Of a DNA stretch of 64,000 bases, positions 1 through 64,000 are shown in pieces. The notes under the pieces are model-generated. The model worked only from the letters and a program-made list of their open reading frames with translations. It was not told the origin of the DNA and ran no database searches. The DNA is from Desulfobulbaceae bacterium. GTDB taxonomy: Bacteria > Desulfobacterota > Desulfobulbia > Desulfobulbales > Desulfocapsaceae. Each line of letters begins with the position of its first letter. The stretch's first letter is position 1. The stretch spans positions 1-64,000 of the forward strand of contig JAABSV010000004.1 in assembly GCA_011390165.1 (NCBI GenBank), in the 5' to 3' direction. Made by a program: the position numbers and the translations under genes.

Positions 1-49
1 ACGACTATTTTAAAAAGTCGATGCGCGAGGAGTAACAACGAGGAGAACC

Positions 50-1240
50 ATGGCAATAGCCGAGAAGATGCAGCTGTTCGCGGAAAAGTCTTCCTGGATC
101 AGGAAAATGTTTGAAGAAGGGGCGCGGATGAAGGCCGCCCATGGTGCCGACCGGGTCTATGATTTCAGCCTCGGCAATCCGGACGCACCGCCGCCTGAGA
201 GGTACAACGAGGTGATCGCCGAGATAGTGCGAGACACCAGGCCGGGGGTGCACGCCTACATGCCCAACGGCGGCTACCCCTGGGTGCGGGAGGCGATTGC
301 CGCCCGGATCTCGCAGGAGCAGCAGGTAGCGGTGAGCCACGGCGACATGCTCATGACCTGCGGCGCCGCCGGCGGCTTGAATATCGTCATGAAGGCACTG
401 CTCAACCCGGGCGAAGAGGTGCTGGTCCTCGCCCCCTACTTTGTCGAGTACGGCTTTTATATCGACAACCATGGCGGGGTCAGCCGGGTGGTGCCGACCA
501 CCGCCGACTTCCAGCTCGATCTGGCCGCCATTGCCGCCGCCATCGGCGAGAAGACCAAGGCGATCATCATCAACTCCCCCAACAACCCCTGCGGCCAGAT
601 CTATCCGGCCGCCGACCTGCGGGCTCTGGGGGAACTCCTTGAAGAGGCTTCCGGGAAATTTGCCGGGCCGATCTACCTGATCGCCGACGAGCCGTACCGG
701 AAAATCGTCTACGACGGCCATGAGGTGCCCAGCATCTTCACCGCCTACCGCCACAGCATCGTCGTCTCCTCCTACTCCAAGGACCTCTCCCTGCCCGGCG
801 AGCGGATCGGCTATCTGGCGGTCCACCCGGAGATCAGCGAAAAGGCTGCCCTGCTCGATGCCCTGACTCTCGCCAACCGCATTCTCGGCTTCGTCAACGC
901 CCCGGCCCTGATGCAGCGGGTGGTGGCGGAGTTGCAGGAGGTGAGTGTCGATGTCAGCCTCTATGCCCGGCGCAAGGAGCTGATCTGCCAGGTACTCCGC
1001 CAGGCCGGTCTCGCCTTCGTCGAACCACCGGGGGCCTTTTACGTCTTTCCCAAGGCCCCCATCGCCGACGATGTCCGCTTCGCCGCCCTGCTCCAGGAGG
1101 AGCGGATTCTCACCGTCCCCGGAGTCGGTTTCGGTTCGCCCGGACATATCCGTATCGCCTTCTGCGTCCCGGACCAGACCATTGTCAAGGCCAGCGAAGG
1201 GTTCCAGCGGGCGGTGGCCAGGGCCAGGGAAATGGGCTGA
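50..1240 (+). CDS. PLP-dependent class I aminotransferase (aspartate aminotransferase-like)
   Basis: A 396-residue fold-type I aminotransferase that would move an amino group between an amino acid and a 2-oxoacid in the cytoplasm. Visible motifs are NSPNNPCG, the Asp-containing IADEPYRK, and SSYSKDLSLPGERIGY, whose Lys should form the PLP Schiff base. Arg in the C-terminal HIRIAF stretch fits carboxylate binding. An AGGAG-type ribosome site (gaggagaacc) sits just before ATG 50. The gene converges on der with only 2 nt between the stop codons. The substrate cannot be told from sequence: aspartate, alanine or aromatic amino acids are all possible. The 49 bases before it show no other gene. Confidence 0.9.
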   Translation: MAIAEKMQLFAEKSSWIRKMFEEGARMKAAHGADRVYDFSLGNPDAPPPERYNEVIAEIVRDTRPGVHAYMPNGGYPWVREAIAARISQEQQVAVSHGDMLMTCGAAGGLNIVMKALLNPGEEVLVLAPYFVEYGFYIDNHGGVSRVVPTTADFQLDLAAIAAAIGEKTKAIIINSPNNPCGQIYPAADLRALGELLEEASGKFAGPIYLIADEPYRKIVYDGHEVPSIFTAYRHSIVVSSYSKDLSLPGERIGYLAVHPEISEKAALLDALTLANRILGFVNAPALMQRVVAELQEVSVDVSLYARRKELICQVLRQAGLAFVEPPGAFYVFPKAPIADDVRFAALLQEERILTVPGVGFGSPGHIRIAFCVPDQTIVKASEGFQRAVARAREMG

Positions 1241-1242
1241 AG

Positions 1243-2595
1243 CTACTTCTTTCGCCGCTGGCTCTCCTTGTCCTTGAACACCAGCTGCAGCGGCACCTTG
1301 TCCAGGCCGAGCCCTTCCCGGTAGCGGTTGATCAGGTACCGCTCGTAGGAGAAATGCACCCCCTTGCTGCTGTTGGTCATCACCACGAATCTGGGCGGGC
1401 AGCTGCCGATCTGGGTGGTGTAGTAGAATTTCAGCCGCTTGTTCTTGTAGATCGGCGGTGAGTGCTGCTCCACCGCCTCCCGCAGCAGGGTGTTGAGGGC
1501 GGCGGTGGGGAAGGTGGCGGAGAACTGTCGATAGACCCCGCCGATCACCGGAAAGAGCCGTTTGATCCCATAGCCGGTGAGGGCCGAGACGGTGAGTATC
1601 GGGGCAAAGCCGAGGAACGGCAATACCCGGCCGACCTCCTCCAGTACCGCCTTCTGCCGCTTGCTGTCCCCCTCCAGCAGGTCCCATTTGTTGATCAGGA
1701 CAATGATCCCCTTCCCCTCATCGAGCACATAACCGATCACCTTGGTGTCCTGTTCGGTAATGCCGGTGCCGGCGTCGAGGAGGACGACCGCCACATCACA
1801 GCGGTGCATCGCCGCCAGTGACTTGAGGATACTGAACTTTTCCAGCTTCTCGGTGGTCTTGCCACGGCGGCGGATGCCGGCGGTATCAATGAAAAGATAG
1901 CTGTAGGCCCCTCTGGTAACCAGGGTGTCGACACTGTCCCGGGTGGTGCCGGCAATGGCCGAGACCAGCATCCGTTCCTCGCCGAGGATCTGGTTGATGA
2001 TCGACGACTTGCCGACGTTGGGCCGCCCGAAGAAGGCCACCTTCACCGTCTCCGGCGGCAGGTCGACCTCACTGCGATCGCTGTCGATGTCGGCACAGAG
2101 GGCCTCCATCACACTGGGAAAACCGTAGTTGTGTTCTGCCGAAAGCGGCCAGAGCTCGGCTACCCCCAGCTCATAGAAGGGGGCGAGCAACGGGGTCTCA
2201 TGCTCCGGGCCGTCGATCTTGTTGACCAGGTAGAAGACCTTTTTTTCGCTGCGGCGCAGCAGCTCCACCACCTCCCGGTCGGCGGCGGTGAGACCGTCCC
2301 GGCCATCAAGGAGGAGGAGAATGATATCGGCCTCGTCAATGGCCAGCATCGCCTGGTCACGAATATGGCCGACCAGGGCGTCCTCAGGGTTGTCGTCGAT
2401 GCCGCCGGTATCCACCAGGATGAAGGATTTCTCTTCCCAGACCACCCGCTGGTAGTGTCGGTCCCGGGTGACCCCGGGGGTGGGATCAACCAGGGCCTGT
2501 CGGGAACGGGTGATCCGGTTGAACAAGGTCGATTTGCCGACATTGGGTCGACCGATCAACGCCACTATCGGTACCGTAGAGTCTCCTGCTGTCAT
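1243..2595 (-). CDS. der: Ribosome-assembly GTPase Der (EngA)
   Basis: A 450-residue protein with two tandem GTPase domains and a C-terminal KH-like domain, the layout unique to Der, which matures the 50S ribosomal subunit. Domain 1 starts with GRPNVGKSTLF near residue 16 and has DTGGID and NKID. Domain 2 has GRPNVGKSSII near residue 190, DTAGIRRRGK and NKWD. The C-terminal part (KNKRLKFYYTTQIG, PPRFVVM) is the KH-like domain. It is the last gene of the minus-strand lipid A / sugar-nucleotide run and follows a tandem-repeat spacer. Family length is usual. Confidence 0.97.
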   Translation of the reverse strand: MTAGDSTVPIVALIGRPNVGKSTLFNRITRSRQALVDPTPGVTRDRHYQRVVWEEKSFILVDTGGIDDNPEDALVGHIRDQAMLAIDEADIILLLLDGRDGLTAADREVVELLRRSEKKVFYLVNKIDGPEHETPLLAPFYELGVAELWPLSAEHNYGFPSVMEALCADIDSDRSEVDLPPETVKVAFFGRPNVGKSSIINQILGEERMLVSAIAGTTRDSVDTLVTRGAYSYLFIDTAGIRRRGKTTEKLEKFSILKSLAAMHRCDVAVVLLDAGTGITEQDTKVIGYVLDEGKGIIVLINKWDLLEGDSKRQKAVLEEVGRVLPFLGFAPILTVSALTGYGIKRLFPVIGGVYRQFSATFPTAALNTLLREAVEQHSPPIYKNKRLKFYYTTQIGSCPPRFVVMTNSSKGVHFSYERYLINRYREGLGLDKVPLQLVFKDKESQRRKK

Positions 2596-2611
2596 GGTTG
2601 CACCTGCTAAA

Positions 2612-2683
2612 TTTGTTGTCTTTCTGCAAAGAGTTGTCTATCTGCAATTTGTTGTCTTTCTGCAATTTGTTGTCGATTCTCTC
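2612..2683. repeat. 18-bp tandem repeat upstream of der
   Basis: Four 18-bp units, starting at 2612, 2630, 2648 and 2666. Units 1 and 3 are identical (tttgttgtctttctgcaa), unit 2 differs at 4 positions and unit 4 is degenerate. The array ends 17 nt before the der start codon, in the spacer after the kinase gene. An open frame through it would encode a DNKLQK-type repeat, but I see no sign that it is translated. Confidence 0.9.
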
Positions 2684-2722
2684 TTCCCGGCGGCAACGGA
2701 CGCGCCCGGGCAAGGGGTGGTT

Positions 2723-3820
2723 TTACCGTGCCACCAGCGCCGCAACGGCACTGCCGGCGAGGGCACGGAGGGCCGGATAGGGGCGAAAGGCCTCTTCTTG
2801 CAGCCGCGCCGCCAGGGCGGTGAGGGCCGGGCCGAGAAAGGGGCGGAAGAAGGTTTTTCCCCGGATCTGACTGAGGAAGGCAAAGGCCCCGACGATCTGC
2901 AGGTTGCGCTGCAAAGCAAGGAAGGTGTAGTGGCGGCGAAAGGCCTCCTCACTCTGGCCACTGTTCTCGCCGGCCGCTTTGGCGATCTCGCCGATATAGG
3001 CGGCCAACAGCTCCTCCTGCCGCTCCTCCGCCAGGGCGGCGTAGGGGTCGATCAACAGGGAGGCTGGATCGTAGCCAAGAGGGCCAAGACGCCCCCCCTG
3101 GTAATCGATGAATCGAACCGCCCCCTCCTTGACCATGATATTGCGGCACTGGAAATCGCGGTGGAGAAAAAAATGGGCCGGTGCCCGGGCCGCCTCACCG
3201 GCGATCGCCCGCATCTCCTCCACCACCCCAAGGGGGACCTCCCGGCCAAGCAGCCCTTGCCAGAAGGCGCGCAGAAAGTAGGTGGACTCCTTCTCGACCA
3301 TCACCGCCAAATCGTAACGTGGTGTATCCCAGCACCAGGTAGGATCAAAGCCCAGGGCGCCGGCCCGCTGCATCACCGCCAGCCCTTTGAGGGCGGCCCG
3401 GTAGCAGCTCTTAGCCTCCCCCGCCGGATGGCTCTTGCCGGCCGCTTCGGCGGCAACGATATCGTGCAGGCGGACATCACCCAGGTCTTCCACCAGCAGC
3501 AGGCCGCTCTCTTCATCGCAGGCAAAGAGCTCCGGCAGCGGCACCTCTCTGGCCCGAAGATGGCGACCTATCCGCCAGGCGGCCCGGGACTCGGCCAGTT
3601 CAGCCTGGCTCTGGCCACCGGGGGCGATCAGCAGCCACCCCTCGCCCAGCGAACCGAGGCGCCAGAAACGGCGGCTGGAGCCGTCTGCGGCCAGGCTGCG
3701 GCAACCGGTGTCGAGCAGTCGCTCTGCCTCACGCCGGGAAGAGAGGCCGGCCGCCAGCAGCAGTTCCACCGCCCGTCCGGCCAGGGCTGGTTCGATTATT
3801 CGCTCCTCCTGCTGACGCAT
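2723..3820 (-). CDS. AmgK-like aminoglycoside-phosphotransferase-fold sugar kinase
   Basis: About 365 residues of the APH/choline-kinase fold. The catalytic loop reads LHRDFQCRNIMV and the metal-binding segment FIDYQGGRLGPLGYDPASL. Both closely resemble AmgK, the anomeric N-acetylmuramate/N-acetylglucosamine kinase of peptidoglycan recycling. The gene follows a sugar-1-phosphate nucleotidyltransferase on the same strand, the usual amgK-murU pairing, so phosphorylation of MurNAc or GlcNAc at C1 is the best guess. The ATG at 3820 (MRQQEER) was chosen because all upstream sequence is repeat-derived and low complexity. A GTG 15 nt earlier, behind a GGGGGAG, is an alternative start. A generic phosphotransferase acting on another sugar is not excluded. 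Confidence 0.75.
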   Translation of the reverse strand: MRQQEERIIEPALAGRAVELLLAAGLSSRREAERLLDTGCRSLAADGSSRRFWRLGSLGEGWLLIAPGGQSQAELAESRAAWRIGRHLRAREVPLPELFACDEESGLLLVEDLGDVRLHDIVAAEAAGKSHPAGEAKSCYRAALKGLAVMQRAGALGFDPTWCWDTPRYDLAVMVEKESTYFLRAFWQGLLGREVPLGVVEEMRAIAGEAARAPAHFFLHRDFQCRNIMVKEGAVRFIDYQGGRLGPLGYDPASLLIDPYAALAEERQEELLAAYIGEIAKAAGENSGQSEEAFRRHYTFLALQRNLQIVGAFAFLSQIRGKTFFRPFLGPALTALAARLQEEAFRPYPALRALAGSAVAALVAR

Positions 3821-3880
3821 CGCTTGGCTCGTCACCACTCCCCCTGCCGTCCGTGCTCCTGCTTGCGCTCCATATCCCAT

Positions 3881-3940
3881 TCCCTGTTCCGCTCTTTGTC
3901 CCGCTCCCTGTCCTGTTCCCTGTCCAGCTCCCTCTCCTGC
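3881..3940. repeat. 12-bp tandem repeat between the nucleotidyltransferase and kinase genes
   Basis: Five consecutive 12-bp units (tccctgttccgc, tctttgtcccgc, tccctgtcctgt, tccctgtccagc, tccctctcctgc). The array begins 61 nt upstream of the kinase start at 3820 and ends one base before the nucleotidyltransferase stop codon. Confidence 0.88.
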
Positions 3941-3941
3941 T

Positions 3942-4841
3942 CTAGGATAGGTCGGCTGAGACGATGCGGTCAACCAGCCGGCAGTCGGCCGGGATCTCGA
4001 CACCATCCCACACCACCACCCGGGCGAGGTGGCAACGGTCACCGATACGGGCGGCACCCACCGCCCCCCACTCGCCCAGCTGCACCTCCCCGCCCAGCTC
4101 GGCGGCCGGGTCAACCAGCCAGGGGCCGGTGCCGGGGCCCAGTTCCGGCCATCGGGGGAGAGTGCCGGTGAGCAGGCCCCGGTGCAGCTCGAGGTAATCG
4201 GCCGGGGTCCCGATATCGGTCCAGAAGGCGCCGTCTATCCGCTGGCAGGCTATCTTCTCGCCGGCCGCCAGCAGCAGCCGGTACTGGTCGATGATGCAGG
4301 AGGGGCGGTCGCTGGCGATGGCGGCCAGTACCCGGGGAGAGACCACCTGCAGACCGGTGAAGGCCAGCTGGCGGTGCCCTGGCTGCCGGCCGAAAGCGAC
4401 CACCTGCCCGGCCTCAACCGAAACATTGTTGAAGCGGGGAAAATCGTGCATCGCCAGGGTTACCGGGCTGTCACCGGCGCAATGGCGGCGGTACAGGGCG
4501 AGCAGGTCGATATCGTGGTAGATGTCGCCGTTGCAGACCAGCAGCGGTTCATCGCGAAAAAGCGGCAGGGCGGCCCGCAGGCCGCCGCCGGTGCCGAGAA
4601 TCTGCCGCTCCTCCTGCACCACCACCTGCCTGTGGAGGGGGTGGGCGCGCAGGGCGGTGACGATCTGCCCGCGCAGGTGGTGGCAATTGACCACCAGATG
4701 GTCGAAACCAAGCCGGCTGAGCCGCTCGATGAGGAGCAGGAGAAGCGGCCGGTTGAGCAGTGGAAAGAGCGGCTTCGGCCGCAACCGGCTGTGCGGTAGG
4801 AGCCTGGTTCCAAAACCTGCCGCCAGGATCATCGCTTGCAT
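3942..4841 (-). CDS. MurU-like sugar-1-phosphate nucleotidyltransferase
   Basis: About 299 residues. The N-terminus carries the nucleotidyltransferase signature LAAGFGTRLLPHSRLRPKPL, then the NGD metal motif (LLVCNGDIYHD) and FWTDIGTPADYLELH. The C-terminal 70 residues resemble the left-handed beta-helix tail of mannose- or glucose-1-phosphate nucleotidyltransferases, so the protein is longer than classical MurU (about 225 residues). It would make a UDP-, GDP- or dTDP-sugar from NTP and sugar-1-phosphate. The next gene is an AmgK-like kinase, which favours UDP-MurNAc synthesis, but this is inference. The start is ATG 4841 (MQAMILAAG) behind GAAGGG; an in-frame ATG at 4868 is less likely. Confidence 0.75.
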   Translation of the reverse strand: MQAMILAAGFGTRLLPHSRLRPKPLFPLLNRPLLLLLIERLSRLGFDHLVVNCHHLRGQIVTALRAHPLHRQVVVQEERQILGTGGGLRAALPLFRDEPLLVCNGDIYHDIDLLALYRRHCAGDSPVTLAMHDFPRFNNVSVEAGQVVAFGRQPGHRQLAFTGLQVVSPRVLAAIASDRPSCIIDQYRLLLAAGEKIACQRIDGAFWTDIGTPADYLELHRGLLTGTLPRWPELGPGTGPWLVDPAAELGGEVQLGEWGAVGAARIGDRCHLARVVVWDGVEIPADCRLVDRIVSADLS

Positions 4842-4976
4842 GCTGGACCCTTCGCCATCTGCTGCCACGAGTGGGATGGTTGAGCGGACAAGCCGTCGCC
4901 AACTGCCGCCATGGGGAGACTGGTCGGAAAAGAGGGCGCCGCTGGCAAGGGTACAAAAAAACGGGGGGGCGGTTCT

Positions 4977-5816
4977 CTACTCGAGCAGCAGGCTGCCGTC
5001 GGCGGACTCCCGTACCCCCACCACCACGATGCCAGCCGCGTTGGCGGCGGCCACCATCTCTTTGCGGTCAAAGAGAAGTGATTGTCCTGCCTCCACCGCC
5101 AGCACCGCCCCGCCGACCCTGGCCAGGTTACGGACCGTATTGAGGCCGGTGGCCGGCAGATCGAAACGGAAATCCTGGCCGGGTTTTTTCACCTTCACCA
5201 CCACCACCTTTTCCCCGCCCAGTTCTCCGCCGCGGAGGATGGTGGCATCGGTCCCCTCGATCGCCTCAACCGCCAGCACCGTCCCCTCCTTGACCACCAC
5301 ACACTGGCCGATATCAAGGGCGCCGATCCCCCGAGCCTGCTGCCAGCCGAAGAGGATATCGTGGCGCTGCTGCCGGTTTGGTTTGGCCCGGGTGAGGATA
5401 CCGGCGGGAAAGAGAAGGTGGTCGAGGTAGAGGGTCGACTCGCGGACCACGATCCCCTCCCCCTCGAGGGCCTGGGCGATGGCCCGGAGAATGGCATCGT
5501 CCTGTTTCCGGTCGATCTTGTTCCACAGGGACAGGGCCTTGAAATCGGGGAGGACATCGCGGAAGATTCTGGTCTTGGTGATGGTACCAAGAAAGACGGT
5601 CTCTGCCGCCCCCTCATTGTGCAGGTAGGAGATCACCCGGCCCAACTGTCCGAGTTTGACCCAGCATACCCCGTCGGCCTCTTCGGCCACCTGCGGATCG
5701 GTCTCTCCCCGGTGGGCCACCACCACCACCCGCCGGCCAGCGGCACGGGCGGCGGCAATGAACAACAGGGGGAACTGGCCGCCGCCGGCGATCACCCCGA
5801 TACTCTCTCCAGCCAT
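4977..5816 (-). CDS. lpxI: UDP-2,3-diacylglucosamine pyrophosphatase LpxI
   Basis: About 279 residues of the LpxI (former DUF1009) family, which hydrolyses UDP-2,3-diacylglucosamine to lipid X in lipid A synthesis and replaces LpxH in many alpha- and deltaproteobacteria. The N-terminus has the GVIAGGGQFP signature. The C-terminal catalytic domain contains IEGTDATILRGGE, KVKKPGQDFRFDLPATGLNT and AGQSLLFDRKEM. It lies 11 nt after lpxA on the same strand. The start was set at ATG 5816, since an upstream ATG at 5906 would overlap lpxA by about 80 nt. Confidence 0.93.
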   Translation of the reverse strand: MAGESIGVIAGGGQFPLLFIAAARAAGRRVVVVAHRGETDPQVAEEADGVCWVKLGQLGRVISYLHNEGAAETVFLGTITKTRIFRDVLPDFKALSLWNKIDRKQDDAILRAIAQALEGEGIVVRESTLYLDHLLFPAGILTRAKPNRQQRHDILFGWQQARGIGALDIGQCVVVKEGTVLAVEAIEGTDATILRGGELGGEKVVVVKVKKPGQDFRFDLPATGLNTVRNLARVGGAVLAVEAGQSLLFDRKEMVAAANAAGIVVVGVRESADGSLLLE

Positions 5817-5827
5817 TGATACCGCGC

Positions 5828-6625
5828 TCAGTCCTCTATCGTCTGTTTGACCACGCCCCGCTTCGAATCCTCGAAGAATTTGACCAGAATCTGTACCTCG
5901 GCACAATCGGGAAACTCCTTCCGGGCCACCTCGATGGCGTCCTTCATCAGCAGATTGGGGGTACGGAAGATAATCCGGTAGGCGGTTTCCAGATTCCTGA
6001 TCGTCTCCCGGCTGAAACCGTTCCGTTTCAGCCCCACCTTGTTCACCCCGGAGATGCGGGTGCGGTTTCTGGTCCCGGCCAGGATCACGTAGGGTGGAAC
6101 GTCGAGGCTGATCCCGGAGACTCCGCCGATATAGCTGAAGGTACCGATCCGGCAGAACTGATGGACCGCCACCAGCCCGCCGATGGAGGCCCGGTCGCCC
6201 ACCTCGACGTGGCCGGCAAGGGTAGCGACGTTGGCCATGATCACATTGTTGCCGATCCGGCAGTCGTGGGCGATATGGATATAGGCCATGAACAGGTTGT
6301 TGTTGCCGATCACCGTCCGCGCATGCCCGCCCGGGGTGCCCCGGTGGATGGAGGCGTATTCGCGGATCTGGTTGTCGGCGCCGATCACCAGTTCGGTGGG
6401 CTCACCCTTATAGCTCAGGTCCTGCGGCGCCCCGCCGACCACGGCAAAGGAGCCGATGTAGTTGCGCGGGCCGATGGTGGTCGGACCGGAGACAACGGCG
6501 TGCGCCGCCACCCGGGTATCGGCGGCGATCTTCACCCCGGCCTCGATGACGGCGTAGGGGCCGACTTCGACAGTCGAATCGAGCTCGGCACGGGGGTCAA
6601 CTACTGCAGTTGGATGTATGGACAT
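5828..6625 (-). CDS. lpxA: UDP-N-acetylglucosamine O-acyltransferase LpxA
   Basis: A 265-residue hexapeptide-repeat acyltransferase that performs the first step of lipid A synthesis in the cytosol. It starts MSIHPTAVVDPRAELDS and runs through left-handed beta-helix coils (VEVGPYAVIEAGVKI, IGNNVIMANVATLAG) with the conserved VAVHQFCRIG and GVNKVGLKRNGF segments. The usual length is about 260. The catalytic His should be in the AGHVEVGDRASIGGLVAVHQ region. It sits between fabZ and lpxI in the same-strand cluster. The roughly 180 bp between fabZ and lpxA hold no gene I can support. Confidence 0.97.
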   Translation of the reverse strand: MSIHPTAVVDPRAELDSTVEVGPYAVIEAGVKIAADTRVAAHAVVSGPTTIGPRNYIGSFAVVGGAPQDLSYKGEPTELVIGADNQIREYASIHRGTPGGHARTVIGNNNLFMAYIHIAHDCRIGNNVIMANVATLAGHVEVGDRASIGGLVAVHQFCRIGTFSYIGGVSGISLDVPPYVILAGTRNRTRISGVNKVGLKRNGFSRETIRNLETAYRIIFRTPNLLMKDAIEVARKEFPDCAEVQILVKFFEDSKRGVVKQTIED

Positions 6626-6804
6626 AATCAGTCGGGATTTGTTGGGAAGATATTTTCTAGTGGAAGCCGGCCACGAGGGCTGCTTTGCTTACCTGCTTTT
6701 GCCTGCAAATGCAAGGTCTTTTCCTCAGCAAGGCCCTTTCATCCGCCCCGTACTGCCCCAGAATTGGCGCGCAAATGGTGCGAAATGGCGCACTATGCGA
6801 GGGC

Positions 6805-7257
6805 TCAGGAGAAGGATGCCATGAGTTCAGCCTCTGCCACCACCTTCCCCTCGACCCTGGCAACGCCGCTCATCACCGAGATGCCCCGCTTCTGCTTGAC
6901 CAGGTCGAGCGTGAAGAACAGCTGGTCGCCGGGGACCACCGGCTTGCGGAACCTCGCTTTGTCGATGCCGGCAAAAAAGAGCAGTTTCTGGCCGATCGCC
7001 TCAGGGTTGGCGTAGTAGGCCATGATCCCACCCACCTGCGCCATCCCTTCCAGAATGAGCACCCCGGGCATCACCGGCTGGCCGGGAAAATGGCCTTGAA
7101 AAAACTGCTCGTTGAAGGTGACATTTTTCAAGCCGACGATCTGTTTCCCCGCCTCCATCGAGATGATCCGGTCGACCATGACGAAGGGGTAACGGTGCGG
7201 CAGCAATTTTAAAATTTCTAGAATATCAATTTGTTCCGGTATCACAACGGCGCTCAT
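6805..7257 (-). CDS. fabZ: 3-hydroxyacyl-ACP dehydratase FabZ
   Basis: About 150 residues of the hot-dog fold. The signature [14 protein letters not shown] carries the catalytic His, and [19 protein letters not shown] carries the second active-site region. It dehydrates 3-hydroxyacyl-ACP in fatty-acid elongation and competes with LpxA and LpxD for hydroxyacyl-ACP, which explains its usual place between those genes. The start is ATG 7257 behind GGAGG. The start region overlaps the 3' end of lpxD by about 32 nt, suggesting translational coupling. Confidence 0.97.
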
Positions 7258-8350
7258 CGGCAACCTCCTCGCTCTGCTCGCTCTCGTCCCGGCCAGTCAA
7301 TCCGGCGAGGAATCTGCTCTGTTTGCGCACGGCGGCCTGCAACTCCGGCAGGCGGGCATAGACCGCCGCGCATTTTGCCCACTGGCGGACCGGAATCGCC
7401 GGCGACCCGCCCACCGTAGTCCCCGGGGGAAGGTTCTGGTGCACCCCGCCCTGTGCCGCCACCATCGACCGGTCACCAATGTTCAGATGTCCTGCCACCC
7501 CGACCTGGCCGCCCAACACCACATTGCGGCCAAGGGTGGTCGAACCGGCAATACCCACCTGGGCCACCAGCAGCGAGTGGGGGCCGACCTCGACGTTGTG
7601 GCCGATCTGGACGAGGTTGTCGATCTTGCTGCCGGCACCGATGCGGGTGACACCGTAGGTCCCCCGGTCGACACAGCAGTTGGCGCCGATCTCCACATCA
7701 TCCTCGATGACCACCGTGCCGGTCTGTGGACGTTTGCAGTGTACTCCTTCTTCGGTAGTGGCATAACCGTAGCCGTCACTCCCCACCACCGTGCCGGCAT
7801 GGATCTCCACCCGGCAGCCGATCCGGCAGCCAGGGTAGACGGTGACATTGGCGTGGATAATGCTGTCGTCGCCAACCTCCACCCCTGCACCGAGAACCAC
7901 TCCCGCTTCGATCAGCACCCGTTCGCCCAGACTTACCCGCTCAGCCAGTACCGCCATTGGCCCGACCGTCACCTCAACTCCGATCCGGCACTCGTCGCCG
8001 ACCGAGGCCCGGGGATGGATTCCCCTGGCGACAAAGGGGCTGGCAAGAAAATGTTGATGGACCAGGGCCGATGCCAGATAGGGGTCGCGCACCCGGATCA
8101 AGGGGATGGTCGCTGCCCCGGCGAAGGTTCGCGGCACAATGACCGCCCCGGCCCGGCACCCTTCCGGCAGGCCCTTTACCCCCTTGACGAGAAAGGTGAT
8201 CTCCTCCGGACCGGCACTTTCCAACGGGGCAAATCCGGCAATGGCGATGCTGCCATCGCCATCCACCTCTCCTTGCACCATTGTGGCCAGGGCCACCACG
8301 GTCAATCGTTTTTGGTCGGCGGCGCTGCCCGCCTCTTCCTCCCGCGCCAT
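7226..8350 (-). CDS. lpxD: UDP-3-O-acylglucosamine N-acyltransferase LpxD
   Basis: About 374 residues. The N-terminal uridine-binding domain ([18 protein letters not shown]) is followed by hexapeptide beta-helix repeats and a C-terminal helical tail. Key segments are [22 protein letters not shown], given here only as a region near residue 245, and [17 protein letters not shown], which holds the catalytic-type His. It is the third acylation step of lipid A synthesis. The start is ATG 8350 behind GGAG; a GTG 6 nt upstream is also possible. The C-terminus (about 30 residues rich in Glu and Ser) overlaps fabZ. A 14-bp tandem repeat lies upstream. Confidence 0.96.
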
Positions 8351-8430
8351 CTCCACTCCATTTGTTATGAAACTGGTTGCTCTAGGGTTGGCCGGTTATC
8401 GCACCGGCTGCCGCTCTCTGGTCTGATTGG

Positions 8431-8486
8431 CCGGCATGTCGGGACCGGCATGATTAAGCCGGCATGTTCAGGCCGGCATGGGATCA
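8431..8486. repeat. 14-bp tandem repeat upstream of lpxD
   Basis: Four exact-period 14-bp units (ccggcatgtcggga, ccggcatgattaag, ccggcatgttcagg, ccggcatgggatca) share the core CCGGCATG. The last unit contains the stop codon of the preceding gene, so the array fills most of the spacer before lpxD. Confidence 0.92.
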
Positions 8487-9650
8487 ATACAGTAAAAAAG
8501 GCCGCCTGGCCTCGTCAAACGCCGCCAACTCCCTCTGCCAGCCCCTCTCCAGGTGGCAGACCGGTTCCCCCTTCTCCAGCCCCCGGCGCAGGGCGGAATC
8601 GCCCAGCAGCAGATCCATGGGCAGACGGTGGTATTCGTACTCGTAGGGTGGCTCCTTATAGCGGAAACGCTCCGGGTAGAGGAGCAGTACCGCCTGCAGC
8701 AGGGCCAGAGTGGTGCGATAGGGGAGAAACTCGCCCGGGTCGGTGACATGGAGATGAAAGCCTTGGCAGCGCTCGCCGGCCCACTTCCCCGAGGTGGGTT
8801 CGAACACCAGCGGCCGGAGCAGGCAGCCGGGGAGCGGGGTGGCGGCGATATGCGCCAGGATCGCCTCGTGCTCCCACCAGGGGGCGCCAAACATTTCAAA
8901 GGGAAGTGTCGTCCCCCGTCCCTCGGAGACGTTGGTTCCCTCCCAGAGCACCTGGCCCGGATAGACCAGGGCGGTGGCCGTGGTCGGCATGTTGGGCGAA
9001 GGGGGAATCCAGGGCAGACCGCAGTCGGCAAAGAGCATCCACCGCTGCCAGCCCTCCATGGTAACTATTTCTAGGTCGGCCCCCAGGCCAAGATGGTGGT
9101 CGCAGTAGCCGGCCAACTCGCCGATGGTCAGACCGTGCCGCATCGGCAGCGGATAGAGGCCGACAAAGGAGCGGCAATCGGGGCGGAGCAGATTCCCCTC
9201 CACACGCTCCCCGCCAATGGGGTTGGGCCGGTCGAGCACCACCACCTTCTTTCCGTACTCCGCCGCCGCCTCCAGGCAATAGGCCATGGTATGGATAAAG
9301 GTGTAGACCCGGGTGCCGACATCGATCAGATCGATGAGCAGCACATCGATTCCGGCCAGCATCGCCGCGGTGGGGCGACGATGGTTGCCATAGAGACTGT
9401 AGATCGGCAGAGCGGTGACCGGGTCGATGCTGTCCGCCGACTCGATCATGTTATCCTGCTTTTCGGCAAAGAAGCCATGTTGGGGGGAAAAGAGCGCGGT
9501 GAGCCGGCTGCCGAATTTTTTCTGCAGCGGTATTCTCCCCTGGATCAGGCCGGCAGTGGTGGAGGCTTGGTTGGAGAGGTAGCCGATCCGCATTCCGGCA
9601 AGATCCGGTCCCGCACCAGCGAGCACTCTGGCCAACCCGGTCAACACCAT
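8484..9650 (-). CDS. DUF1343 / NamZ-type exo-beta-N-acetylmuramidase homologue
   Basis: About 388 residues of the DUF1343 family, whose characterised member NamZ (Bacillus subtilis) releases MurNAc from the non-reducing end of peptidoglycan fragments. Family hallmarks are visible: IGYLSNQAS near the start, LFSPQHGFF, the LLIDLIDVGTRVYTFIHTM stretch, VVLDRPNPIGG, PLPMRHGLTIGELA, and SPNMPTTATALVYPG followed by EGTNVSEGRGT. No clear signal peptide is present with the ATG 9650 start, which has a good GGGGG ribosome site; an open frame extends to 9749. It is first in the minus-strand run that also holds amgK- and murU-like genes, which fits MurNAc salvage. Substrate is inferred from the family. 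Confidence 0.85.
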   Translation of the reverse strand: MVLTGLARVLAGAGPDLAGMRIGYLSNQASTTAGLIQGRIPLQKKFGSRLTALFSPQHGFFAEKQDNMIESADSIDPVTALPIYSLYGNHRRPTAAMLAGIDVLLIDLIDVGTRVYTFIHTMAYCLEAAAEYGKKVVVLDRPNPIGGERVEGNLLRPDCRSFVGLYPLPMRHGLTIGELAGYCDHHLGLGADLEIVTMEGWQRWMLFADCGLPWIPPSPNMPTTATALVYPGQVLWEGTNVSEGRGTTLPFEMFGAPWWEHEAILAHIAATPLPGCLLRPLVFEPTSGKWAGERCQGFHLHVTDPGEFLPYRTTLALLQAVLLLYPERFRYKEPPYEYEYHRLPMDLLLGDSALRRGLEKGEPVCHLERGWQRELAAFDEARRPFLLY

Positions 9651-9732
9651 ATTTCCCCCTGAGGAACAAAGCCGCCCCGACACTGAGACCGGGCGGGGCA
9701 ATCGCCCTGCCCTTTTGAGCGGATGCAGAGCG

Positions 9733-9807
9733 GGTATTCGCACTGCCAATATTGGCAGTGCCGGTTTTCGTTATGCCGATTTTCGCAGTGCCGGTATTCG
9801 TGTTCGG
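9733..9807. repeat. 15-bp tandem repeat upstream of the namZ-like gene
   Basis: Five 15-bp units (ggtattcgcactgcc, aatattggcagtgcc, ggttttcgttatgcc, gattttcgcagtgcc, ggtattcgtgttcgg). Two adjoining units create a perfect 20-bp palindrome at 9741-9760, cactgccaatattggcagtg. The array lies about 83 nt upstream of the start codon at 9650. Confidence 0.85.
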
Positions 9808-9995
9808 CGGCAAGGGGCAGACCACTCCCGTAGCGGCCAGGCTTTGGCCCGGCTAGGACCTGACTACGTTTTGGCATCGACCTGCTATCTTACTGGCCGC
9901 CACGACAAATGTCAAAAGGAGATGGTCGGAGGACGCTCAGCCCGCCACGGCGGCCGCTGGTCCTGCCGCCGCCAAGGGCGGAACCGCTAGCCGGA
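9808..9995. other. Non-coding spacer
   Basis: The space from 9651 to 10133 carries no gene I can support. Apart from the tandem repeat and the hairpins listed separately, this part has only GC-rich sequence and short frames without recognisable protein or ribosome site. It separates the namZ-like gene from the 3' end of the etf operon. Confidence 0.5.
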
Positions 9996-10029
9996 TAAAG
10001 AAAAGGCGGGCCGCCCTCAACCGGCGGCC
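9996..10029 (-). terminator. Probable Rho-independent terminator after etfA
   Basis: Read on the minus strand, a 7-bp GC stem (ggccgcc / ggcggcc) with a 7-nt loop is followed 4 nt later by TTTTCTTTA. It lies about 105 nt past the etfA stop codon and would end the beta-oxidation operon. An overlapping 11-bp stem at 10024-10051 could form instead. Confidence 0.6.
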
Positions 10030-10051
10030 AGGCCGGGGATGGCCTGGCCGC
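10024..10051. repeat. Perfect 11-bp inverted repeat
   Basis: gcggccaggcc and ggcctggccgc flank a 6-nt loop (ggggat). The stem lies between the etfA stop and the terminator above and shares bases with it, so the two are mutually exclusive structures in RNA. Confidence 0.7.
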
Positions 10052-10102
10052 GGTAGAGGGCTGGTTACTGATGCGGAGAACTGGGGCAAAGAACCTGTTC
10101 GT

Positions 10103-10141
10103 ACAGCTCAGGCGAACAGCCCGGACGAACAGCTCAGGCGG
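10103..10141. repeat. 13-bp tandem repeat at the 3' end of etfA
   Basis: Three 13-bp units (acagctcaggcga, acagcccggacga, acagctcaggcgg). The last unit contains the etfA stop codon, so the array starts in the coding end and continues downstream. Confidence 0.85.
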
Positions 10142-11102
10142 ACTTGATCTTCTTGGTCAGTTCCGGCATCAACTCGAGGATATCGGCAACAATGCCGACA
10201 TCGGCGAACTGGAAGATCGGCGCCTTCGGGTTCTTGTTCACCGCCACCATGAAGGGCGACCCCTTGACCCCGCCCAGATGCTGAAAGGAGCCGCTTATTC
10301 CCATCGCCAAATAGACCTTCGGTTTCACCGTCAACCCGGATGTCCCCACCTGACGGGACTTCTCCAGCCATTTGGCGTCGACGATGGGACGGGAGCAGGC
10401 GAGATCGGCACCCATCGCCTCGGCGAGTTCGACCGCCATCTCGATATTCTCCTCATCCTCGATCCCTCGGCCAACGGAGAGGAGGACGTCCGATTTGGTG
10501 ATATCGACATCGCCGACCTCGGCGGCAACCACCTCCAGGAACTGCCGACCGGCGCTCAGGTCTCCGAGTTCCCCGGACTTGTCGACAATCTGGCCGGCGG
10601 CGGCACCGTCTGCCATCGGCTTGCAGACACCCGGACGGATATTGAGCACCGCCCCGGCGGCAATGTCACAGCTGACATGGGTGCTCAACTGGCCGGAAAA
10701 CTCCTGCCGGATGAGTTTCAAAGTGGTTCCTTCCACCGCGGCAACCGCCACCACATCGGCAACAAAGGCGGCATCCATCTTGATCGCCAGGCCGGGACCA
10801 AGGTCCATGCCGAAGGTGTCGTGGGGGAGAAGGAGGACCGACCCGGCCGGCAGAAGCTGCACCAGGGCCTTTCGCACCACCTCGGCATTGGGGTAGGCAA
10901 GCGCCGGGCTTTCCACCTTCCACACCTCCGGATAGGCCGCCGCCACCGCCGCACACACCGCCTCAAGTTCGGCGCCGCTGCCGGTAACCACTGCGGTTAC
11001 CGCCGTTCCGTCGGCAATCTGCGCCGCCGCTGCCGCCAGTTCCAGGGCCGTATCGTCGGCCACTCCGCCCTTGTGGGTGATATATGCAAAAATCCGAGCC
11101 AT
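10134..11102 (-). CDS. etfA: Electron transfer flavoprotein alpha subunit
   Basis: A 322-residue EtfA. The C-terminal FAD-binding domain shows SRPIVDAKWLEKSRQVGTSG, followed by KPKVYLAMGISGSFQHLGG and NKNPKAPIFQFADVGIVAD. With EtfB it takes electrons from acyl-CoA dehydrogenases and hands them to a quinone-linked oxidoreductase. It starts at the TAATG junction with etfB (1-nt overlap), so translation is probably coupled. No ferredoxin domain is fused to it. It is the last gene of the beta-oxidation operon. Confidence 0.96.
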   Translation of the reverse strand: MARIFAYITHKGGVADDTALELAAAAAQIADGTAVTAVVTGSGAELEAVCAAVAAAYPEVWKVESPALAYPNAEVVRKALVQLLPAGSVLLLPHDTFGMDLGPGLAIKMDAAFVADVVAVAAVEGTTLKLIRQEFSGQLSTHVSCDIAAGAVLNIRPGVCKPMADGAAAGQIVDKSGELGDLSAGRQFLEVVAAEVGDVDITKSDVLLSVGRGIEDEENIEMAVELAEAMGADLACSRPIVDAKWLEKSRQVGTSGLTVKPKVYLAMGISGSFQHLGGVKGSPFMVAVNKNPKAPIFQFADVGIVADILELMPELTKKIKSA

Positions 11103-11893
11103 TATTTCAGCCCTCCTTTGGCCTTGAGAAGTTCAATCAGCTTGTCTACGATCTCCTCGGTGCTCCCTTCGAGCATCTCGGCTCCGGCGCCCAGCACCGG
11201 CACGAAATAGTCGAGGCGTTTCACCCTGGCGCCGGCACTGCCCACCGCCGCACCGCCGATACCCAGTTCGGCGCTGCCGAGCACCGGAATCTCCACCGAG
11301 GCAACCTTGCGGATACCGCGAATGCCCACGTAGCGCGGTTCGTTGATGCCGGTCTGGATGGAGAGGAGACAGGGGAGTTGGATGGAATTCATCTCCCGGT
11401 TGCCCCCCTCGATCTCCCGCCCGATTTTCAGCGACTGGTCATCCACCACCTCGATGGAGTCGACCAGGGAGGCATAGGGGATATCAAGCATGGCGGCAAG
11501 CATGCCGCCAACCTGGCCGGCGCCACTGTCCGACTGGGCGCCGGTGAGAATCAGATCGTAAGTCCCCTTCTCCACCGCCCCTTTCAGGATGGTGGCGATG
11601 CCGCGGCCGTCGGAGTCGGCAAAGGCCGGATCGGCGAGAAGCAGCCCGTCGTTGGCCCCCATCGCCATCTCCCGGCGCAGAACCTCTTCTGAATCCTCAT
11701 CACCGACGGCGACCACGGTCACCTTGCCACCGACCCGGTCAACGATCTGGATCGCCTCCTCCACCGCGTAGTTGTCCCATTCGTTGACCGAATAGACCAG
11801 ATCGTCACGGTCGATATCGCTGCCGTCGGCATTGATGGTAAACTCATTTTCTGCCGTATCCGGCACCCTCTTTACACAGACCAGTATTTCCAT
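11102..11893 (-). CDS. etfB: Electron transfer flavoprotein beta subunit
   Basis: A 263-residue EtfB. It begins MEILVCVKRVPDTAENEF, has the family segments VYSVNEWDNYAVEEAIQ and DLILTGAQSDSGAGQVGGML, and ends in the lid region that contacts EtfA. It forms a heterodimer with EtfA and binds AMP. It lies directly downstream of the membrane FeS oxidoreductase, its likely electron acceptor. Whether this Etf bifurcates cannot be decided by eye; the context with a quinone oxidoreductase argues for simple electron transfer. Confidence 0.96.
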   Translation of the reverse strand: MEILVCVKRVPDTAENEFTINADGSDIDRDDLVYSVNEWDNYAVEEAIQIVDRVGGKVTVVAVGDEDSEEVLRREMAMGANDGLLLADPAFADSDGRGIATILKGAVEKGTYDLILTGAQSDSGAGQVGGMLAAMLDIPYASLVDSIEVVDDQSLKIGREIEGGNREMNSIQLPCLLSIQTGINEPRYVGIRGIRKVASVEIPVLGSAELGIGGAAVGSAGARVKRLDYFVPVLGAGAEMLEGSTEEIVDKLIELLKAKGGLK

Positions 11894-11944
11894 AGTCGTC
11901 CTCTTCGGTTATGAGCTAAATCCTCTTTGTAGACCTGAAGTCGT

Positions 11945-14008
11945 TTACGGCTGCGGGGCGAGGTGCCGGTCGATCAGCTCGACCAGATCCACCGCCTCCA
12001 TTTTCCCCTCCAGCCCGGCCACCTTGATGGCGTCCTCCATGTTGGCCAGACAGAAGGGACAGGCAACGACGATCACCGTGGCACCGGCCTCGGCGGCCAT
12101 TTTCACCCGCAGCACCGCCATTCTCTCCTCTTCCTCCGGCTCATAGAAGAGCATCAGGCCACCACCGCCGCAGCAGAAGGAGCGGTCGCGGCTCTTCTCC
12201 ATCTCCACCCGTTTGATCCCTTCCAGGGCGTCCATTGCCTCGCGGGGATCGTCGTAGATGCCGTTGTGGCGCCCGAGGTAGCAGGGGTCGTGGTAGGTAT
12301 AGACCTTGTCCGGATCGTCGATGGGGAGCAGCGACAGTCTGCCGGCACGGACCATCCGCACCACCAGCTGGCTGATATGCTCGACCTTTGGCAGGCCGGG
12401 GTAATCGTGGCGCAGGGCGTTGAAGGCATGCGGGTCGGCGGTGACGATGGCCTGCACCGCCGCCTCGCCGATCATTTCACTGTTATGCTTTTTCAGATCC
12501 TGGAAGAGCATCTCCTCGCCAAAACGCCGCACCTCATGGCCGGAATCCTTTTCCTCTTTGCCGAGAATGGCGAAATCGACCCCGGCGGCAGTCAGCACCC
12601 TGGCGGTGGCCTGGGCGATACCCTGCATCCGGTCATCGTAGGAGGTGAAGGAATCGACAAAGTAGAGCACCTCGGCGCTGTCACCATCGGCCACCACCTT
12701 CACCTCGCAGCCGGCAGCGGCGGCCCAGTCGCCGCGCTTCTTCTCCATCTTCCCCCACGGGTTACCACGTTTTTCCATCGCCTTCAATGGCTTCTGCAGG
12801 GACTGCGGCACCATCCCCTCGTCCACCATGCCCCGGCGGAGATCGACGATCTTGTCGATATACTCGATGCCGATGGGGCACTCCTCCTCACAGGCGCCGC
12901 AGGTGGTGCAAGACCAGATCTCGTCCTCTTCGTAGACGGTGCCGATCAAAGCCTCGGCGGCCGGCGCCTCGCCGCGCAGCGGGTAGTTGCGGAACAGCAG
13001 GTCACGACCCTTGATGGAGATGAAGCGGGGCGAGAGGGGCCGGCCCACCGTGCGGGCCGGACACTGGTCGGAGCAGCGGCCGCAGTCGGCGCAGGTGTAG
13101 AAGTCGAGCAGATGCTTCCAGGTGAAATCTTCCAGTTTCTTCACCCCGAAGGTATCAAGATCGTCCAGCTGTTCGTCACTTATCCCGTAGCGGACCGGTT
13201 TGACGTTGCCCTTTTCGGTGCGCATGAAATAGACGTTGAACAGCGAGGTGATGACGTGAAAGTGCTTCCCCATGGGGAGAAAGCAGAGGAAGAAGAAGAA
13301 GGTCAGATCGTGGATGTAGTACCCGGCGATGTGCAGGGTCTGCAGGGTCTCGCGGGGGGTGTCGAGGAGGAGGTTTTTCAACAGCCAGGCAAGGGTGCCG
13401 GGGGCGAGATACTCGCCCTGTTGCCCCAACTGCACCTGGGCCGCCACCGAGCTGGCCTCAAAGAGGGAGTCGGTGATCATGAGCAGGGAGATGAGGGCGA
13501 GGACAAAGACCGCCTCGGCGGTGTGGTCCTGGCCGTATTTGGCCGGCACCGCGTAGCGTTCCGGGCGGAGGATGCCCCGACGGACGGCGGCGACGATGCA
13601 GGCCAGCAGGACCACCGTCGCCGCGTAATCCTTGACAATCATATAGAGATGTCCGAAACCGCCGCCCAGACCGGGGATGGAAAAACCGGCGAAGATGCCG
13701 ACAAAGACCAGCGAGGTGGTGTGCACGGCAAGGGCCAGAAAACCAAAGAAGATGAGGATGTGCAGGACCCCGGCAGTCATGTAGCGCGGCTGTCGCCACT
13801 GGCCCAGCCAGATCTTTACCACGTTGGCCAGCCGGCCGGCAATATCGTCAAAACGACTGTCCGGCGCCGCCTTGAGGAGCGGCGCCACCCGTCTGTTCAT
13901 GATAAAGGCGAACACCCCGACCCCGACCAGCGGGATCAGCAGGGAAAAGAGAAGTGTCGGAATACCCAGGACGGTATAGTGAGCAGGAGCTATCAGAGCC
14001 GGTTCCAT
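11945..14008 (-). CDS. Membrane EtfAB:menaquinone oxidoreductase-type FeS protein (HdrD-like)
   Basis: A 687-residue protein with three parts. First is an N-terminal NarI-like membrane section with about five hydrophobic segments (for example GIPTLLFSLLIPLVGVGVFA, and DLTFFFFLCFLPMG near residue 240) and several His that could bind haem b. Then come two 4Fe-4S motifs, CADCGRCSDQCP near residue 306 and CTTCGACEEECPIG near 369. Last is an HdrD-type CCG domain with CYLGRHNGIYDDPREAM and CCGGGG near 611. This matches EMO/EtfD proteins that pass electrons from EtfAB to menaquinone in fatty-acid oxidisers. Its position directly before etfBA supports the role. A tandem repeat begins 11 nt before its ATG. 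Confidence 0.88.
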   Translation of the reverse strand: MEPALIAPAHYTVLGIPTLLFSLLIPLVGVGVFAFIMNRRVAPLLKAAPDSRFDDIAGRLANVVKIWLGQWRQPRYMTAGVLHILIFFGFLALAVHTTSLVFVGIFAGFSIPGLGGGFGHLYMIVKDYAATVVLLACIVAAVRRGILRPERYAVPAKYGQDHTAEAVFVLALISLLMITDSLFEASSVAAQVQLGQQGEYLAPGTLAWLLKNLLLDTPRETLQTLHIAGYYIHDLTFFFFLCFLPMGKHFHVITSLFNVYFMRTEKGNVKPVRYGISDEQLDDLDTFGVKKLEDFTWKHLLDFYTCADCGRCSDQCPARTVGRPLSPRFISIKGRDLLFRNYPLRGEAPAAEALIGTVYEEDEIWSCTTCGACEEECPIGIEYIDKIVDLRRGMVDEGMVPQSLQKPLKAMEKRGNPWGKMEKKRGDWAAAAGCEVKVVADGDSAEVLYFVDSFTSYDDRMQGIAQATARVLTAAGVDFAILGKEEKDSGHEVRRFGEEMLFQDLKKHNSEMIGEAAVQAIVTADPHAFNALRHDYPGLPKVEHISQLVVRMVRAGRLSLLPIDDPDKVYTYHDPCYLGRHNGIYDDPREAMDALEGIKRVEMEKSRDRSFCCGGGGLMLFYEPEEEERMAVLRVKMAAEAGATVIVVACPFCLANMEDAIKVAGLEGKMEAVDLVELIDRHLAPQP

Positions 14009-14019
14009 GTGTTGTTCCT

Positions 14020-14085
14020 TGTCACGCTATTGTCACGGTAATGTCGCGCTTATGTCGCGGTATTGTCGCGCTGTTGTCGCGGTAA
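14020..14085. repeat. 11-bp tandem repeat upstream of the FeS oxidoreductase gene
   Basis: Six 11-bp units in exact register (tgtcacgctat, tgtcacggtaa, tgtcgcgctta, tgtcgcggtat, tgtcgcgctgt, tgtcgcggtaa). Alternate units resemble each other more than neighbours do, so a 22-bp higher-order unit (x3) is visible. The array begins 11 nt before the start codon at 14008. The rest of the 14009-14226 spacer shows no gene. Confidence 0.93.
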
Positions 14086-14226
14086 CGGGGTCAGGGCAGC
14101 GATGCGGGCCATACTGCCGCTGCCCGGCCCCCATGGCGGCTGCCGAACCCGGAGTCCTGTCCATGTGGGGCGGACTCCGGGCCGGCCTTTTAAAGGTAGC
14201 GGTTGCAGGGAGCCGAGAGGCAACTA

Positions 14227-16029
14227 CTAGCCGCCGAAGGAGGCGTCTTCGATCTCCACCGCCGCCTCGTTACCGGCCAGGATCGCCTCCATCTTGCCAA
14301 GGGTCACCGGCAGAATGGCACCGGTGAAGAACTCGGCCGATTTCACCTGCCCCTTGTAAAAGGCGGTATCTTTTGACTGCTTGGCTGCCAGCGGCGCGGC
14401 GATGGCGGCCCGCCAGAGCAGCATCCAGGCGACAATCACATCGCCGAAGACATCGAGGAAGGGGTGGGCGAAGGCGTAGGCGCCAAGTATCTTTTCCGAG
14501 CGGGCGGCTTTGCCGATATGGCCGGCCACCTGATCCAGTTTGGCCAGAGCCGCTGCCACCCTGGCCGTACACTCGGCCAGGCCGTCCACCTGGCCGGCCC
14601 GGTCGATGGTTGCCTGGATCTCGGCGACGAGGTCCAGGTAGAGCTGGCCGTCGTCCATCGACAGCTTGCGGCCGAGGAGATCCATGGCCTGGATGCCGTT
14701 GGTCCCCTCGTAGATCATGGTAATCCGCGAATCACGCAGCAGCTGCTCCATGGGGTACTCGCTGATATAGCCGTAGCCTCCGTACACCTGCAGACCCTGA
14801 CTGCACAGTTCGAAGGAGCGGTCGGTAACAAAGCCCTTGGCCACCGGAATGAGGATATCGATCAACCTGTGGTGCCGTGCCTTGGCAGCGGCATCGTCAG
14901 TGATGGAGGCACAGTCCTCCTGATAGGCGACGTAGTAGAGCAGGCTGCGCATCCCCTCGACATAGGACTTCATGGTCAGCAGGATGCGACGGATGTCCGG
15001 GTGCTGGATGATCGGCACCGATGGCGCGTCCTTGCCCTGGAGGAGGTGTTTGCCCTGCACCCGTTCCCGGGCATAGTTCAGGGCATAGAGGTAGGCGGAG
15101 GTGGCGCAGGCAAAACCCTCGAGGCCGACATGGAGACGGGCCTCGTTCATGGCCAGAAACATCGCCCGCATCCCCTTGTTCTCTTCACCGAGCAGGGTGC
15201 CGATGCAGTTCCCCTTGCCGCCCATGGTCAGCGAGCAGGTGCCGTTGCCGTGGATGCCCATCTTTTCTTCAATACCGGTACAGACCACGTCGTTGAATTC
15301 GCCGAGGCTGCCGTCCGGGTTGACCCGGTATTTGGGGACGAGGAAGAGGGAAATACCCCTGGTGCCCGGCGCCGCCCCCTCGATCCGGGCCAGTACCGGG
15401 TGGATGATGTTTTCCGCGAGGTCATGTTCACCACCGGAGATGAAGATCTTGGTGCCGGTGATCGAGTAAGTGCCATCGTCGTTCTTTTTCGCACTGCAGT
15501 TGAGGGCGCCGACGTCGGAACCGGCCTCCGGTTCGGTGAGCAGCATCGTCCCGGTCCATTTGCCGGTGAAGATATTCTTCAGAAAGAGCCTCTTCTGCTC
15601 TTCGTTGCCGAAGGCCTCGATCACCTTGCCGGCGCCATGGGTCAGGCCGGCGTAGAGCATGAAGGAGAAGTTGGCCCCGACCAGATAGTCGTTGGCCGCC
15701 ATGGAGAGCAGGCGAGGCATCCCCTGGCCGCCATACTCAAGTTTTTCCGGCATCGCCAGCCATTCTCCCTCGCAGAACAGCTGCCAGGCCTTGTGGAACT
15801 CCGGGGGCAGGGTGACCTTGCCGGCCGCAAAGCGAGCCCCGACCCGGTCGCCGATCTTCTGGGTCGGCAGCAGTTCCTTGACCGCCAGGTTGCGAGCCTC
15901 GTTGACGATCAGATCGACGGTCTTCTTGTTGAACTCGGCGAATTGTTCATGTTTGCTCAGTTCGCTGACCTTGAACTGCTCGTGGAGGACAAAGTCCACA
16001 TCTCTTCTGTCCGCTATCACCTGTGCCAT
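14227..16029 (-). CDS. Acyl-CoA dehydrogenase (600-residue class)
   Basis: A 600-residue flavoprotein of the larger acyl-CoA dehydrogenase class, which has an extra N-terminal segment and a C-terminal domain of about 130 residues. TMLLTEPEAGSDVGAL is the FAD/substrate signature, and YGGYGYISEYPMEQLLRDSR followed by ITMIYEGTNGIQAMDLLGR holds the catalytic-base Glu region. It would oxidise acyl-CoA to enoyl-CoA and pass electrons to EtfAB encoded downstream. Operon context suggests butyryl-CoA or another short chain. ATG 16029 has an AGGAGG site. It is followed by a 218-bp repeat-containing spacer. Confidence 0.93.
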   Translation of the reverse strand: MAQVIADRRDVDFVLHEQFKVSELSKHEQFAEFNKKTVDLIVNEARNLAVKELLPTQKIGDRVGARFAAGKVTLPPEFHKAWQLFCEGEWLAMPEKLEYGGQGMPRLLSMAANDYLVGANFSFMLYAGLTHGAGKVIEAFGNEEQKRLFLKNIFTGKWTGTMLLTEPEAGSDVGALNCSAKKNDDGTYSITGTKIFISGGEHDLAENIIHPVLARIEGAAPGTRGISLFLVPKYRVNPDGSLGEFNDVVCTGIEEKMGIHGNGTCSLTMGGKGNCIGTLLGEENKGMRAMFLAMNEARLHVGLEGFACATSAYLYALNYARERVQGKHLLQGKDAPSVPIIQHPDIRRILLTMKSYVEGMRSLLYYVAYQEDCASITDDAAAKARHHRLIDILIPVAKGFVTDRSFELCSQGLQVYGGYGYISEYPMEQLLRDSRITMIYEGTNGIQAMDLLGRKLSMDDGQLYLDLVAEIQATIDRAGQVDGLAECTARVAAALAKLDQVAGHIGKAARSEKILGAYAFAHPFLDVFGDVIVAWMLLWRAAIAAPLAAKQSKDTAFYKGQVKSAEFFTGAILPVTLGKMEAILAGNEAAVEIEDASFGG

Positions 16030-16111
16030 GTTTTCCTCCTGGTTGTCTCGTGCGCTCTAAAATATGGTATCAGTTGCTTCGTAGGTTGTGCTTGCCATCC
16101 TTTCAAGGAAG

Positions 16112-16648
16112 TCAGGAAAATCTCTCCAAATGGACAAATTCGGCGAGCTCCCGCCTGGGCGGGGCCGAGGGGTGGTGGGCCGGATAGCCGAGGGGGATCA
16201 GCGCCACCAACTCACAGCCGGCCGGTACCGCCAGCAGCTGTTCGGCCGCCTGGTGGTCGAAGGAGCCGACAATCACCGATCCGAGCCCCAGTTCCCAGGC
16301 CTTCAGGCAGATATTGGCGCTGACCAGGCCGAGGTCGAAGAGAAACCAGTGGCCGTAGCGGGTCACCTGCACCTCCTTGTAGAAGCCGGAACGCTTCGGC
16401 ACGCCGCAGACGGCGATCACCACCGGCGCATCGCGGGTGGCAAGGATGGCCGGATTCTTGGCGGAAAGGAGTGCCGACAGCCTCTCCCGGGTCTCTGGCT
16501 GCCGCACCAGCACCAGTTCACAGCACTGGCGATTGCCCCAGGAGGGGGCCATCCGGGCGGCGGTGCAGATGGCGGTGAGTTTTTCCTCTTCGATGGGCTG
16601 ATCGAGAAAACGGCGGATGCTGCGTCGTTCGCTGTAGATATCGCTCAT
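16112..16648 (-). CDS. Nitroreductase-family FMN protein
   Basis: A 178-residue nitroreductase-fold protein. The N-terminal SERRSIRRFLDQPIEEEKL and APSWGNRQCCELVLV fit the FMN-binding pattern, and the middle has GHWFLFDLGLVSANICLKAW and ELGLGSVIVGSF. The reaction is unknown; family members reduce nitro groups, quinones or flavins with NAD(P)H. It lies between crotonase and the acyl-CoA dehydrogenase on the same strand, so it is probably co-transcribed with beta-oxidation genes, an uncommon neighbour. ATG 16648 was chosen because upstream residues are not family-like. Confidence 0.85.
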   Translation of the reverse strand: MSDIYSERRSIRRFLDQPIEEEKLTAICTAARMAPSWGNRQCCELVLVRQPETRERLSALLSAKNPAILATRDAPVVIAVCGVPKRSGFYKEVQVTRYGHWFLFDLGLVSANICLKAWELGLGSVIVGSFDHQAAEQLLAVPAGCELVALIPLGYPAHHPSAPPRRELAEFVHLERFS

Positions 16649-16679
16649 GCCTGTTCTCCTCGTAAATATCCGTTGGCTG

Positions 16680-17453
16680 CTAAAACTTTGCCGGCCGCTT
16701 CTCGAGGAAGGCGGCCATCCCCTCCTTCTGTTCGGGGCTGGCGAAACAGAGGGCAAAGAGCTCCGCTTCGTGGGCACAGGCCTCGGTCAGCCCCATCTCC
16801 AGGCCGCGGTTAACCGCCTCCTTGCAGAGCCGGACGGCCAGCGGTCCCTGGGCGGCAATTTTCCCGGCCAGTTCCTGACAGGCCGCCAGCAGCTCACCCT
16901 GGGGAACCACCCTGTTCACCAGCCCGAGACGGAGCGCCTCCTGGGCGTTGATCATCTCGCCGGAGAAGAGCAGCTCGTTGGCCGCCCCCCTGCCGATCAG
17001 CCGGGGCAGCCGCTGGGTGCCGCCAAAGCCGGGGACCACCCCGAGCTTGACCTCCGGCTGGCCAAAACGGGCAGTGTCACTGGCCAGACGGATATCACAG
17101 GCCATGGCCAGTTCGCAACCACCGCCCAGGGCAAAGCCATTGATCGCCGCGATCACCGGCTGGGGAAGGTCCTCCAGGGCGTCCATAACCGACTGGCCGA
17201 GCCGGCCGAACTCGCGGGCGGCCAGCGCATCCATGGACTGCATGGCCGAGATGTCGGCACCGGCGATGAAGGCCTTTTCGCCGGCACCGGTCACCACCAC
17301 CACCCGCACCCCTTGGTCAACGGCGATCTCCCGGCTGCAGGCGAGTAGTTCCTCCAGGGTCTGGCGATTCAGGGCATTGAGGGCCTTGGGCCGGTTGACG
17401 GTAATGGTGGCCACCCCTTCGGCGACCGTAACCAGAATATTCGTGTAGTTCAT
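16680..17453 (-). CDS. crt: Enoyl-CoA hydratase / crotonase
   Basis: A 257-residue crotonase. The oxyanion-hole regions AFIAGADISAMQ and INGFALGGGCELAMACDIRL and the catalytic Glu segments (GQPEVKLGVVPGFGGTQRL) are all present. It hydrates crotonyl-CoA or related enoyl-CoAs to 3-hydroxyacyl-CoA in the cytosol. It sits between the DUF6125-like gene and the nitroreductase in the beta-oxidation operon. Chain-length preference is not visible; crotonyl-CoA is likely because the operon has a single short-chain set. Confidence 0.94.
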   Translation of the reverse strand: MNYTNILVTVAEGVATITVNRPKALNALNRQTLEELLACSREIAVDQGVRVVVVTGAGEKAFIAGADISAMQSMDALAAREFGRLGQSVMDALEDLPQPVIAAINGFALGGGCELAMACDIRLASDTARFGQPEVKLGVVPGFGGTQRLPRLIGRGAANELLFSGEMINAQEALRLGLVNRVVPQGELLAACQELAGKIAAQGPLAVRLCKEAVNRGLEMGLTEACAHEAELFALCFASPEQKEGMAAFLEKRPAKF

Positions 17454-17520
17454 AGCATCCCTTTGCTGTTGGGTGAAAAGGCGACCACAGGCTTTTCCTT
17501 GCCGGTTTCCCGCATCGGTG

Positions 17521-17598
17521 TCTCGTATCAGTTTCTCGTATTAGTTGCTCGTATTAGTTTCTCGTATCAGTTGCTCGTATCGGATTCTCGTATCAATT
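17521..17598. repeat. 13-bp tandem repeat upstream of the crotonase gene
   Basis: Six 13-bp units in exact register based on tctcgtatcagtt (units at 17521, 17534, 17547, 17560, 17573 and 17586). Units 1 and 4 are identical. The array lies 68 nt upstream of the crotonase start. The rest of the 17454-17773 spacer carries another small cctcact-type repeat near 17756-17780 and no gene that I can support. Confidence 0.93.
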
Positions 17599-17773
17599 TC
17601 CTTCTTTCCGTATCGGCGGCGCCCCAGCTGGCTCCCAGCTCAACGACAGTCAGTCGCTCACTCAAGTCAGCCTCATGGCACGGCCGACTGCTGCCGCCGG
17701 CATCTCATCTCTTCTCATCGCTTCCTGCCGGCCGGTTGGCGCCGTCGCCTCACGGCCTCACTCCCTCACTCCC

Positions 17774-18526
17774 TCACTCTTTTGCCAGGGAAAACTCCCA
17801 GGCGCAGTACCACTCCTCGGGATGGTCGTCGGGGGGGCAACCGATACAGCGGGTGGTTATCCGGCTGTCGATGGCCCTGGCAAAGGCGGTGTATTCGACC
17901 AAGCCGGCCGATTTGCAGGGATAGTCGGGGAGGCCTTTTCTTTTTCTCGCCTCCTGCACCCGGCATTTGTTCATCTGGAAGACAAAGCTGGTGGCGGTTT
18001 CCTCGCCTATGGACTGGCTGTTGATGCTTTCGTAGATTCGAAAGCCCAGGGCCCGTTTCAGCCCGGCCAGGCCACACTCCTTTTCCAGGCCGAGGAACTC
18101 TTTGATCGCATGGGCCTCGGCGGGGGAAAACTGCGCCCAGCAGGAATCGTTGCAGCGCTTCGCCTCGTTCATTCCCTCGGCAAACTCAATGGTCTGAAAC
18201 CACACCCCATCGTTGACCAGCCAGTTCTTCGCCAGCCGTTCCTTCAGCTGCCGCAGCCGTTCCGGCTCCATGTCGAGGAGAAAGGAGGGGATACCATCCT
18301 GCACGGTGAACCCGAACATTTCCGCCAGGTGCCTGAGCTGGATCGCCGTGCTCTTCCGGGAGGCCTCGGCAAGCAGGGGCAGGGCCCGCTCCGCCCCCAG
18401 CTGATGCTTGGCCTCGGCATACCAGAGGCCATGGTGGAGGATGAGCCGCTGAAAGAGGTCAACAACAAAGCGGGCGGTCTCCTGATGGTTCAGTTCGCTG
18501 GCAGTATCGGGCTTGTGCTCGGACAT
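17774..18526 (-). CDS. Cysteine-rich cytosolic protein, DUF6125-like
   Basis: A 250-residue soluble protein with no signal peptide. Eight Cys are visible at about 125, 129, 151, 188, 204, 227, 230 and 241, with a C-terminal CIGCPPDDHPEEWYCAWEF motif and a KCRVQEARKRKGLPDYPC stretch. From memory these match DUF6125, related to the L-2-amino-thiazoline-4-carboxylate hydrolase-like family; the name is tentative and no function is established. The Cys/His pattern suggests bound metal or an FeS cluster. It lies between an M24 peptidase homologue and crotonase on the same strand with a strong GGGAGGAG site, so it is co-expressed with fatty-acid oxidation. Confidence 0.7.
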   Translation of the reverse strand: MSEHKPDTASELNHQETARFVVDLFQRLILHHGLWYAEAKHQLGAERALPLLAEASRKSTAIQLRHLAEMFGFTVQDGIPSFLLDMEPERLRQLKERLAKNWLVNDGVWFQTIEFAEGMNEAKRCNDSCWAQFSPAEAHAIKEFLGLEKECGLAGLKRALGFRIYESINSQSIGEETATSFVFQMNKCRVQEARKRKGLPDYPCKSAGLVEYTAFARAIDSRITTRCIGCPPDDHPEEWYCAWEFSLAKE

Positions 18527-18558
18527 GTCTCCTCCCTGGCTGTGCCGGTTGTGCCGTG

Positions 18559-19758
18559 TTACGGCAATATTTGCATCGCATCGGCGAATCTGGTCAGTGT
18601 TTCCAGTCCGTTGTCGGTGACCAGATGGGTGTTTTCAATTCCCGCCACCCCCAGTCCCGGAAAGATTGCCTTCGGTTCCAGGGCGATGATCATCCCCGCC
18701 GCCAGCGGCAGCCGCTGCCCCTTGGCAATGAAGGGAAATTCATCCAGTTCGAGGCCGATCCCATGGCCGGTAAAGCGGATACGCCGTTCACCGGCCCCCA
18801 TGAAGGCCTCGGCGTAGCCGGCCTCACCGGCCCGGGCAAGCATCAGCTCGTAGAGGTCACCGCTGACCATCCCCGGTTTGGCCACCCCCTTCACCTCATC
18901 CTGGAGGGCCACCATCGCCTGGTGGGCGGCCTGAAGCCTGGCCGGTGGCGCACCGAGGGAAAAGATCCGGGTGTGGTCGGAGAGATAGCCATCCAGGGCA
19001 AAGACATAGTCAACCAGAACCGTCTCGTTCCTGGCAATCTTTTTTCGGCCGGCCCCTTGAGCGATCACTGGACTGACCCCCTTGCCACCGGTGGGGGAGG
19101 CAAGGTAACTGGGCACCGCCGCCCCATCACCGGAGAGGAGGTGGCCATAGAACATCTCCGCCCCCCACAGCCGCATGCGAACGATCCCCTGGTGGCCGAG
19201 GCTGCGGGCATAGCCCTCCAGCTCTCCGGCAACGGCCACCTCGGTCTTGCCGGCGGCGAGGATCTCCGGGACCCGGGCGGCAACGAGGTCGGAGAGGGCG
19301 GCGGCGGCCCGGATCCGCTCGATTTCCCAGGCCGACTTGACCGCCCGCTGCAACCGTATCTCGGTGCTGACATCGACCAGGCTGCTGGCCGGAAAGAGTT
19401 TCTGGTACTGAAAATAGAGGTTGGTCGGCAAAACATCGAGTTCCATGCCCAGTTGCTTCGGCAGCGGTAAGGCAAATTCGGCCAGGGTGGCCGGTATCGC
19501 CTTGACCCCGCTCACCTCACAGACCAAGGCCAGTGGCGACTCCTCCCTGGCCCGGGCAAACTCTTTGAACACCATCAGCAGCGACTCCCCCTCTACGGGG
19601 ACGTAGAGCCAGGCCTGCTGGGCGGTGGCGCCGTAGTAGAAGAGATCGGTCTTCTGGACAATCAGGGCCCCGTCGACCCCCTTGTCGGCCAGAGCCTGTT
19701 GCAGCCCGGCGATGCGGGCGGTACATTCGCCTGCCGGTACGGCATGCTGGTTGTTCAT
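18559..19758 (-). CDS. M24-family metallopeptidase homologue (Xaa-Pro peptidase/creatinase fold), copy 1
   Basis: A 399-residue protein with a creatinase N-domain and a pita-bread catalytic domain. The five metal ligands of M24 peptidases can be placed: two Asp in VDYVFALDGYLSDHTR, His in FTGHGIGLELDEFP, Glu in IALEPKAIF and Glu in GIENTHLVT. It would cleave X-Pro bonds or a related amide. Its place inside a beta-oxidation operon is odd. A second, closely similar copy lies at 33905-35134 in the mutase operon, which suggests a shared role tied to acyl-CoA catabolism. AAGGAG precedes ATG 19758. Confidence 0.9.
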   Translation of the reverse strand: MNNQHAVPAGECTARIAGLQQALADKGVDGALIVQKTDLFYYGATAQQAWLYVPVEGESLLMVFKEFARAREESPLALVCEVSGVKAIPATLAEFALPLPKQLGMELDVLPTNLYFQYQKLFPASSLVDVSTEIRLQRAVKSAWEIERIRAAAALSDLVAARVPEILAAGKTEVAVAGELEGYARSLGHQGIVRMRLWGAEMFYGHLLSGDGAAVPSYLASPTGGKGVSPVIAQGAGRKKIARNETVLVDYVFALDGYLSDHTRIFSLGAPPARLQAAHQAMVALQDEVKGVAKPGMVSGDLYELMLARAGEAGYAEAFMGAGERRIRFTGHGIGLELDEFPFIAKGQRLPLAAGMIIALEPKAIFPGLGVAGIENTHLVTDNGLETLTRFADAMQILP

Positions 19759-19869
19759 CGTTACTCTCCTTGCCTGTGGCAGCTGTCGCTTCCGACGGCC
19801 GGGCCGGTCCGGTACGGCCCGGCCGGCCCTTCCCTGCCGAGCGGCTGGGTATCTGCCGAACCGAAAGGA

Positions 19870-20718
<849 letters not shown>

Positions 20719-20814
20719 AGTCTCCTCGTGCGCTTTCAATTGGTTGTCCTCAATCCGTGCCGGCCGAGCCAGTGCAGCACCGGCCGGCACGGCGATGAAT
20801 GGTTGGCCCCGCCT

Positions 20815-21990
20815 CTACCTGTTGACGACCATTGCCACCGCCTCGCCACCACCGAGGCAGAGGGAAACGAGGCCGCGACGGACATCGCGCCGCGCCATTT
20901 CATGAAGAAGGGTGACCAGCAACCTGGCACCGCTTGCCCCGATCGGGTGGCCGATGGCGACACTGCCGCCGTTGACGTTCACCTTTGCCGGGTCGAGGCC
21001 CAGCACCCGGTTGATTGCCACCGAGGTGCCGCTGAAGGCCTCGTTGATCTCGAACAGGTCCACCTCGGCAAGAGATACCCCTTCCTTTTTCAAGACCTTG
21101 GGAATGGCCAGAATCGGCGCCATCAGCACGTGGCGAAGTTCTATGCCGGCGGAGGCCTGGGCCCCCACCTCGGCGAGAATCGTGCACCCCATCGCCTCCG
21201 CCCGCTGGCGGCTCATCATCACCACTGCCGCCGCCCCATCGCTGATGATCGAGGCGTTGCCGGCAGTGCCGACGCCATCCTTTTTAAAGGCCGGGCGCAT
21301 CTTCTGCAGGGCGGTAAAAGTGGTGGACACCGGGCACTCGTCACGGGCGAAGAGGAGCGGCTCGCCCTTTTTCTGCGGCAGGGAAACCGGGGCCAGTTCG
21401 GTGTCGAACAGCCCCTTCTCCTGAGCCGCCAGGGCACGCCGGTAGGACTCTTCGGCGAAACGGTCCTGCTCCTCACGGCTCACCTGCCACTTTTCGCAGA
21501 TCAGTTCGTTGGACATCCCCATGTGGAAATCGTTGACGATATCCCAGAGGCCGTCGTGGAGCATATGGTCTTCCAGGGTTCCCGGCCCCATCCGCTGCCC
21601 CCAACGAACCTTTTCGAGGTAATAGGGGGCTCGGCTCATGCTCTCCATGCCGCCGGCAACGACAATATCGGCGTCACCGCACTGGATCGCCTGGGCCGCC
21701 AGCATCACCGCCTTCAAGGCGGAACCGCACACCTTGTTGACGGTCACCGCCTCCATACTCTCCGGCAGGCCTCCCTTCAGTGCCGCCTGTTTGGCCGGAT
21801 TCTGGCCATAGCCGCAGGGGAGAACCATACCCATCAGGCATTCATCCACCAGTTCGGGGGCAACCGCGGCCCGCAGCAGTGCTTCCCGGATGACATGGCC
21901 ACCGAGATCGGTGGCGCCAATCCCGGCAAGAGTGCCGCCAAAACTGCCGAAAGGGGTGCGCACCGCACTGACAATCACCGCTCTGTTCAT
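20815..21990 (-). CDS. Acetyl-CoA acetyltransferase (thiolase)
   Basis: A 391-residue thiolase with the nucleophilic Cys in VNKVCGSALKAVMLAAQAI, His in GGSVAIGHPIGASGARLL and the second Cys in SLCLGGGEAVAMV. In a degradative operon it would cleave acetoacetyl-CoA to two acetyl-CoA. It is the first gene of the 12-kb minus-strand operon, about 350 nt downstream of a promoter-operator at 22343-22400. GGAGGGG precedes ATG 21990. Family length is normal. Confidence 0.95.
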   Translation of the reverse strand: MNRAVIVSAVRTPFGSFGGTLAGIGATDLGGHVIREALLRAAVAPELVDECLMGMVLPCGYGQNPAKQAALKGGLPESMEAVTVNKVCGSALKAVMLAAQAIQCGDADIVVAGGMESMSRAPYYLEKVRWGQRMGPGTLEDHMLHDGLWDIVNDFHMGMSNELICEKWQVSREEQDRFAEESYRRALAAQEKGLFDTELAPVSLPQKKGEPLLFARDECPVSTTFTALQKMRPAFKKDGVGTAGNASIISDGAAAVVMMSRQRAEAMGCTILAEVGAQASAGIELRHVLMAPILAIPKVLKKEGVSLAEVDLFEINEAFSGTSVAINRVLGLDPAKVNVNGGSVAIGHPIGASGARLLVTLLHEMARRDVRRGLVSLCLGGGEAVAMVVNR

Positions 21991-22342
21991 AGTCTCTCCC
22001 CTCCTTGCGGCCTCGCCGCAATCCCTGTTTCACCTGTCCGGCAAAGACTCCGGCACCGTTCATGCGTCCTCTGCCCCCTCACCCTCTCGGGAAGGTCTCG
22101 TTCCGGTACGTCTGCTGCAACTGCCGTCCTCACTCCCCCGGTCGTAGCCTGTGTCAAAGGCCTTCGGCTCCTATCAAGCCGTACCGACCAGGCCCGCCAG
22201 ACCTGACTGAAGGACCCCTGCGAAGTGCGCTATCCTCGTAGCCGCCCGGTAATGGTTAACCGGGAGACTACGGAGAGAACGGGATAAACGGGATAAACCG
22301 GATTGGGGGGCTACCTGTGCGACGAGTGGTGTGCCGGAAAAA

Positions 22343-22400
22343 ACCGACCAAGCGCTCAATCGCTAAAATGATGGATACCCAGCGACTCCACCTTTGTCAA
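22343..22400 (-). promoter_or_regulatory. Sigma-70-type promoter and TetR-type operator of the beta-oxidation operon
   Basis: On the minus strand TTGACA (22395-22400) is separated by exactly 17 nt from TATCCA (22372-22377). An 18-bp operator-like element, accgaccaagcgctcaat in plus orientation, follows at 22343-22360, where RNA synthesis would begin. Its near copy lies in the divergent promoter at 22551. The resulting leader to the thiolase start would be about 370 nt, with nothing recognisable in 21991-22342 besides short repeats. Confidence 0.7.
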
Positions 22401-22515
22401 TCTTTTTCCCCACCTCCTCATTTTTTTCGGCAAGAGGGAGGTCTGGTCCCGCCTGCTCCTGTGGTGAGAGAGGGTCCTTGGTGACAGTTATTTGCCAAGT
22501 GTATAAAAAAACCCT

Positions 22516-22569
22516 TTGACAAAGATCAACAACTATTATCTAGTTCGCCAACCGACCGAGCGCTCAGTT
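22516..22569 (+). promoter_or_regulatory. Promoter and TetR-type operator of the acyl-CoA synthetase gene
   Basis: TTGACA at 22516-22521, a weak -10 near 22537-22544 (tatcta/tctagt) and accgaccgagcgctcagt at 22551-22568. This element matches the one in the opposite promoter at 16 of 18 positions and has a GAGCGCTC core, a common TetR-type half-site arrangement. The TetR gene at 25046 is the likely regulator. Confidence 0.68.
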
Positions 22570-22636
22570 GTAGAGGCCGCCGGCACGGGAGGCCTTCAAA
22601 CCTACACTGGTAAATTTGAACTGGAAGGAGTTACTC

Positions 22637-24400
22637 ATGGGCATGGAAAATCTCTACAGAGAAGTGATGGATCTCAACATGATGGATGACAACGAGCAGA
22701 AAAAGGAGGCCGCCAGGGCCTTTTTCGAGAAGCTCAACTTCATGAAACTTCCCGAGTACTTCAACTGGGCAGGAGAAATTTTCGATGCCTTGCACGTTCA
22801 GGAACGTGGCGACAAGACAGCACTCATCTGGGTGGATACCGCTACCGGCGAAAACCTCAACTTCACCTACAAGGAGTTTGCCCAGCGCGGCAATCAGTGC
22901 CTCAACCGAGTCCGCCAGGCGGGGGTGAAACAGGGGGGCAACATGTACCAGATGGTGCCCATTGTCCCCGAGACCTGGTTCGCCAGCTACGCCTGCATCA
23001 AGGGGGGGCTGGTGGCGGTACCCACCGCCACCACCATGACCCAGCGGGAACTGGAGTTCCGCTTCGCCTCATACCCACCCGACTCGATCATCGCCGATGC
23101 GATCTACACCGAGGTAATCGATGCCGCCCTGGCGGTCAGCAAGTCCGAACCGAAGATCAAACTGGTTATCGGCGAGAAGAAGGGCTGGACCAGCTATACC
23201 GACCTGGCCGGCGAATCGGTGGAGGCCGAACCGGCCAAAACCAAATCCTCGGATCTGCTCTGGTGCTTTTTCACCTCCGGCACCACCGGTCTGCCAAAAC
23301 GGGTCGGCCACACCGCCGTATCCTACCCGGTCGGCCACCTCTCCACCTCGGTGATGACCGGCGTCCGAACCAGTGACATCCACCACAACCTCAGCGCGCC
23401 GGGATGGGCCAAATGGTCCTGGTCGAGCTTTTTTGCCCCGCTCAATGTCGGTGCCACCGCCTCGGGGTTCGGCTTCGGCGTTCTCGACGGCGACAAGTAT
23501 CTCACCGCCCTGACCAAGCACAAAATTACTGTTTTCTGCGCCCCCCCCACTGCCTGGCGGATGTTCATCAATCTCGACACCTCGAAGTATGACTTCTCGG
23601 CCCTGCGCGAATCAATCGGCGCCGGCGAACCGCTCAACCCCGAGGTGATCTCCAAGTGGAAGAAACTGACCGGCACCGAAATCAGGGACTTCTACGGCCA
23701 GACTGAGTCCACCGCCATGATCGGCAACCCGCCGTGGATGAAGGGGAAAATGCGCAGCGGTTCCTTCGGCCACCCCTCCTTCATGTACGATGTCACCCTG
23801 GCCGATGACGACGGCAAGGAAATCACCACCCCCGACGAACCCGGCCACATCGTCGTCCGCCTCGACAGATGGCGGTCAATCGGCCTCTTCACCGAGTATA
23901 TCGGCAGCCCCGAGAAGATGGCCGGGGTATTCATGAACAATTTCTACTACACCGGCGACCGTGCCTCCATCGACCCGGACGGCTACTGGTGGTTCGTCGG
24001 CCGCAGTGACGATGTGATCAAGTCCTCCGACTACCGGATCGGCCCCTTCGAGGTGGAAAGTGCCCTGATCGAGCATCCGGCGGTCGCCGAGTCGGCCATC
24101 GTCGGTGTCCCCGATGAGAAGCGGCACCAGCTGGTGAAGGCCTTCGTCATCCTTAAGCAAGGGCAGGAGCCCTCCAGGGAACTGGCCCTCGACCTCTTCC
24201 GCCACTCCATCAACATCCTCGCCAAGTTCAAGATCCCGCGGATCATCGAGTTTGTCCCGGCTGTCCCCAAGACGCTCAGCGGCAAAATCCGCCGGGTAGA
24301 GCTGCGCCAGCAGGAGATCGATCGGCAGGGGCAGCAGGACCAGCACAAGATGGAGTTCTTTTACTGGGACTTCCCGGAACTCCGTACGAAAAAGGAGTAG
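22637..24400 (+). CDS. Medium/short-chain acyl-CoA synthetase (AMP-forming)
   Basis: About 587 residues of the ANL adenylate-forming family, closest to ACSM/benzoate-type medium-chain synthetases. Motifs: FFTSGTTGLPKRVGH (P-loop, with Arg where Lys is common), DFYGQTES (A5), YYTGDRASIDPDGYWWFVG and GRSDDVIKSSDYRIGPFEVE, and the C-terminal catalytic Lys in KTLSGKIRRVELR. It activates a carboxylic acid with ATP and CoA. ATG 22637 has an ideal GGAAGGAG 6 nt upstream; a TTG at 22616 is unlikely to be used. It is divergent from the beta-oxidation operon and shares the operator, so it probably feeds it. Confidence 0.92.
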   Translation: MGMENLYREVMDLNMMDDNEQKKEAARAFFEKLNFMKLPEYFNWAGEIFDALHVQERGDKTALIWVDTATGENLNFTYKEFAQRGNQCLNRVRQAGVKQGGNMYQMVPIVPETWFASYACIKGGLVAVPTATTMTQRELEFRFASYPPDSIIADAIYTEVIDAALAVSKSEPKIKLVIGEKKGWTSYTDLAGESVEAEPAKTKSSDLLWCFFTSGTTGLPKRVGHTAVSYPVGHLSTSVMTGVRTSDIHHNLSAPGWAKWSWSSFFAPLNVGATASGFGFGVLDGDKYLTALTKHKITVFCAPPTAWRMFINLDTSKYDFSALRESIGAGEPLNPEVISKWKKLTGTEIRDFYGQTESTAMIGNPPWMKGKMRSGSFGHPSFMYDVTLADDDGKEITTPDEPGHIVVRLDRWRSIGLFTEYIGSPEKMAGVFMNNFYYTGDRASIDPDGYWWFVGRSDDVIKSSDYRIGPFEVESALIEHPAVAESAIVGVPDEKRHQLVKAFVILKQGQEPSRELALDLFRHSINILAKFKIPRIIEFVPAVPKTLSGKIRRVELRQQEIDRQGQQDQHKMEFFYWDFPELRTKKE

Positions 24401-24416
24401 CCGGTAACGGCAGTTG

Positions 24417-24447
24417 CTGGGACGGGCCCTTGACCCGTCCCGGTTTT
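24417..24447 (+). terminator. Rho-independent terminator after the acyl-CoA synthetase gene
   Basis: A 10-bp stem (ctgggacggg / cccgtcccgg, one T.G pair) with a 7-nt loop is followed by TTTT, 16 nt after the stop codon. Confidence 0.8.
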
Positions 24448-24541
24448 CCACCACCCCTCGGCAAGAGGCAGCCAGCCTTGCCGCAGCCGGTGGTGCCCTT
24501 GGTAGCCGAACAGGGTACCTGCCGCCCTTGCCTTTATCGCC

Positions 24542-24604
24542 AGTATCACCAGTATCACCAGTATCACCAATAACACCAGTAGCACCAGTAGCATCAGTAG
24601 CACT
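24542..24604. repeat. 9-bp tandem repeat upstream of the TetR gene
   Basis: Seven 9-bp units based on agtatcacc/agtagcacc in exact register. The first three are identical. On the plus strand the unit is three codons long, but no frame through it looks like a gene. Confidence 0.9.
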
Positions 24605-25045
24605 ATTGCTTGACAAAATTTCACGGATGCCGATAACCCTCAGGTAGGAAAACGTTATCGTTCACCGGTATGCAGCAAAAGGTTGCCAAACCCCGTGCTG
24701 TACCCGCTCAGACAGTGCTCCAAGTTCGTTCAGACAGGTCGACGAGCTAGAGAGTTGGCGCAATATGTTTGCATTATGCGGTGGCCTGACCGGGCGAAAA
24801 TGCGACGCTGCTGAGCTGGCACGAAAAACTCAGACCTCGGGCTGGATGGAAGAAAAAAATCCCCTGCCAACTCCTGGCGGCGAGCACCGGAAAAGAGAAA
24901 CGTTCCGTCTCACCGCTTTGCCGAGCAGGCTGCCGAGCATGTTGTCGAACAGTTGGCCGAATGCGAAACCGATCTGTCCGGGACTGAATCAGTTTTCTTC
25001 ATACCACCTATTAATGAGGCTAGAAAAATTCCGGGAGTAAAGGCA
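24605..25045. other. Non-coding spacer before the TetR gene
   Basis: About 440 bp without a supported gene. It includes short near-repeats (a gttcagacagg-like element twice near 24710-24735, and tgccgagca twice near 24922-24940) and AT-richer stretches near 24605-24660 that could hold the TetR promoter, though no convincing -35/-10 pair was found. A short frame upstream of the TetR start is judged not to be coding. Confidence 0.5.
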
Positions 25046-25693
25046 ATGGATCAGAAGGACAGGGGAATCAAGGAGATAAGCACCCAGATCAAGAATCAGG
25101 ATCTGGTTCGGGAAAGGCGTCGGCAGATCGTCGATGCCGCCGTCAAGCTGTTCATCCGCTTCGGCTACCATAAGACCACCACCCGCGCCCTGGCCAGGGA
25201 AACCGGGCTCTCCATCGGCTCACTCTACGAATACGTCTCGACGAAAGACGACGTCCTCTATCTGGTCTGCATTGCCATCCACGCCGAGGTCGAACGCGGG
25301 GTGAAAGAGGCTCTGGCCAGGCCCTCGGAAGGCCGGGCCGCCCTGGCCGAAGTGATCCGCGAGTACTTTCTGGTCTGCGACCGGATGAGCGACCATGTGC
25401 TGCTGATGTATCAGGTTACCCATTTTCTGCCCGACAAATGGCGGCAACAGGTGCTCCAGGCCGAACTGCGCATCACCAATCTCTTCATCGACGCAATGCG
25501 GGAGTTGCGGGAAGCCGGCAAACTGCCGCAGCTGGCCGACCACACCATCAATCTGATCGGCCACAACATTTCGGTGCTTGGCCATACCTGGGCCTATCGC
25601 CGCTGGTATTTCGCCAAAAACTTCACCATAGATTCCTACACCGAACAACAGACAGCCTTCATCATGAGCTTTCTTGAGGAAAGGCAGCTCTGA
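25046..25693 (+). CDS. TetR-family transcriptional regulator of acyl-CoA metabolism
   Basis: A 215-residue TetR regulator. The N-terminal helix-turn-helix reads [20 protein letters not shown], then [20 protein letters not shown] and KDDVLYLV. The C-terminal ligand domain is helical and Trp-rich ([21 protein letters not shown]). ATG 25046 was preferred over one 93 nt upstream because it sits just before conserved sequence and has GGGAG nearby. By position it should bind the two operators at 22343 and 22551 and respond to an acyl-CoA, like FadR/PsrA-type regulators of the TetR family. That link is inference. Confidence 0.88.
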
Positions 25694-25737
25694 ACCTCTC
25701 TTGCCTGCCCGCCCAAGCGCAGCGGGCAGACAGGTTC
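25692..25737 (+). other. Stem-loop between the TetR gene and icmF
   Basis: An 8-bp stem ctgcccgc/gcgggcag (25705-25712 and 25722-25729) is nested in an outer gaacct/aggttc pairing. There is no T-run, so it may attenuate or stabilise rather than end transcription into icmF, whose start is about 58 nt downstream. Confidence 0.45.
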
Positions 25738-25794
25738 TCTCTGCAGCTTCCTGTCCCCAGTATCTCCGGGTCACCCCGGACGGAAGGAGAAATT

Positions 25795-28700
25795 ATGCAC
25801 GCCGATATCCACGTTTACAAACCGAAAAATCTTGTCCGCGTGATTACCGCCACCTCCCTCTTCGACGGCCACGACGCCTCGACCAATATCATGCGGCGAA
25901 TTCTCCAGGATTCCGGGGTGGAAGTGATCCATCTGGCCCACAACCGCTCGGTACAGGAGCTTGTCGACACCGCCATTGACGAGGACGCCCAGGCCATCGC
26001 CATGTCGTCCTATCAGGGTGGGCACATGGAGGCCTTCAAATACATGATTGATCTGCTCCGGGAAAGGGGGGCGGACCATATCAAGGTGTTTGGTGGCGGT
26101 GGCGGGGTGATCGTCGCCGACGAGATCAAGGAGTTGGAAGCTTACGGGGTGACCAGGATCTACTCCCCGGAGGATGGTGCCAGCATGGGCCTGCAGGGTA
26201 TGATCAACCATATGGTCGAGTTGATCGATTTCCCTACCCTCCCCCACCATGATCTGCAAACGGAGAATCTGCTCCCGACCAGCCGCATGACCATCGCCGG
26301 TTTCATCACCGCCCTGCAACTGGCCAAGGCAAACGGCGGCGGCGAACTGGCCGAGTTGCTCGGCAGCCTCCAGCCGCTGCTCGAACGCCAACAGCCACCG
26401 GTGATCGGCATCACCGGCACCGGTGGGGCCGGAAAATCCTCGCTCACCGACGAGATCATTGTCCGCTTTCTTCACGATATCAAAGATATCCGTATTGCCG
26501 TGGTCAGCTGTGACCCTTCGCGGCGAAAGACCGGTGGGGCGCTGCTCGGCGACAGAATCCGGATGAACTCCATAGCCGGCAGCGACAGGGTCTATATGCG
26601 CAGTCTGGCCACCCGCAATTCCGCCAGTGAGATCTCCGAGGCTCTGCCGGAGGCGATCACCGTCCTCAAGGCGGCCGGCTTCGACCTGATCATCGCCGAA
26701 ACCGCCGGTATCGGCCAGGGAGACTCGAAGATCACTGAACTGGCCGATATCTCCCTCTACGTGATGACCAGTGAGTTCGGCGCGCCGTCGCAGCTGGAAA
26801 AGATTGACATGCTCGACTATGCCGATCTGATCGTGGTGAACAAGTTCGAAAAGAAGGGGAGCGACGACGCCCTGCGCGATATCCGCAAACAGGTGCAACG
26901 CAACCGCAAACAGTGGGACAAGGGGCCGGAAGAGATGCCGGTTTACGGCACCATCGCCTCGAAATTCAACGACGACGGGGTGACCGCTCTCTACCACGGT
27001 ATCATCGACCAGTTGGCAGCCAAAACCGGCCTCAAACTGCAGCCGCAGCTCCCCCGGCCGGCAGAGAAGGTTCCTTCCTCGAAGACCATCGTCATCCCCG
27101 GGGCAAGAATCCGCTACCTCTCTGAAATCGCCCTCACCATCCGCGACTACCACGCCGCCACCGCCAAAGAGGCTGGACGGATCCGTCAGTGGCACCACCT
27201 CGACGAGGCCTGCCGGCTGCTTGCCGGGCAGGAAGATCCGGCCCTCGGGGCGGTGGTCGAGGAGTTGACAAAACAGAGCAGAACGGCCAACGAAACACTG
27301 CAGCCCGCCACCCGCGCCGACCTGGAAAACTGGCCGGAGACGGTCAAGGCCTACTCCGGCGACGAGCTGGTCTACACTGTTCGAGGGCGGGAGATCCGTC
27401 TGCCCCTCACCAGCGAATCGCTCTCCCATTCCCGGATCCCGAAAATCTCCCTGCCCAAGTACAGCGACCCGGCCGATCTCTACACCTGGCGTCGGCGGGA
27501 AAACCTTCCCGGCTATTTCCCCTACACCGGCGGCGTCTTTCCTCTGAAACGGGCCGGCGAAGACCCCACCCGGATGTTCGCCGGTGAGGGCGGCCCGGCC
27601 CAGACCAACCGCCGCTTCCGTCTCCTCTCCGAGAATTATGAGGCCAAGCGGCTTTCCACCGCCTTCGACTCGGTCACCCTCTATGGCTGGGATCCGGCTC
27701 TGCGCCCGGACATCTACGGCAAGATCGGCACCTCGGGGGTGAGCATCTGCACCCTCGACGATGTTAAACTGCTCTACAGCGGCTTTCCCCTCTGCTCCCC
27801 CACCACCTCGGTGTCGATGACCATCAACGGGCCGGCACCGATCATTCTGGCCATGTTCATGAACACCGCCATCGACCAGCAGCTCGAGGCCTTGGCCGCC
27901 AGCACCGGCCGGGAGGCGGACGCCGAGGAACGGCAACGGGTCCGCGACGAGGTGCTCGGCAACGTTCGGGGGACAGTGCAGGCGGACATTCTCAAGGAGG
28001 ATCAGGGACAGAACACCTGCATCTTCTCCATCGAGTTCGCCCTGAAGATGATGGGCGACATCCAGGAGTACTTCATCGCCAAGAAGGTGAAAAACTTCTA
28101 TTCGGTCTCCGTCTCCGGCTACCATATCGCCGAGGCCGGTGCCAACCCGATCACCCAGCTGGCCCTCACCCTCTCCAACGGCTTCACCTACGTCGAGTAC
28201 TATCTCTCCCGGGGTATGGCCATTGACGATATCGCCCCCAACCTCTCCTTCTTCTTCTCCAACGGCATGGACCCGGAATACACGGTGATCGGCCGGGTGG
28301 CCAGGCGTATCTGGGCGATTGCCATGCGCGAGCGCTACGGCGCCTCGCCAGCCTCCCAGCGCCTGAAGTACCACATCCAGACCTCCGGCCGCTCCCTGCA
28401 CAGCCAGGAGATCCAGTTCAACGATATCCGCACCACCCTCCAGGCCCTCTGCGCCATCTACGACAATTGCAACAGCCTGCACACCAACGCCTACGACGAG
28501 GCGATCACCACGCCGAGTTCGGAGTCGGTACGCCGGGCTTTGGCCATCCAGTTGATCATCAACCGTGAGTGGGGGCTGGCCAAAAATGAGAATCCCAGCC
28601 AGGGGAGCTTTATCGTCGAGGATCTCACCGATCTGGTCGAAGAGGCAGTCCTCCTCGAGTTCGACCGGCTGACCGAGCGGGGCGGGGTGCTTGGGGCGAT

Positions 28701-29073
28701 GGAGACCGGCTACCAGCGCAGCCGGATCCAGGAGGAGTCGATGTACTACGAGGGGTTGAAGCACTCCGGCGCCTACCCGATCATCGGGGTCAACACCTTC
28801 CGTAACCCGGACCTGGATCTAGCCGCCCAAAACGCCACCGTGGAACTGGCCCGGGCCAGCGACGAGGAAAAAGATGGGCAGATCGCCCGCCTGGCCGCTT
28901 TCCAGCAGCGCCATGCCGACGAGAGCCCCGCCGCCCTGGCCCGCCTGAAGGAGGTCGCCCTGCGCGGCGAAAACATCTTTGCCGAACTGCTTGAGACGGT
29001 GCAGTGCTGTAGCCTCGGGCAGATTACCAACGCCCTCTACGAGGTGGGCGGCCAGTACCGGCGGAACATGTAA
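25795..29073 (+). CDS. icmF: Fused isobutyryl-CoA mutase IcmF
   Basis: A 1092-residue fusion with the IcmF order: B12-binding domain (residues 1-150, with the cobalamin motif DGHDAST at about 24), MeaB-like G-protein chaperone (P-loop [16 protein letters not shown] near 204), linker, and a TIM-barrel mutase (about 530-1092). The substrate pocket carries Phe near 582 (TGGVFPLKR) where methylmalonyl-CoA mutase has Tyr, Gln near 739 (QNTCIF) where that enzyme has Arg, and the catalytic His near 777 (SGYHIAEAG). This pattern is diagnostic of isobutyryl-/n-butyryl-CoA mutase activity, with isovaleryl/pivalyl-CoA as a known side reaction. It would feed isobutyrate into the butyrate operon. AAGGAG precedes ATG 25795. 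Confidence 0.95.
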
Positions 29074-29087
29074 GGGGCCGCCCCCCC

Positions 29088-29151
29088 GGCGATGGTGCAA
29101 CTGTCGGCCCCGCCGCCGGGCAGGCTCTGAACCATCGCCCGGGAAATTTTT
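29088..29151 (+). terminator. Possible terminator after icmF
   Basis: ggcgatggt (29088-29096) pairs with accatcgcc (29131-29139) around a GC-rich loop, followed by gggaaattttt. A second strong stem (ctggggc 29175-29181 with gccccag 29203-29209) lies downstream. The first is weak as a terminator because the loop is long. Confidence 0.4.
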
Positions 29152-29334
29152 CCGAGCAAGGGCCAGGCCGGTAGCTGGGGCAGTGCGGCGGTAGCCGCTG
29201 CCGCCCCAGGCAATGACCACTGCAGGGCACCGGCAGCCACCGGAAGGCGGGTAGGAAAGTGCACTTCAGCGAAGTCGGATACCGGAGCGGAGTGTGCGAA
29301 AGGAGCGCAGGAACGTTTGAGGGGGAGCACTGAA

Positions 29335-30003
29335 ATGGAGCAGTATCTGCAGCCGACTTTTTTTCTCGATTATACCAACCCGGCGGTAACCGCCTTCGCC
29401 GAGGAGGTCTGTCAGGAAAAGCAAGACCCGACTGCCAGAGCTGTGGCCCTCTACTACGCGGTACGCGACCAAATCCGCTACGACCCCTACGAACTGAACC
29501 ATAGCCGACAGAGTCTCAAGGCCTCGGCGGTGCTGGCCAAGGGGAGCGGCTACTGCGTGGCCAAGGCGGTCCTGCTTACCGCCCTCGCCCGCCAGCAGAA
29601 GATTCCCAGCCGCCTCGGTTTCGCCGATGTCACCAACCACCTCTCCACCCCGAGACTGCGGGCGAAGATGGGTACCGACCTCTTCCTCTACCACGGCTAC
29701 AGCGAGTTTCTCCTGGAAGGACGCTGGCTGAAGACCACTCCGGCCTTCAATTTCTCGCTCTGTGCGCGATTCGGGGTACGACCACTGGAGTTTGACGGCA
29801 CGGCCGACTCAATTTTCCACGAGTTCGACCAGCATGGCCGGCGGCACATGGAGTACCTTCGCGACCACGGCCACTTCGACGATCTCCCCTACGAGCTCCT
29901 CTTTACCGCCTACCGCCGGCACTACCCGACTTTCTTTGCCGACGAGGCCGACTCGGGTGAGACTGATACCTTCGCGGCAGACGGCAGCCAGCCGGCACCC
30001 TGA
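29335..30003 (+). CDS. Transglutaminase-like cysteine-protease-fold protein
   Basis: About 222 residues of the transglutaminase-like superfamily. The segment SGYCVAKAVLLTALARQQ holds the likely catalytic Cys, with LYHGYSEFLLEGRWLKTTPA supplying the His and the downstream acidic residue. There is no signal peptide, so it is probably cytoplasmic. The reaction is not predictable; relatives are proteases, amidases or non-enzymatic. It follows icmF on the same strand after a 260-bp spacer. ATG 29335 (MEQYLQ) follows GGGGGAG. The tail after residue 200 is acidic and poorly conserved. Confidence 0.8.
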   Translation: MEQYLQPTFFLDYTNPAVTAFAEEVCQEKQDPTARAVALYYAVRDQIRYDPYELNHSRQSLKASAVLAKGSGYCVAKAVLLTALARQQKIPSRLGFADVTNHLSTPRLRAKMGTDLFLYHGYSEFLLEGRWLKTTPAFNFSLCARFGVRPLEFDGTADSIFHEFDQHGRRHMEYLRDHGHFDDLPYELLFTAYRRHYPTFFADEADSGETDTFAADGSQPAP

Positions 30004-30068
30004 CGGGGAGGCCTCGCCCGGCTCGGGCTGAAACTTCTTCCCTCTGCCCGGGGCAGACAGCCGGTGGT

Positions 30069-31220
30069 TCACACCACCCCGGCCCGGTACAACTCGTCGA
30101 TCTCGGCCTCCGGATAGCCCAGCTCCGCCAGAACCTCGCGGGTGGCGTGGGCAAACTCGCCGGGGGCACTGCGGATGCCACCCGGCGTGCCATGCAGCTT
30201 CACCGGCACCCCGAAGGCGAGCCGACCACTGCCGGCCGGCTCGTCCGGGTAGGGGCAGACCATCTCCCGCTCGGCAAAGAGGGGATCGGTCAGCACATCC
30301 TCAAGGCGCTGGACCCCGGTGAAACAGACCTCCCGCCCGCCAAGAAGCTCTTCCCAGTAGGCCAGGGGCCGGCTGGCAAAGAGTCGGCGAAGACGGTCGA
30401 TCACCTCCTCCCGTCGCCCCTCGTCGTACTGCAGGGGGATCAGCTCCTCCTCTTCCAGGGCCCGGCAGAGATTCTCCCAGAAGCGCCGCTCCACCGCACC
30501 GATGGTCAGGTGGCGTCCGTCGGCGGTCTGGTAGCTGTTGTAACAGGCATAACGATGGCTGAGCAGGCCGTCTCCCCGGCGCGGGGACTCGCCCCGCCGG
30601 CCGGCGAGAAAGCCGGGCAGGGTGAGCAGACCCAGCACCCCGTCGGTCATCGAGATATCGATATACTGGCCCTGGCCACTCTTTTCCCGGGCGTAGAGGG
30701 CAAGAAGGATGCCCACTGCGGCGTTGTAGCTGCCACCGGCGACGTCGGCCACCTGAACGCCGGGGATGGTCGGGCCGCTGTGCTGGTCCCCGCACAGATC
30801 GAGCACCCCGGCCCGGCTGAGATAGTTGACATCGTGGCCGACACGGTCGCGCAGGGGGCCATGCTGGCCATAGCCGCTGATCGAACAGTAGATCAGCCGC
30901 TGGTTGCGCCGGGAGAGGGTCTGGTAATCGACCCCGAGCCGCTCCACCACCCCGGGTCGGAACCCCTCCAGCACCACATCGGCCTGGTCGGCCAGCCGGT
31001 TGAAGATCGCAAGGCCGCGGGGATCCTTGAGGTTGAGGGAAATGTGCCTTTTGTTGCGGTTCAGATCGCTGAAAAAAAGGTCGTCCCCCTGAAAGCGGCG
31101 ATCCTCGATGGCCACCACCTCCGCCCCGTGGTCGGCCAGCATCATCGAACAGTACGGTCCCGGCAACATCCGGGAGAGGTCAACCACCCGTATTCCGGTC
31201 AAGGCGCCCTGTGCCAGCAT
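30069..31220 (-). CDS. Class III (CaiB/BaiF) CoA-transferase
   Basis: About 383 residues of the family III CoA-transferase / alpha-methylacyl-CoA racemase superfamily. It begins with GIRVVDLSRMLPGPYCSMML, has DVVLEGFRPGVVERLG and LIYCSISGYGQHGP, and carries the Asp of the DISMTDGVLGLL segment, the likely catalytic residue. It moves CoA between carboxylic acids or racemises 2-methylacyl-CoA; I cannot tell which. Racemisation would suit branched acyl-CoA metabolism next to IcmF. ATG 31220 has GGAGG upstream. It lies downstream of cobA on the same strand. Confidence 0.88.
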   Translation of the reverse strand: MLAQGALTGIRVVDLSRMLPGPYCSMMLADHGAEVVAIEDRRFQGDDLFFSDLNRNKRHISLNLKDPRGLAIFNRLADQADVVLEGFRPGVVERLGVDYQTLSRRNQRLIYCSISGYGQHGPLRDRVGHDVNYLSRAGVLDLCGDQHSGPTIPGVQVADVAGGSYNAAVGILLALYAREKSGQGQYIDISMTDGVLGLLTLPGFLAGRRGESPRRGDGLLSHRYACYNSYQTADGRHLTIGAVERRFWENLCRALEEEELIPLQYDEGRREEVIDRLRRLFASRPLAYWEELLGGREVCFTGVQRLEDVLTDPLFAEREMVCPYPDEPAGSGRLAFGVPVKLHGTPGGIRSAPGEFAHATREVLAELGYPEAEIDELYRAGVV

Positions 31221-31302
31221 GCTCGTCCTCCTTTTTACCCACCTCTTTGGCAACCAGCCAGTGGCCGCCCCTGCCCCTTTCCATGCCACCTGGCGAGAGT
31301 GT

Positions 31303-31824
31303 TCAGAATTCGATCCCCTGCTGGGCCTTGATCCCCTGTTCGTAGCCGTGCTTGACCGACTCCATGGACGTGACGGTATCGGCTATTTCAATCAGTCTGG
31401 GATGGGCCTGTCGACCGGTGATAATCACCGACAGGCGGGGCGGCCGGCCAGCCAGCAGCCTGACAATCTCCTCCACATCAAGAAAATCGTAGAGCGGCAG
31501 GTAGGTGATCTCGTCGAGGATGAGCAGATCGTACTGGTCACCGGCGACAAGCTTTTCGGCCAGGGCAAAGCCCTCCCGGGCCGCCTGCCGGTCCTCGTCG
31601 ATCTTCTCCTTAATAAAGACAAAGCCCCGGCCGCAGATGAACCAGTCAAGGCCCGGAGTCTTCTCGGCCATCAGCCTCTCCCCGTACCGCCCCTGCCCTT
31701 TAAGGAACTGGAGAACACAGACCTTCTGGCCGTGCCCGAGGGCGCGAAAGGCGGTCCCCAGGGCCGCCGTGGTCTTTCCCTTGCCGTTACCGGTTATGAC
31801 AAGTATCCTGCCCTGCAAGCTCAT
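31303..31824 (-). CDS. cobA: Cob(I)yrinic acid a,c-diamide adenosyltransferase
   Basis: About 173 residues of the CobA/CobO/BtuR family. The P-loop ITGNGKGKTTAALGTAFRA is at the N-terminus, LLILDEITYLPLY is the Walker B region, and VIITGRQAHPRLIEIADTVT is a family hallmark. It adenosylates corrinoids with ATP to give adenosylcobalamin, the cofactor of both mutases in this window. The start at ATG 31824 (MSLQGRIL) has GGAGG at the right distance. No riboswitch is visible upstream; 31825-32099 shows nothing recognisable. Confidence 0.95.
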   Translation of the reverse strand: MSLQGRILVITGNGKGKTTAALGTAFRALGHGQKVCVLQFLKGQGRYGERLMAEKTPGLDWFICGRGFVFIKEKIDEDRQAAREGFALAEKLVAGDQYDLLILDEITYLPLYDFLDVEEIVRLLAGRPPRLSVIITGRQAHPRLIEIADTVTSMESVKHGYEQGIKAQQGIEF

Positions 31825-32099
31825 CCATACCTCCATCCACGTAGATCAATCGCCCCAGCCACCATGAGTCTGCCCGGGATCTACCCGGCGACTCGGCAAG
31901 CATACTCCATCAGTCGGGTATCGCCCAGCTTTTCCTTTCCTGCCTGGGAAAATGGCAGGGTACAACAACTCCCTCTTGTGCTCCGACCGCCGGCGCGGTA
32001 GTAAGAGACCATCTTTGCCGTCAACGCCGCTGCCACCCGGGACAACCGGGCAGTGTGCCACGGTCGGCAACCACTTTACTTGGCAGGAACCGAAGCATT

Positions 32100-33167
32100 A
32101 TGGCATTTCGCGTTGCACTGAACGGCTACGGCCGCATCGGCCAGTCAATTCTCCGGGCCCTCTACGCCATGGAGCGGCCACGGCCCTTTCAGATCGTCGC
32201 CATCAACGAACTGGCCGACAGCCAGACCCTCTGTTACCTTACCCGTTACGACACAACCCATGGCCGGTTTCCCCTGCCGGTCAGCTGCCGAGAAGACCGA
32301 TTGGAGGTTGACGGCGATCAGCTCCACCTGCTCCAGCAGCCGGACCCGGAGGCCATTGACTGGGAAAGGTTCAACCTCGACCTGGTCTTCGACTGTTCCG
32401 GCGCCTTCTGCGACCGGCGCACCGCCGAAAGCCACCTGCGGCGCGGCGCAGGGCGGCTGCTCGTCTCCCACCCCTCCATCGCCGATGTCGACGCCACCAT
32501 CGTCTACGGCTACAACCACCAGCTCATCCAACCGGAGATGCGGCTCATCTCGAACGCCTCCTGTACCACCAACTGCCTTGTACCGATCCTCGATATCCTC
32601 CACCGCCATCTGGGTATTGAATATGGAGTGACCACCACTATCCACTCGGCAATGAACGACCAGCCGGTGATCGACTGCTGCCGGCAGAACAGATCCGGTA
32701 ACCCGGCCGGGCAGGCCGGCCTCCGCCTCGCCCGCAGCGCCCTGCAGTCGATGGTGCCGGTGGAGACCGGTCTGGCCCGGGGAATAGACCGGTTGATGCC
32801 GGAGTTGGCCGGCCGTTTTGCCTCCCTCCATGTCCGGGTGCCGACCACCAACGTCTCGTTGATGGATTTGTCGCTCACCGTTGCCACCGCCACCACCGCC
32901 ACGGCGGTCAACCGAATCCTGGCGAGCGAGGCCGAAGGCCGCTTACGGGGCCTTCTTGGCTATACCGAGGAACCGCTCGCCTCCATCGACTTCAACGGCG
33001 ACCCCCGCTCGGCCATCGTCGACGGTAGCCAGACCAGGGTCTGTGGCGGCAAGCTGGTGAAGCTGCTCTGCTGGTTTGATAACGAATGGGGCTTTGCCCA
33101 CCGCATGCTGGATGTGGCCAGTCACTGGCTGCAGCTCGGCCTTGGCGAAAGCCGCACCGCAACTTGA
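32100..33167 (+). CDS. epd: Erythrose-4-phosphate dehydrogenase-like member of the GAPDH family
   Basis: About 355 residues. The NAD-binding start is VALNGYGRIGQSILRALYAM, the catalytic Cys is in SNASCTTNCLVP and the His in TTIHSAMNDQPVID. Stretches such as AINELADSQTLCYLTRYDTT, PLASIDFNGDPRSAIVDGSQ and WFDNEWGFAHRMLD match E. coli Epd, as recalled, more closely than glycolytic GAPDH. It would oxidise erythrose-4-phosphate (vitamin B6 route) or glyceraldehyde-3-phosphate. ATG 32100 was chosen to start at the Rossmann fold. It is followed after 11 nt by an unknown gene, probably co-transcribed. Confidence 0.7.
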   Translation: MAFRVALNGYGRIGQSILRALYAMERPRPFQIVAINELADSQTLCYLTRYDTTHGRFPLPVSCREDRLEVDGDQLHLLQQPDPEAIDWERFNLDLVFDCSGAFCDRRTAESHLRRGAGRLLVSHPSIADVDATIVYGYNHQLIQPEMRLISNASCTTNCLVPILDILHRHLGIEYGVTTTIHSAMNDQPVIDCCRQNRSGNPAGQAGLRLARSALQSMVPVETGLARGIDRLMPELAGRFASLHVRVPTTNVSLMDLSLTVATATTATAVNRILASEAEGRLRGLLGYTEEPLASIDFNGDPRSAIVDGSQTRVCGGKLVKLLCWFDNEWGFAHRMLDVASHWLQLGLGESRTAT

Positions 33168-33178
33168 ACGGGGAGAAA

Positions 33179-33844
33179 ATGAACCTTTACACACTCGCAG
33201 CCCGGGCCCGGAAAAGCCGCTGGAATCTTGATGACATCGAATTTCTCTACCAGCCGGACAACTTTGTCGGCAGCTTCAGCAATGCCAGAATGCAGGCCCG
33301 GCACGAGGCGATGCAGCAGGAAAAGGTCGATGCCCTGCTCGCCGCCCTGAGCGACGAGGTGGACCCCCCTAAAGCGATGCGGGTGCTCCACCGCCTCGAC
33401 CAGCTGATATTCTTTACCCACAACCGCCAGGCCTTCGAGGAGCACGGCAGTTTCGAAACTACCCTGCTGGAACTGTACAGCCGGGTCAACACACCCTTTT
33501 CCGCCGGTGGTGACTACCTCTTCTGGCTGGAGCTCTTCCGTCAGGCAGACCCGGTCCGGATGGCGGCGGCAGGTTCCCCCTTTCCGGAGGGCCGGAGCAC
33601 CGTCTACCGTGGCTCGGTCATTGGCAGCCGCAAGGGGTTCAGCTGGACCCCGAGCCGAAAGGAGACCACCTGGATACTCGAACGCTGGCGAAACAAGGAA
33701 GAAGGTGGGGGAACCGTCTATGCCCTGGAGATCGGCCCCGCCGAGGTCCTGGTCTATCTTCGTCAGGGGCGGCGCGACGAGGTGATTCTCCGCCCGGAAG
33801 TGGCCGTGAAGGAACCTGGGCGGGAGGTGGAAGAACTGCAGTAA
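33179..33844 (+). CDS. Unknown protein with possible ADP-ribosyltransferase-like C-terminus
   Basis: A 221-residue protein with no signal peptide. Residues 1-135 look helical with no known domain. Residues 140-205 read TVYRGSVIGSRKGFSWTPSR (Arg144, Ser155-Trp-Thr157), then TTWILERW, and end in VLVYLRQGRRDEVIL (Glu201). The order Arg ... SWT ... Glu, with an aromatic-rich helix between, resembles the R-S-E layout of small ADP-ribosyltransferase-fold proteins seen in phages and bacteria. This is pattern recognition only. GGGGAG precedes ATG 33179, 11 nt after the dehydrogenase stop, so both share an operon. No antitoxin-like partner is adjacent. Confidence 0.55.
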   Translation: MNLYTLAARARKSRWNLDDIEFLYQPDNFVGSFSNARMQARHEAMQQEKVDALLAALSDEVDPPKAMRVLHRLDQLIFFTHNRQAFEEHGSFETTLLELYSRVNTPFSAGGDYLFWLELFRQADPVRMAAAGSPFPEGRSTVYRGSVIGSRKGFSWTPSRKETTWILERWRNKEEGGGTVYALEIGPAEVLVYLRQGRRDEVILRPEVAVKEPGREVEELQ

Positions 33845-33904
33845 ACGGATGCCGCCTTTCTCACCCCCGGGTCGGCAGGAATACCGGTGTGGCGCGGCAG
33901 CTGA

Positions 33905-35134
33905 TCAAGGCAGACGGGTGATCTGGTCGGGGTACGTCCCCAGGGTCACCAGCCCGTCGTCGCTGACCAGATGGGTGTTTTCGATCCCCACCACACCCCG
34001 GCCGGGAAAGACCACCTTCGGTTCGATGGCAATGATCATCCCGGCGGCCAGGGGAAGCCGTTGTCCCTTGGCGATAAAGGGGTACTCATCCAGTTCCAGG
34101 CCGATACCGTGGCCGGTAAAGCGGACTCTTTTCCTGTCGTGGCCCATGAAGTGGCGGCCATAGCCCAGCTCTGCCACCGCCGCCAGCATGTACTCATAGA
34201 GATCACCGCTCACCACTCCCGGTCTGGCCTCTTTTTTCACCAGCTCCTGGATGTGGAGCATCGCCTGATGTGCCGCCTGCAACTCGTCGGCGACCGGGCC
34301 GAGGGAAAAGATCCTGGTGTGGTCACTCAGGTAGCCATCGAGGGCAAAGACGTAGTCCACCAGTACCGGTTCGTTCCGACCGATCTTCCGGAAGCCGGCC
34401 CCCTGGCTGACCACGCCGCTCACTCCCTCACCGCCGGTGGGCGAGGAGTGGTAGCTGGAGACGGCGGCGGCCGGGCCGGCCATCAGATGGCCGAAAAAGA
34501 GCTCGCCACCCCACAGCCGCATCCGGACGATACCCTGATGGCCGAGACTGCGCGCATACCCTTCCAGCTCACTGGAGAGGAGGATCTCACTCTTGCCGGC
34601 AACCAGCAACTCAGCAGCCCTGGCAGCAACCTTATCGGAGAGGGCTGCCGCCGCCTTGATCCTGGCGATCTCAAAATTTGACTTCACCGCCCGGATTAGT
34701 CGGATCTGCTCGGCAATGTCGACGATGGTGCAGCCGGCAAAGAGTTTTTGGTATTGAAAGAAGTGGCTGGTGGGCAGGACATCCAGTTCCATGCCCAGCT
34801 CTGCTACCGGCGGATAGCCATACTCGGCCAGTTTGCCGGCGATATCCCGGGTGCCGTTGACCTCGACCACCTCGGGCAGAGGCGATTCCCTCCGGGCCCG
34901 GGCAAAATCCCTGAAGATGAGAAGCAGCGGTTGACCAGCCGCCGGCACATAGAGCCAGCCCTGCTGGAAGGTGCCGCTGAAGTAGTAGAGATCGGTCTTC
35001 TGGACGATGAGGGCAGCCCCAATCCCTTCCGTCTGCAGGGCCTGCTGCAGCCGTCTCAGCCGTCCATCCAGTTCCTCGGCCGCTCCGCCGACTGGGCCGG
35101 CATTGCCGACTACTGCTGAGCCCTTACCCTCCAT
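33905..35134 (-). CDS. M24-family metallopeptidase homologue, copy 2
   Basis: About 409 residues and strongly similar to the copy at 18559-19758 along the whole length (shared LIVQKTDL, LEGYARSLGHQGIVRMRLWG, VDYVFALDGYLSDHTRIFSL, FTGHGIGLELDE). All five metal ligands (Asp, Asp, His, Glu, Glu) are present in the same motifs. It ends the minus-strand mutase operon. ATG 35134 overlaps the end of meaB by 11 nt and has AAAGGAGGG. The upstream in-frame ATG at 35188 lies within meaB and is less likely. Its job in a mutase operon is unknown. Confidence 0.9.
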   Translation of the reverse strand: MEGKGSAVVGNAGPVGGAAEELDGRLRRLQQALQTEGIGAALIVQKTDLYYFSGTFQQGWLYVPAAGQPLLLIFRDFARARRESPLPEVVEVNGTRDIAGKLAEYGYPPVAELGMELDVLPTSHFFQYQKLFAGCTIVDIAEQIRLIRAVKSNFEIARIKAAAALSDKVAARAAELLVAGKSEILLSSELEGYARSLGHQGIVRMRLWGGELFFGHLMAGPAAAVSSYHSSPTGGEGVSGVVSQGAGFRKIGRNEPVLVDYVFALDGYLSDHTRIFSLGPVADELQAAHQAMLHIQELVKKEARPGVVSGDLYEYMLAAVAELGYGRHFMGHDRKRVRFTGHGIGLELDEYPFIAKGQRLPLAAGMIIAIEPKVVFPGRGVVGIENTHLVSDDGLVTLGTYPDQITRLP

Positions 35135-36176
35135 TTTCCCTCCTTTGGCCACTATCCGCTTCCGCTCCGACCACCGCCGAAAAATCACGGATCACCCCGC
35201 CTGCCTCGAGCAGAGCAGCGGGGAAAACACGACCTACCAGCTGCCGGGCGATCCGCTGCGGTTCCCGGTGTTGCCGGCGCATCTTGCCGGCAAATTGGGC
35301 AAAGGCCTCGTTGTCGGGGATTTTCTCGGCGGCAATCCTCTCCATCTCTTCCCGTATCGCCTTGCGCAGATCACTGACGTACTGGAGATCCCTTCTCTTC
35401 TCGAAGGCGGCAGTCTGGTGCAGATAGCGCCGGTGGTCGGCAAGCCCGGCATAGAGCTGGTCAACACCGGCATCACGGTCGGCCGAGGTAGAGAGCACCG
35501 GTGGGTGCCAGGGGAGGCCTCCGGCAACCTGTTCCTTCCTCTCCAGCATCCGTTCGATGACCAGGCGCATATCGTCTGCCCCCGGCCGGTCAGCCTTATT
35601 GATCACAAAGAGATCGGCGATCTCGACCAGCCCGGACTTCATCGCCTGGATGGTATCCCCCGACTCCGGGGTCAAGACCACCACCACCGTGTCGGTGGCC
35701 ATGAGGATATCCAGTTCCGACTGGCCAACCCCCACCGTCTCGATGAGAATCACCTGCCGACCACTGGCAGCCAGCACCCAGGAGGCCTCCCGGCTCTTTC
35801 GCGAAAGCCCGCCCAGCACCCTGCCGGCACTCATGCTGCGGAAAAAACAGTCGCCACGATCCTTCTGGAACTGCATGCGAACCCGGTCGCCAAGCAGAGC
35901 GCCACCGGTGAAGGGGCTGCTCGGGTCGACGGCAATCACCGCCACCGACAGCTGGTCGCCAACAAAACGAGCAACCAGCTTGTCCACCAGCGTGCTCTTG
36001 CCGGCACCGGGGGGACCGGTGATACCGATGTAGAGAGCCTCGTCGGCATGGGGGTAGACCCTCTCACGTATCGCCCCGGAATCGGGATGGTCCCGTTCAA
36101 GCATGGAGATCAGCCTGGCAACCGCCGGTTTTTTCCCGGCCAGCGCCTCGGCTAAAAGGGTATCGAGTTCGCTCAT
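35124..36176 (-). CDS. meaB: MeaB-type mutase-associated GTPase chaperone
   Basis: A 350-residue G3E-type GTPase. P-loop GITGPPGAGKSTLVDKL near residue 54, [32 protein letters not shown], and the NKADRPGAD base-specificity loop are all visible. It gates and protects an adenosylcobalamin mutase, presumably the one encoded immediately upstream (small subunit 36196, large subunit 36637). The C-terminal dimerisation segment is present, ending in a short Gly/Glu tail that overlaps the next gene. Confidence 0.96.
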   Translation of the reverse strand: MSELDTLLAEALAGKKPAVARLISMLERDHPDSGAIRERVYPHADEALYIGITGPPGAGKSTLVDKLVARFVGDQLSVAVIAVDPSSPFTGGALLGDRVRMQFQKDRGDCFFRSMSAGRVLGGLSRKSREASWVLAASGRQVILIETVGVGQSELDILMATDTVVVVLTPESGDTIQAMKSGLVEIADLFVINKADRPGADDMRLVIERMLERKEQVAGGLPWHPPVLSTSADRDAGVDQLYAGLADHRRYLHQTAAFEKRRDLQYVSDLRKAIREEMERIAAEKIPDNEAFAQFAGKMRRQHREPQRIARQLVGRVFPAALLEAGGVIRDFSAVVGAEADSGQRRENGG

Positions 36177-36195
36177 CGCCTCTCTCCTGCTCTTA

Positions 36196-36594
36196 CTATC
36201 CTTGTACGCACTCTTTCATCGCCTGGACGATGCTCTCCATTGGGGTATCCGGCAGAAAGACCCTGTACACCCCGTGTTCCTGCACGAGTTTACGGGCATC
36301 GGCGGGGGCCATTACCCCCCCCATGAAGACCTTCATATTTTCCATCCCTCTCTCCCGAAGCAGCCGCACCACCTTCGGCCCGAGGGTCATGTGGGCACCG
36401 CCGAGAGAACTGATACCGACGATGTCGGCATCCTCCTCGATGGCCGCTTCGACGATCTGTTCGGGGAACTGATTGCCCAGATAGATCACATCCATCCCGG
36501 CCTCTTTCAAAAACTGACTGACCAGATAGACCCCCCGCCAGTGGATATCAAGGCCCAGTTTGGCCATCACGACACGTATCTTTCTCTCCATCAT
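36196..36594 (-). CDS. B12-binding small subunit of an acyl-CoA mutase
   Basis: A 132-residue stand-alone cobalamin-binding domain. The DxHxxG motif reads DIHWRG at residues 16-21 with His18 as the cobalt ligand, followed by DADIVGISSLGGAHM and KVFMGGVMAPADARKL, the rest of the base-off/His-on nucleotide-loop pocket. It should pair with the 565-residue large subunit encoded 42 nt upstream. The large/small split resembles isobutyryl- and 2-hydroxyisobutyryl-CoA mutases more than the usual single-chain or heterodimeric methylmalonyl-CoA mutases. Confidence 0.93.
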   Translation of the reverse strand: MMERKIRVVMAKLGLDIHWRGVYLVSQFLKEAGMDVIYLGNQFPEQIVEAAIEEDADIVGISSLGGAHMTLGPKVVRLLRERGMENMKVFMGGVMAPADARKLVQEHGVYRVFLPDTPMESIVQAMKECVQG

Positions 36595-36636
36595 CTCACC
36601 TCTCTCCTCTTTACCCTTGATGGCAACCTGTACCCT

Positions 36637-38334
36637 TTAGACCAGTGGAAAGGCCCACAAGCCGAACTCCTCCCGAAAGACATCCTCAATCTCGCCCAGG
36701 GTGACCAGGTTTTTGATCGCCTCGATGGTGTAGGGGTAGAGATTTTCGCTGCTGTGGCATTTCTCCCGCAGGGTCTGGAGGCAGCGGGCGACCTGCCGGT
36801 CATCACGCTCCTGACGAAGGGCGGCCAGCTTGGCCTTTTGTCTGCTGACCGTTTCCGGGTATTCGAATACCTCGATCTCACGGGTCTTTTCCTGACCTTC
36901 AGCGGCCAGATAGTTGACCCCGACGATCTTGTATTGCCCGGACTCAATGGCCTTCTGGTACTTCCAGTTATAGCTGCTGATCTCCCGGTGCAGCCAGCCC
37001 GATTCCACCGCCTTGACCAGCCCGCCCATGGCATCGATTTTGGCGATGGCGGCCTCGATCCGTTTGACCATCTCGTCGGTGAGTGATTCGACGTAATAGG
37101 AACCGGCCAGCGGGTCGACGGTGTTGACCACCCCGGTTTCAGCCTGGATGATCTGCTGGGAGCGGAGGGAAATAAGGGCCGCCTCTTCGGTGGGGGCGCT
37201 GTAGGCCTCGTCGTAGGAGTCGATATGGAGGGACTGGCAGCCCCCCAGTACCGCCGCCAGCCCCTGGATGGCCGAGCGGGCGATGTTGTTGTAGGGTTCG
37301 GTGGCCGGCAGGGTGACCCCGGCGGTCTGGACATGGAAACGCATGAGCAGCGATTTCTTCTTTTTCGCCCCGAAGCGATCCTTCATGATCCGATAAAAGA
37401 CCTTCCGACTGGCCCGGCACTTGGCGATTTCCTCGAAGAAATCGTTGTGCAGATCCCAGAAAAAGGAGATTCGCGGTGCAAAATCGTCAATATCCATTCC
37501 CCGGCGGATCAGTTCGTCGGCGGTGGCGATGGCGTTGCTCAGGGCTATGGCCACCTCCTGAACGGCATCGGTCCCCGCCTCGCGGAGATTGTAGCCGTTG
37601 TAGCTCACCGGGTTCCAGCGGGGCACGTTCTTGCAGATCCACTCGATCACATCACACTGCAGGCGGAAGGAGGCGGCCGGGGGAAGAACCTCCGGGCCGC
37701 TGCCGACACAGGTCTCCATGATGAAATCGTTCTGACAGGTACCGGCGACATCCTTCAGGGAGATCCCCCGCTGTTCGGCGACGGCAAAGTACATCCCCGG
37801 CAGGACGATACTGGTGCTGGGTAGATGGGTGACGATGGAGGTGCTCACCTTCGACTGGTCGATATCCTTGAAAAAGGCATCCATGTCCCAGAGGGAATCC
37901 ACCGCCGCCCCGCAGGCGCCGACATTGCCCTCCGCCTCCGGGTCATCGGAATTGTAGCCGCGAATGGTCGGCAGATCGAAGAGAATGCTCACCCCGGTGG
38001 CGCCATGGTCGAGAAGGTACCTGATCCTCCTGTTGCAGTCCTCCGGCGCCCCGAGGCCGGCCAGCTGCCTGACCGTAAAGAGCCTGCCCCGGTACATGTT
38101 GGCGTAGACCCCGCGCAGAAAGGGGGGCTGCCCGGAAAAGCCGATATCCTGCAGGTAGTCGGTTTCCTGCAGATCGGCCGGGGTGTACTGGAGCTTGATG
38201 GGGATTCCCGAGTGGGTGGTGTATTTTCCCTCCGTCTGCCGGTCGCGCTCACTGAGATCGTTTTCCAGCCAGCCACTGTAGCCCTGCTCTATCCGGACGA
38301 CCGCCGCCTGGTTAAAAAGTCGTATCTTTGCCAT
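36637..38334 (-). CDS. Large subunit of a non-canonical acyl-CoA mutase
   Basis: A 565-residue TIM-barrel subunit of the methylmalonyl-CoA mutase family lacking a B12 domain, the size of HcmA/IcmA-type subunits. Family features are clear: GVYANMYRGRLFTVRQ, LLMRFHVQTAG, GGCQSLHIDSYDEAYSAPTE, DPLAGSYYVESLT. By hand alignment the pocket differs from known members. Tyr89 of methylmalonyl-CoA mutase is Leu91 here (RQLAGL). The Arg207 region is VGSGPEV with a Gly/Ser and an extra residue. The catalytic His244 is Asn249 (YNGYNLREAG). The HCM Asp117 position is Leu118. It is therefore unlikely to act on methylmalonyl-CoA; the substrate is unknown. It lies between CoA-transferase and small-subunit genes. 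Confidence 0.88.
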   Translation of the reverse strand: MAKIRLFNQAAVVRIEQGYSGWLENDLSERDRQTEGKYTTHSGIPIKLQYTPADLQETDYLQDIGFSGQPPFLRGVYANMYRGRLFTVRQLAGLGAPEDCNRRIRYLLDHGATGVSILFDLPTIRGYNSDDPEAEGNVGACGAAVDSLWDMDAFFKDIDQSKVSTSIVTHLPSTSIVLPGMYFAVAEQRGISLKDVAGTCQNDFIMETCVGSGPEVLPPAASFRLQCDVIEWICKNVPRWNPVSYNGYNLREAGTDAVQEVAIALSNAIATADELIRRGMDIDDFAPRISFFWDLHNDFFEEIAKCRASRKVFYRIMKDRFGAKKKKSLLMRFHVQTAGVTLPATEPYNNIARSAIQGLAAVLGGCQSLHIDSYDEAYSAPTEEAALISLRSQQIIQAETGVVNTVDPLAGSYYVESLTDEMVKRIEAAIAKIDAMGGLVKAVESGWLHREISSYNWKYQKAIESGQYKIVGVNYLAAEGQEKTREIEVFEYPETVSRQKAKLAALRQERDDRQVARCLQTLREKCHSSENLYPYTIEAIKNLVTLGEIEDVFREEFGLWAFPLV

Positions 38335-38474
38335 GTTATTACGCTCCTCATTCCTCTCGTTGCAGCCGCCTCCCGGTTACTACACCGGGTTCCGGCCAGC
38401 CAGCCACTCGCCGTACTCGGTGCCCGGTTGGACCGGGTGGGGCCGGGGCGACTCTCTTGCTTTCTGCTCTCCTC

Positions 38475-39263
38475 TCAGTATTTCATATAGATCCCCTCTG
38501 GATCGACCTTCTCCCGTAACACCCGTAACTCATTGCTCTTTGGCGGGGAAATGGCTGCCGCCCTGGTGGTATCGATGGCAAAGGCGGTCTGCGCCCGGAT
38601 TCCGGCCAGGGTGACACCCAGTTCCTGATAAAAGGAGTGGACGTACATCTCCCTGCTCTCCGGATCAAAGAGCATCACCCCCATGGTGGAAACCACCGCG
38701 TAGGGGCCACCGCTCAGACCCAGCTCACTGCGCATGGCCAGAGAGCTGCCATCCATTCCCCGACAGCGCCAGCCGGGGCTGGTGATGAAATCGACCTGCT
38801 CGACGAAACGCCGTTTTTCATGGAGCATGATGATGATCGTCTTTTTGGCCAGCAGGGCGATGTCACTGGCTCCGCCGGAGCCTTCGAACCGTTTTCGGGG
38901 CCGATTGTAGTCACCGATACAGGTGGAGTTGAGATTGCCGTACCTGTCCACCTGGGCACCACCGAGAAAGCCCTTGTCAATCTTGCCGCTCTGCAGGAAC
39001 TGTCCCACGATCTCCATGGAGGTGGGGCTCCATTTGGTGCCATACACCCCCCGCGGGTCGGCGACACAGAAGGGCAGGGACTCCGGGTTGCAGTCGTAGG
39101 CCACCGCCTCCATCAGCACCTTCATCTTGGCGGCATGGGTCTTTTTGGCCAGGCCGGCAGCCACCAGCGGGATTCCGGTGCCGACCAGCACCATTTCGTT
39201 GTCCTCCAGCAGCCGGCTGGCGGCGATCACCATCATTTCCAGTTGCGAATAGGCTGCAGCCAT
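38475..39263 (-). CDS. CoA-transferase beta subunit (glutaconate CoA-transferase GctB-like)
   Basis: About 262 residues of the family I CoA-transferase beta type. The start has EMVLVGTGIPLVAAGLAKKT, KVLMEAVAYD holds a Glu at the place of the catalytic residue (without the usual following Gly), and FLGGAQVDRYGNLNSTCIGD and GSGGASDIALLAKKT are family blocks. It should pair with the alpha subunit encoded one nucleotide upstream (TGA then G then ATG). The acid activated is unknown; it presumably makes the CoA thioester used by the mutase that follows. The start at ATG 39263 was chosen for that tight coupling. Confidence 0.88.
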   Translation of the reverse strand: MAAAYSQLEMMVIAASRLLEDNEMVLVGTGIPLVAAGLAKKTHAAKMKVLMEAVAYDCNPESLPFCVADPRGVYGTKWSPTSMEIVGQFLQSGKIDKGFLGGAQVDRYGNLNSTCIGDYNRPRKRFEGSGGASDIALLAKKTIIIMLHEKRRFVEQVDFITSPGWRCRGMDGSSLAMRSELGLSGGPYAVVSTMGVMLFDPESREMYVHSFYQELGVTLAGIRAQTAFAIDTTRAAAISPPKSNELRVLREKVDPEGIYMKY

Positions 39264-39264
39264 C

Positions 39265-40260
39265 TCAGCAGTCCTCCCCGATCTTATCAAGCCGCCTGAG
39301 GATATCGGGGGCATAGCCGATATCGGGGTCGGCGACCAGTTTCGCCAACCTTTTCTCTCCGATGCGGGCGAGATAGTCGGCAAAGGAGTCGACCCCATGC
39401 ACCCAGTGGGCCAGCCATTTCTGCATACTTTCCGTTTCCTTCGATGCCTTGATGTACTCCTGGAACCACCAGGGGTCGTTATCGTAGTAACCATGGACGG
39501 CAGTGGGGTGGGCACCAAAGGGGACCTCGACGATGGCATCGACCATCTCGCCGGGAATCACATTGGCCTCCCGGTTCTCCAGCAGTTTTTCATTGGCGAC
39601 AATCTTTTCCGCCGAGATTACGGTGACCTTGGCGGCGACCGCAGCGTAATAGTCGAGGAAACTGCCGCCGGTGATCCGTGCCGTACCGTCCTCACCCACC
39701 TCCTGGACATGGAGTATACAGACATCGGGGCGGATGGCCGGAACAAGGACCACCTCCTCCCCTTCCCAGAAGGGGTCGGTCATGGTAACAAATTTCTTTT
39801 TTGCCACCTTCGGGTCCTTGCCGCGCAGGGTGGCAAAACCGTCGTTATTCGGGTTGAGCAGATCCGAGCCGCGCATGAATCTGGTGGGGATAAAGGGAAT
39901 CCCCATCGCCCCGGCGAGAATGCGCATGGTACCGGAGCCCACCGTCCAGTCGTCGTGGAGAAAGCCGGGAACATCAGCATCCTTTTCGTACTGGCGGATA
40001 AAATTGTAGGGATGGCCAAAGACCTCGTGGCCGATATAGCTGGTCTCGGTTTTGTCGACACATCCGGCACCGATCAACAGATCGGTATCCGGGCCACCGG
40101 GGTTGTTGACGATGTGGAGGTTCCTCACTCCGGCCCTGATCAGCTGAAAGACCATGGCCATCGGCTTTCTGATCAGGGTCCAGCCACCAACCCACAACCT
40201 CTCCCCGGGGTGGACGTAGTCGGTGATCTGTTCCAGGCGTATCCTCTTATTTTGCTCCAT
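39265..40260 (-). CDS. CoA-transferase alpha subunit (glutaconate CoA-transferase GctA-like)
   Basis: About 331 residues. VHPGERLWVGGWTLIRKPMA at the start and VRNLHIVNNPGGPDTDLLIG form the CoA-transferase alpha fold, and ILHVQEVGEDGTARITGGSF is a late family block. The C-terminal extension (about 80 residues) is GctA-like. It is the first gene of the sigma-54-type operon running to 33905. ATG 40260 follows AGGAGAGG. The leader carries a hairpin and the promoter described separately. A 3-oxoacid CoA-transferase is less likely, given the length and the split genes. Confidence 0.88.
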   Translation of the reverse strand: MEQNKRIRLEQITDYVHPGERLWVGGWTLIRKPMAMVFQLIRAGVRNLHIVNNPGGPDTDLLIGAGCVDKTETSYIGHEVFGHPYNFIRQYEKDADVPGFLHDDWTVGSGTMRILAGAMGIPFIPTRFMRGSDLLNPNNDGFATLRGKDPKVAKKKFVTMTDPFWEGEEVVLVPAIRPDVCILHVQEVGEDGTARITGGSFLDYYAAVAAKVTVISAEKIVANEKLLENREANVIPGEMVDAIVEVPFGAHPTAVHGYYDNDPWWFQEYIKASKETESMQKWLAHWVHGVDSFADYLARIGEKRLAKLVADPDIGYAPDILRRLDKIGEDC

Positions 40261-40287
40261 CTGCCTCTCCTGATACAATGGCTGCAA

Positions 40288-40317
40288 CGAGCCGGGCCGC
40301 TTCGGTGGCCGGGCTCG
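40288..40317 (-). other. Leader hairpin before the CoA-transferase operon
   Basis: cgagccgggcc (40288-40298) pairs with ggccgggctcg (40307-40317) with one G.G mismatch and an 8-nt loop. It lies in the predicted leader, 27 nt before the first start codon, with no T-run, so it may affect mRNA stability or ribosome access rather than end transcription. Confidence 0.5.
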
Positions 40318-40349
40318 ACTCACACCAATTGGTACTCATTATGAAATTA

Positions 40350-40366
40350 AAGCAAGAAGTGTACCG
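40350..40366 (-). promoter_or_regulatory. Sigma-54-type promoter of the CoA-transferase/mutase operon
   Basis: The minus strand reads CCGGTACACTTCTTGCTTT: a -24 GG and a -12 GC separated by exactly 10 nt, with a perfect TTGCT at -12. Transcription would start near 40340, leaving an 80-nt leader. A sigma-54 activator gene lies divergently at 40802, which strongly supports the call. The -24 box matches the consensus TGGCAC at four of six bases. Confidence 0.7.
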
Positions 40367-40729
40367 GCTGGCACAGAAAGCCGCATCCTCTAGCGGCCAG
40401 CCCAGTGGAGATTGCGCCGCATCTCCCTTTCCAGGTGGTGCTGGCGATGTCGGGAAGGGAGGACAATCCCGCCAGCCAGAGGCCAGCCGACCGCCGCAGG
40501 TGGATCTGCCCTCGACCTATTGATGCAGAATTGATTCAGAATTGACTCGATCGACCCGGATTTGGTTCAAAAAGCCGTTCCCCCAGTCGGCGAAACCGAG
40601 TATGCTGGCACTCTCTCTGGCCTGTCGGTCTGGAGCGCTACAGCCGCCGGAACACCTTTCAACCTGCCGCCATGCTGCCAAGTTGCCTGCTGCCTTGTGC
40701 CTTGCAGGCATGCTTGGAGAGCAGAGACG

Positions 40730-40771
40730 AGTGGGCGGCAGTGATGCAGATCTGCATCACTGCCGCCCACT
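40730..40771. promoter_or_regulatory. Perfect 42-bp palindrome, possible activator binding site
   Basis: A perfect inverted repeat with no loop is centred at 40750/40751. Each 21-nt arm begins agtgggcggcagtgatgcag. It lies 30 nt before the sigma-54 activator start and about 390 bp upstream of the sigma-54 promoter, where an enhancer site would be expected. The rest of 40261-40801 shows no gene; ACCAATTGGT (40324-40333) and short 11-bp repeats near 40520 are the only other structure. Confidence 0.8.
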
Positions 40772-40801
40772 GCCGACAAAGACGAAACGACGAGAAGAGC
40801 A

Positions 40802-42604
40802 ATGTCCGTATCCCAACCACAATTCCTGCCGTTCAGCAGCGAACCGCTGGAGGACATGTCCCACTTCCTCTGGCAAGCGAGCGCCGATGCGATCATCTCC
40901 ATCGGCGAAAGCGAGATCGCCCTCAATCCGGCAGCCCATGCCCTGTTGGCGAAAACCGCCGCCGCTTTGCTGCCGGCCAGCTCCGAGGAAGTGGAGCGCC
41001 CCGCTGCACCGCCTGCAGAACTGCTGGGAAGGCTCCTTGCCGAACTGTGCCAGGCCCTTGCCACCGACCGGCACCACCTGGACAGCGGCGATGGCCGGCA
41101 AAGCGACGCCTTTTTTGCAAACGCTGAGGAGCTCTGTTTCCACGGCCGCTGGTTTTCGGTGCGGACTTTTCCCTCGGCCGGCGGCCGGCACCACTACATG
41201 GCCCGGGATATTTCCGAACGGAAATTCTTTGCCGGGGAGATGGAGCGTCTTCAGGAAACCAATATTGAACTGAACGAGATCATCGAACTGAGCGCCGATG
41301 GTCTGGTCAGCGTCGACCACAGCGGCAAGATCCTTCGTCTGAACAGCGCCTACAAGCGGATTCTCGGGATCAAAAACGAGAATTTCGTCGGCCAGCCGGC
41401 CACCTCTCTGGTGGAAAAGGGCTACCTTCAGGAGTTGGTCTCGCCCCATGTCCTGCGGGACCACAAGGCGAAAAACATCGTTGTGCCGGTTAAGGGCAAG
41501 GAGGTTCTGCTCACCGGCCGGCCGGTGTTCAACGAAAACGGCCGGCTGGTCCGGGTGGTCGCCAATATCCGCGACCTCACCACCCTGAACAGGCTGAAAA
41601 ACGAGTTACAGCGCTACCACGAATTGGCCAACCGCTACGAGACCGAGATCAGCCACCTGCGGGCCAGGGAGATCGAGTCGGAGATCATCGGCTGCAGCAC
41701 CAGCACCACCCGGATGCTGGCCCTCGCCTCCCAGGCCTCCAGGGTCGACTCGACGGTACTGGTCTATGGCGAGACCGGCACCGGCAAGGAGGTTCTGGTC
41801 AAGACCATCCACAAGTTGAGCGAACGGCGGGAGGGGCCCTTCATCGCGGTCAACTGCTCGTCGATCCCTGAGTCGCTGATCGAATCGGAACTTTTCGGCT
41901 ACGAGGCAGGCTCGTTCACCGATTCGAACAAAAAGGGGAAGATCGGCCTTTTCGAGGCGGCCAACGGCGGCACCTTCTTTCTCGACGAAATTTCCGAAAT
42001 GTCCCTGGCCACCCAGGCCAAGGTGCTGCGGGTTATCCAGGAGAGAAATATCCGCCGGATCGGGGCGAGCAGGGACAACCCCATCGACGTCCGGATCATC
42101 GCCGCCAGCAACAGGCGACTGAAGGAGTGTATCGGCGACGGCACCTTCCGGGCCGACCTCTTCTACCGGCTGGACATCATCAGCATCGACATCCCGCCGT
42201 TGCGGCAGCGCAAGGAGGACATCCCCCTGTTGATCAACTACTTCCTGGACAAATACAACAAAAAGTTCAACCGCACCAAAAGCATTCCGGAAAAGGAGAT
42301 TCTTCTCCTGCTCAGCTACGACTGGCCCGGCAACATCCGGGAACTGGAAAACATGATCGAGCGCTACGTGGTCCTGAGCAGCGGCCTCTTCCTCGACAGC
42401 ACCACTCTCGACGAGGGGCGGGGCAGAGCGGAACCACCGGCCGGGCGGGTCACCTGCCTGCGCAGCCACCTGCGGGCTGAGGAAGAGAGATTGATCGACG
42501 AGGCCTACCGCCGCTGTCGGAGCACCAGGAAAACCGCCGAGGCGCTCAACGTCAGCCAGTCCACCATCGTCCGTCGGCTGGGAAAATCGCTTACTCGACG
42601 GTAA
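40802..42604 (+). CDS. PAS-containing sigma-54-dependent transcriptional activator
   Basis: A 600-residue enhancer-binding protein. Two PAS-like regions occupy about residues 20-270 (the second with SADGLVSVDHSGKILRLNSA). The AAA+ domain spans about 310-540, with Walker A GETGTGKE, Walker B GGTFFLDEI, NRRLKE and the RADLFYRL arginine-finger region. The sigma-54-contacting loop reads GSFTDS (370-375) instead of the canonical GAFTGA. The C-terminus ends in a Fis-type helix-turn-helix (KTAEALNVSQSTIVRRLGK). It is divergent from the mutase operon and probably switches it on in response to a ligand sensed by the PAS domains. Its 3' end overlaps glmS by 14 nt in convergent orientation. Confidence 0.93.
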   Translation: MSVSQPQFLPFSSEPLEDMSHFLWQASADAIISIGESEIALNPAAHALLAKTAAALLPASSEEVERPAAPPAELLGRLLAELCQALATDRHHLDSGDGRQSDAFFANAEELCFHGRWFSVRTFPSAGGRHHYMARDISERKFFAGEMERLQETNIELNEIIELSADGLVSVDHSGKILRLNSAYKRILGIKNENFVGQPATSLVEKGYLQELVSPHVLRDHKAKNIVVPVKGKEVLLTGRPVFNENGRLVRVVANIRDLTTLNRLKNELQRYHELANRYETEISHLRAREIESEIIGCSTSTTRMLALASQASRVDSTVLVYGETGTGKEVLVKTIHKLSERREGPFIAVNCSSIPESLIESELFGYEAGSFTDSNKKGKIGLFEAANGGTFFLDEISEMSLATQAKVLRVIQERNIRRIGASRDNPIDVRIIAASNRRLKECIGDGTFRADLFYRLDIISIDIPPLRQRKEDIPLLINYFLDKYNKKFNRTKSIPEKEILLLLSYDWPGNIRELENMIERYVVLSSGLFLDSTTLDEGRGRAEPPAGRVTCLRSHLRAEEERLIDEAYRRCRSTRKTAEALNVSQSTIVRRLGKSLTRR

Positions 42605-44432
42605 CGCTCTTTGCCAGGTTACGGGGCTGGTCGACATCACAGCCGCGGCGAGTGGCGATTCCGTAGGCCAGCAACTGCGCCGGGACAGTGTAGAGGATCG
42701 GGCAAAGGACCGGGTGGATCCTCGGCAGATAGACCACATCGTCGGTTATCGCTGCCAGTTGCCGGTCACCGGCGGTACCGAAGAGGATTATTCTCCCCTG
42801 CCGTGCCTTGATCTCTTCAACGTTGGAGATCGATTTCTGGTACACCTCATCCTGGGGAACCAGGGCGAGGACCGGCATATCCTTGTCGATCAGGGCGATG
42901 GGCCCGTGCTTCAACTCGCCGGAGGCGTAGCCCTCGGCATGGATGTAGGAGATTTCCTTCAGTTTCAGGGCCCCCTCGAGGGCGATGGGAAAGTTGCGGC
43001 CACGGCCGACAAAGAGGAAATCACGGCTGTCGGCATACTTCTCCACCAGCACCTCAATATCCTCCTGCATCCGGGGCAGTTCCTCCTCGATCACCGCGGC
43101 AATGCCGATCAACTCCCGCCCGAGGGTCAGCGAGGTCTCGCTGGTGATCGTCTGCCGCTGCTGCCCCAGGGAGAGGGTGAGCAGAAAGAGGGCGGTGAGT
43201 TGGGCGATAAAGGCCTTGGTCGAGGCGACCCCGATCTCCGGCCCGGCATGGGTGTAGAGGGTGGCGTCGGCCTCCCGGGTCATGGTGGAACCGACCACAT
43301 TACAGATGGTGACGATCTTTGCCCCCTTTTCCCTGGCGATGCGGATCCCGGCCAGGGTATCGGCGGTCTCACCGGACTGGGAGATGGCAATGGTCAGCAC
43401 CCGACGGTCGATGAGGAGATGACGATACCGGAACTCCGAGGCGATATCCACCTCCACCGGAATCCCGGCAAAACTTTCCAGCCAGTATTTCGCCACCAGG
43501 GCGGCATGCCAGGAGGTACCGCAGGCAACCAGCAGAATCCGTTCGATGGCCGCCGGGTCACCGATGGCGGCGGTGATCTCCGGCAAATTGACCATCCCGG
43601 TCTGCAGGTTGATCCGGCCGCTGACGGTATTGGTGATCGCCTGGGGCTGCTCGAATATCTCTTTCAGCATGAAGTGCTTGAAGCCGGCCTTCTCGGCCAT
43701 TGCTGCGTTCCAGTCGATCTGCTGCACCTCCTTCTCTTGAAGGAGACCGGTGGCCAGGGAGATAACCCGGTAGCCCTCGGCGCTGAGCACCGCCATCTCC
43801 ATATCGGCCAGGTAGACCACCTGCCGGGTATAGGGGAGGAGGGCCGGAATATCCGAGGCCATGAAGGTTCCCTCACCGGCACTGACCCCCAGCACCAGCG
43901 GGCTCTGGTTGCGGACGGCAATCAGGGTGTCAGGCATACCGGCCCAGAGAACCCCCAGGGCGTAGGACCCCTCCACCCTGGCCACCGCCCTCTTCACCGC
44001 CTCCTCCAGATCCCCATCCAAATACTCCTCGATGAGGTGGGCGAGCACTTCGGTGTCGGTTTCCGAGACAAAGCGGTGCCCCAGCCCGCGCAGTTCCTCG
44101 CGCAACTGGTGGTAGTTCTCGACTATGCCGTTATGGATCACCACCAGTTCCCCGGTACAGTCGCTGTGCGGGTGGGCGTTTTCGATGGTCGGCGCACCGT
44201 GGGTCGCCCAGCGGGTGTGGCCAAGGCCGATATGGGAGGGGGCGATGATCGCCTCGTCGATGATCGCCTCCAGACGGGAAAGCTTGCCCTCGGAGCGATA
44301 CTTGACCAGCCGGCCCTCTTCAAGATAAACGATCCCGGCCGAATCGTAGCCCCGATACTCCAGACGCTTCAACCCCTCCAAAAGCACCGGCACCACCCGT
44401 CTGGGCCCGCAATAGCCGACTATACCGCACAT
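42591..44432 (-). CDS. glmS: Glutamine--fructose-6-phosphate aminotransferase GlmS
   Basis: A 613-residue enzyme that makes glucosamine-6-phosphate for cell-wall and lipid A precursors. The N-terminal glutaminase domain begins MCGIVGYCGPRR with Cys2 as nucleophile and has GHTRWATHG and HNGIVENYHQLR. Two SIS isomerase domains follow (ACGTSWHAALVAKYWLES, VGRGRNFPIALEGALKLKE), and it ends PRNLAKSVTVE. Length and ends are normal. An AGGAGG site precedes ATG 44432. No glmS ribozyme is visible in 44433-44736. Confidence 0.98.
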   Translation of the reverse strand: MCGIVGYCGPRRVVPVLLEGLKRLEYRGYDSAGIVYLEEGRLVKYRSEGKLSRLEAIIDEAIIAPSHIGLGHTRWATHGAPTIENAHPHSDCTGELVVIHNGIVENYHQLREELRGLGHRFVSETDTEVLAHLIEEYLDGDLEEAVKRAVARVEGSYALGVLWAGMPDTLIAVRNQSPLVLGVSAGEGTFMASDIPALLPYTRQVVYLADMEMAVLSAEGYRVISLATGLLQEKEVQQIDWNAAMAEKAGFKHFMLKEIFEQPQAITNTVSGRINLQTGMVNLPEITAAIGDPAAIERILLVACGTSWHAALVAKYWLESFAGIPVEVDIASEFRYRHLLIDRRVLTIAISQSGETADTLAGIRIAREKGAKIVTICNVVGSTMTREADATLYTHAGPEIGVASTKAFIAQLTALFLLTLSLGQQRQTITSETSLTLGRELIGIAAVIEEELPRMQEDIEVLVEKYADSRDFLFVGRGRNFPIALEGALKLKEISYIHAEGYASGELKHGPIALIDKDMPVLALVPQDEVYQKSISNVEEIKARQGRIILFGTAGDRQLAAITDDVVYLPRIHPVLCPILYTVPAQLLAYGIATRRGCDVDQPRNLAKSVTVE

Positions 44433-44736
44433 GGTCTTCCTCCTAGCAACTAGTTTAATTTGCTACTTTTTTCATGCCTGCTTGTGGCGTTCAGATGGGG
44501 GGAAGAGTGTTACCGCCTGAACTGCCCCCTCTGGCACCGGCAACGGTCCGGTGAATGGTCCCACTCTAGCAAAAAGCGCGCCAGCCACAGCAAAGAGGGA
44601 TCCCAGGAATTCAACCTACCACCGTCGTTCCCCATCTGGCCAGTTTTTTCTTTCCTCCATCCGGCAAAAAGGGTAGTATCGCCGGCAGTGTCAGCGAGCC
44701 GCACTCTCTCCTCCCCCTGCCAAGGTCTCAACGGAT
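44433..44736. other. Divergent spacer between glmS and pyrE
   Basis: About 300 bp that must hold both promoters. It has an AT-richer stretch next to glmS (44455-44480) and otherwise mixed sequence. No clear -35/-10 pairs, riboswitch or gene was recognised. Confidence 0.5.
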
Positions 44737-45288
44737 ATGGACGACAAAGATCGCCTGAAAGCACTCCTCCTGCAACGCTCCTACCGCCAGGGGACCTTCA
44801 CCCTCACCTCGGGGAAACTTTCCGACTTCTACATTGACGGCAAACAGACCACCCTCTCGGCAGATGGGGCCTTTCTCTGTGGCAAACTGCTCTTTACCCT
44901 GTTGCAAAAATCACCCACCCGGATCGATGCCGTGGGGGGAATGACCCTCGGCGCCGACCCCCTGGTCACCGCCGTCTCCATTGCCAGCTATCTGGCTGGC
45001 GCACCGATTCCGGCCTTCATCGTCAGGAAGGAGGCCAAGGGGCACGGCACCGCCAGCAGCATTGAAGGGCTGAAGAACATCCCTCCCGGGGGAACTGTCG
45101 CCCTCCTTGAAGATGTGGTGACCACCGGCGGGACGCTCCTGAAGGTAATTGAACGGGTGGAGGGTGCCGGTTTCAAGGTCGGCCTGGTGGCCACCGTGGT
45201 CGAGCGCCAGGAGGGGGGAAGTGAGGCCCTGGCCGCCGCCGGCTACCGGCTCGAATCCCTCTTCACCCGGGCCGAGCTGCTCAGCTGA
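44737..45288 (+). CDS. pyrE: Orotate phosphoribosyltransferase
   Basis: A 183-residue type I phosphoribosyltransferase of pyrimidine synthesis that joins orotate to PRPP. The PRPP-binding motif VALLEDVVTTGGTLLKVIE is intact, with FTLTSGKLSDFYIDGKQT at the orotate loop and GMTLGADPLVTAVS and VRKEAKGHGT around the flexible loop. It is slightly shorter than E. coli PyrE but normal for this subfamily. A small zinc-ribbon gene follows 19 nt later on the same strand. Confidence 0.95.
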   Translation: MDDKDRLKALLLQRSYRQGTFTLTSGKLSDFYIDGKQTTLSADGAFLCGKLLFTLLQKSPTRIDAVGGMTLGADPLVTAVSIASYLAGAPIPAFIVRKEAKGHGTASSIEGLKNIPPGGTVALLEDVVTTGGTLLKVIERVEGAGFKVGLVATVVERQEGGSEALAAAGYRLESLFTRAELLS

Positions 45289-45307
45289 AGCACGGAGGAG
45301 GGAAACT

Positions 45308-45484
45308 GTGCGCTGCAAGGAGAAAGGCTGTCCGGGCACCCTGGAAGTCCACCGTCTCTGTCGCCGGGTCCGGTTGCGCTGCCGCCAGTGCGGCCACCAA
45401 TACCAGATTCATGAAGTGGCCGCCGAGCTCGATCGGGAAACCGAAGAACTCCTCTCCCGCTATACCGCCATCATCTACGACTAA
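45308..45484 (+). CDS. Small zinc-ribbon protein (58 residues)
   Basis: A short protein with a GTG start behind GGAGGAGGG. Translated, it begins (M)RCKEKGCPGTLEV and has CRQCGHQYQI. The Cys pattern CxxxxC ... CxxC fits one zinc ribbon, and the C-terminal half is an acidic helix (ELDRETEELLSRYTAI). The function is unknown. It sits 19 nt after pyrE and is probably co-transcribed with it. It is not a frame shadow: the codon use and Cys pairs are convincing. Confidence 0.7.
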   Translation: MRCKEKGCPGTLEVHRLCRRVRLRCRQCGHQYQIHEVAAELDRETEELLSRYTAIIYD

Positions 45485-45797
45485 AAAAATTGGCAAGGCA
45501 CACCACAGTCAAAATCGACGACAACACGTCCACCCCCAGTTCAACCCTCTTTGGGGTTGTCTGCACGCGAGAAGAGGGGGAAGCTGAACCGTCTCCTGCC
45601 TGTCCGGTTCGCCCTCTCTGCCAGCTGCTCCGCTGCCCTCTGAACGCAGGGCAAAATGACCGGCAGAAAAATTCCCATGGCCATTTTTTCGCATAGGTCA
45701 TATAGTGGCGCAACAGGAGTGTAAGAGAGGGGAACAGGGTTGATACCAGGTTTGCGGCAAGGGTCGGCAGCAGCATCGACAAAGAGTCAGGAACCGG
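45485..45797. other. Spacer before the PilZ gene
   Basis: About 310 bp with no supported gene. It includes a small stem (caaccc/gggttg near 45543-45560) without a T-run. The AT-richer part near 45690-45720 could hold the promoter of the next gene, but no certain boxes were found. Confidence 0.5.
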
Positions 45798-46277
45798 ATG
45801 GAAGGAAACCAGCCCATAAACAAATTTTTTGTTGACAGTGGTGGCGAAACGACCGTAGTCTGCCCCTATTGCCAGGTGGTTAAAGCCGTCTGCGTCCTTA
45901 AGTACCGCGATCGCCACGAACTCCTCAAGGTCAAATGCGTCTGCGGAAAGATATTTACCATCAGCCTGGAATTCCGCCGCCACTACCGTAAATCGACCGA
46001 GCTGGAGGGCAGCTTCGAATGTCTCCCCCCGGCCGCCAGCGGCGGCAGGATGAGGATTGTCAACCTCTCTCTGGAGGGGGCCTGTTTTGAAGTGAACGGG
46101 CTGCACAACCTCAAAGAGGGCGCTCGCGGCACGATGGTCTTCACCCTGGATGACCGAAAAAAGACGGTGATAACCAAAAAGATGGTGATCCGCAACGTCA
46201 CCGGGAAAAGGATAGGCTGCCAGTTTGTCGAAGAACGGGCGTTTGAGAAGGAGCTGGGCTTTTACCTGTTTCTCTGA
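45798..46277 (+). CDS. PilZ-domain protein with N-terminal zinc-ribbon-like motif
   Basis: A 159-residue protein. Residues 1-60 hold two Cys pairs (CPYC and CVCGK, zinc-ribbon-like). Residues 60-159 form a PilZ domain with FRRHYRK (RxxxR-like element), IVNLSLEGACFEV (in place of DxSxxG) and GCQFVEERAFEKELGFYL. PilZ proteins bind cyclic di-GMP and control motility or biofilm. The first motif has the two Arg needed, so binding is plausible but unproven. The gene overlaps the hflX 3' end by 16 nt in convergent orientation. Confidence 0.85.
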   Translation: MEGNQPINKFFVDSGGETTVVCPYCQVVKAVCVLKYRDRHELLKVKCVCGKIFTISLEFRRHYRKSTELEGSFECLPPAASGGRMRIVNLSLEGACFEVNGLHNLKEGARGTMVFTLDDRKKTVITKKMVIRNVTGKRIGCQFVEERAFEKELGFYLFL

Positions 46278-47986
46278 CCCACCGCCGCCGCCAACCTCTT
46301 GCCGATCAGCCTCTGGGCCTGGTCGAGAAAACCATGCAGACTCTCCGGGTCGATGGCACTGATTGCCAGCCCTTCCCGGCCAATATTTTCCCGCACCTGC
46401 TCCGGGTCGTCAACCATATCTATCTTGTTAAAGAGGATGAGGCGAGGCAGCCCACCCAGTTCCAGTTCCTGAAGAATCCCATCCACCACCGCCATCTGTT
46501 GACGAAAGGCAGGATTGGCGACATCGACCACATGCACCAGCAGGTCAGCCTCCTGCAGTTCCTCCAGGGTGGCCATGAAGGCCTGCAGCAGATCTGCCGG
46601 CAGATTGCCGATAAAACCGACCGTATCGGTAAGTATCACCTCCATCTCAGAGGGAAAACGGAGCCGCCGGCTGGTCGGGTCAAGGGTGGCAAAGAGCTTG
46701 TCCTCGGCGAGAATATCGCTGTTGGTAAGGGTGTTGAGCAAGGTCGACTTGCCGGCGTTGGTATAGCCCACCAGGGAGAGGACCGGCAGATCTCTCTTCC
46801 GCCGTTGCGCCCGCCGCCGGTACCGCTCGGCGCCGACCTGCTTCAATTCCCTGGTCAAACGGGCCAGGCGGTCGTTGATCCGCCGCCGGTCAATCTCCAG
46901 TTTGGTCTCCCCCGGCCCCCGCGCGCCGATGCCGCCGGTGAGTCGGGAGAGGGCGTCGTCCCGGGACGAGAGGCGCGGCAGCAGGTACTTCAGTTGGGCC
47001 ATCTCCACCTGCAGCTTGCCCTCCCGACTCATTGCCCGATGGGCGAAGATGTCGAGGATGAGCTGGGTCCGGTCAATCACCCGGAGATCGGTGAAGTCGG
47101 TGATCGAGCGGGTTTGCGAGGGGTTGAGTTCCTGGTTGAAGATGAGCAGATTGGCGTCGAGCTGCAGGGCCCGGATCATGATCTCGGCCAGTTTCCCCCG
47201 GCCGAGGATCAGCCGGGGATTGAGCCGGTTACGCCGCTGCAGGACGGTGTCGAGCACCTCGACCTGATCGGAGCGAGCCAGTTCCACCAGCTCGGCCAGT
47301 GACTCCTCCGCCGCCTGCCGGCCGGCGGTGGTGACACTGACCAGAATCGCTCGATCAGCACCACTGTCGACCCGGCTGCCGGAGCGGCTGCCGGCCAATG
47401 CCGCCTCCACCGAGGCGATCAGCGCCGTGAGCGGCTCGCTCTGGTTGGCCGGGTGGACCGGGGTGAGAAAGGCCCAGTTGGGGCCGCCGTCGGCGGCGGA
47501 AAGCAGGTGGGCGCTGTGCAGCTTCCCCGGCAGGCCATCCTCGGCCACCTGCAGCACCGAAAGGAGGTCGAGGCGGAGGAAGAGCAGGTCCATCAGATCC
47601 TCGTCGCTGATTTCCTCGCCGTCGAGATGGGTGTGGACCAGGCGCAGGCCCCGCAGACGACCACCGGATGCCCGTTCGCCGCCCAGGCGGGGAATCATGA
47701 TCCTGGCGTGGTCGCCGACGACCACGGCTTCTACCCGCCCGGAGCGGTGCAGCAGCAGCCCCAGCTGTCGATTGGTCTCAAAGGAGAGCTGGCTGAGGGC
47801 CCGGGCCATCTCGCTGCTGATGATCCTGTCCGGGTCCACCCTCTTGCCGCCCAGCCGTTCCAAGGCCCGCAACTGATTACTTTTCAACCCTGCCGTATTG
47901 CCGCTTACTAGTCCGATGGCGCCTCTCCTTCTTTTGGAAAAAAGATCCCGGCCGGCAGCATCTCCGCCGCTGTCGGATCCGGGCAT
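46262..47986 (-). CDS. hflX: Ribosome-associated GTPase HflX
   Basis: A 574-residue HflX, longer than E. coli HflX (about 426) because of an N-terminal extension of about 150 residues, a form seen in deltaproteobacteria. The G domain has GYTNAGKSTLLNTLT, DTVGFIGNLP and NKID. Upstream, RLTGGIGARGPGETKLEIDR is the HflX hallmark. It binds and splits stalled ribosomes. The first ATG (47986) overlaps the cytochrome gene by 79 nt; the true start may be further in, but no better ATG is close, so the N-terminus is uncertain. Confidence 0.93.
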   Translation of the reverse strand: MPGSDSGGDAAGRDLFSKRRRGAIGLVSGNTAGLKSNQLRALERLGGKRVDPDRIISSEMARALSQLSFETNRQLGLLLHRSGRVEAVVVGDHARIMIPRLGGERASGGRLRGLRLVHTHLDGEEISDEDLMDLLFLRLDLLSVLQVAEDGLPGKLHSAHLLSAADGGPNWAFLTPVHPANQSEPLTALIASVEAALAGSRSGSRVDSGADRAILVSVTTAGRQAAEESLAELVELARSDQVEVLDTVLQRRNRLNPRLILGRGKLAEIMIRALQLDANLLIFNQELNPSQTRSITDFTDLRVIDRTQLILDIFAHRAMSREGKLQVEMAQLKYLLPRLSSRDDALSRLTGGIGARGPGETKLEIDRRRINDRLARLTRELKQVGAERYRRRAQRRKRDLPVLSLVGYTNAGKSTLLNTLTNSDILAEDKLFATLDPTSRRLRFPSEMEVILTDTVGFIGNLPADLLQAFMATLEELQEADLLVHVVDVANPAFRQQMAVVDGILQELELGGLPRLILFNKIDMVDDPEQVRENIGREGLAISAIDPESLHGFLDQAQRLIGKRLAAAVGQRNR

Positions 47987-49734
47987 TGGCTGTCCCGCCG
48001 GTAGTTCCGCCAGAGGGGATCGTCATAGCGGTCGTGGCAGCCGACACAGAGACCGACCCGGAGGATGGCCCGCAGCTCCTCGCCGGAAAAGGGGCGCAGG
48101 TTGCGTCGCGAGCTGTGCTGCAGTGGTTCACCACTCAGGCTGACATAGCTATCAAAGGGGACGGTGGGGCCACTGGCCGTCACCACCCCCTGCTCGAGGG
48201 GAAGAAAGGCCAACTCCCCGTCCCGGACAATCAGCCGCCCTTCCCCCAGACCAACGGTCTTGGTGGAGGCATGGCAGTCGGCGCAGCTCCGCCCCCCCGC
48301 CTGGGTGGTATGGGGGTTGATCGCCGCCATGGTGAAGCGGTCAAAACTCTGCTCCAACTCCCCTTGCTCATTGACCACGGTGACGATGTCCTGGCAACCC
48401 GGTGTCATCACCACCACCTCCTCGCCCCACACCCCCAGCATCGGCCGTTCGTAGCGGATGTAGGAACGGCCCTCTTCCCACAGCCCCTCGGTTTCGGTAA
48501 GGCTCAGTTTGTCGAGATGGCGGCCGCCGGCATCCCGCTTGACATGGCAGCCGTAACACTGGGCCACCCAGGGTGAGTGGCAGGCCTCACAGGAGACCCG
48601 GCGGTGGGCCGGAAAATCACAGACCCCAGCCTTGGGCCCTTTGAGCGGCCGGACCTTGCCGTCCACCTTGCCAACCAGTACCGGCCGCCCCTCCTCCTCG
48701 TCGACATTGCTCAGCCGGTTCCCCTTTGCGGTCATCCCCGGCTGGTCGGCATGGCAGCTTACGCAGGTGACTTCCAATTGTTCCTCATAGTGGGCATAGC
48801 TGGTGCCGTCCCCCATCACCTCGTCCCGGGAGTGGCAGTCGATACACTCCATCCCCCGGGCGTGGTGGACGTCGTCGGCCAGTTCCAGGTAGAACCTGGC
48901 CCCGGGCAGCTGGCGGCTGTTGGCGCCGCCCTCTTCGTAAGGGGTAGCATAGCCTTCCGACTCGAAGAGGCCCATGTAGGCCAGGCCAATCCGGCCGGAA
49001 CGGTTGTGGCAGCGGACACAATTCAGGGAGGCAACCTTGGCGGTGACCAGGGGATGCGGCCTCTTCTCCTCTGTTGCCGACGTCTCCTCATAGTCAGCGA
49101 CCAGGATGGAGGCCATCTCGTTTTTGCCGGGGAGTTGATGGTGGCAGGCGGAGCACCCTCCCCCTTTCTCGCTGAAGAAGGGAGGCAGACCGGCGAGGTC
49201 GTTTTTCTGCTTCCAAAGGTGGCAGGTGGCGCAGAGTTTGCGGAAATAATCTATGGCCAGGGAATTCTGTTCGCCGGCCAGCAGGTCGGCCACGGTCAGT
49301 TCGGTATTCTGGCTGTCGCTCTCCCCCCAGTAATAGAGGAGGGTGCCGAGGATTCCCCGATTGGTGGCCATCAGCGAGTGTTTCACCTTGGTGGCGTCGG
49401 TCGGGTGGCACCCCTCGCTGGCGCAGGTCTTCTCCACCAGACGGAGATCACCGGGATTGAGCACCATTCCGCGGTGCGCCGCCTCCTCGGTCACCGCCAG
49501 GGGGTTACCCAGGTGGCAGGAGGAGCAGCCGATCACCTGCGGGTCGTGGGCCGGGTCCAGCTTCACCTCGCCATGACAACTGAGACACATCTCGACACTG
49601 CCGGCCGTGGTAACAAAGAGCTGCTCCGGCCGCTGACCCGACTGCTCCTTGACGATCAGCCAGATGAAGGCCAGCACCGCCATGGCAATCACCAGGCCGC
49701 TGCCGATCCCCCGGGTCGTTATCTCTCTTGCCAC
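47908..49734 (-). CDS. Dodecahaem c-type cytochrome, membrane-anchored
   Basis: A 608-residue protein with 12 haem-binding motifs: CLSCH, CSSCH, CASEGCH (a CX4CH variant), CATCH, CSACH, CVRCH, CIDCH, CVSCH, CEACH, CYGCH, CADCH and CVGCH. One N-terminal hydrophobic segment (LVIAMAVLAFIWLIV) is a signal or membrane anchor, so the haem domain lies in the periplasm. It probably carries electrons between the quinone pool and a terminal acceptor; I do not recognise a named family. A GTG start follows GGGAG. It lies 12 nt after nadE and overlaps hflX. Confidence 0.9.
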   Translation of the reverse strand: MAREITTRGIGSGLVIAMAVLAFIWLIVKEQSGQRPEQLFVTTAGSVEMCLSCHGEVKLDPAHDPQVIGCSSCHLGNPLAVTEEAAHRGMVLNPGDLRLVEKTCASEGCHPTDATKVKHSLMATNRGILGTLLYYWGESDSQNTELTVADLLAGEQNSLAIDYFRKLCATCHLWKQKNDLAGLPPFFSEKGGGCSACHHQLPGKNEMASILVADYEETSATEEKRPHPLVTAKVASLNCVRCHNRSGRIGLAYMGLFESEGYATPYEEGGANSRQLPGARFYLELADDVHHARGMECIDCHSRDEVMGDGTSYAHYEEQLEVTCVSCHADQPGMTAKGNRLSNVDEEEGRPVLVGKVDGKVRPLKGPKAGVCDFPAHRRVSCEACHSPWVAQCYGCHVKRDAGGRHLDKLSLTETEGLWEEGRSYIRYERPMLGVWGEEVVVMTPGCQDIVTVVNEQGELEQSFDRFTMAAINPHTTQAGGRSCADCHASTKTVGLGEGRLIVRDGELAFLPLEQGVVTASGPTVPFDSYVSLSGEPLQHSSRRNLRPFSGEELRAILRVGLCVGCHDRYDDPLWRNYRRDSQCPDPTAAEMLPAGIFFPKEGEAPSD

Positions 49735-49746
49735 CGTCGCTCCCGC

Positions 49747-51396
49747 TCAGCCGTGGAAGCGCTGGACATTGGGGTAGCGCCGGCCAAAGCCAAAGGCCTT
49801 GGTGGTCACCTTCAGACCCAGGGGCGCCTGCTTCCGTTTGTACTCGTTGATCCGCACCCGGCGGATGATATCGTCCACCACCTGGCGGTCAAAACCCAGT
49901 TCGACCAGTTCCGCCACCCCGGCCCCCCGCTCAAGGTGGTGCTCGAGTATCGCGTCCAGTACCGGGTAGGGGGGGAGGTCATCCTGATCGGTCTGGTCGG
50001 GGCGGAGTTCTGCTGTCGGCGGCCGACTGATGCTGCTTTGGGGGATGATCTCCCGGGCTTGGTTGACATACCCGGCAAGCTCGTAAACCAGCCGCTTGGG
50101 GAGGTCGGCGATCACCGCCAGGCCACCGCTCATGTCGCCGTAGAGGGTGCAGTAGCCCACCGCCATCTCGCTCTTGTTACCGGTGGTGAGGAGAAGATGG
50201 CCAAACTTGTTGGAGAGGGCCATGAGCAGGTTACCACGGATGCGGGCCTGCAGATTCTGCTCGGTGACATCCTCCTGCAGTCCGGCAAAAAGGGGCTGCA
50301 GGCTGCGACTGAAGGCCTCGACCAGCGGCATGATCGGCAGGACCTCGAACCGGCAGCCAAGGTTGGCAGCCAGTTGCCGGGCATCCGCCAAAGAGGCGGC
50401 GGCCGAGTAAGCCGAGGGGAGGGCCACCCCGAGAAGGTTTTCCGGGCCGAGGGCGTCGGCGGCAATGGCGGCGGTCAGCGCCGAATCGATGCCGCCGGAG
50501 AGGCCGAGCACCGCCGACGAAAAACCCGATTTGCGCACATAGTCGCCAACCCCCATCACCAGCGCCTGATAAACAGCGGCCGTCTCCGGCAGGTCGGCCG
50601 GGCCATGCAAATCGCCCTGCCAGCCATCGCTCTCGACCACCACCATATCCTCGACAAAGCTCTCCGCCCGGGCAACCACATCTCCCTCCCGGTTCAACAC
50701 CAGGCTGCCGCCGTCAAAGAGGAGGGAATCCTGGCCACCGACCTGGTTGCAGTAGAGGAAGGGGACCTGGTGGCGTCGGCTGATCGCCTGGAAGATCTTC
50801 CGCCGCTGCTCCGCCTTACCGCGCTGAAAAGGGGATGCGGAGATGTTGAGCACCGCCGAGATCCGTCGACCACATTCATGCGCCTGGCGGAAAAGGGCGG
50901 CAACAGGGTCGAGATCATACTCGGCCACCTCTTCGTTCCAGACATCTTCACAGACGGTAACCGCGAAGGTGAGACCGCCACAGTCGTAGAGACCGGGAAC
51001 CGGACCCGGTTCGAAATAGCGCCGCTCGTCAAAGACGTCATAGGTGGGGAGGAGCTGTTTGCTGGCGGAAAAGACCAGTTCGCCACCCCGGGCCACCAGG
51101 GCGGTGTTGTAAAGGGTCTTGCCGTGGCCGCCGGGGCGGGGCAGGAATGCCCCGAAAAGAATGTCCATCCCTTCCGGCAAAGCGGCAAGCAGGGCGGTCA
51201 GGGCCCGACTGTGCGCCGCCAGAAAGGAGCGCCGTTCGAGCAGATCCTGCGGCGGATAGCCGGAAAGGGCCAGTTCCGGAAAGATTGCCAGCGTACAGCC
51301 GAGACCTTTCGCCTGCTCGGCCCGGGCAACGATTTTGGCGCTGTTGCCGGCGAGGTCACCGATCACCGGGTTGGTCTGGACGAGGGCAATCCGCAC
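49747..51396 (-). CDS. nadE: Glutamine-dependent NAD+ synthetase
   Basis: A 549-residue fusion of a nitrilase-type glutaminase domain (residues 1-260) and an NAD synthetase domain. Glutaminase triad regions: Glu in IFPELALSGYPPQ, Lys in SASKQLLPTYDVFDERRYF and Cys in FLYCNQVGGQDS. The synthetase P-loop is GLSGGIDSALTAAIAADALG, with LLTTGNKSEMAVGYCTLYGD downstream. It makes NAD from deamido-NAD, glutamine and ATP. It starts with GTG 51396 behind AGGAGG. It lies between mltG and the cytochrome on the same strand. Confidence 0.96.
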   Translation of the reverse strand: MRIALVQTNPVIGDLAGNSAKIVARAEQAKGLGCTLAIFPELALSGYPPQDLLERRSFLAAHSRALTALLAALPEGMDILFGAFLPRPGGHGKTLYNTALVARGGELVFSASKQLLPTYDVFDERRYFEPGPVPGLYDCGGLTFAVTVCEDVWNEEVAEYDLDPVAALFRQAHECGRRISAVLNISASPFQRGKAEQRRKIFQAISRRHQVPFLYCNQVGGQDSLLFDGGSLVLNREGDVVARAESFVEDMVVVESDGWQGDLHGPADLPETAAVYQALVMGVGDYVRKSGFSSAVLGLSGGIDSALTAAIAADALGPENLLGVALPSAYSAAASLADARQLAANLGCRFEVLPIMPLVEAFSRSLQPLFAGLQEDVTEQNLQARIRGNLLMALSNKFGHLLLTTGNKSEMAVGYCTLYGDMSGGLAVIADLPKRLVYELAGYVNQAREIIPQSSISRPPTAELRPDQTDQDDLPPYPVLDAILEHHLERGAGVAELVELGFDRQVVDDIIRRVRINEYKRKQAPLGLKVTTKAFGFGRRYPNVQRFHG

Positions 51397-51450
51397 ACCT
51401 GCCTCCTCAAGGTTCTCCGCAAGGCGGGTATCGCCTTCATGGACTGCCCA

Positions 51451-52560
51451 TTATTTACCTTCTTTTGGGCTCTTTTTCCTCTGATATTTTTGTACCGCCC
51501 GATTATGTTCGGCCAGACTGGCACTGAAATGGTGGCTGCCGTCATTTTGGGCGACGAAGTAGAGGCTGTCGGTTTCGGCGGGAAAAAGAACCGCCCGCAG
51601 AGAATCGCGGCCGGGGTTGCAGATCGGCCCGATGGGCAGGCCGGCGCGGGTGTAGGTGTTGTAGGGGCCAGGGGTCTGCAGGTGGCGGCGGGTAATCGGG
51701 CCGCTGAAATCGACAAGGCCATAGACGGCGGTCGGGTCGGACTGCAGCCGCATCCCCAGGCGGAGCCGGTTGTGGAACACCCCGGCGATCAGCGGCCGTT
51801 CGGCGGCTACAGCCGCCTCCTTTTCGACGATGGAGGCCAGTATCACCGTCTCTTCCCGATCAACCTCCACCGCCGGTTCCGCCGCATCCACCGCCGGTTC
51901 CGCCTCAGGTCCCACCGAAGGTTCCACTGCCCGTTCCGCCGCCAGTTCCGCCCAGACGGTGGTGAAACGGCCTACCAGCCGGGCAATGATCTTCTCCGCC
52001 CGGGCGTTGTCGCGGGTGAAGAGATAGCTGTCGGGATACAGGTAGCCCTCGAGGCTGCGCAGCTCCGGGTAGCCGAGACTGGCAATGAAACGACGATCGG
52101 TGACCAGATTGGCGAAACTGCGCCGATCGCACCACCCTTTGGCGGCAAAGATCGCACCGATCTCCGCCGCCGTCAACCCCTCGGGGATGGTCACCTGATG
52201 CTGGATCGGCCGGGCAACGGCCAGTTGGGCGAGGAGGTCAAGGGGCCTTTGCCCCCGATCAAGAAGAAACTCACCGGCCGGCAGGCGGCCGCTCCGGCCA
52301 CTCAGAATGGCCAGAAGGAGGAAGCGGCGATCCTCGTGAACCAGCCCGGCGGCGGCCAGTTGCCGGGCTATCTCAACCATGGAGGAACCACGGCTGATCT
52401 GCACCACCCTCGTTTCCAGCGGCCGGTCCCCCTGCCCGAGCCCCTCTCCGCCACCCGGGCCGGGGCGGAGGGCATAGAGAGAGAGCCAGACGACCAGTAA
52501 GGCCAGTCCGGCCACTACCCCAAGGGCGAGGTAGAGGATTCTGCGAAGAAGCCGGAGCAC
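51451..52560 (-). CDS. mltG: Endolytic murein transglycosylase MltG
   Basis: A 369-residue YceG-family protein with an N-terminal membrane helix (LALGVVAGLALLVVWLSLYA) and a periplasmic catalytic domain. The catalytic region VEKEAAVAAERPLIAGVFHN and LGMRLQSDPTAVYGL are intact, the first Glu being the likely catalytic residue. It cuts nascent glycan strands and so sets chain ends. An insert of about 25 residues rich in Glu, Pro and Ala just before this region is encoded by tandem repeats (see 51866-51950). It starts with GTG 52560, 16 nt after lon. Confidence 0.95.
   Translation of the reverse strand: MLRLLRRILYLALGVVAGLALLVVWLSLYALRPGPGGGEGLGQGDRPLETRVVQISRGSSMVEIARQLAAAGLVHEDRRFLLLAILSGRSGRLPAGEFLLDRGQRPLDLLAQLAVARPIQHQVTIPEGLTAAEIGAIFAAKGWCDRRSFANLVTDRRFIASLGYPELRSLEGYLYPDSYLFTRDNARAEKIIARLVGRFTTVWAELAAERAVEPSVGPEAEPAVDAAEPAVEVDREETVILASIVEKEAAVAAERPLIAGVFHNRLRLGMRLQSDPTAVYGLVDFSGPITRRHLQTPGPYNTYTRAGLPIGPICNPGRDSLRAVLFPAETDSLYFVAQNDGSHHFSASLAEHNRAVQKYQRKKSPKEGK
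51866..51950. repeat. 21-bp tandem repeat inside mltG
   Basis: tccaccgccggttccgcc recurs as two 21-bp units from 51866 and 51887, followed by two to three diverged copies to about 51950. The unit is a multiple of three, so the frame is kept and the protein gains an AEPAVE-type insert next to the catalytic segment. Confidence 0.8.
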
Positions 52561-52576
52561 TGGTCCGGGGGGCGGC

Positions 52577-54970
52577 TCAACCGGCCTTGCCGGTCACTTT
52601 GACGGTGGCTTTTGCCCCCTTGCCACCCTTTGGAAAGGCCAGACGAACCACCTCATCCATATCCTTGACCGGGAAAAACTCCATCTTGTCGCGGATATCC
52701 TTTGGTATCTCCTCAAGATCCTTCCTGTTCTGCTCGGGGATGATCACCTTGTCGATATCGGCCCGCAGGGCGGCAAGGGCCTTCTCCTTCAGGCCGCCGA
52801 TGGGCAGCACCCGGCCGCGCAGGGTCACCTCGCCGGTCATCGCCAGCCCCTTGCTCACCGTCTTGCCGGTGAGGGCCGAGTAGAGGGCGGTGGCCATGGT
52901 GATCCCGGCGGAGGGGCCATCCTTGGGGATTGCCCCGGCGGGGACGTGGATATGGAGGTCGATCTTTTCAAAGTAATCCTCGGCCAGCCCCAGATCGAGC
53001 GAACGGCTGCGGCAGTAGGTGAGGGCCGCCTGGGCCGACTCCTTCATCACCTCGCCCAGTTGCCCGGTGAGGATCAGTTTGCCCTTGCCGGGCATCAGGT
53101 TGACTTCAATCTGGAGAATCTCGCCACCGATTTCGGTCCAGGCCAGCCCGGTAACCAGTCCCGGCTGCTCAAGTTTTTCCATCTCCGATTCGGGGATGGT
53201 CTTTGGTGGACCGAGATAGCGACTGAGGTTGTTGTCGGTAACGCTGTAGGGCCCCTTCCCCCCTTCGGCCACCTTGCGGGCGATCTTCCGGCACACCTTG
53301 CCGATCTCCCGTTCCAGGTTCCGCAGACCGGCCTCGTAGGTGTAGTGGGTGGTGATATACTTCAGGGTGGCGTCGTCCATACGGATCTGGCTGGGGCGCA
53401 GACCGTTCTCCTTCAACTGCCGGGGGAAGAGGTAGCGCCTGGCAATGACGATCTTCTCTTCAAGGGTGTAGCCGGAGAGCCGGATCACCTCCATCCGGTC
53501 GTAGAGCGGGCCGGGGATGGTGTCGCTCATGTTGGCGGTGGTGATGAACATCACCTTGGAGAGATCGACCGGCAGGTTCATGTAATGGTCGGTGAACTCG
53601 TAGTTCTGCTCGGGGTCGAGCACCTCGAGGAGGGCCGAGGAAGGGTCGCCACGGTAGTCGGAACCGATCTTGTCGATCTCGTCCATCATGAACACCGGGT
53701 TGTTGGTGGCCACCGTCTTCAACCCCTGGATGATCCGCCCCGGCATCGCCCCGATGTAGGTCCGGCGGTGGCCGCGAATCTCCGCCTCGTCACGCATCCC
53801 GCCCAGGGACATGCGGTGGAACTTTCGCCCCATCGCCCTGGCGATGGACTGGCCGAGCGAGGTCTTGCCCACCCCGGGGGGGCCGACAAAACAGAGGATC
53901 GGCCCCTTGCTGGTGGGGTTGAGCTTGCGGACCGCCAGGTACTCGAGGATCCGTTCCTTCACCTTTTCCAGCCCGTAATGGTCGTCGTCGAGCACCTGGC
54001 GGGCGTGGACCAGGTCGAGGATGTCGGTACTGCTCTTTTTCCAGGGAACATCGAGAATCCAGTCGATATAGGTGCGGATGATGGTCGCCTCGGAGGAGTC
54101 CGGATGCATCATCTCCATCCGGCTGAGCTGCTTCTTCGTCTCCTTGCGCACCGATTTCGGCATCTTGGTCTTCTTGATCTTCCGCTCCAGTTCGTCGATC
54201 TCCTGGGTCCGTTCGTCGGTGTCACCCAGCTCTTTTTGCAGGGCGTGCAGCTGTTCGCGGAGGAAATATTCGCGCTGGGACTTGCTCATTTCCTCCTTGG
54301 CATCGTTCTGGATCTTGGCCTGGACCGTGGAAACCTCCAGTTCCTTGGTGAGCAGGTCGCTGACCAGCTTCAGGCGCAGAAGGGGGTCGCTCTGTTCGAG
54401 AATCCGTTGCGACTCAGCTATCTTCAGGCGGAGATTGGAACCGACCAGATCGGCCAGGCGGCCGGGGTCTTCGATGTTGTTGATGATCATCATCAGGTCG
54501 GCGGAGAGAATCCCGCGCAGCGACATGATCTTTTCGGTCTGTTCCCGCACCGAGCGCATCAGCGCCTCGATCTCGACGGTAACCTCACCCGAATCCACCT
54601 CTTCGATCACCTCCACCGCCACCTGGTAGGAGGGCTCGCTGCGGATGAAGGTCTTGATCCGGGCCTTGCTCATCGCCTGCACCAGCACCTTCAGGCGGCC
54701 ATCGGGCAACTTCAGGGTCCGCATCACCATGCAGACCATGCCCACCAGGTAGAGGTCCTCCTGGGTCGGGTCGTCCTGGGTGGCGTCCTTCTGGGTGACC
54801 AGCATCAACAGCTTGTTGGTGCCGAGTGCCTCGTTGACCGCCTCGATGGACCCCGGCCGTCCGACGAAAAGAGGGATGATCATGTAGTTGAAGACGACGA
54901 CATCCCGGACTGCCATCATCGGCAGCACCTCGGGTATCTCCATCTCTTCGGTATTGGAAAAATCGTCCAT
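52577..54970 (-). CDS. lon: ATP-dependent Lon protease
   Basis: About 797 residues. The N-terminal substrate domain ([20 protein letters not shown]) is followed by the AAA+ module ([37 protein letters not shown]) and the serine-lysine protease domain ([19 protein letters not shown] with the catalytic Ser, [19 protein letters not shown] with the Lys). It degrades misfolded and regulatory proteins in the cytosol. ATG 54970 (MDDFSNTEE) was chosen; a GTG at 55000 with GGGGGA upstream is a good alternative. It heads the lon-mltG-nadE-cytochrome-hflX run. Confidence 0.97.
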
Positions 54971-55327
54971 GCCAATGCTTAACGAATCGTTGTATTCCAC
55001 ACATATCCCCCGGCGTGGGGCGGCTCCCGGACAAGGCCAGAACACCCATGGCCGTGTCCGCCACACGCCAACTTCCCGGACCATCCTGAACCTGGCCCTG
55101 AAACTATTTTCTCTGCATTCAGGCAGATAACCTTAAAACACCGACAACATAAAACAAAAACCAGGCAAATACTAAACATCCGGCCAATTCAAGTCAAGCG
55201 GCCTTTCTCGGCCCGACCGGCCGTTGCCGGCACCGCCTCGGCCCCCCTTTTTTCTTGAACTGTCGGCAGCTTTCCTGCATAGTGAGACGATCAACCAAAC
55301 CTGCCACCCCAGCCAGAAGAGGAGCCC

Positions 55328-56128
55328 ATGCTCAGCGTAGAGGCCTTTTTCGATCTCTCCTCCTTCCCCCACCGGGAACTGTTCCCCGCCAATGCCAGGG
55401 CCTGGGAGCCGCTCAACGGCCTGCGTGAGTACATGGAGGCCTTCGCCTATCCGGCCTACCCACGGCAACTGCTCCCCGATGCTGTCCCCCTGCCCCGGCC
55501 ACTGATTGTTCACGGCGACGAACTGCTGCCGGCCGGGGGGCTGCGGATCGACTACGGTGACGCCACCAGCGGCAGGCTTCTGGTGTGGCGCGGCGATGAA
55601 CTCCTCGACGGCGCCACGGTGCTGATGGCCGGGGCGGTCTTCTGCGGCGACAAAATCGCCATCGGCCGCGGCGTGCTGGTGGAGAGCGGGGCGATGGTCA
55701 AATCGCCGGCAATCATCGGCGACCAGTGCGAGGTGCGCCAGGGCGCCTATCTCCGCGGCGGCTGTCTGACCGGTCGGCGCTGCGTTCTCGGCCACACCAG
55801 CGAGGTGAAGAACAGCATCTTCCTCGACGACGCCAAGGCTGGCCACTTTGCCTACCTGGGCGACTCAATCCTCGGCAACGCCACCAACCTCGGGGCGGGA
55901 ACCAAGTTCGCCAACCTCCGTTTTCTGCCCGGTAACGTCACCCTCTTCCACGGCGGCGAACGGATCGATACCGGCCGGCGCAAACTGGGGGCAATTCTTG
56001 CCGACGGCTGCCAGACCGGCTGCAACGCGGTGACCAGCCCCGGAACCTTCATGGCCAAAGGGGCAATCCTGATGCCCAACACCACCGCCCGCGGCGGCTA
56101 CCACCCGGCCAGAGCGATACTTCGCTGA
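55328..56128 (+). CDS. Left-handed beta-helix sugar-phosphate acyltransferase-like protein (GlmU C-terminal type)
   Basis: A 266-residue protein. Residues 1-95 have no clear domain. From about 100 it has hexapeptide repeats (VLMAGAVFCGDKIAIG, AIIGDQCEVRQGAYLRGG, GHTSEVKNSIFLDDAKAGHF, GDGCQTG-like turns) of the GlmU C-terminal acetyltransferase type. GlmU-like residues AGHFAYLGDSILGNATNLGA match the acetyl-CoA/glucosamine-1-phosphate region. It could acetylate a sugar phosphate, but the nucleotidyltransferase half is missing. It is alone on its strand, with AGGAG before ATG 55328. Confidence 0.8.
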   Translation: MLSVEAFFDLSSFPHRELFPANARAWEPLNGLREYMEAFAYPAYPRQLLPDAVPLPRPLIVHGDELLPAGGLRIDYGDATSGRLLVWRGDELLDGATVLMAGAVFCGDKIAIGRGVLVESGAMVKSPAIIGDQCEVRQGAYLRGGCLTGRRCVLGHTSEVKNSIFLDDAKAGHFAYLGDSILGNATNLGAGTKFANLRFLPGNVTLFHGGERIDTGRRKLGAILADGCQTGCNAVTSPGTFMAKGAILMPNTTARGGYHPARAILR

Positions 56129-56165
56129 GCCGGCCGCCGCCAGGAGGGCCGGCCGGCACCCTTTT

Positions 56166-56199
56166 CCTGCCTCGTTGCGCCTCCTGCCTCGTTGCGCCT
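56166..56199. repeat. 17-bp perfect tandem duplication
   Basis: cctgcctcgttgcgcct occurs twice in direct contact (56166-56182, 56183-56199), in the short spacer between the convergent beta-helix gene and cobI. Confidence 0.9.
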
Positions 56200-56214
56200 T
56201 GCCGGCATGGGGGG

Positions 56215-56955
56215 CTACAACGCCGCAGGCGGCTTTTTCCTGACGATCAGCGTCGAGAAGTAGTGCAGTTCCCGACCCACCGCCTGGCGGATATCGGGCC
56301 AGATCCGCTGGTCGGCGAGGCTGCAGCGCTCCACCAGAACCGACTGGTCGACCAGGCCCAGTTCCTCCAGCAGCGGCACCAGCCGGTCCATTACCCGGTA
56401 GACCTTCATGCACACCGCCACATCGGCCAGGGCCAGCAGTTCCCGGATCCGGGCATCGGCAAAGGTTGCCGGAATCACCACCAGCCGCTCGTCGCCCAGA
56501 CAGAGGGGGAGACCGGCCACCGCCGCCGAAGCGCCGATCGCCGAGACGCCGGGGACGATCTCAATCCGGCAGGAGGCACCGTAGGCCTGCAGGGTTTCAC
56601 AGACATAGAAGGCGGTGGAGTAGATGGCGGGATCGCCCAGGGTGGGGTAGGCCACATCCTCACCACGGTCGAGGGCGGCGAGGATGGTCGTAGCCGCCTG
56701 GTGCCAGGCCGCCTGCACCTCCGGGTCGGGCGGCCTGCCCCGGTGCACCTGTTTCATCGGGAAACGGTGGCTGAGGATGGTCTTGCCCTCGCTGCGTACC
56801 GCCCCGTGGGCAATGCGCAGGGCCATGCTGCCACCGTCGTCAAAGGCCGAAGGAACAAACCAGACCGGACAGCCGTTGAGGATACGGGCACTTTTCAGGG
56901 TGAGGAGCTCCGGGTCTCCCGGCCCCACCCCGACCACATAGAATGTTCCCTGCAT
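56215..56955 (-). CDS. cbiL: Precorrin-2 / cobalt-factor-II C20-methyltransferase
   Basis: About 246 residues of the SAM-dependent tetrapyrrole methylase family. GVGPGDPELLTLKSARILNG starts the SAM pocket, then YPTLGDPAIYSTAFYVCETL and IEIVPGVSAIGASAAVAGLP. The order and length fit CobI/CbiL, which methylates C20 in corrin ring synthesis; with CbiC, CbiD and CbiA nearby the anaerobic (cobalt-first) enzyme is likely. ATG 56955 follows AGGAAGG. It is controlled by the riboswitch-terminator unit at 57013-57288, while the other cobalamin genes lie on the opposite strand. Confidence 0.92.
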   Translation of the reverse strand: MQGTFYVVGVGPGDPELLTLKSARILNGCPVWFVPSAFDDGGSMALRIAHGAVRSEGKTILSHRFPMKQVHRGRPPDPEVQAAWHQAATTILAALDRGEDVAYPTLGDPAIYSTAFYVCETLQAYGASCRIEIVPGVSAIGASAAVAGLPLCLGDERLVVIPATFADARIRELLALADVAVCMKVYRVMDRLVPLLEELGLVDQSVLVERCSLADQRIWPDIRQAVGRELHYFSTLIVRKKPPAAL

Positions 56956-57012
56956 CAGCCACCTTCCTCTTGCCGCTGCCGCGCGGGCATGCCGCAACCG
57001 GCCCCCGAGCAG

Positions 57013-57048
57013 AAAAAAAACTCCCCGAATCGATCTCGATCCGGGGAG
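57013..57048 (-). terminator. Riboswitch-controlled intrinsic terminator
   Basis: On the minus strand a 13-bp stem with one G.U pair (ctccccggatcga / tcgattcggggag, 3-nt loop) is followed by eight T. It lies between the B12 riboswitch and the cbiL start, so it is the expected expression platform. Confidence 0.9.
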
Positions 57049-57133
57049 TCCCTTGTTCCTCGTCTCTTGGTATGCCTGCCGGCACCACTTTCCGCCGACA
57101 ACCCACTCCTCGGGGTGTCACCGGCACTGTTTC

Positions 57134-57288
57134 AGACAGGTCTTCTGACTTCCGGCTCAACCGTCCTCCACCCCTTCCCGGAAGGCTCTTCGCCACCAGT
57201 GGGCTGCGTGTGGATTCCGTCCCCGGTCACAGCGGCGGGCCCATCCCCGATTTGCACGAGGTTCCCTGTACGGTGCCCAACCGGCACC
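57134..57288 (-). promoter_or_regulatory. Cobalamin riboswitch
   Basis: Read on the minus strand from about 57288, ggtgccggttgggcacc forms the first stem, then come the GGGAAcC..GTGcAAaTC core segments and cccgccgctgtgaccg (57215-57240 region). It ends in ggaagtcagaagacctgtct (57134-57153), a close match to the B12 box. The RNA would bind adenosylcobalamin and favour the downstream terminator. The 5' boundary is approximate and could extend to about 57310. Confidence 0.92.
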
Positions 57289-57310
57289 TCTGAAACGACC
57301 CCCATGTAAC

Positions 57311-57524
57311 CGGGGCAGGTGGAGAAAGTCAACCGTTTTTTCCCCTCCCCCCCACCCGGCCACGCCATCACCCTACAATCCCCTTTCCATTCCCGCCCCT
57401 GGCGGGTAGTATCGCCGCTGCGTGCTGGCTGATGCGGCCATACGAGGAACTGCCTGCCGGCGACTTTTCGTATCGCCGCACGCGATGGCTGATACCCTTT
57501 TTGCAAAGCCCCCCGACACACGGC
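57311..57524. other. Spacer between the divergent cobalamin units
   Basis: No gene recognised. The element gtatcgccgc ... tggctgat occurs twice, near 57410-57438 and 57470-57495, and could be a regulatory direct repeat for the plus-strand operon. No B12 box is seen in the plus direction. Confidence 0.45.
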
Positions 57525-57526
57525 AT

Positions 57527-57552
57527 GAGTGACGATTTTGAGTGACGATTTT
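57527..57552. repeat. 13-bp tandem duplication over a start codon
   Basis: gagtgacgatttt occurs twice in contact (57527-57539, 57540-57552). The ATG at 57525-57527 reads into the first copy and meets TGA at 57543-57545. With one copy removed the same ATG would read straight into the permease gene. Confidence 0.9.
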
Positions 57553-58494
57553 ATTTCCCAGATCTGGAGCGGGCTCGTTCTGCCGGTGGCCAGAATCGGC
57601 CTCTTTCTCGCCATTGGTCTCTTTCTCGCCAGTTTCATCGAGAACCTCAACTGGACCCATCGTCTCGCCCTGCTGGCCCGGCCGTTGATTCGCCTCGGCC
57701 ACCTGTCGCCGGTGACCGGGGCCAGTTTCTCGCTCGCCTTCCTCTCCGGGGTAACCGCCAACACCATGCTCGCCGAGGCCTATGACCAGGGCCGGCTGAG
57801 CCGGCGTGAACTGTTCATCGCCAACCTGTTCAACTCCCTGCCACGCTTCTTTCTCCATCTGCCCACCGTCTTCTTCCTCACCGTGCCGCTCATCCGCTTT
57901 GGCGGTCTCTACTATGTCGGGCTCACCTTTCTCGCCGCCCTCCTGCAGACGACCCTGGTTGTCGCCGCCGGCCGTCTTCTCCTGCCGGCCGCCACCGGCC
58001 AGGCCAGCCCCCCGGCCCCTGCCGAGCGTGTTGGCTGGCGACAGGCCGCCGGCCGGAGTCTTTCCCGCCTGCGCAGTAGAGGCATACGGGTGCTGAAATT
58101 CATGCTGCCGGTCTATATCCTCTTTTTTCTTTTCAACAGGTATGGTCTATTTGCTCAGTTAGAGGAGTTTCTCGCCACCCGCGCCTGGTTTCTGGCCTGG
58201 CTTAACCCGCAGAGCCTCGGCATCGTCGTCCTCCACGTCACCGCCGAGTTCTCCGCCGGCCTGGCCGCAGCCGGGGCCCTGCTGGCCGACGGCAGCCTGA
58301 CCGCCCGCGAGGTGGTCCTGGCGCTCTTGGTCGGCAATATCCTCGCCACCCCGATCCGGGCGATCCGCCACCAGCTGCCCTACTATACCGGCATCTACCA
58401 GCCCGGGCTGGCGGTCAAACTGGTGTTGGTCAGCCAGCTCTGCCGGGCCGGCTGTGTGGTGCTGGTCACCCTGGCATTTTCTCTTCTCACCTGA
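57529..58494 (+). CDS. Nucleoside-recognition (Gate) domain membrane protein of a cobalamin operon
   Basis: About 321 residues, mostly membrane: roughly eight hydrophobic segments (LPVARIGLFLAIGLFLASFI, GGLYYVGLTFLAALLQTTLV, LKFMLPVYILFFLFNRYGLF, VLVTLAFSLLT) and two Gate-type repeats. Such proteins lie in cobalamin and metal operons of deltaproteobacteria; transport of a corrinoid, cobalt or precursor is inferred only. The present frame begins with GTG 57529 or TTG 57538; an ATG at 57525 is out of frame because of a 13-bp duplication. It is first in the plus-strand cbi operon, 32 nt before btuC. Confidence 0.8.
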   Translation: MTILSDDFISQIWSGLVLPVARIGLFLAIGLFLASFIENLNWTHRLALLARPLIRLGHLSPVTGASFSLAFLSGVTANTMLAEAYDQGRLSRRELFIANLFNSLPRFFLHLPTVFFLTVPLIRFGGLYYVGLTFLAALLQTTLVVAAGRLLLPAATGQASPPAPAERVGWRQAAGRSLSRLRSRGIRVLKFMLPVYILFFLFNRYGLFAQLEEFLATRAWFLAWLNPQSLGIVVLHVTAEFSAGLAAAGALLADGSLTAREVVLALLVGNILATPIRAIRHQLPYYTGIYQPGLAVKLVLVSQLCRAGCVVLVTLAFSLLT

Positions 58495-58526
58495 ACTGAA
58501 AAGCGGCAAACGAACCGGAAAGGCTC

Positions 58527-59567
58527 ATGCAACAAGGTCCCGACAAACGATTTCTCCTCCTCACTGCCTCCCTCCTGGCCGCCCTCCTCCTCGGTATCAT
58601 TGTGGCCACCGGCATGGGCTACATGGCGATCGGCGCCGGCGACATCCTGAAAATAATCGCCAGCAGGCTCGGCGGCGGCGAAGCCCTGCTGACCGATCTG
58701 GAGCCGACCATCCCGTATGTGGTTCTCGAGGTCCGCCTGCCGCGGATTCTCACCGCCGCCCTGGTTGGGGCCGGACTGGCGATGAGCGGGGTGGTCTATC
58801 AGGGGATCCTGCTCAACCCCCTTGCCGACCCCTACACCCTGGGAATCTCCAGCGGCGCCGCCTTCGGGGCCTCGTTGGCCCTCTTTGCCAACATGACCCT
58901 GTTCGGCCACTTTTCCACCCCGCTCTTCGCCTTCGTCGGGGCAATCCTCACCCTCTTGGTGGTGATGCGCCTTTCCACCTTCAACGGCCAGATCTCCGCC
59001 CAGACCCTCATCCTCTCCGGGGTGATCGTCGGTGCCATCCTCTCGGCCGGAATCAGTTTTTTGAAATATCTTGCCGACGAGCAGGTGGCGATCATCATCT
59101 TCTGGCTGATGGGCAGCTTTGCCGCCAGCACCTGGCAGGGGACCGGCCTGGTGGCGGCCGCCCTCCTTGTCGGCCTCCTGGTCTCGCTTTTTTTCAGCCG
59201 CGACCTGAACATCATGAGCCTTGGTCGCCGCTCCTCCGATGCCCTGGGGGTGGAGACCGCCCGGGTCCGGGTGCTCCTCCTGCTCACCGCCTCCCTGGTC
59301 ACCGCGGTCTGCGTGGCGGTGACCGGCATAATCGGTTTCATCGGCCTCATCGTCCCCCATCTGATGCGCTATCTGGTCGGGCCGGACAACCGCCGCCTGC
59401 TGCCGGTCTCCACCCTTGCCGGGGCTCTGCTCCTCCTCCTCGCCGACACCCTCACCCGGGCGGTGCTGCCGGTTGAAGTGCCCATCGGCGTCCTCACCGC
59501 ACTGATCGGCGGACCATTTTTCTGTCTTATTTTCCGCCAGAAACAAAAGGCACGCAGCTATGAGTGA
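58527..59567 (+). CDS. btuC: FecCD/BtuC-type ABC transporter permease
   Basis: A 346-residue inner-membrane permease with about ten helices. LPRILTAALVGAGLAMSGVV and LADPYTLGISSGAAFGASLA are the FecCD family motifs, with VAVTGIIGFIGLIVPHLMRY and PVEVPIGVLTALIGGPFFC near the C-terminus. It forms the channel for a corrinoid or iron chelate. Being inside a cobalamin operon makes vitamin B12 the likely cargo. The end overlaps the ATPase gene by 8 nt. Confidence 0.92.
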   Translation: MQQGPDKRFLLLTASLLAALLLGIIVATGMGYMAIGAGDILKIIASRLGGGEALLTDLEPTIPYVVLEVRLPRILTAALVGAGLAMSGVVYQGILLNPLADPYTLGISSGAAFGASLALFANMTLFGHFSTPLFAFVGAILTLLVVMRLSTFNGQISAQTLILSGVIVGAILSAGISFLKYLADEQVAIIIFWLMGSFAASTWQGTGLVAAALLVGLLVSLFFSRDLNIMSLGRRSSDALGVETARVRVLLLLTASLVTAVCVAVTGIIGFIGLIVPHLMRYLVGPDNRRLLPVSTLAGALLLLLADTLTRAVLPVEVPIGVLTALIGGPFFCLIFRQKQKARSYE

Positions 59568-60408
59568 ACAAGAGCTGTTCGCCATCGACCAGCTCTCGTT
59601 CGCCTATGGGCTACGGCCGGTCCTGGACAATATCAGCCTCACCATCACCCCGGGGCGCTTCTACGGCATCGTCGGCCCCAACGGGTGCGGCAAGACCACC
59701 TTCCTCGATCTGCTGAGCGGTGGCCGCCGCCCGGCCGGTGGCACCATCCGTTTTCTCGGCAGACCACTGCCTGCCTACCCGAAACGCCAGCTGGCCCGGC
59801 AGCTGGCCCTGGTCCCCCAGGAGTTTGACACCGGTTTCGGCTTCACCGTCGAAGAGATCGTCCTCATGGGACGCCACCCCCATATCGACCGTTTCGCTTC
59901 CCCTGGCCCCGAGGATTGGCGGCAGGTCGACCTCGCTCTGGAACGCATCGGCATCGGCGACCTCCGCCACCGCCTGACCGGCACCCTCTCCGGCGGCCAG
60001 AAGCAGCGGGCCGTGGTGGCCCGGGCCCTGGCCCAGAACACCCCGGTTCTCCTTCTTGATGAGGCGACCGCAAGTCTCGACATCCAGTATACCCTGCAGA
60101 TTTTCAACCTCGCCCGCCTTCTGGTCGAGGATGAGGGACGGACAGTGGTGGCGGTGGTCCACGATCTCAACCTGGCGGCAGCCTACTGCGACCAGCTGTT
60201 CTTCCTCCGCGACGGGGAGATCCACCGTTCGGGTGCTGTTGCCGCAACAATGACCGCCGAGACCATTGCCGAGGTGTTCGGGGTCACCTGCCAGGTGGGC
60301 TGGAACGACTTCAGCCAGGCCCGCCAGCTCAGCTACCGCTATCGCTCTCACGGTGGTATAACTGCCGCACCGTCGCCCGCCGGCCTGGGAGGAAGCGATG
60401 GAGCCTGA
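59560..60408 (+). CDS. btuD: ABC transporter ATPase, BtuD/FecE type
   Basis: A 282-residue ATPase. Walker A GPNGCGKTTFLDLLSG, Q-loop LVPQEF, signature LSGGQKQRAVVARALAQ, Walker B VLLLDEATASLD and H-loop VVHDLNLAAAY are all intact. It powers uptake with the permease encoded just upstream. The C-terminal 30 residues are extra (SQARQLSYRYRSH and beyond). The start ATG 59560 overlaps the end of btuC, and its 3' end overlaps btuF by 11 nt, which points to a tight operon. Confidence 0.95.
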   Translation: MSEQELFAIDQLSFAYGLRPVLDNISLTITPGRFYGIVGPNGCGKTTFLDLLSGGRRPAGGTIRFLGRPLPAYPKRQLARQLALVPQEFDTGFGFTVEEIVLMGRHPHIDRFASPGPEDWRQVDLALERIGIGDLRHRLTGTLSGGQKQRAVVARALAQNTPVLLLDEATASLDIQYTLQIFNLARLLVEDEGRTVVAVVHDLNLAAAYCDQLFFLRDGEIHRSGAVAATMTAETIAEVFGVTCQVGWNDFSQARQLSYRYRSHGGITAAPSPAGLGGSDGA

Positions 60409-61321
60409 CTGGCGCCGGCTTCTGCCACTCTTTCTCATCCTCTTTCTGTCCTCTCCCGCAGCGGCCGTGGAGAAGCCGGCAAGCGATGAGCTCATTTTTT
60501 CACAGCCCTTTCAGCGGGTCATCTCCCTCTATCCCGGGCACACCGAAAATATCTGCAGCCTGGGCGGCCGGGATCAGTTGGTGGCCATTGCCAGTTCCGA
60601 CGACTACCCCCCGGAAATCCTCGCCATGCCGCGCCTCTCCCACCGCGACGATCCGGAAAAGTTCCTCGCCCTGCGCCCCGATCTGGTCCTCATCCGGCCG
60701 ATGATCGGGCGGGCAGTGCCGCAGCTGGTGGACAAACTCCGCCAGGCCGGTATCAGGGTGATCTCCCTGCAGCCGAAAGGGGTTGAAGAGCTGTTCGACT
60801 ACTGGCGCACCCTTGGCCGCCTCCTCGGTCGGCAGCAGCAGGCCGAGGCGATGGTCGAGCAGTTCGCCAGCCGCCTGAAGGCGGTGCAGGCGCGCTTGCA
60901 GCTGACCCCGCCGGATGCCCGGCCGCGCGTCTATTTCCAGTCCATCCACCAGAAGATGAAGACCTTCTCTCCCCACTCCATCGCCATCTTTGTCCTCGAA
61001 CAGGCCGGCGGGGTCAACGCCGCTGCCGACGCGCTCACCGTCCGCGAAACCAATATCGCCGAATATGGCAAGGAACGCCTGCTCAGCCAGGGGGAGAGGA
61101 TCGATATCTTTCTCGCTCAGCAGGGGCGGATGAACCCGGTCAGCCACCAGCAGATCAGCGAGGAGCCCGGTTTTCAGGGGGTTCGGGCCGTCCGCGAGGG
61201 GCGGATCCACCTCATCGCCGAGCCGCTCGTCTCCCGGCCGACCCTGCGCATCCTCGACGGCATCGAGCAGCTGAACGCCCTCCTCCACCCCCTCGGCAAA
61301 GACCACGGAGAGCCAAAATGA
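60398..61321 (+). CDS. btuF: Periplasmic cobalamin-binding protein (BtuF-like)
   Basis: A 307-residue protein with an N-terminal signal sequence (LLPLFLILFLSSPAAAVEKP) and the type III solute-binding fold. FQRVISLYPGHTENICSLG and LALRPDLVLIRPMIGRAV are typical of BtuF/FhuD proteins, with DIFLAQQGRMNP and GVRAVREGRIHLIAEPLVS in the second lobe. It delivers ligand to BtuCD. Cobalamin or a precursor is inferred from the operon. It overlaps cbiA by 4 nt (ATGA). Confidence 0.9.
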   Translation: MEPDWRRLLPLFLILFLSSPAAAVEKPASDELIFSQPFQRVISLYPGHTENICSLGGRDQLVAIASSDDYPPEILAMPRLSHRDDPEKFLALRPDLVLIRPMIGRAVPQLVDKLRQAGIRVISLQPKGVEELFDYWRTLGRLLGRQQQAEAMVEQFASRLKAVQARLQLTPPDARPRVYFQSIHQKMKTFSPHSIAIFVLEQAGGVNAAADALTVRETNIAEYGKERLLSQGERIDIFLAQQGRMNPVSHQQISEEPGFQGVRAVREGRIHLIAEPLVSRPTLRILDGIEQLNALLHPLGKDHGEPK

Positions 61322-62691
61322 ACACCGCCGCCTGCATCCTCGCCGGCACTGCCAGCAACTCCGGCAAGACCACCGTGACTCTCGGCCTCCTGGCCGCTGT
61401 CGGCGAACTTGGCCTTGCCGTGCAGCCCTTCAAGTGTGGTCCGGACTTCATAGACCCTGGCCTCCACCAACTGGTCACCGGCACCGTCTCCCGCAACCTC
61501 GACCCGTGGATGTGTGGCCACCAGTGGACCAAGAGCTCCTTTGCCCGTCAGGCCCGGGGGGCGGAGTTCTCCCTGGTTGAGGGGGTGATGGGGATGTTTG
61601 ACGGCGGCCCCTCGTCCAGTGCCGCCCTGGCCCGCCTCCTTAATCTGCCGGTCATCCTGGTCCTCGATGTCGCCTCGATGGCCGAATCGGCGGCGGCAGT
61701 GGTCAAGGGTTTTGAGAGCATCGATCCGGCCGTGGCGCCACGGGCGGTACTGCTCAACCGGGTTGCCAGCCGCCGCCATCTCGAGATGGTCGAAACGGCA
61801 ATCGCCAGGCACTGTCGTGCCGAGGTGATCGGCCATCTGCCACGTACAGCCCAGTTCGCCATCCCCAGTCGCCATCTCGGCCTGCTCACCGGCGACGAGA
61901 ACCCCATCAGCCGCGAGGCTCTGAAGCGGCTCAGCCAAACGGTGCGCGAACATGTCGACTTAAGGAGGCTGCTGGAGATCTGCCGCCTGCCCCTGCCTGA
62001 ACCGGCCGGGCCGGGCGAACCGCTGCCGGTGGCCGCCCACGCCACCCCCTGCCGAATCGGCGTGGCCCGGGACAAGGCCTTCTGTTTCTACTACCAGGAC
62101 AATTTCGATCTCCTCGAGGCGGCCGGCGCAGAGTTGGTCTTCTTCAGCCCGCTCAGTGACCAGGAGTTGCCCGAGGGCATCTCCGGCCTCTACCTGGGCG
62201 GCGGCTACCCGGAACTCCATGCCCGCCAGTTGAGCGCCAACGAGCCGATGCGCCAGGCCATCCACCGCTGGATTGAGGCCGACCGGCCGCTCTACGCCGA
62301 ATGTGGCGGCTTCATGTACCTCTGCCGGGGCATCGAGGTGGAGGGGAACACCTACCCGATGGTCGGGGTCTTCCCGACCAGCGCCAGGATGGCCGGGCGG
62401 CGGGCGGCGCTTGGCTACCGGGCGGTGACCACCCGCAGCACCAGCTGCTTCGGCCCGCCTGGGACCGAGTTGCGCGGCCACGAGTTCCACTACTCGACCA
62501 TTGCCGAGATGCCGGCATCCATTGAACGCCTCTTCGCCCTTGCCGACGGCCGGCTGGAGGGGTACCGTTATCGACAGGCCCTGGGCGGCTACCTCCATCT
62601 CCATTTCGGCTTCAGCCCGGACGTGGCAGGGGCCTTCATCGGCGCCTGTCGAGCCTCTGCCCCGACAGCGATGCCTGCCGACGGCAGCTGA
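61318..62691 (+). CDS. cbiA: Cobyrinate a,c-diamide synthase
   Basis: A 457-residue CbiA/CobB. The N-terminal ATP-binding domain has GTASNSGKTTVTLGLLAAVG, PFKCGPDFIDPGLH and EGVMGMFDG. The C-terminal glutamine amidotransferase domain has GLYLGGGYPELHARQL, the Cys of LYAECGGFMYLCRG and HFGFSPDVAGAF, the closing His region. It amidates the a and c side chains of cobyrinate with glutamine and ATP. It starts in the ATGA overlap with btuF. Confidence 0.96.
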   Translation: MNTAACILAGTASNSGKTTVTLGLLAAVGELGLAVQPFKCGPDFIDPGLHQLVTGTVSRNLDPWMCGHQWTKSSFARQARGAEFSLVEGVMGMFDGGPSSSAALARLLNLPVILVLDVASMAESAAAVVKGFESIDPAVAPRAVLLNRVASRRHLEMVETAIARHCRAEVIGHLPRTAQFAIPSRHLGLLTGDENPISREALKRLSQTVREHVDLRRLLEICRLPLPEPAGPGEPLPVAAHATPCRIGVARDKAFCFYYQDNFDLLEAAGAELVFFSPLSDQELPEGISGLYLGGGYPELHARQLSANEPMRQAIHRWIEADRPLYAECGGFMYLCRGIEVEGNTYPMVGVFPTSARMAGRRAALGYRAVTTRSTSCFGPPGTELRGHEFHYSTIAEMPASIERLFALADGRLEGYRYRQALGGYLHLHFGFSPDVAGAFIGACRASAPTAMPADGS

Positions 62692-62776
62692 TTTCGCGCC
62701 AATCAAGGCAAACGAAGTTCGAACCGCAGCCACCACGGTGGCCATAAAAGATACCGAAAACTTTCAGGGAACAGCG

Positions 62777-63424
62777 ATGGACAACATGGAGCAGGTACAA
62801 CTGCGGGAGATTGCCCCCGCCGACATCGAAGCGGCGAGCTTTACAATAATCGCTGACGAACTTGGCCCCTGCCAGCTTCCCCCGGCCGGCTTTGCCGTGC
62901 TGCAACGGGTGATCCATGCCACCGGCGACTTCTCCTTTGCCGACACCATCCGCTTCTCCCCCGGGGCGATCGACGCTGCCTTGGCGGCGATCCGGGACGG
63001 CCGGGACATCCTCACCGATGTCACCATGGTCGCCGCCGGAATCAACAAGAGCCTGCTTGCCGGCTGGGGGGGAAGCGTCCATTGCCGGCTTGGCGATCCA
63101 GCGGTGGCCGAACTGGCCCGCAGCACCGGCCGCACCCGCAGCGAGGTGGCCATCGAAGAGGGGCTGGCGGCCGGCGGGGTGGGGATTCTTGCCATCGGCA
63201 ACGCCCCCACCGCCCTTGTCCGTGCCATCCGCCTGCTGGCCGCAAGTGACCCGGCCAACGCGCCTGTGGTGATCGGCGTACCGGTGGGTTTTGTCAATGC
63301 CGCCGAATCAAAGATGCTGCTCCACCACTCCCCCCTGCAACACATCACCAGCCTCGGCCGCAAGGGCGGCAGCCCGGTGGCGGCGGCAATGGTGAACGCC
63401 CTGCTCCGGCTGGCGGCAGCCTGA
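62777..63424 (+). CDS. cbiC: Cobalt-precorrin-8 methylmutase
   Basis: About 215 residues of the CbiC/CobH family, which moves a methyl group from C11 to C12 of the corrin ring. VIHATGDFSFADTIRFSPGA holds the catalytic His, with DILTDVTMVAAGINKSLLAG, RSEVAIEEGLAAGGVGILAI, and GVPVGFVNAAESKMLL near the C-terminus. The start is ATG 62777 behind AGGGA; upstream open frame is not family-like. It lies 85 nt after cbiA and 2 nt before cbiD. Confidence 0.95.
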   Translation: MDNMEQVQLREIAPADIEAASFTIIADELGPCQLPPAGFAVLQRVIHATGDFSFADTIRFSPGAIDAALAAIRDGRDILTDVTMVAAGINKSLLAGWGGSVHCRLGDPAVAELARSTGRTRSEVAIEEGLAAGGVGILAIGNAPTALVRAIRLLAASDPANAPVVIGVPVGFVNAAESKMLLHHSPLQHITSLGRKGGSPVAAAMVNALLRLAAA

Positions 63425-63426
63425 GC

Positions 63427-64000
63427 ATGGCCAGGCGACTGCGCAGCGGTTACACCACCGGCGCCTGTGCCGCCGCGGCGGCCAAGGCGGCGGCAATGGC
63501 CCTCGTTGACCAGGCCTGTCCGAGCGAGGTGGACATCCCCTTTCCGGACGGCCGCCGGGCCAATTTTGCCGTCTGCCGCTGTACCCTGGCGACAGCTCAG
63601 GCCACTGCCGGTATCATCAAGGATGCCGGCGACGACCCCGATGTCACCAACGGCGCCGAAATTGTCGCCACCGTCCATTTTGGCCACCACGGTGAGCCTG
63701 GCGGCATCTTTATCGGCAATATCAGGCTCTGCCGCGGCCCCGGGGTGGGCATGGTGAGCAAACCGGGGTTGGCCGTCCCGGTGGGGGAGGCGGCAATCAA
63801 CCCGGTACCGCGCCAGATGATTGCCGCCGCTGTCGCGGAAGCGGTCGGCGACCAGCCCCTTACCGTGGTGGTTTCGATCCCCGCCGGCGAAGAGCTGGCC
63901 CGGCGGACCCTCAACCACCGCCTCGGCATCCTTGGTGGCCTTTCGGTGCTCGGCACCACCGGCATCGTCAAGCCGGTCTCCGCCGATGCCTGGACCGCCA
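63427..64000 (+). CDS. cbiD: Cobalt-precorrin-5B C1-methyltransferase CbiD (partial, runs off the window)
   Basis: About 190 residues are visible before the window ends. They start MARRLRSGYTTGACAAAAAK and include KDAGDDPDVTNGAEIVATV, GPGVGMVSKPGLAVPVGEAA and LGGLSVLGTTGIVKPVSADA, the defining blocks of CbiD. CbiD methylates C1 in the anaerobic cobalamin route, so its presence marks the cobalt-early pathway. It starts 2 nt after the cbiC stop. The C-terminal half is outside the window. Confidence 0.95.
   Translation, partial: MARRLRSGYTTGACAAAAAKAAAMALVDQACPSEVDIPFPDGRRANFAVCRCTLATAQATAGIIKDAGDDPDVTNGAEIVATVHFGHHGEPGGIFIGNIRLCRGPGVGMVSKPGLAVPVGEAAINPVPRQMIAAAVAEAVGDQPLTVVVSIPAGEELARRTLNHRLGILGGLSVLGTTGIVKPVSADAWTA

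Follow-up and report, generated by a model that had tools for sequence, protein, structure and literature searches.

The window analyzed here, the whole 64,000-nucleotide stretch of contig JAABSV010000004.1 from a Desulfobulbaceae bacterium, contains a run of minus-strand genes in the order CoA-transferase subunit A, CoA-transferase subunit B, mutase large subunit, small subunit, MeaB-like GTPase, and M24 protein (Table 1). The large subunit was matched by PF01642 at 582 bits and by TIGR00641 at 594.6 bits (cut-off, 303.8). Both CoA-transferase genes encode PF01144 subunits, and subunit B carries the aligned Glu, which we take to be the catalytic Glu, in accordance with a family I CoA-transferase of the GctAB type (38475-40260). 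Glutaconate CoA-transferase GctAB (1poi) is the best solved relative of both subunits, although the window pair, unlike it, is linked to an acyl-CoA mutase.

Table 1. Features of the window and of related loci (position numbers without a locus prefix are those of the window)
Feature	Coordinates	Strand	Basis or remark
IcmF, outside operon, internal control	25795..29073	+	NF045497 1857 bits, above cut-off
Cob(I)alamin adenosyltransferase (cobA)	31303..31836	-	B12 supply close to the operon
M24 (prolidase-like) metallopeptidase	33905..35188	-	last gene of run
MeaB-like GTPase	35124..36176	-	TIGR00750 288 bits, above cut-off; PF03308
B12-binding small subunit (DIHWRG)	36196..36594	-	59.5% identical to small subunit in L159
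Mutase large subunit, putatively RcmA-type	36637..38334	-	565 aa; PF01642, TIGR00641, alignments, tree
CoA-transferase subunit B, GctB-like	38475..39263	-	aligned Glu; 1poi_B 171 bits; PF01144
CoA-transferase subunit A, GctA-like	39265..40260	-	1poi_A 189 bits; PF01144; longer ORF start 40323
Sigma-54-dependent regulator, divergent	40802..42604	+	orthologue also divergent in L186
Second M24 copy in window	18562-19734	-	65%
Mutase large subunit of genome G419	L159:7276-8949		62.7% identical to window large subunit
M24-like gene	L159:3119-4426
M24-like gene	L161:9578-10774
M24-like gene	L164:6219-7409
M24-like gene	L036:4062-5210
M24-like gene	L042:5166-6383

Residues of the large subunit were assigned with phmmer against 2-hydroxyisobutyryl-CoA mutase (HCM; 4r3u), human methylmalonyl-CoA mutase (MCM), and P. 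shermanii MCM and with MAFFT alignments of 35, 115, and 148 sequences. The original prediction, made from a hand alignment, had matched Tyr89 with Leu91, His244 with Asn249, and Asp117 of HCM with Leu118; phmmer and all MAFFT alignments agreed on the three replacements. Its claim that Gly211/Ser212 plus one inserted residue face the Arg207 site was likewise recovered in all alignments, the programs differing in which residue stands opposite Arg207 (Gly211 with phmmer versus MCM, Ser212 with phmmer versus HCM and with MAFFT). The proposed internal control also held, as the IcmF of the window kept Phe, Gln, and His in the 115- and 148-sequence alignments, where the MCM of the same genome, a second control, showed Tyr, Arg, and His. 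Two further differences came to light, namely, a two-residue insertion after V168-T169-H170 and the replacement of Thr166 by Val168. The protein thus has the Tyr89, Arg207, and His244 of MCM (1req, 2xij; ∼36 to 37% identity) all replaced, while sharing with it the fold, the B12 chemistry, and most CoA-contact residues. For their part, the Phe89, Gln207, and His244 of isobutyryl-CoA mutase/IcmF and the Asp117 and His244 of HcmA-type enzymes are missing, and the residue facing Asp117 is nonpolar, as in RcmA-type mutases (Leu118; Val in L159, see below). As judged from these residues, altered thioester handling through the His-to-Asn change is plausible; Asn249 could hydrogen-bond the thioester carbonyl but could not act as a general acid.

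An AlphaFold2 model built on 44 aligned sequences had a mean pLDDT of 88.9 and a pTM of 0.91. Values by block were 92 for residues 241 to 250, 82 for residues 211 to 220, and 65 for residues 81 to 90, with residues 78 to 83 below 50. The best Foldseek match was 4r3u_A (TM score, 0.94; rmsd, 1.8), followed by MCM entries that included the mutants H244A (1e1c_A) and Y89F (5req_A).

The 148 mutases compared comprise 145 genomic sequences, chosen by their similarity to the window or the Bacillus aerolatus protein and hence no survey, plus 3 reference fragments. Asn was found at site 244 in 40 of them, all 40 with both the +2 and the +1 insertions, and His in the other 108, none of which had either insertion (MAFFT). 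Since both insertions accompany every Asn-type sequence and no His-type sequence, chance or sequencing error can be excluded as the source of the substitutions. Site 89 of the Asn-type sequences is occupied by Leu (32/40) or Ile (8/40). In a quick tree of 88 sequences, all 40 of the Asn type and 48 of the 108 of the His type, the Asn-type sequences formed one clade arising by a single change (SH-aLRT, 100), with HCM and IcmF as long branches. The suggestion that these residues might mark a clade of their own was thereby borne out. The same clade, with the same support, includes the ligase-linked mutase in L159 that we take to be that of Kyrpidia tusciae (see below).

Three motif subgroups were distinguished: A, with GSxxE and NGYNLREAG (the window mutase and 9 others); B, with an Arg before the insertion and NGYNLR (17 sequences); and C, with GYNYRE (13 sequences). 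Subgroup C forms one branch of the 88-sequence tree and A plus B the other (support, 99). Subgroup A was not recovered as a single clade in this tree, the window mutase, L004-5, L006-8, the Bacilli, and subgroup B sharing one fork, nor was a closer grouping of the window mutase with the Bacilli. The pair facing sites 206 and 207 is Gly-Ser in 10/10 subgroup-A sequences, Arg followed by Ser (12), Asn (2), Gly (2), or Arg (1) in subgroup B, and Thr/Ala followed by Ile/Thr/Val in subgroup C. Thus, an Arg lies next to or at the 207 site in all 17 subgroup-B sequences, including the mutase of the Desulfotomaculum geothermicum acetone cluster, and therefore does not track a carboxylated substrate within the clade. 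The original argument that loss of Arg speaks against a carboxylated substrate stands in part, in that the neighbors of close relatives do point to a noncarboxylated acyl group. Asp takes the place of Asn366 throughout the 40 Asn-type sequences, but 9 of 107 His-type sequences (IcmF omitted) have it as well. Site 170 is His in all 27 sequences of A and B, and Cys (12) or Ser (1) in C. His170 was considered as a possible stand-in for His244, with this His present in A and B and absent from C. At the 117 site, the window, L004, and L005 have Leu instead of Val.

The closest named relative of the window mutase is that of B. aerolatus (L033; 64% identity), encoded in the order GntR regulator, MeaB, large subunit, small subunit, ligase, and short SDR frame. 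The ligase scored 502 bits against 2-hydroxyisobutyryl-CoA synthetase 6hdw, the next match scoring 240. Among the 398 genomes of its class that were searched, itself included, three others contained mutases 80 to 83% identical to the B. aerolatus one. In one of these, G419, the mutase (L159) adjoins a ligase of the HCL type, which scored 566 bits against 6hdw and 269 against the next match, and carries Ile89, Val at the 117 site, Gly-Ser with both insertions, and Asn244. The other G419 mutase reported in the search (L189) is of the His type, with Tyr and Arg.

The abstract of the RcmAB paper by Weichler et al. (2015) reportedly gives Asp117 to Val as the main difference from HCM. The Val at this site in L159 agrees with that description, and L159 was taken as RcmA; G419 is, we infer, Kyrpidia tusciae DSM 2912, and the evidence, the operon included, argues strongly for the L159 mutase being its RcmA. 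Only under this identification does the K. tusciae enzyme show the Asn-type pocket to be active. Reportedly, RcmAB of K. tusciae converts 2-hydroxyisobutyryl-CoA and (R)-3-hydroxybutyryl-CoA into each other, with preference for the (R) form, hcl is described as sharing an operon with meaH and either hcmAB or rcmAB, and D. biacutus is described as using an RcmAB-like mutase (PMC7176365). The window enzyme shares with the presumed RcmAB both insertions, Asn244, Val168, Gly-Ser, hydrophobic residues at sites 89 and 117, and the MeaB and small-subunit genes alongside. It differs in having Leu91 and Leu118 instead of Ile and Val, and in being accompanied by a CoA-transferase pair and a sigma-54 regulator, whereas L159 has an HCL ligase, an SDR, and a GntR regulator. 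Two earlier suggestions found no support in this comparison: the pocket is not an unassigned one if the K. tusciae mutase carries Ile89, Gly-Ser plus insertion, and Asn244, and the missing Asp117 loses its force against 2-hydroxyisobutyryl-CoA if that mutase has Val there. No mention of Asn at site 244 turned up in the literature listings searched, which did not extend to the text of the original RcmAB paper and two related ones.

A second link to hydroxyacid metabolism came from the acetone cluster of Desulfotomaculum (Desulfoscipio) geothermicum/geothermicus DSM 3669 (L042). Its mutase subunits are reported as acetone induced, with a proposed conversion of 2-hydroxyisobutyryl-CoA to 3-hydroxybutyryl-CoA (PMC8084838). 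Around them lie, in the published tag order, two HGD-D proteins, a BcrAD-type ATPase, a BtrH_N protein, and an enoyl-CoA hydratase (Pfam), and a 676-aa thiamine enzyme is found farther along (L190). The large subunit shares with the window protein the clade, both insertions, Asn244, and Leu89, but is only 47.7% identical, carries the subgroup-B Arg at the insertion site, and is set among HGD-D-type genes and near a thiamine enzyme. The subgroup-A mutase of G285 (L114), which shares 62% identity with that of the window, has in its vicinity an HGD-D protein and a thiamine enzyme of 684 aa; over 676 aa, this enzyme and its D. geothermicum counterpart are 54.7% identical. The mutase L005, which has the window's Leu at the 117 site, is part of an acetone-type cluster.

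Gene neighborhoods were counted in 26 context loci, 24 with an Asn-type mutase and two (L162 and L163) with His-type paralogues of D. geothermicum, and in 44 His-type control loci, those of at least 12 kb out of 67. An HCL-like ligase was present in 7 of the 24 Asn-type loci (L033, the query source, L115, L116, L117, L159, L160, and L165) and an acetone-type thiamine enzyme in L114 (query source) and L042, where the full enzyme lies just beyond the locus edge and a separate 289-aa TPP-domain protein (47%) was also seen. Either gene thus occurred in 7/9 other loci of subgroup A, 2/7 of B, and 0/8 of C, several Asn-type loci being so short that absence from them is weak evidence, and in 0/44 controls. 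The two subgroup-A loci with neither are L113, truncated where its contig ends, and L161, which has another AMP-binding enzyme. The subgroup-C loci lacking both in the examined stretches are L035, L036, L037, L038, L043, L044, L164, and L166; L164 has an acetyl-CoA hydrolase/transferase-type gene nearby.

Some other contexts were noted in passing. In L116 (2806-4284, minus strand) and L117 (5571-7025, minus strand), an HpaB-family protein (PF11794/PF03241) that by eye resembles 4-hydroxybutyryl-CoA dehydratase follows the mutase and the HCL-like ligase. In Candidatus Methanolliviera (L040:10001-15270), an Asn-type mutase is accompanied by more large- and small-subunit matches on the opposite strand and by two HGD-D-like matches. 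The eight genomes of family f42 (G039, G075, G108, G137, G164, G189, G212, and G234) each gave 16 to 30 mutase-like candidates at first look, far above most, and three per genome were scored.

The CoA-transferase pair sets the window operon apart, as it was absent at an E value of ≤1e-15 from all 26 context loci and all 44 controls. No HCL ligase was found in the window operon, a matter of context rather than an enzyme property. The genome itself, 91% complete, carries its own MCM and IcmF and yielded neither a close HCL (best match, 35%) nor a close acetone-type thiamine enzyme (best match to the L114 query, 27%); HCL-type activation and an acetone pathway were accordingly rejected for this organism, and nothing in it therefore names the substrate. 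At an E value of ≤1e-160, a threshold that misses fragments, such a mutase was found in this genome only among 193, including 14 congeners. One congener, G805, nevertheless has on contig C215 (L186) the sigma-54 regulator (52%) and CoA-transferase subunits A (67%) and B (73%), followed at the contig end by 64 residues of a mutase N terminus whose best match is the window protein (50%, 79 bits; next, B. aerolatus, 65 bits); the contig ends inside the gene, before the Asn249 site. At the other end of this contig, a short frame resembles by eye an IS3-type transposase. The patchy spread of the mutase suggests horizontal transfer.

An M24 gene lies beside 5 of the 24 Asn-type mutases (L036, L042, L159, L161, and L164) and beside none of the 44 controls, and an acetone-induced Xaa-Pro aminopeptidase is reported in D. 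arcticum (PMC8084838). Its role as a specific partner of the mutase is uncertain, because a close M24 gene occurs in 14 of 15 genomes of the genus, this one included, with the window copy a paralogue of the genus-wide gene, because the window holds a second copy, and because the M24 proteins beside other mutases are only 28 to 40% identical.

We consider it probable that the window gene encodes the large subunit of an RcmAB-type AdoCbl-dependent 2-hydroxyisobutyryl-CoA/(R)-3-hydroxybutyryl-CoA mutase acting on an acid activated by the CoA-transferase. The observed residues, clade, gene order, and neighborhoods of relatives are what we infer the substrate, stereochemistry, direction, and use of the CoA-transferase from. 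The GctAB-like enzyme would most likely place CoA on 2-hydroxyisobutyrate or a near homologue (2-hydroxy-2-methylbutyrate), and may thus take over the activation that a ligase normally performs. The mutase would then shift the CO-SCoA group by radical rearrangement to give (R)-3-hydroxybutyryl-CoA or its homologue, with β-oxidation of the (R)-3-hydroxyacyl-CoA as the presumed final stage. The MeaB-like GTPase would serve in cofactor loading and protection, and control of the operon probably falls to the divergent sigma-54 regulator. Against this reading stand the want of a close HCL or acetone-type thiamine enzyme in the 91%-complete genome, Leu118, compared with Val in G419, the lack of a CoA-transferase pair in the other context loci, the failure of subgroup A to form one clade in the tree, and the indirect grounds for taking L159 as RcmA.

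The same architecture could instead serve another substrate, a tertiary 2-hydroxyacid that is larger or branched in some other way and is chosen by the CoA-transferase and by Leu118. In favor of this are the CoA-transferase standing in for HCL and the Leu itself, which L004 and L005 share. Induction of the same enzymes on butanone or pentanones, as reported in PMC8084838 and PMC7888143, likewise suggests that the family may take homologues; however, L005 has the same Leu within an acetone-type cluster, and we regard this substrate shift as unlikely. A branched acyl-CoA with no hydroxyl, such as isobutyryl- or pivalyl-CoA, would suit the loss of Arg and the hydrophobic residues at positions 91 and 118, but the genome already has an IcmF and the relatives are tied to hydroxyacid genes, making such a substrate quite improbable.

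Orthology to HCM is suggested by 4r3u being the closest solved structure by both sequence and fold, and HcmAB of Aquincola tertiaricarbonis does share with the window enzyme the two-subunit layout and probably the reaction type. HCM, however, keeps His, Asp117, Ile90, and Gln at 207 and has no insertions, identity is 41.7%, and the window protein falls in another clade; on these defining residues and the tree, orthology was ruled out as hardly credible. An equally poor case can be made for a degenerating MCM with no function: three canonical residues are lost, yet the signature is kept in 40 sequences, the frame is open, the small subunit and operon are intact, and MCM and IcmF are encoded elsewhere in the genome, so decay was discarded. 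More speculatively, the Asn-type clade may work without the conserved His by means of a remodeled pocket (the two insertions, Val168, His/Cys at 170, and Asn249) while the CoA-transferase-linked branch and subgroup C rearrange undescribed tertiary hydroxyacyl-CoA esters, a tentative proposal that we regard as unlikely.

Returning to the RcmAB-type assignment, most of the surprise of the residue changes would, on the alignments and tree, be explained by membership in an already described branch. What is left beyond it is an operon variant and the mechanistic question raised by the natural loss of a catalytic His. The assignment offers a likely function for genes matching MCM models in several phyla, and Asn-type mutases can be flagged simply by GYN in place of GYH plus the two insertions. 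Within one genus, two species seem to combine an Asn-type-like mutase with a CoA-transferase, whereas an ATP-dependent ligase is found in others. The clade also provides a natural His-to-Asn comparison with which to ask whether the rearrangement requires protonation of the thioester carbonyl by the active-site His.
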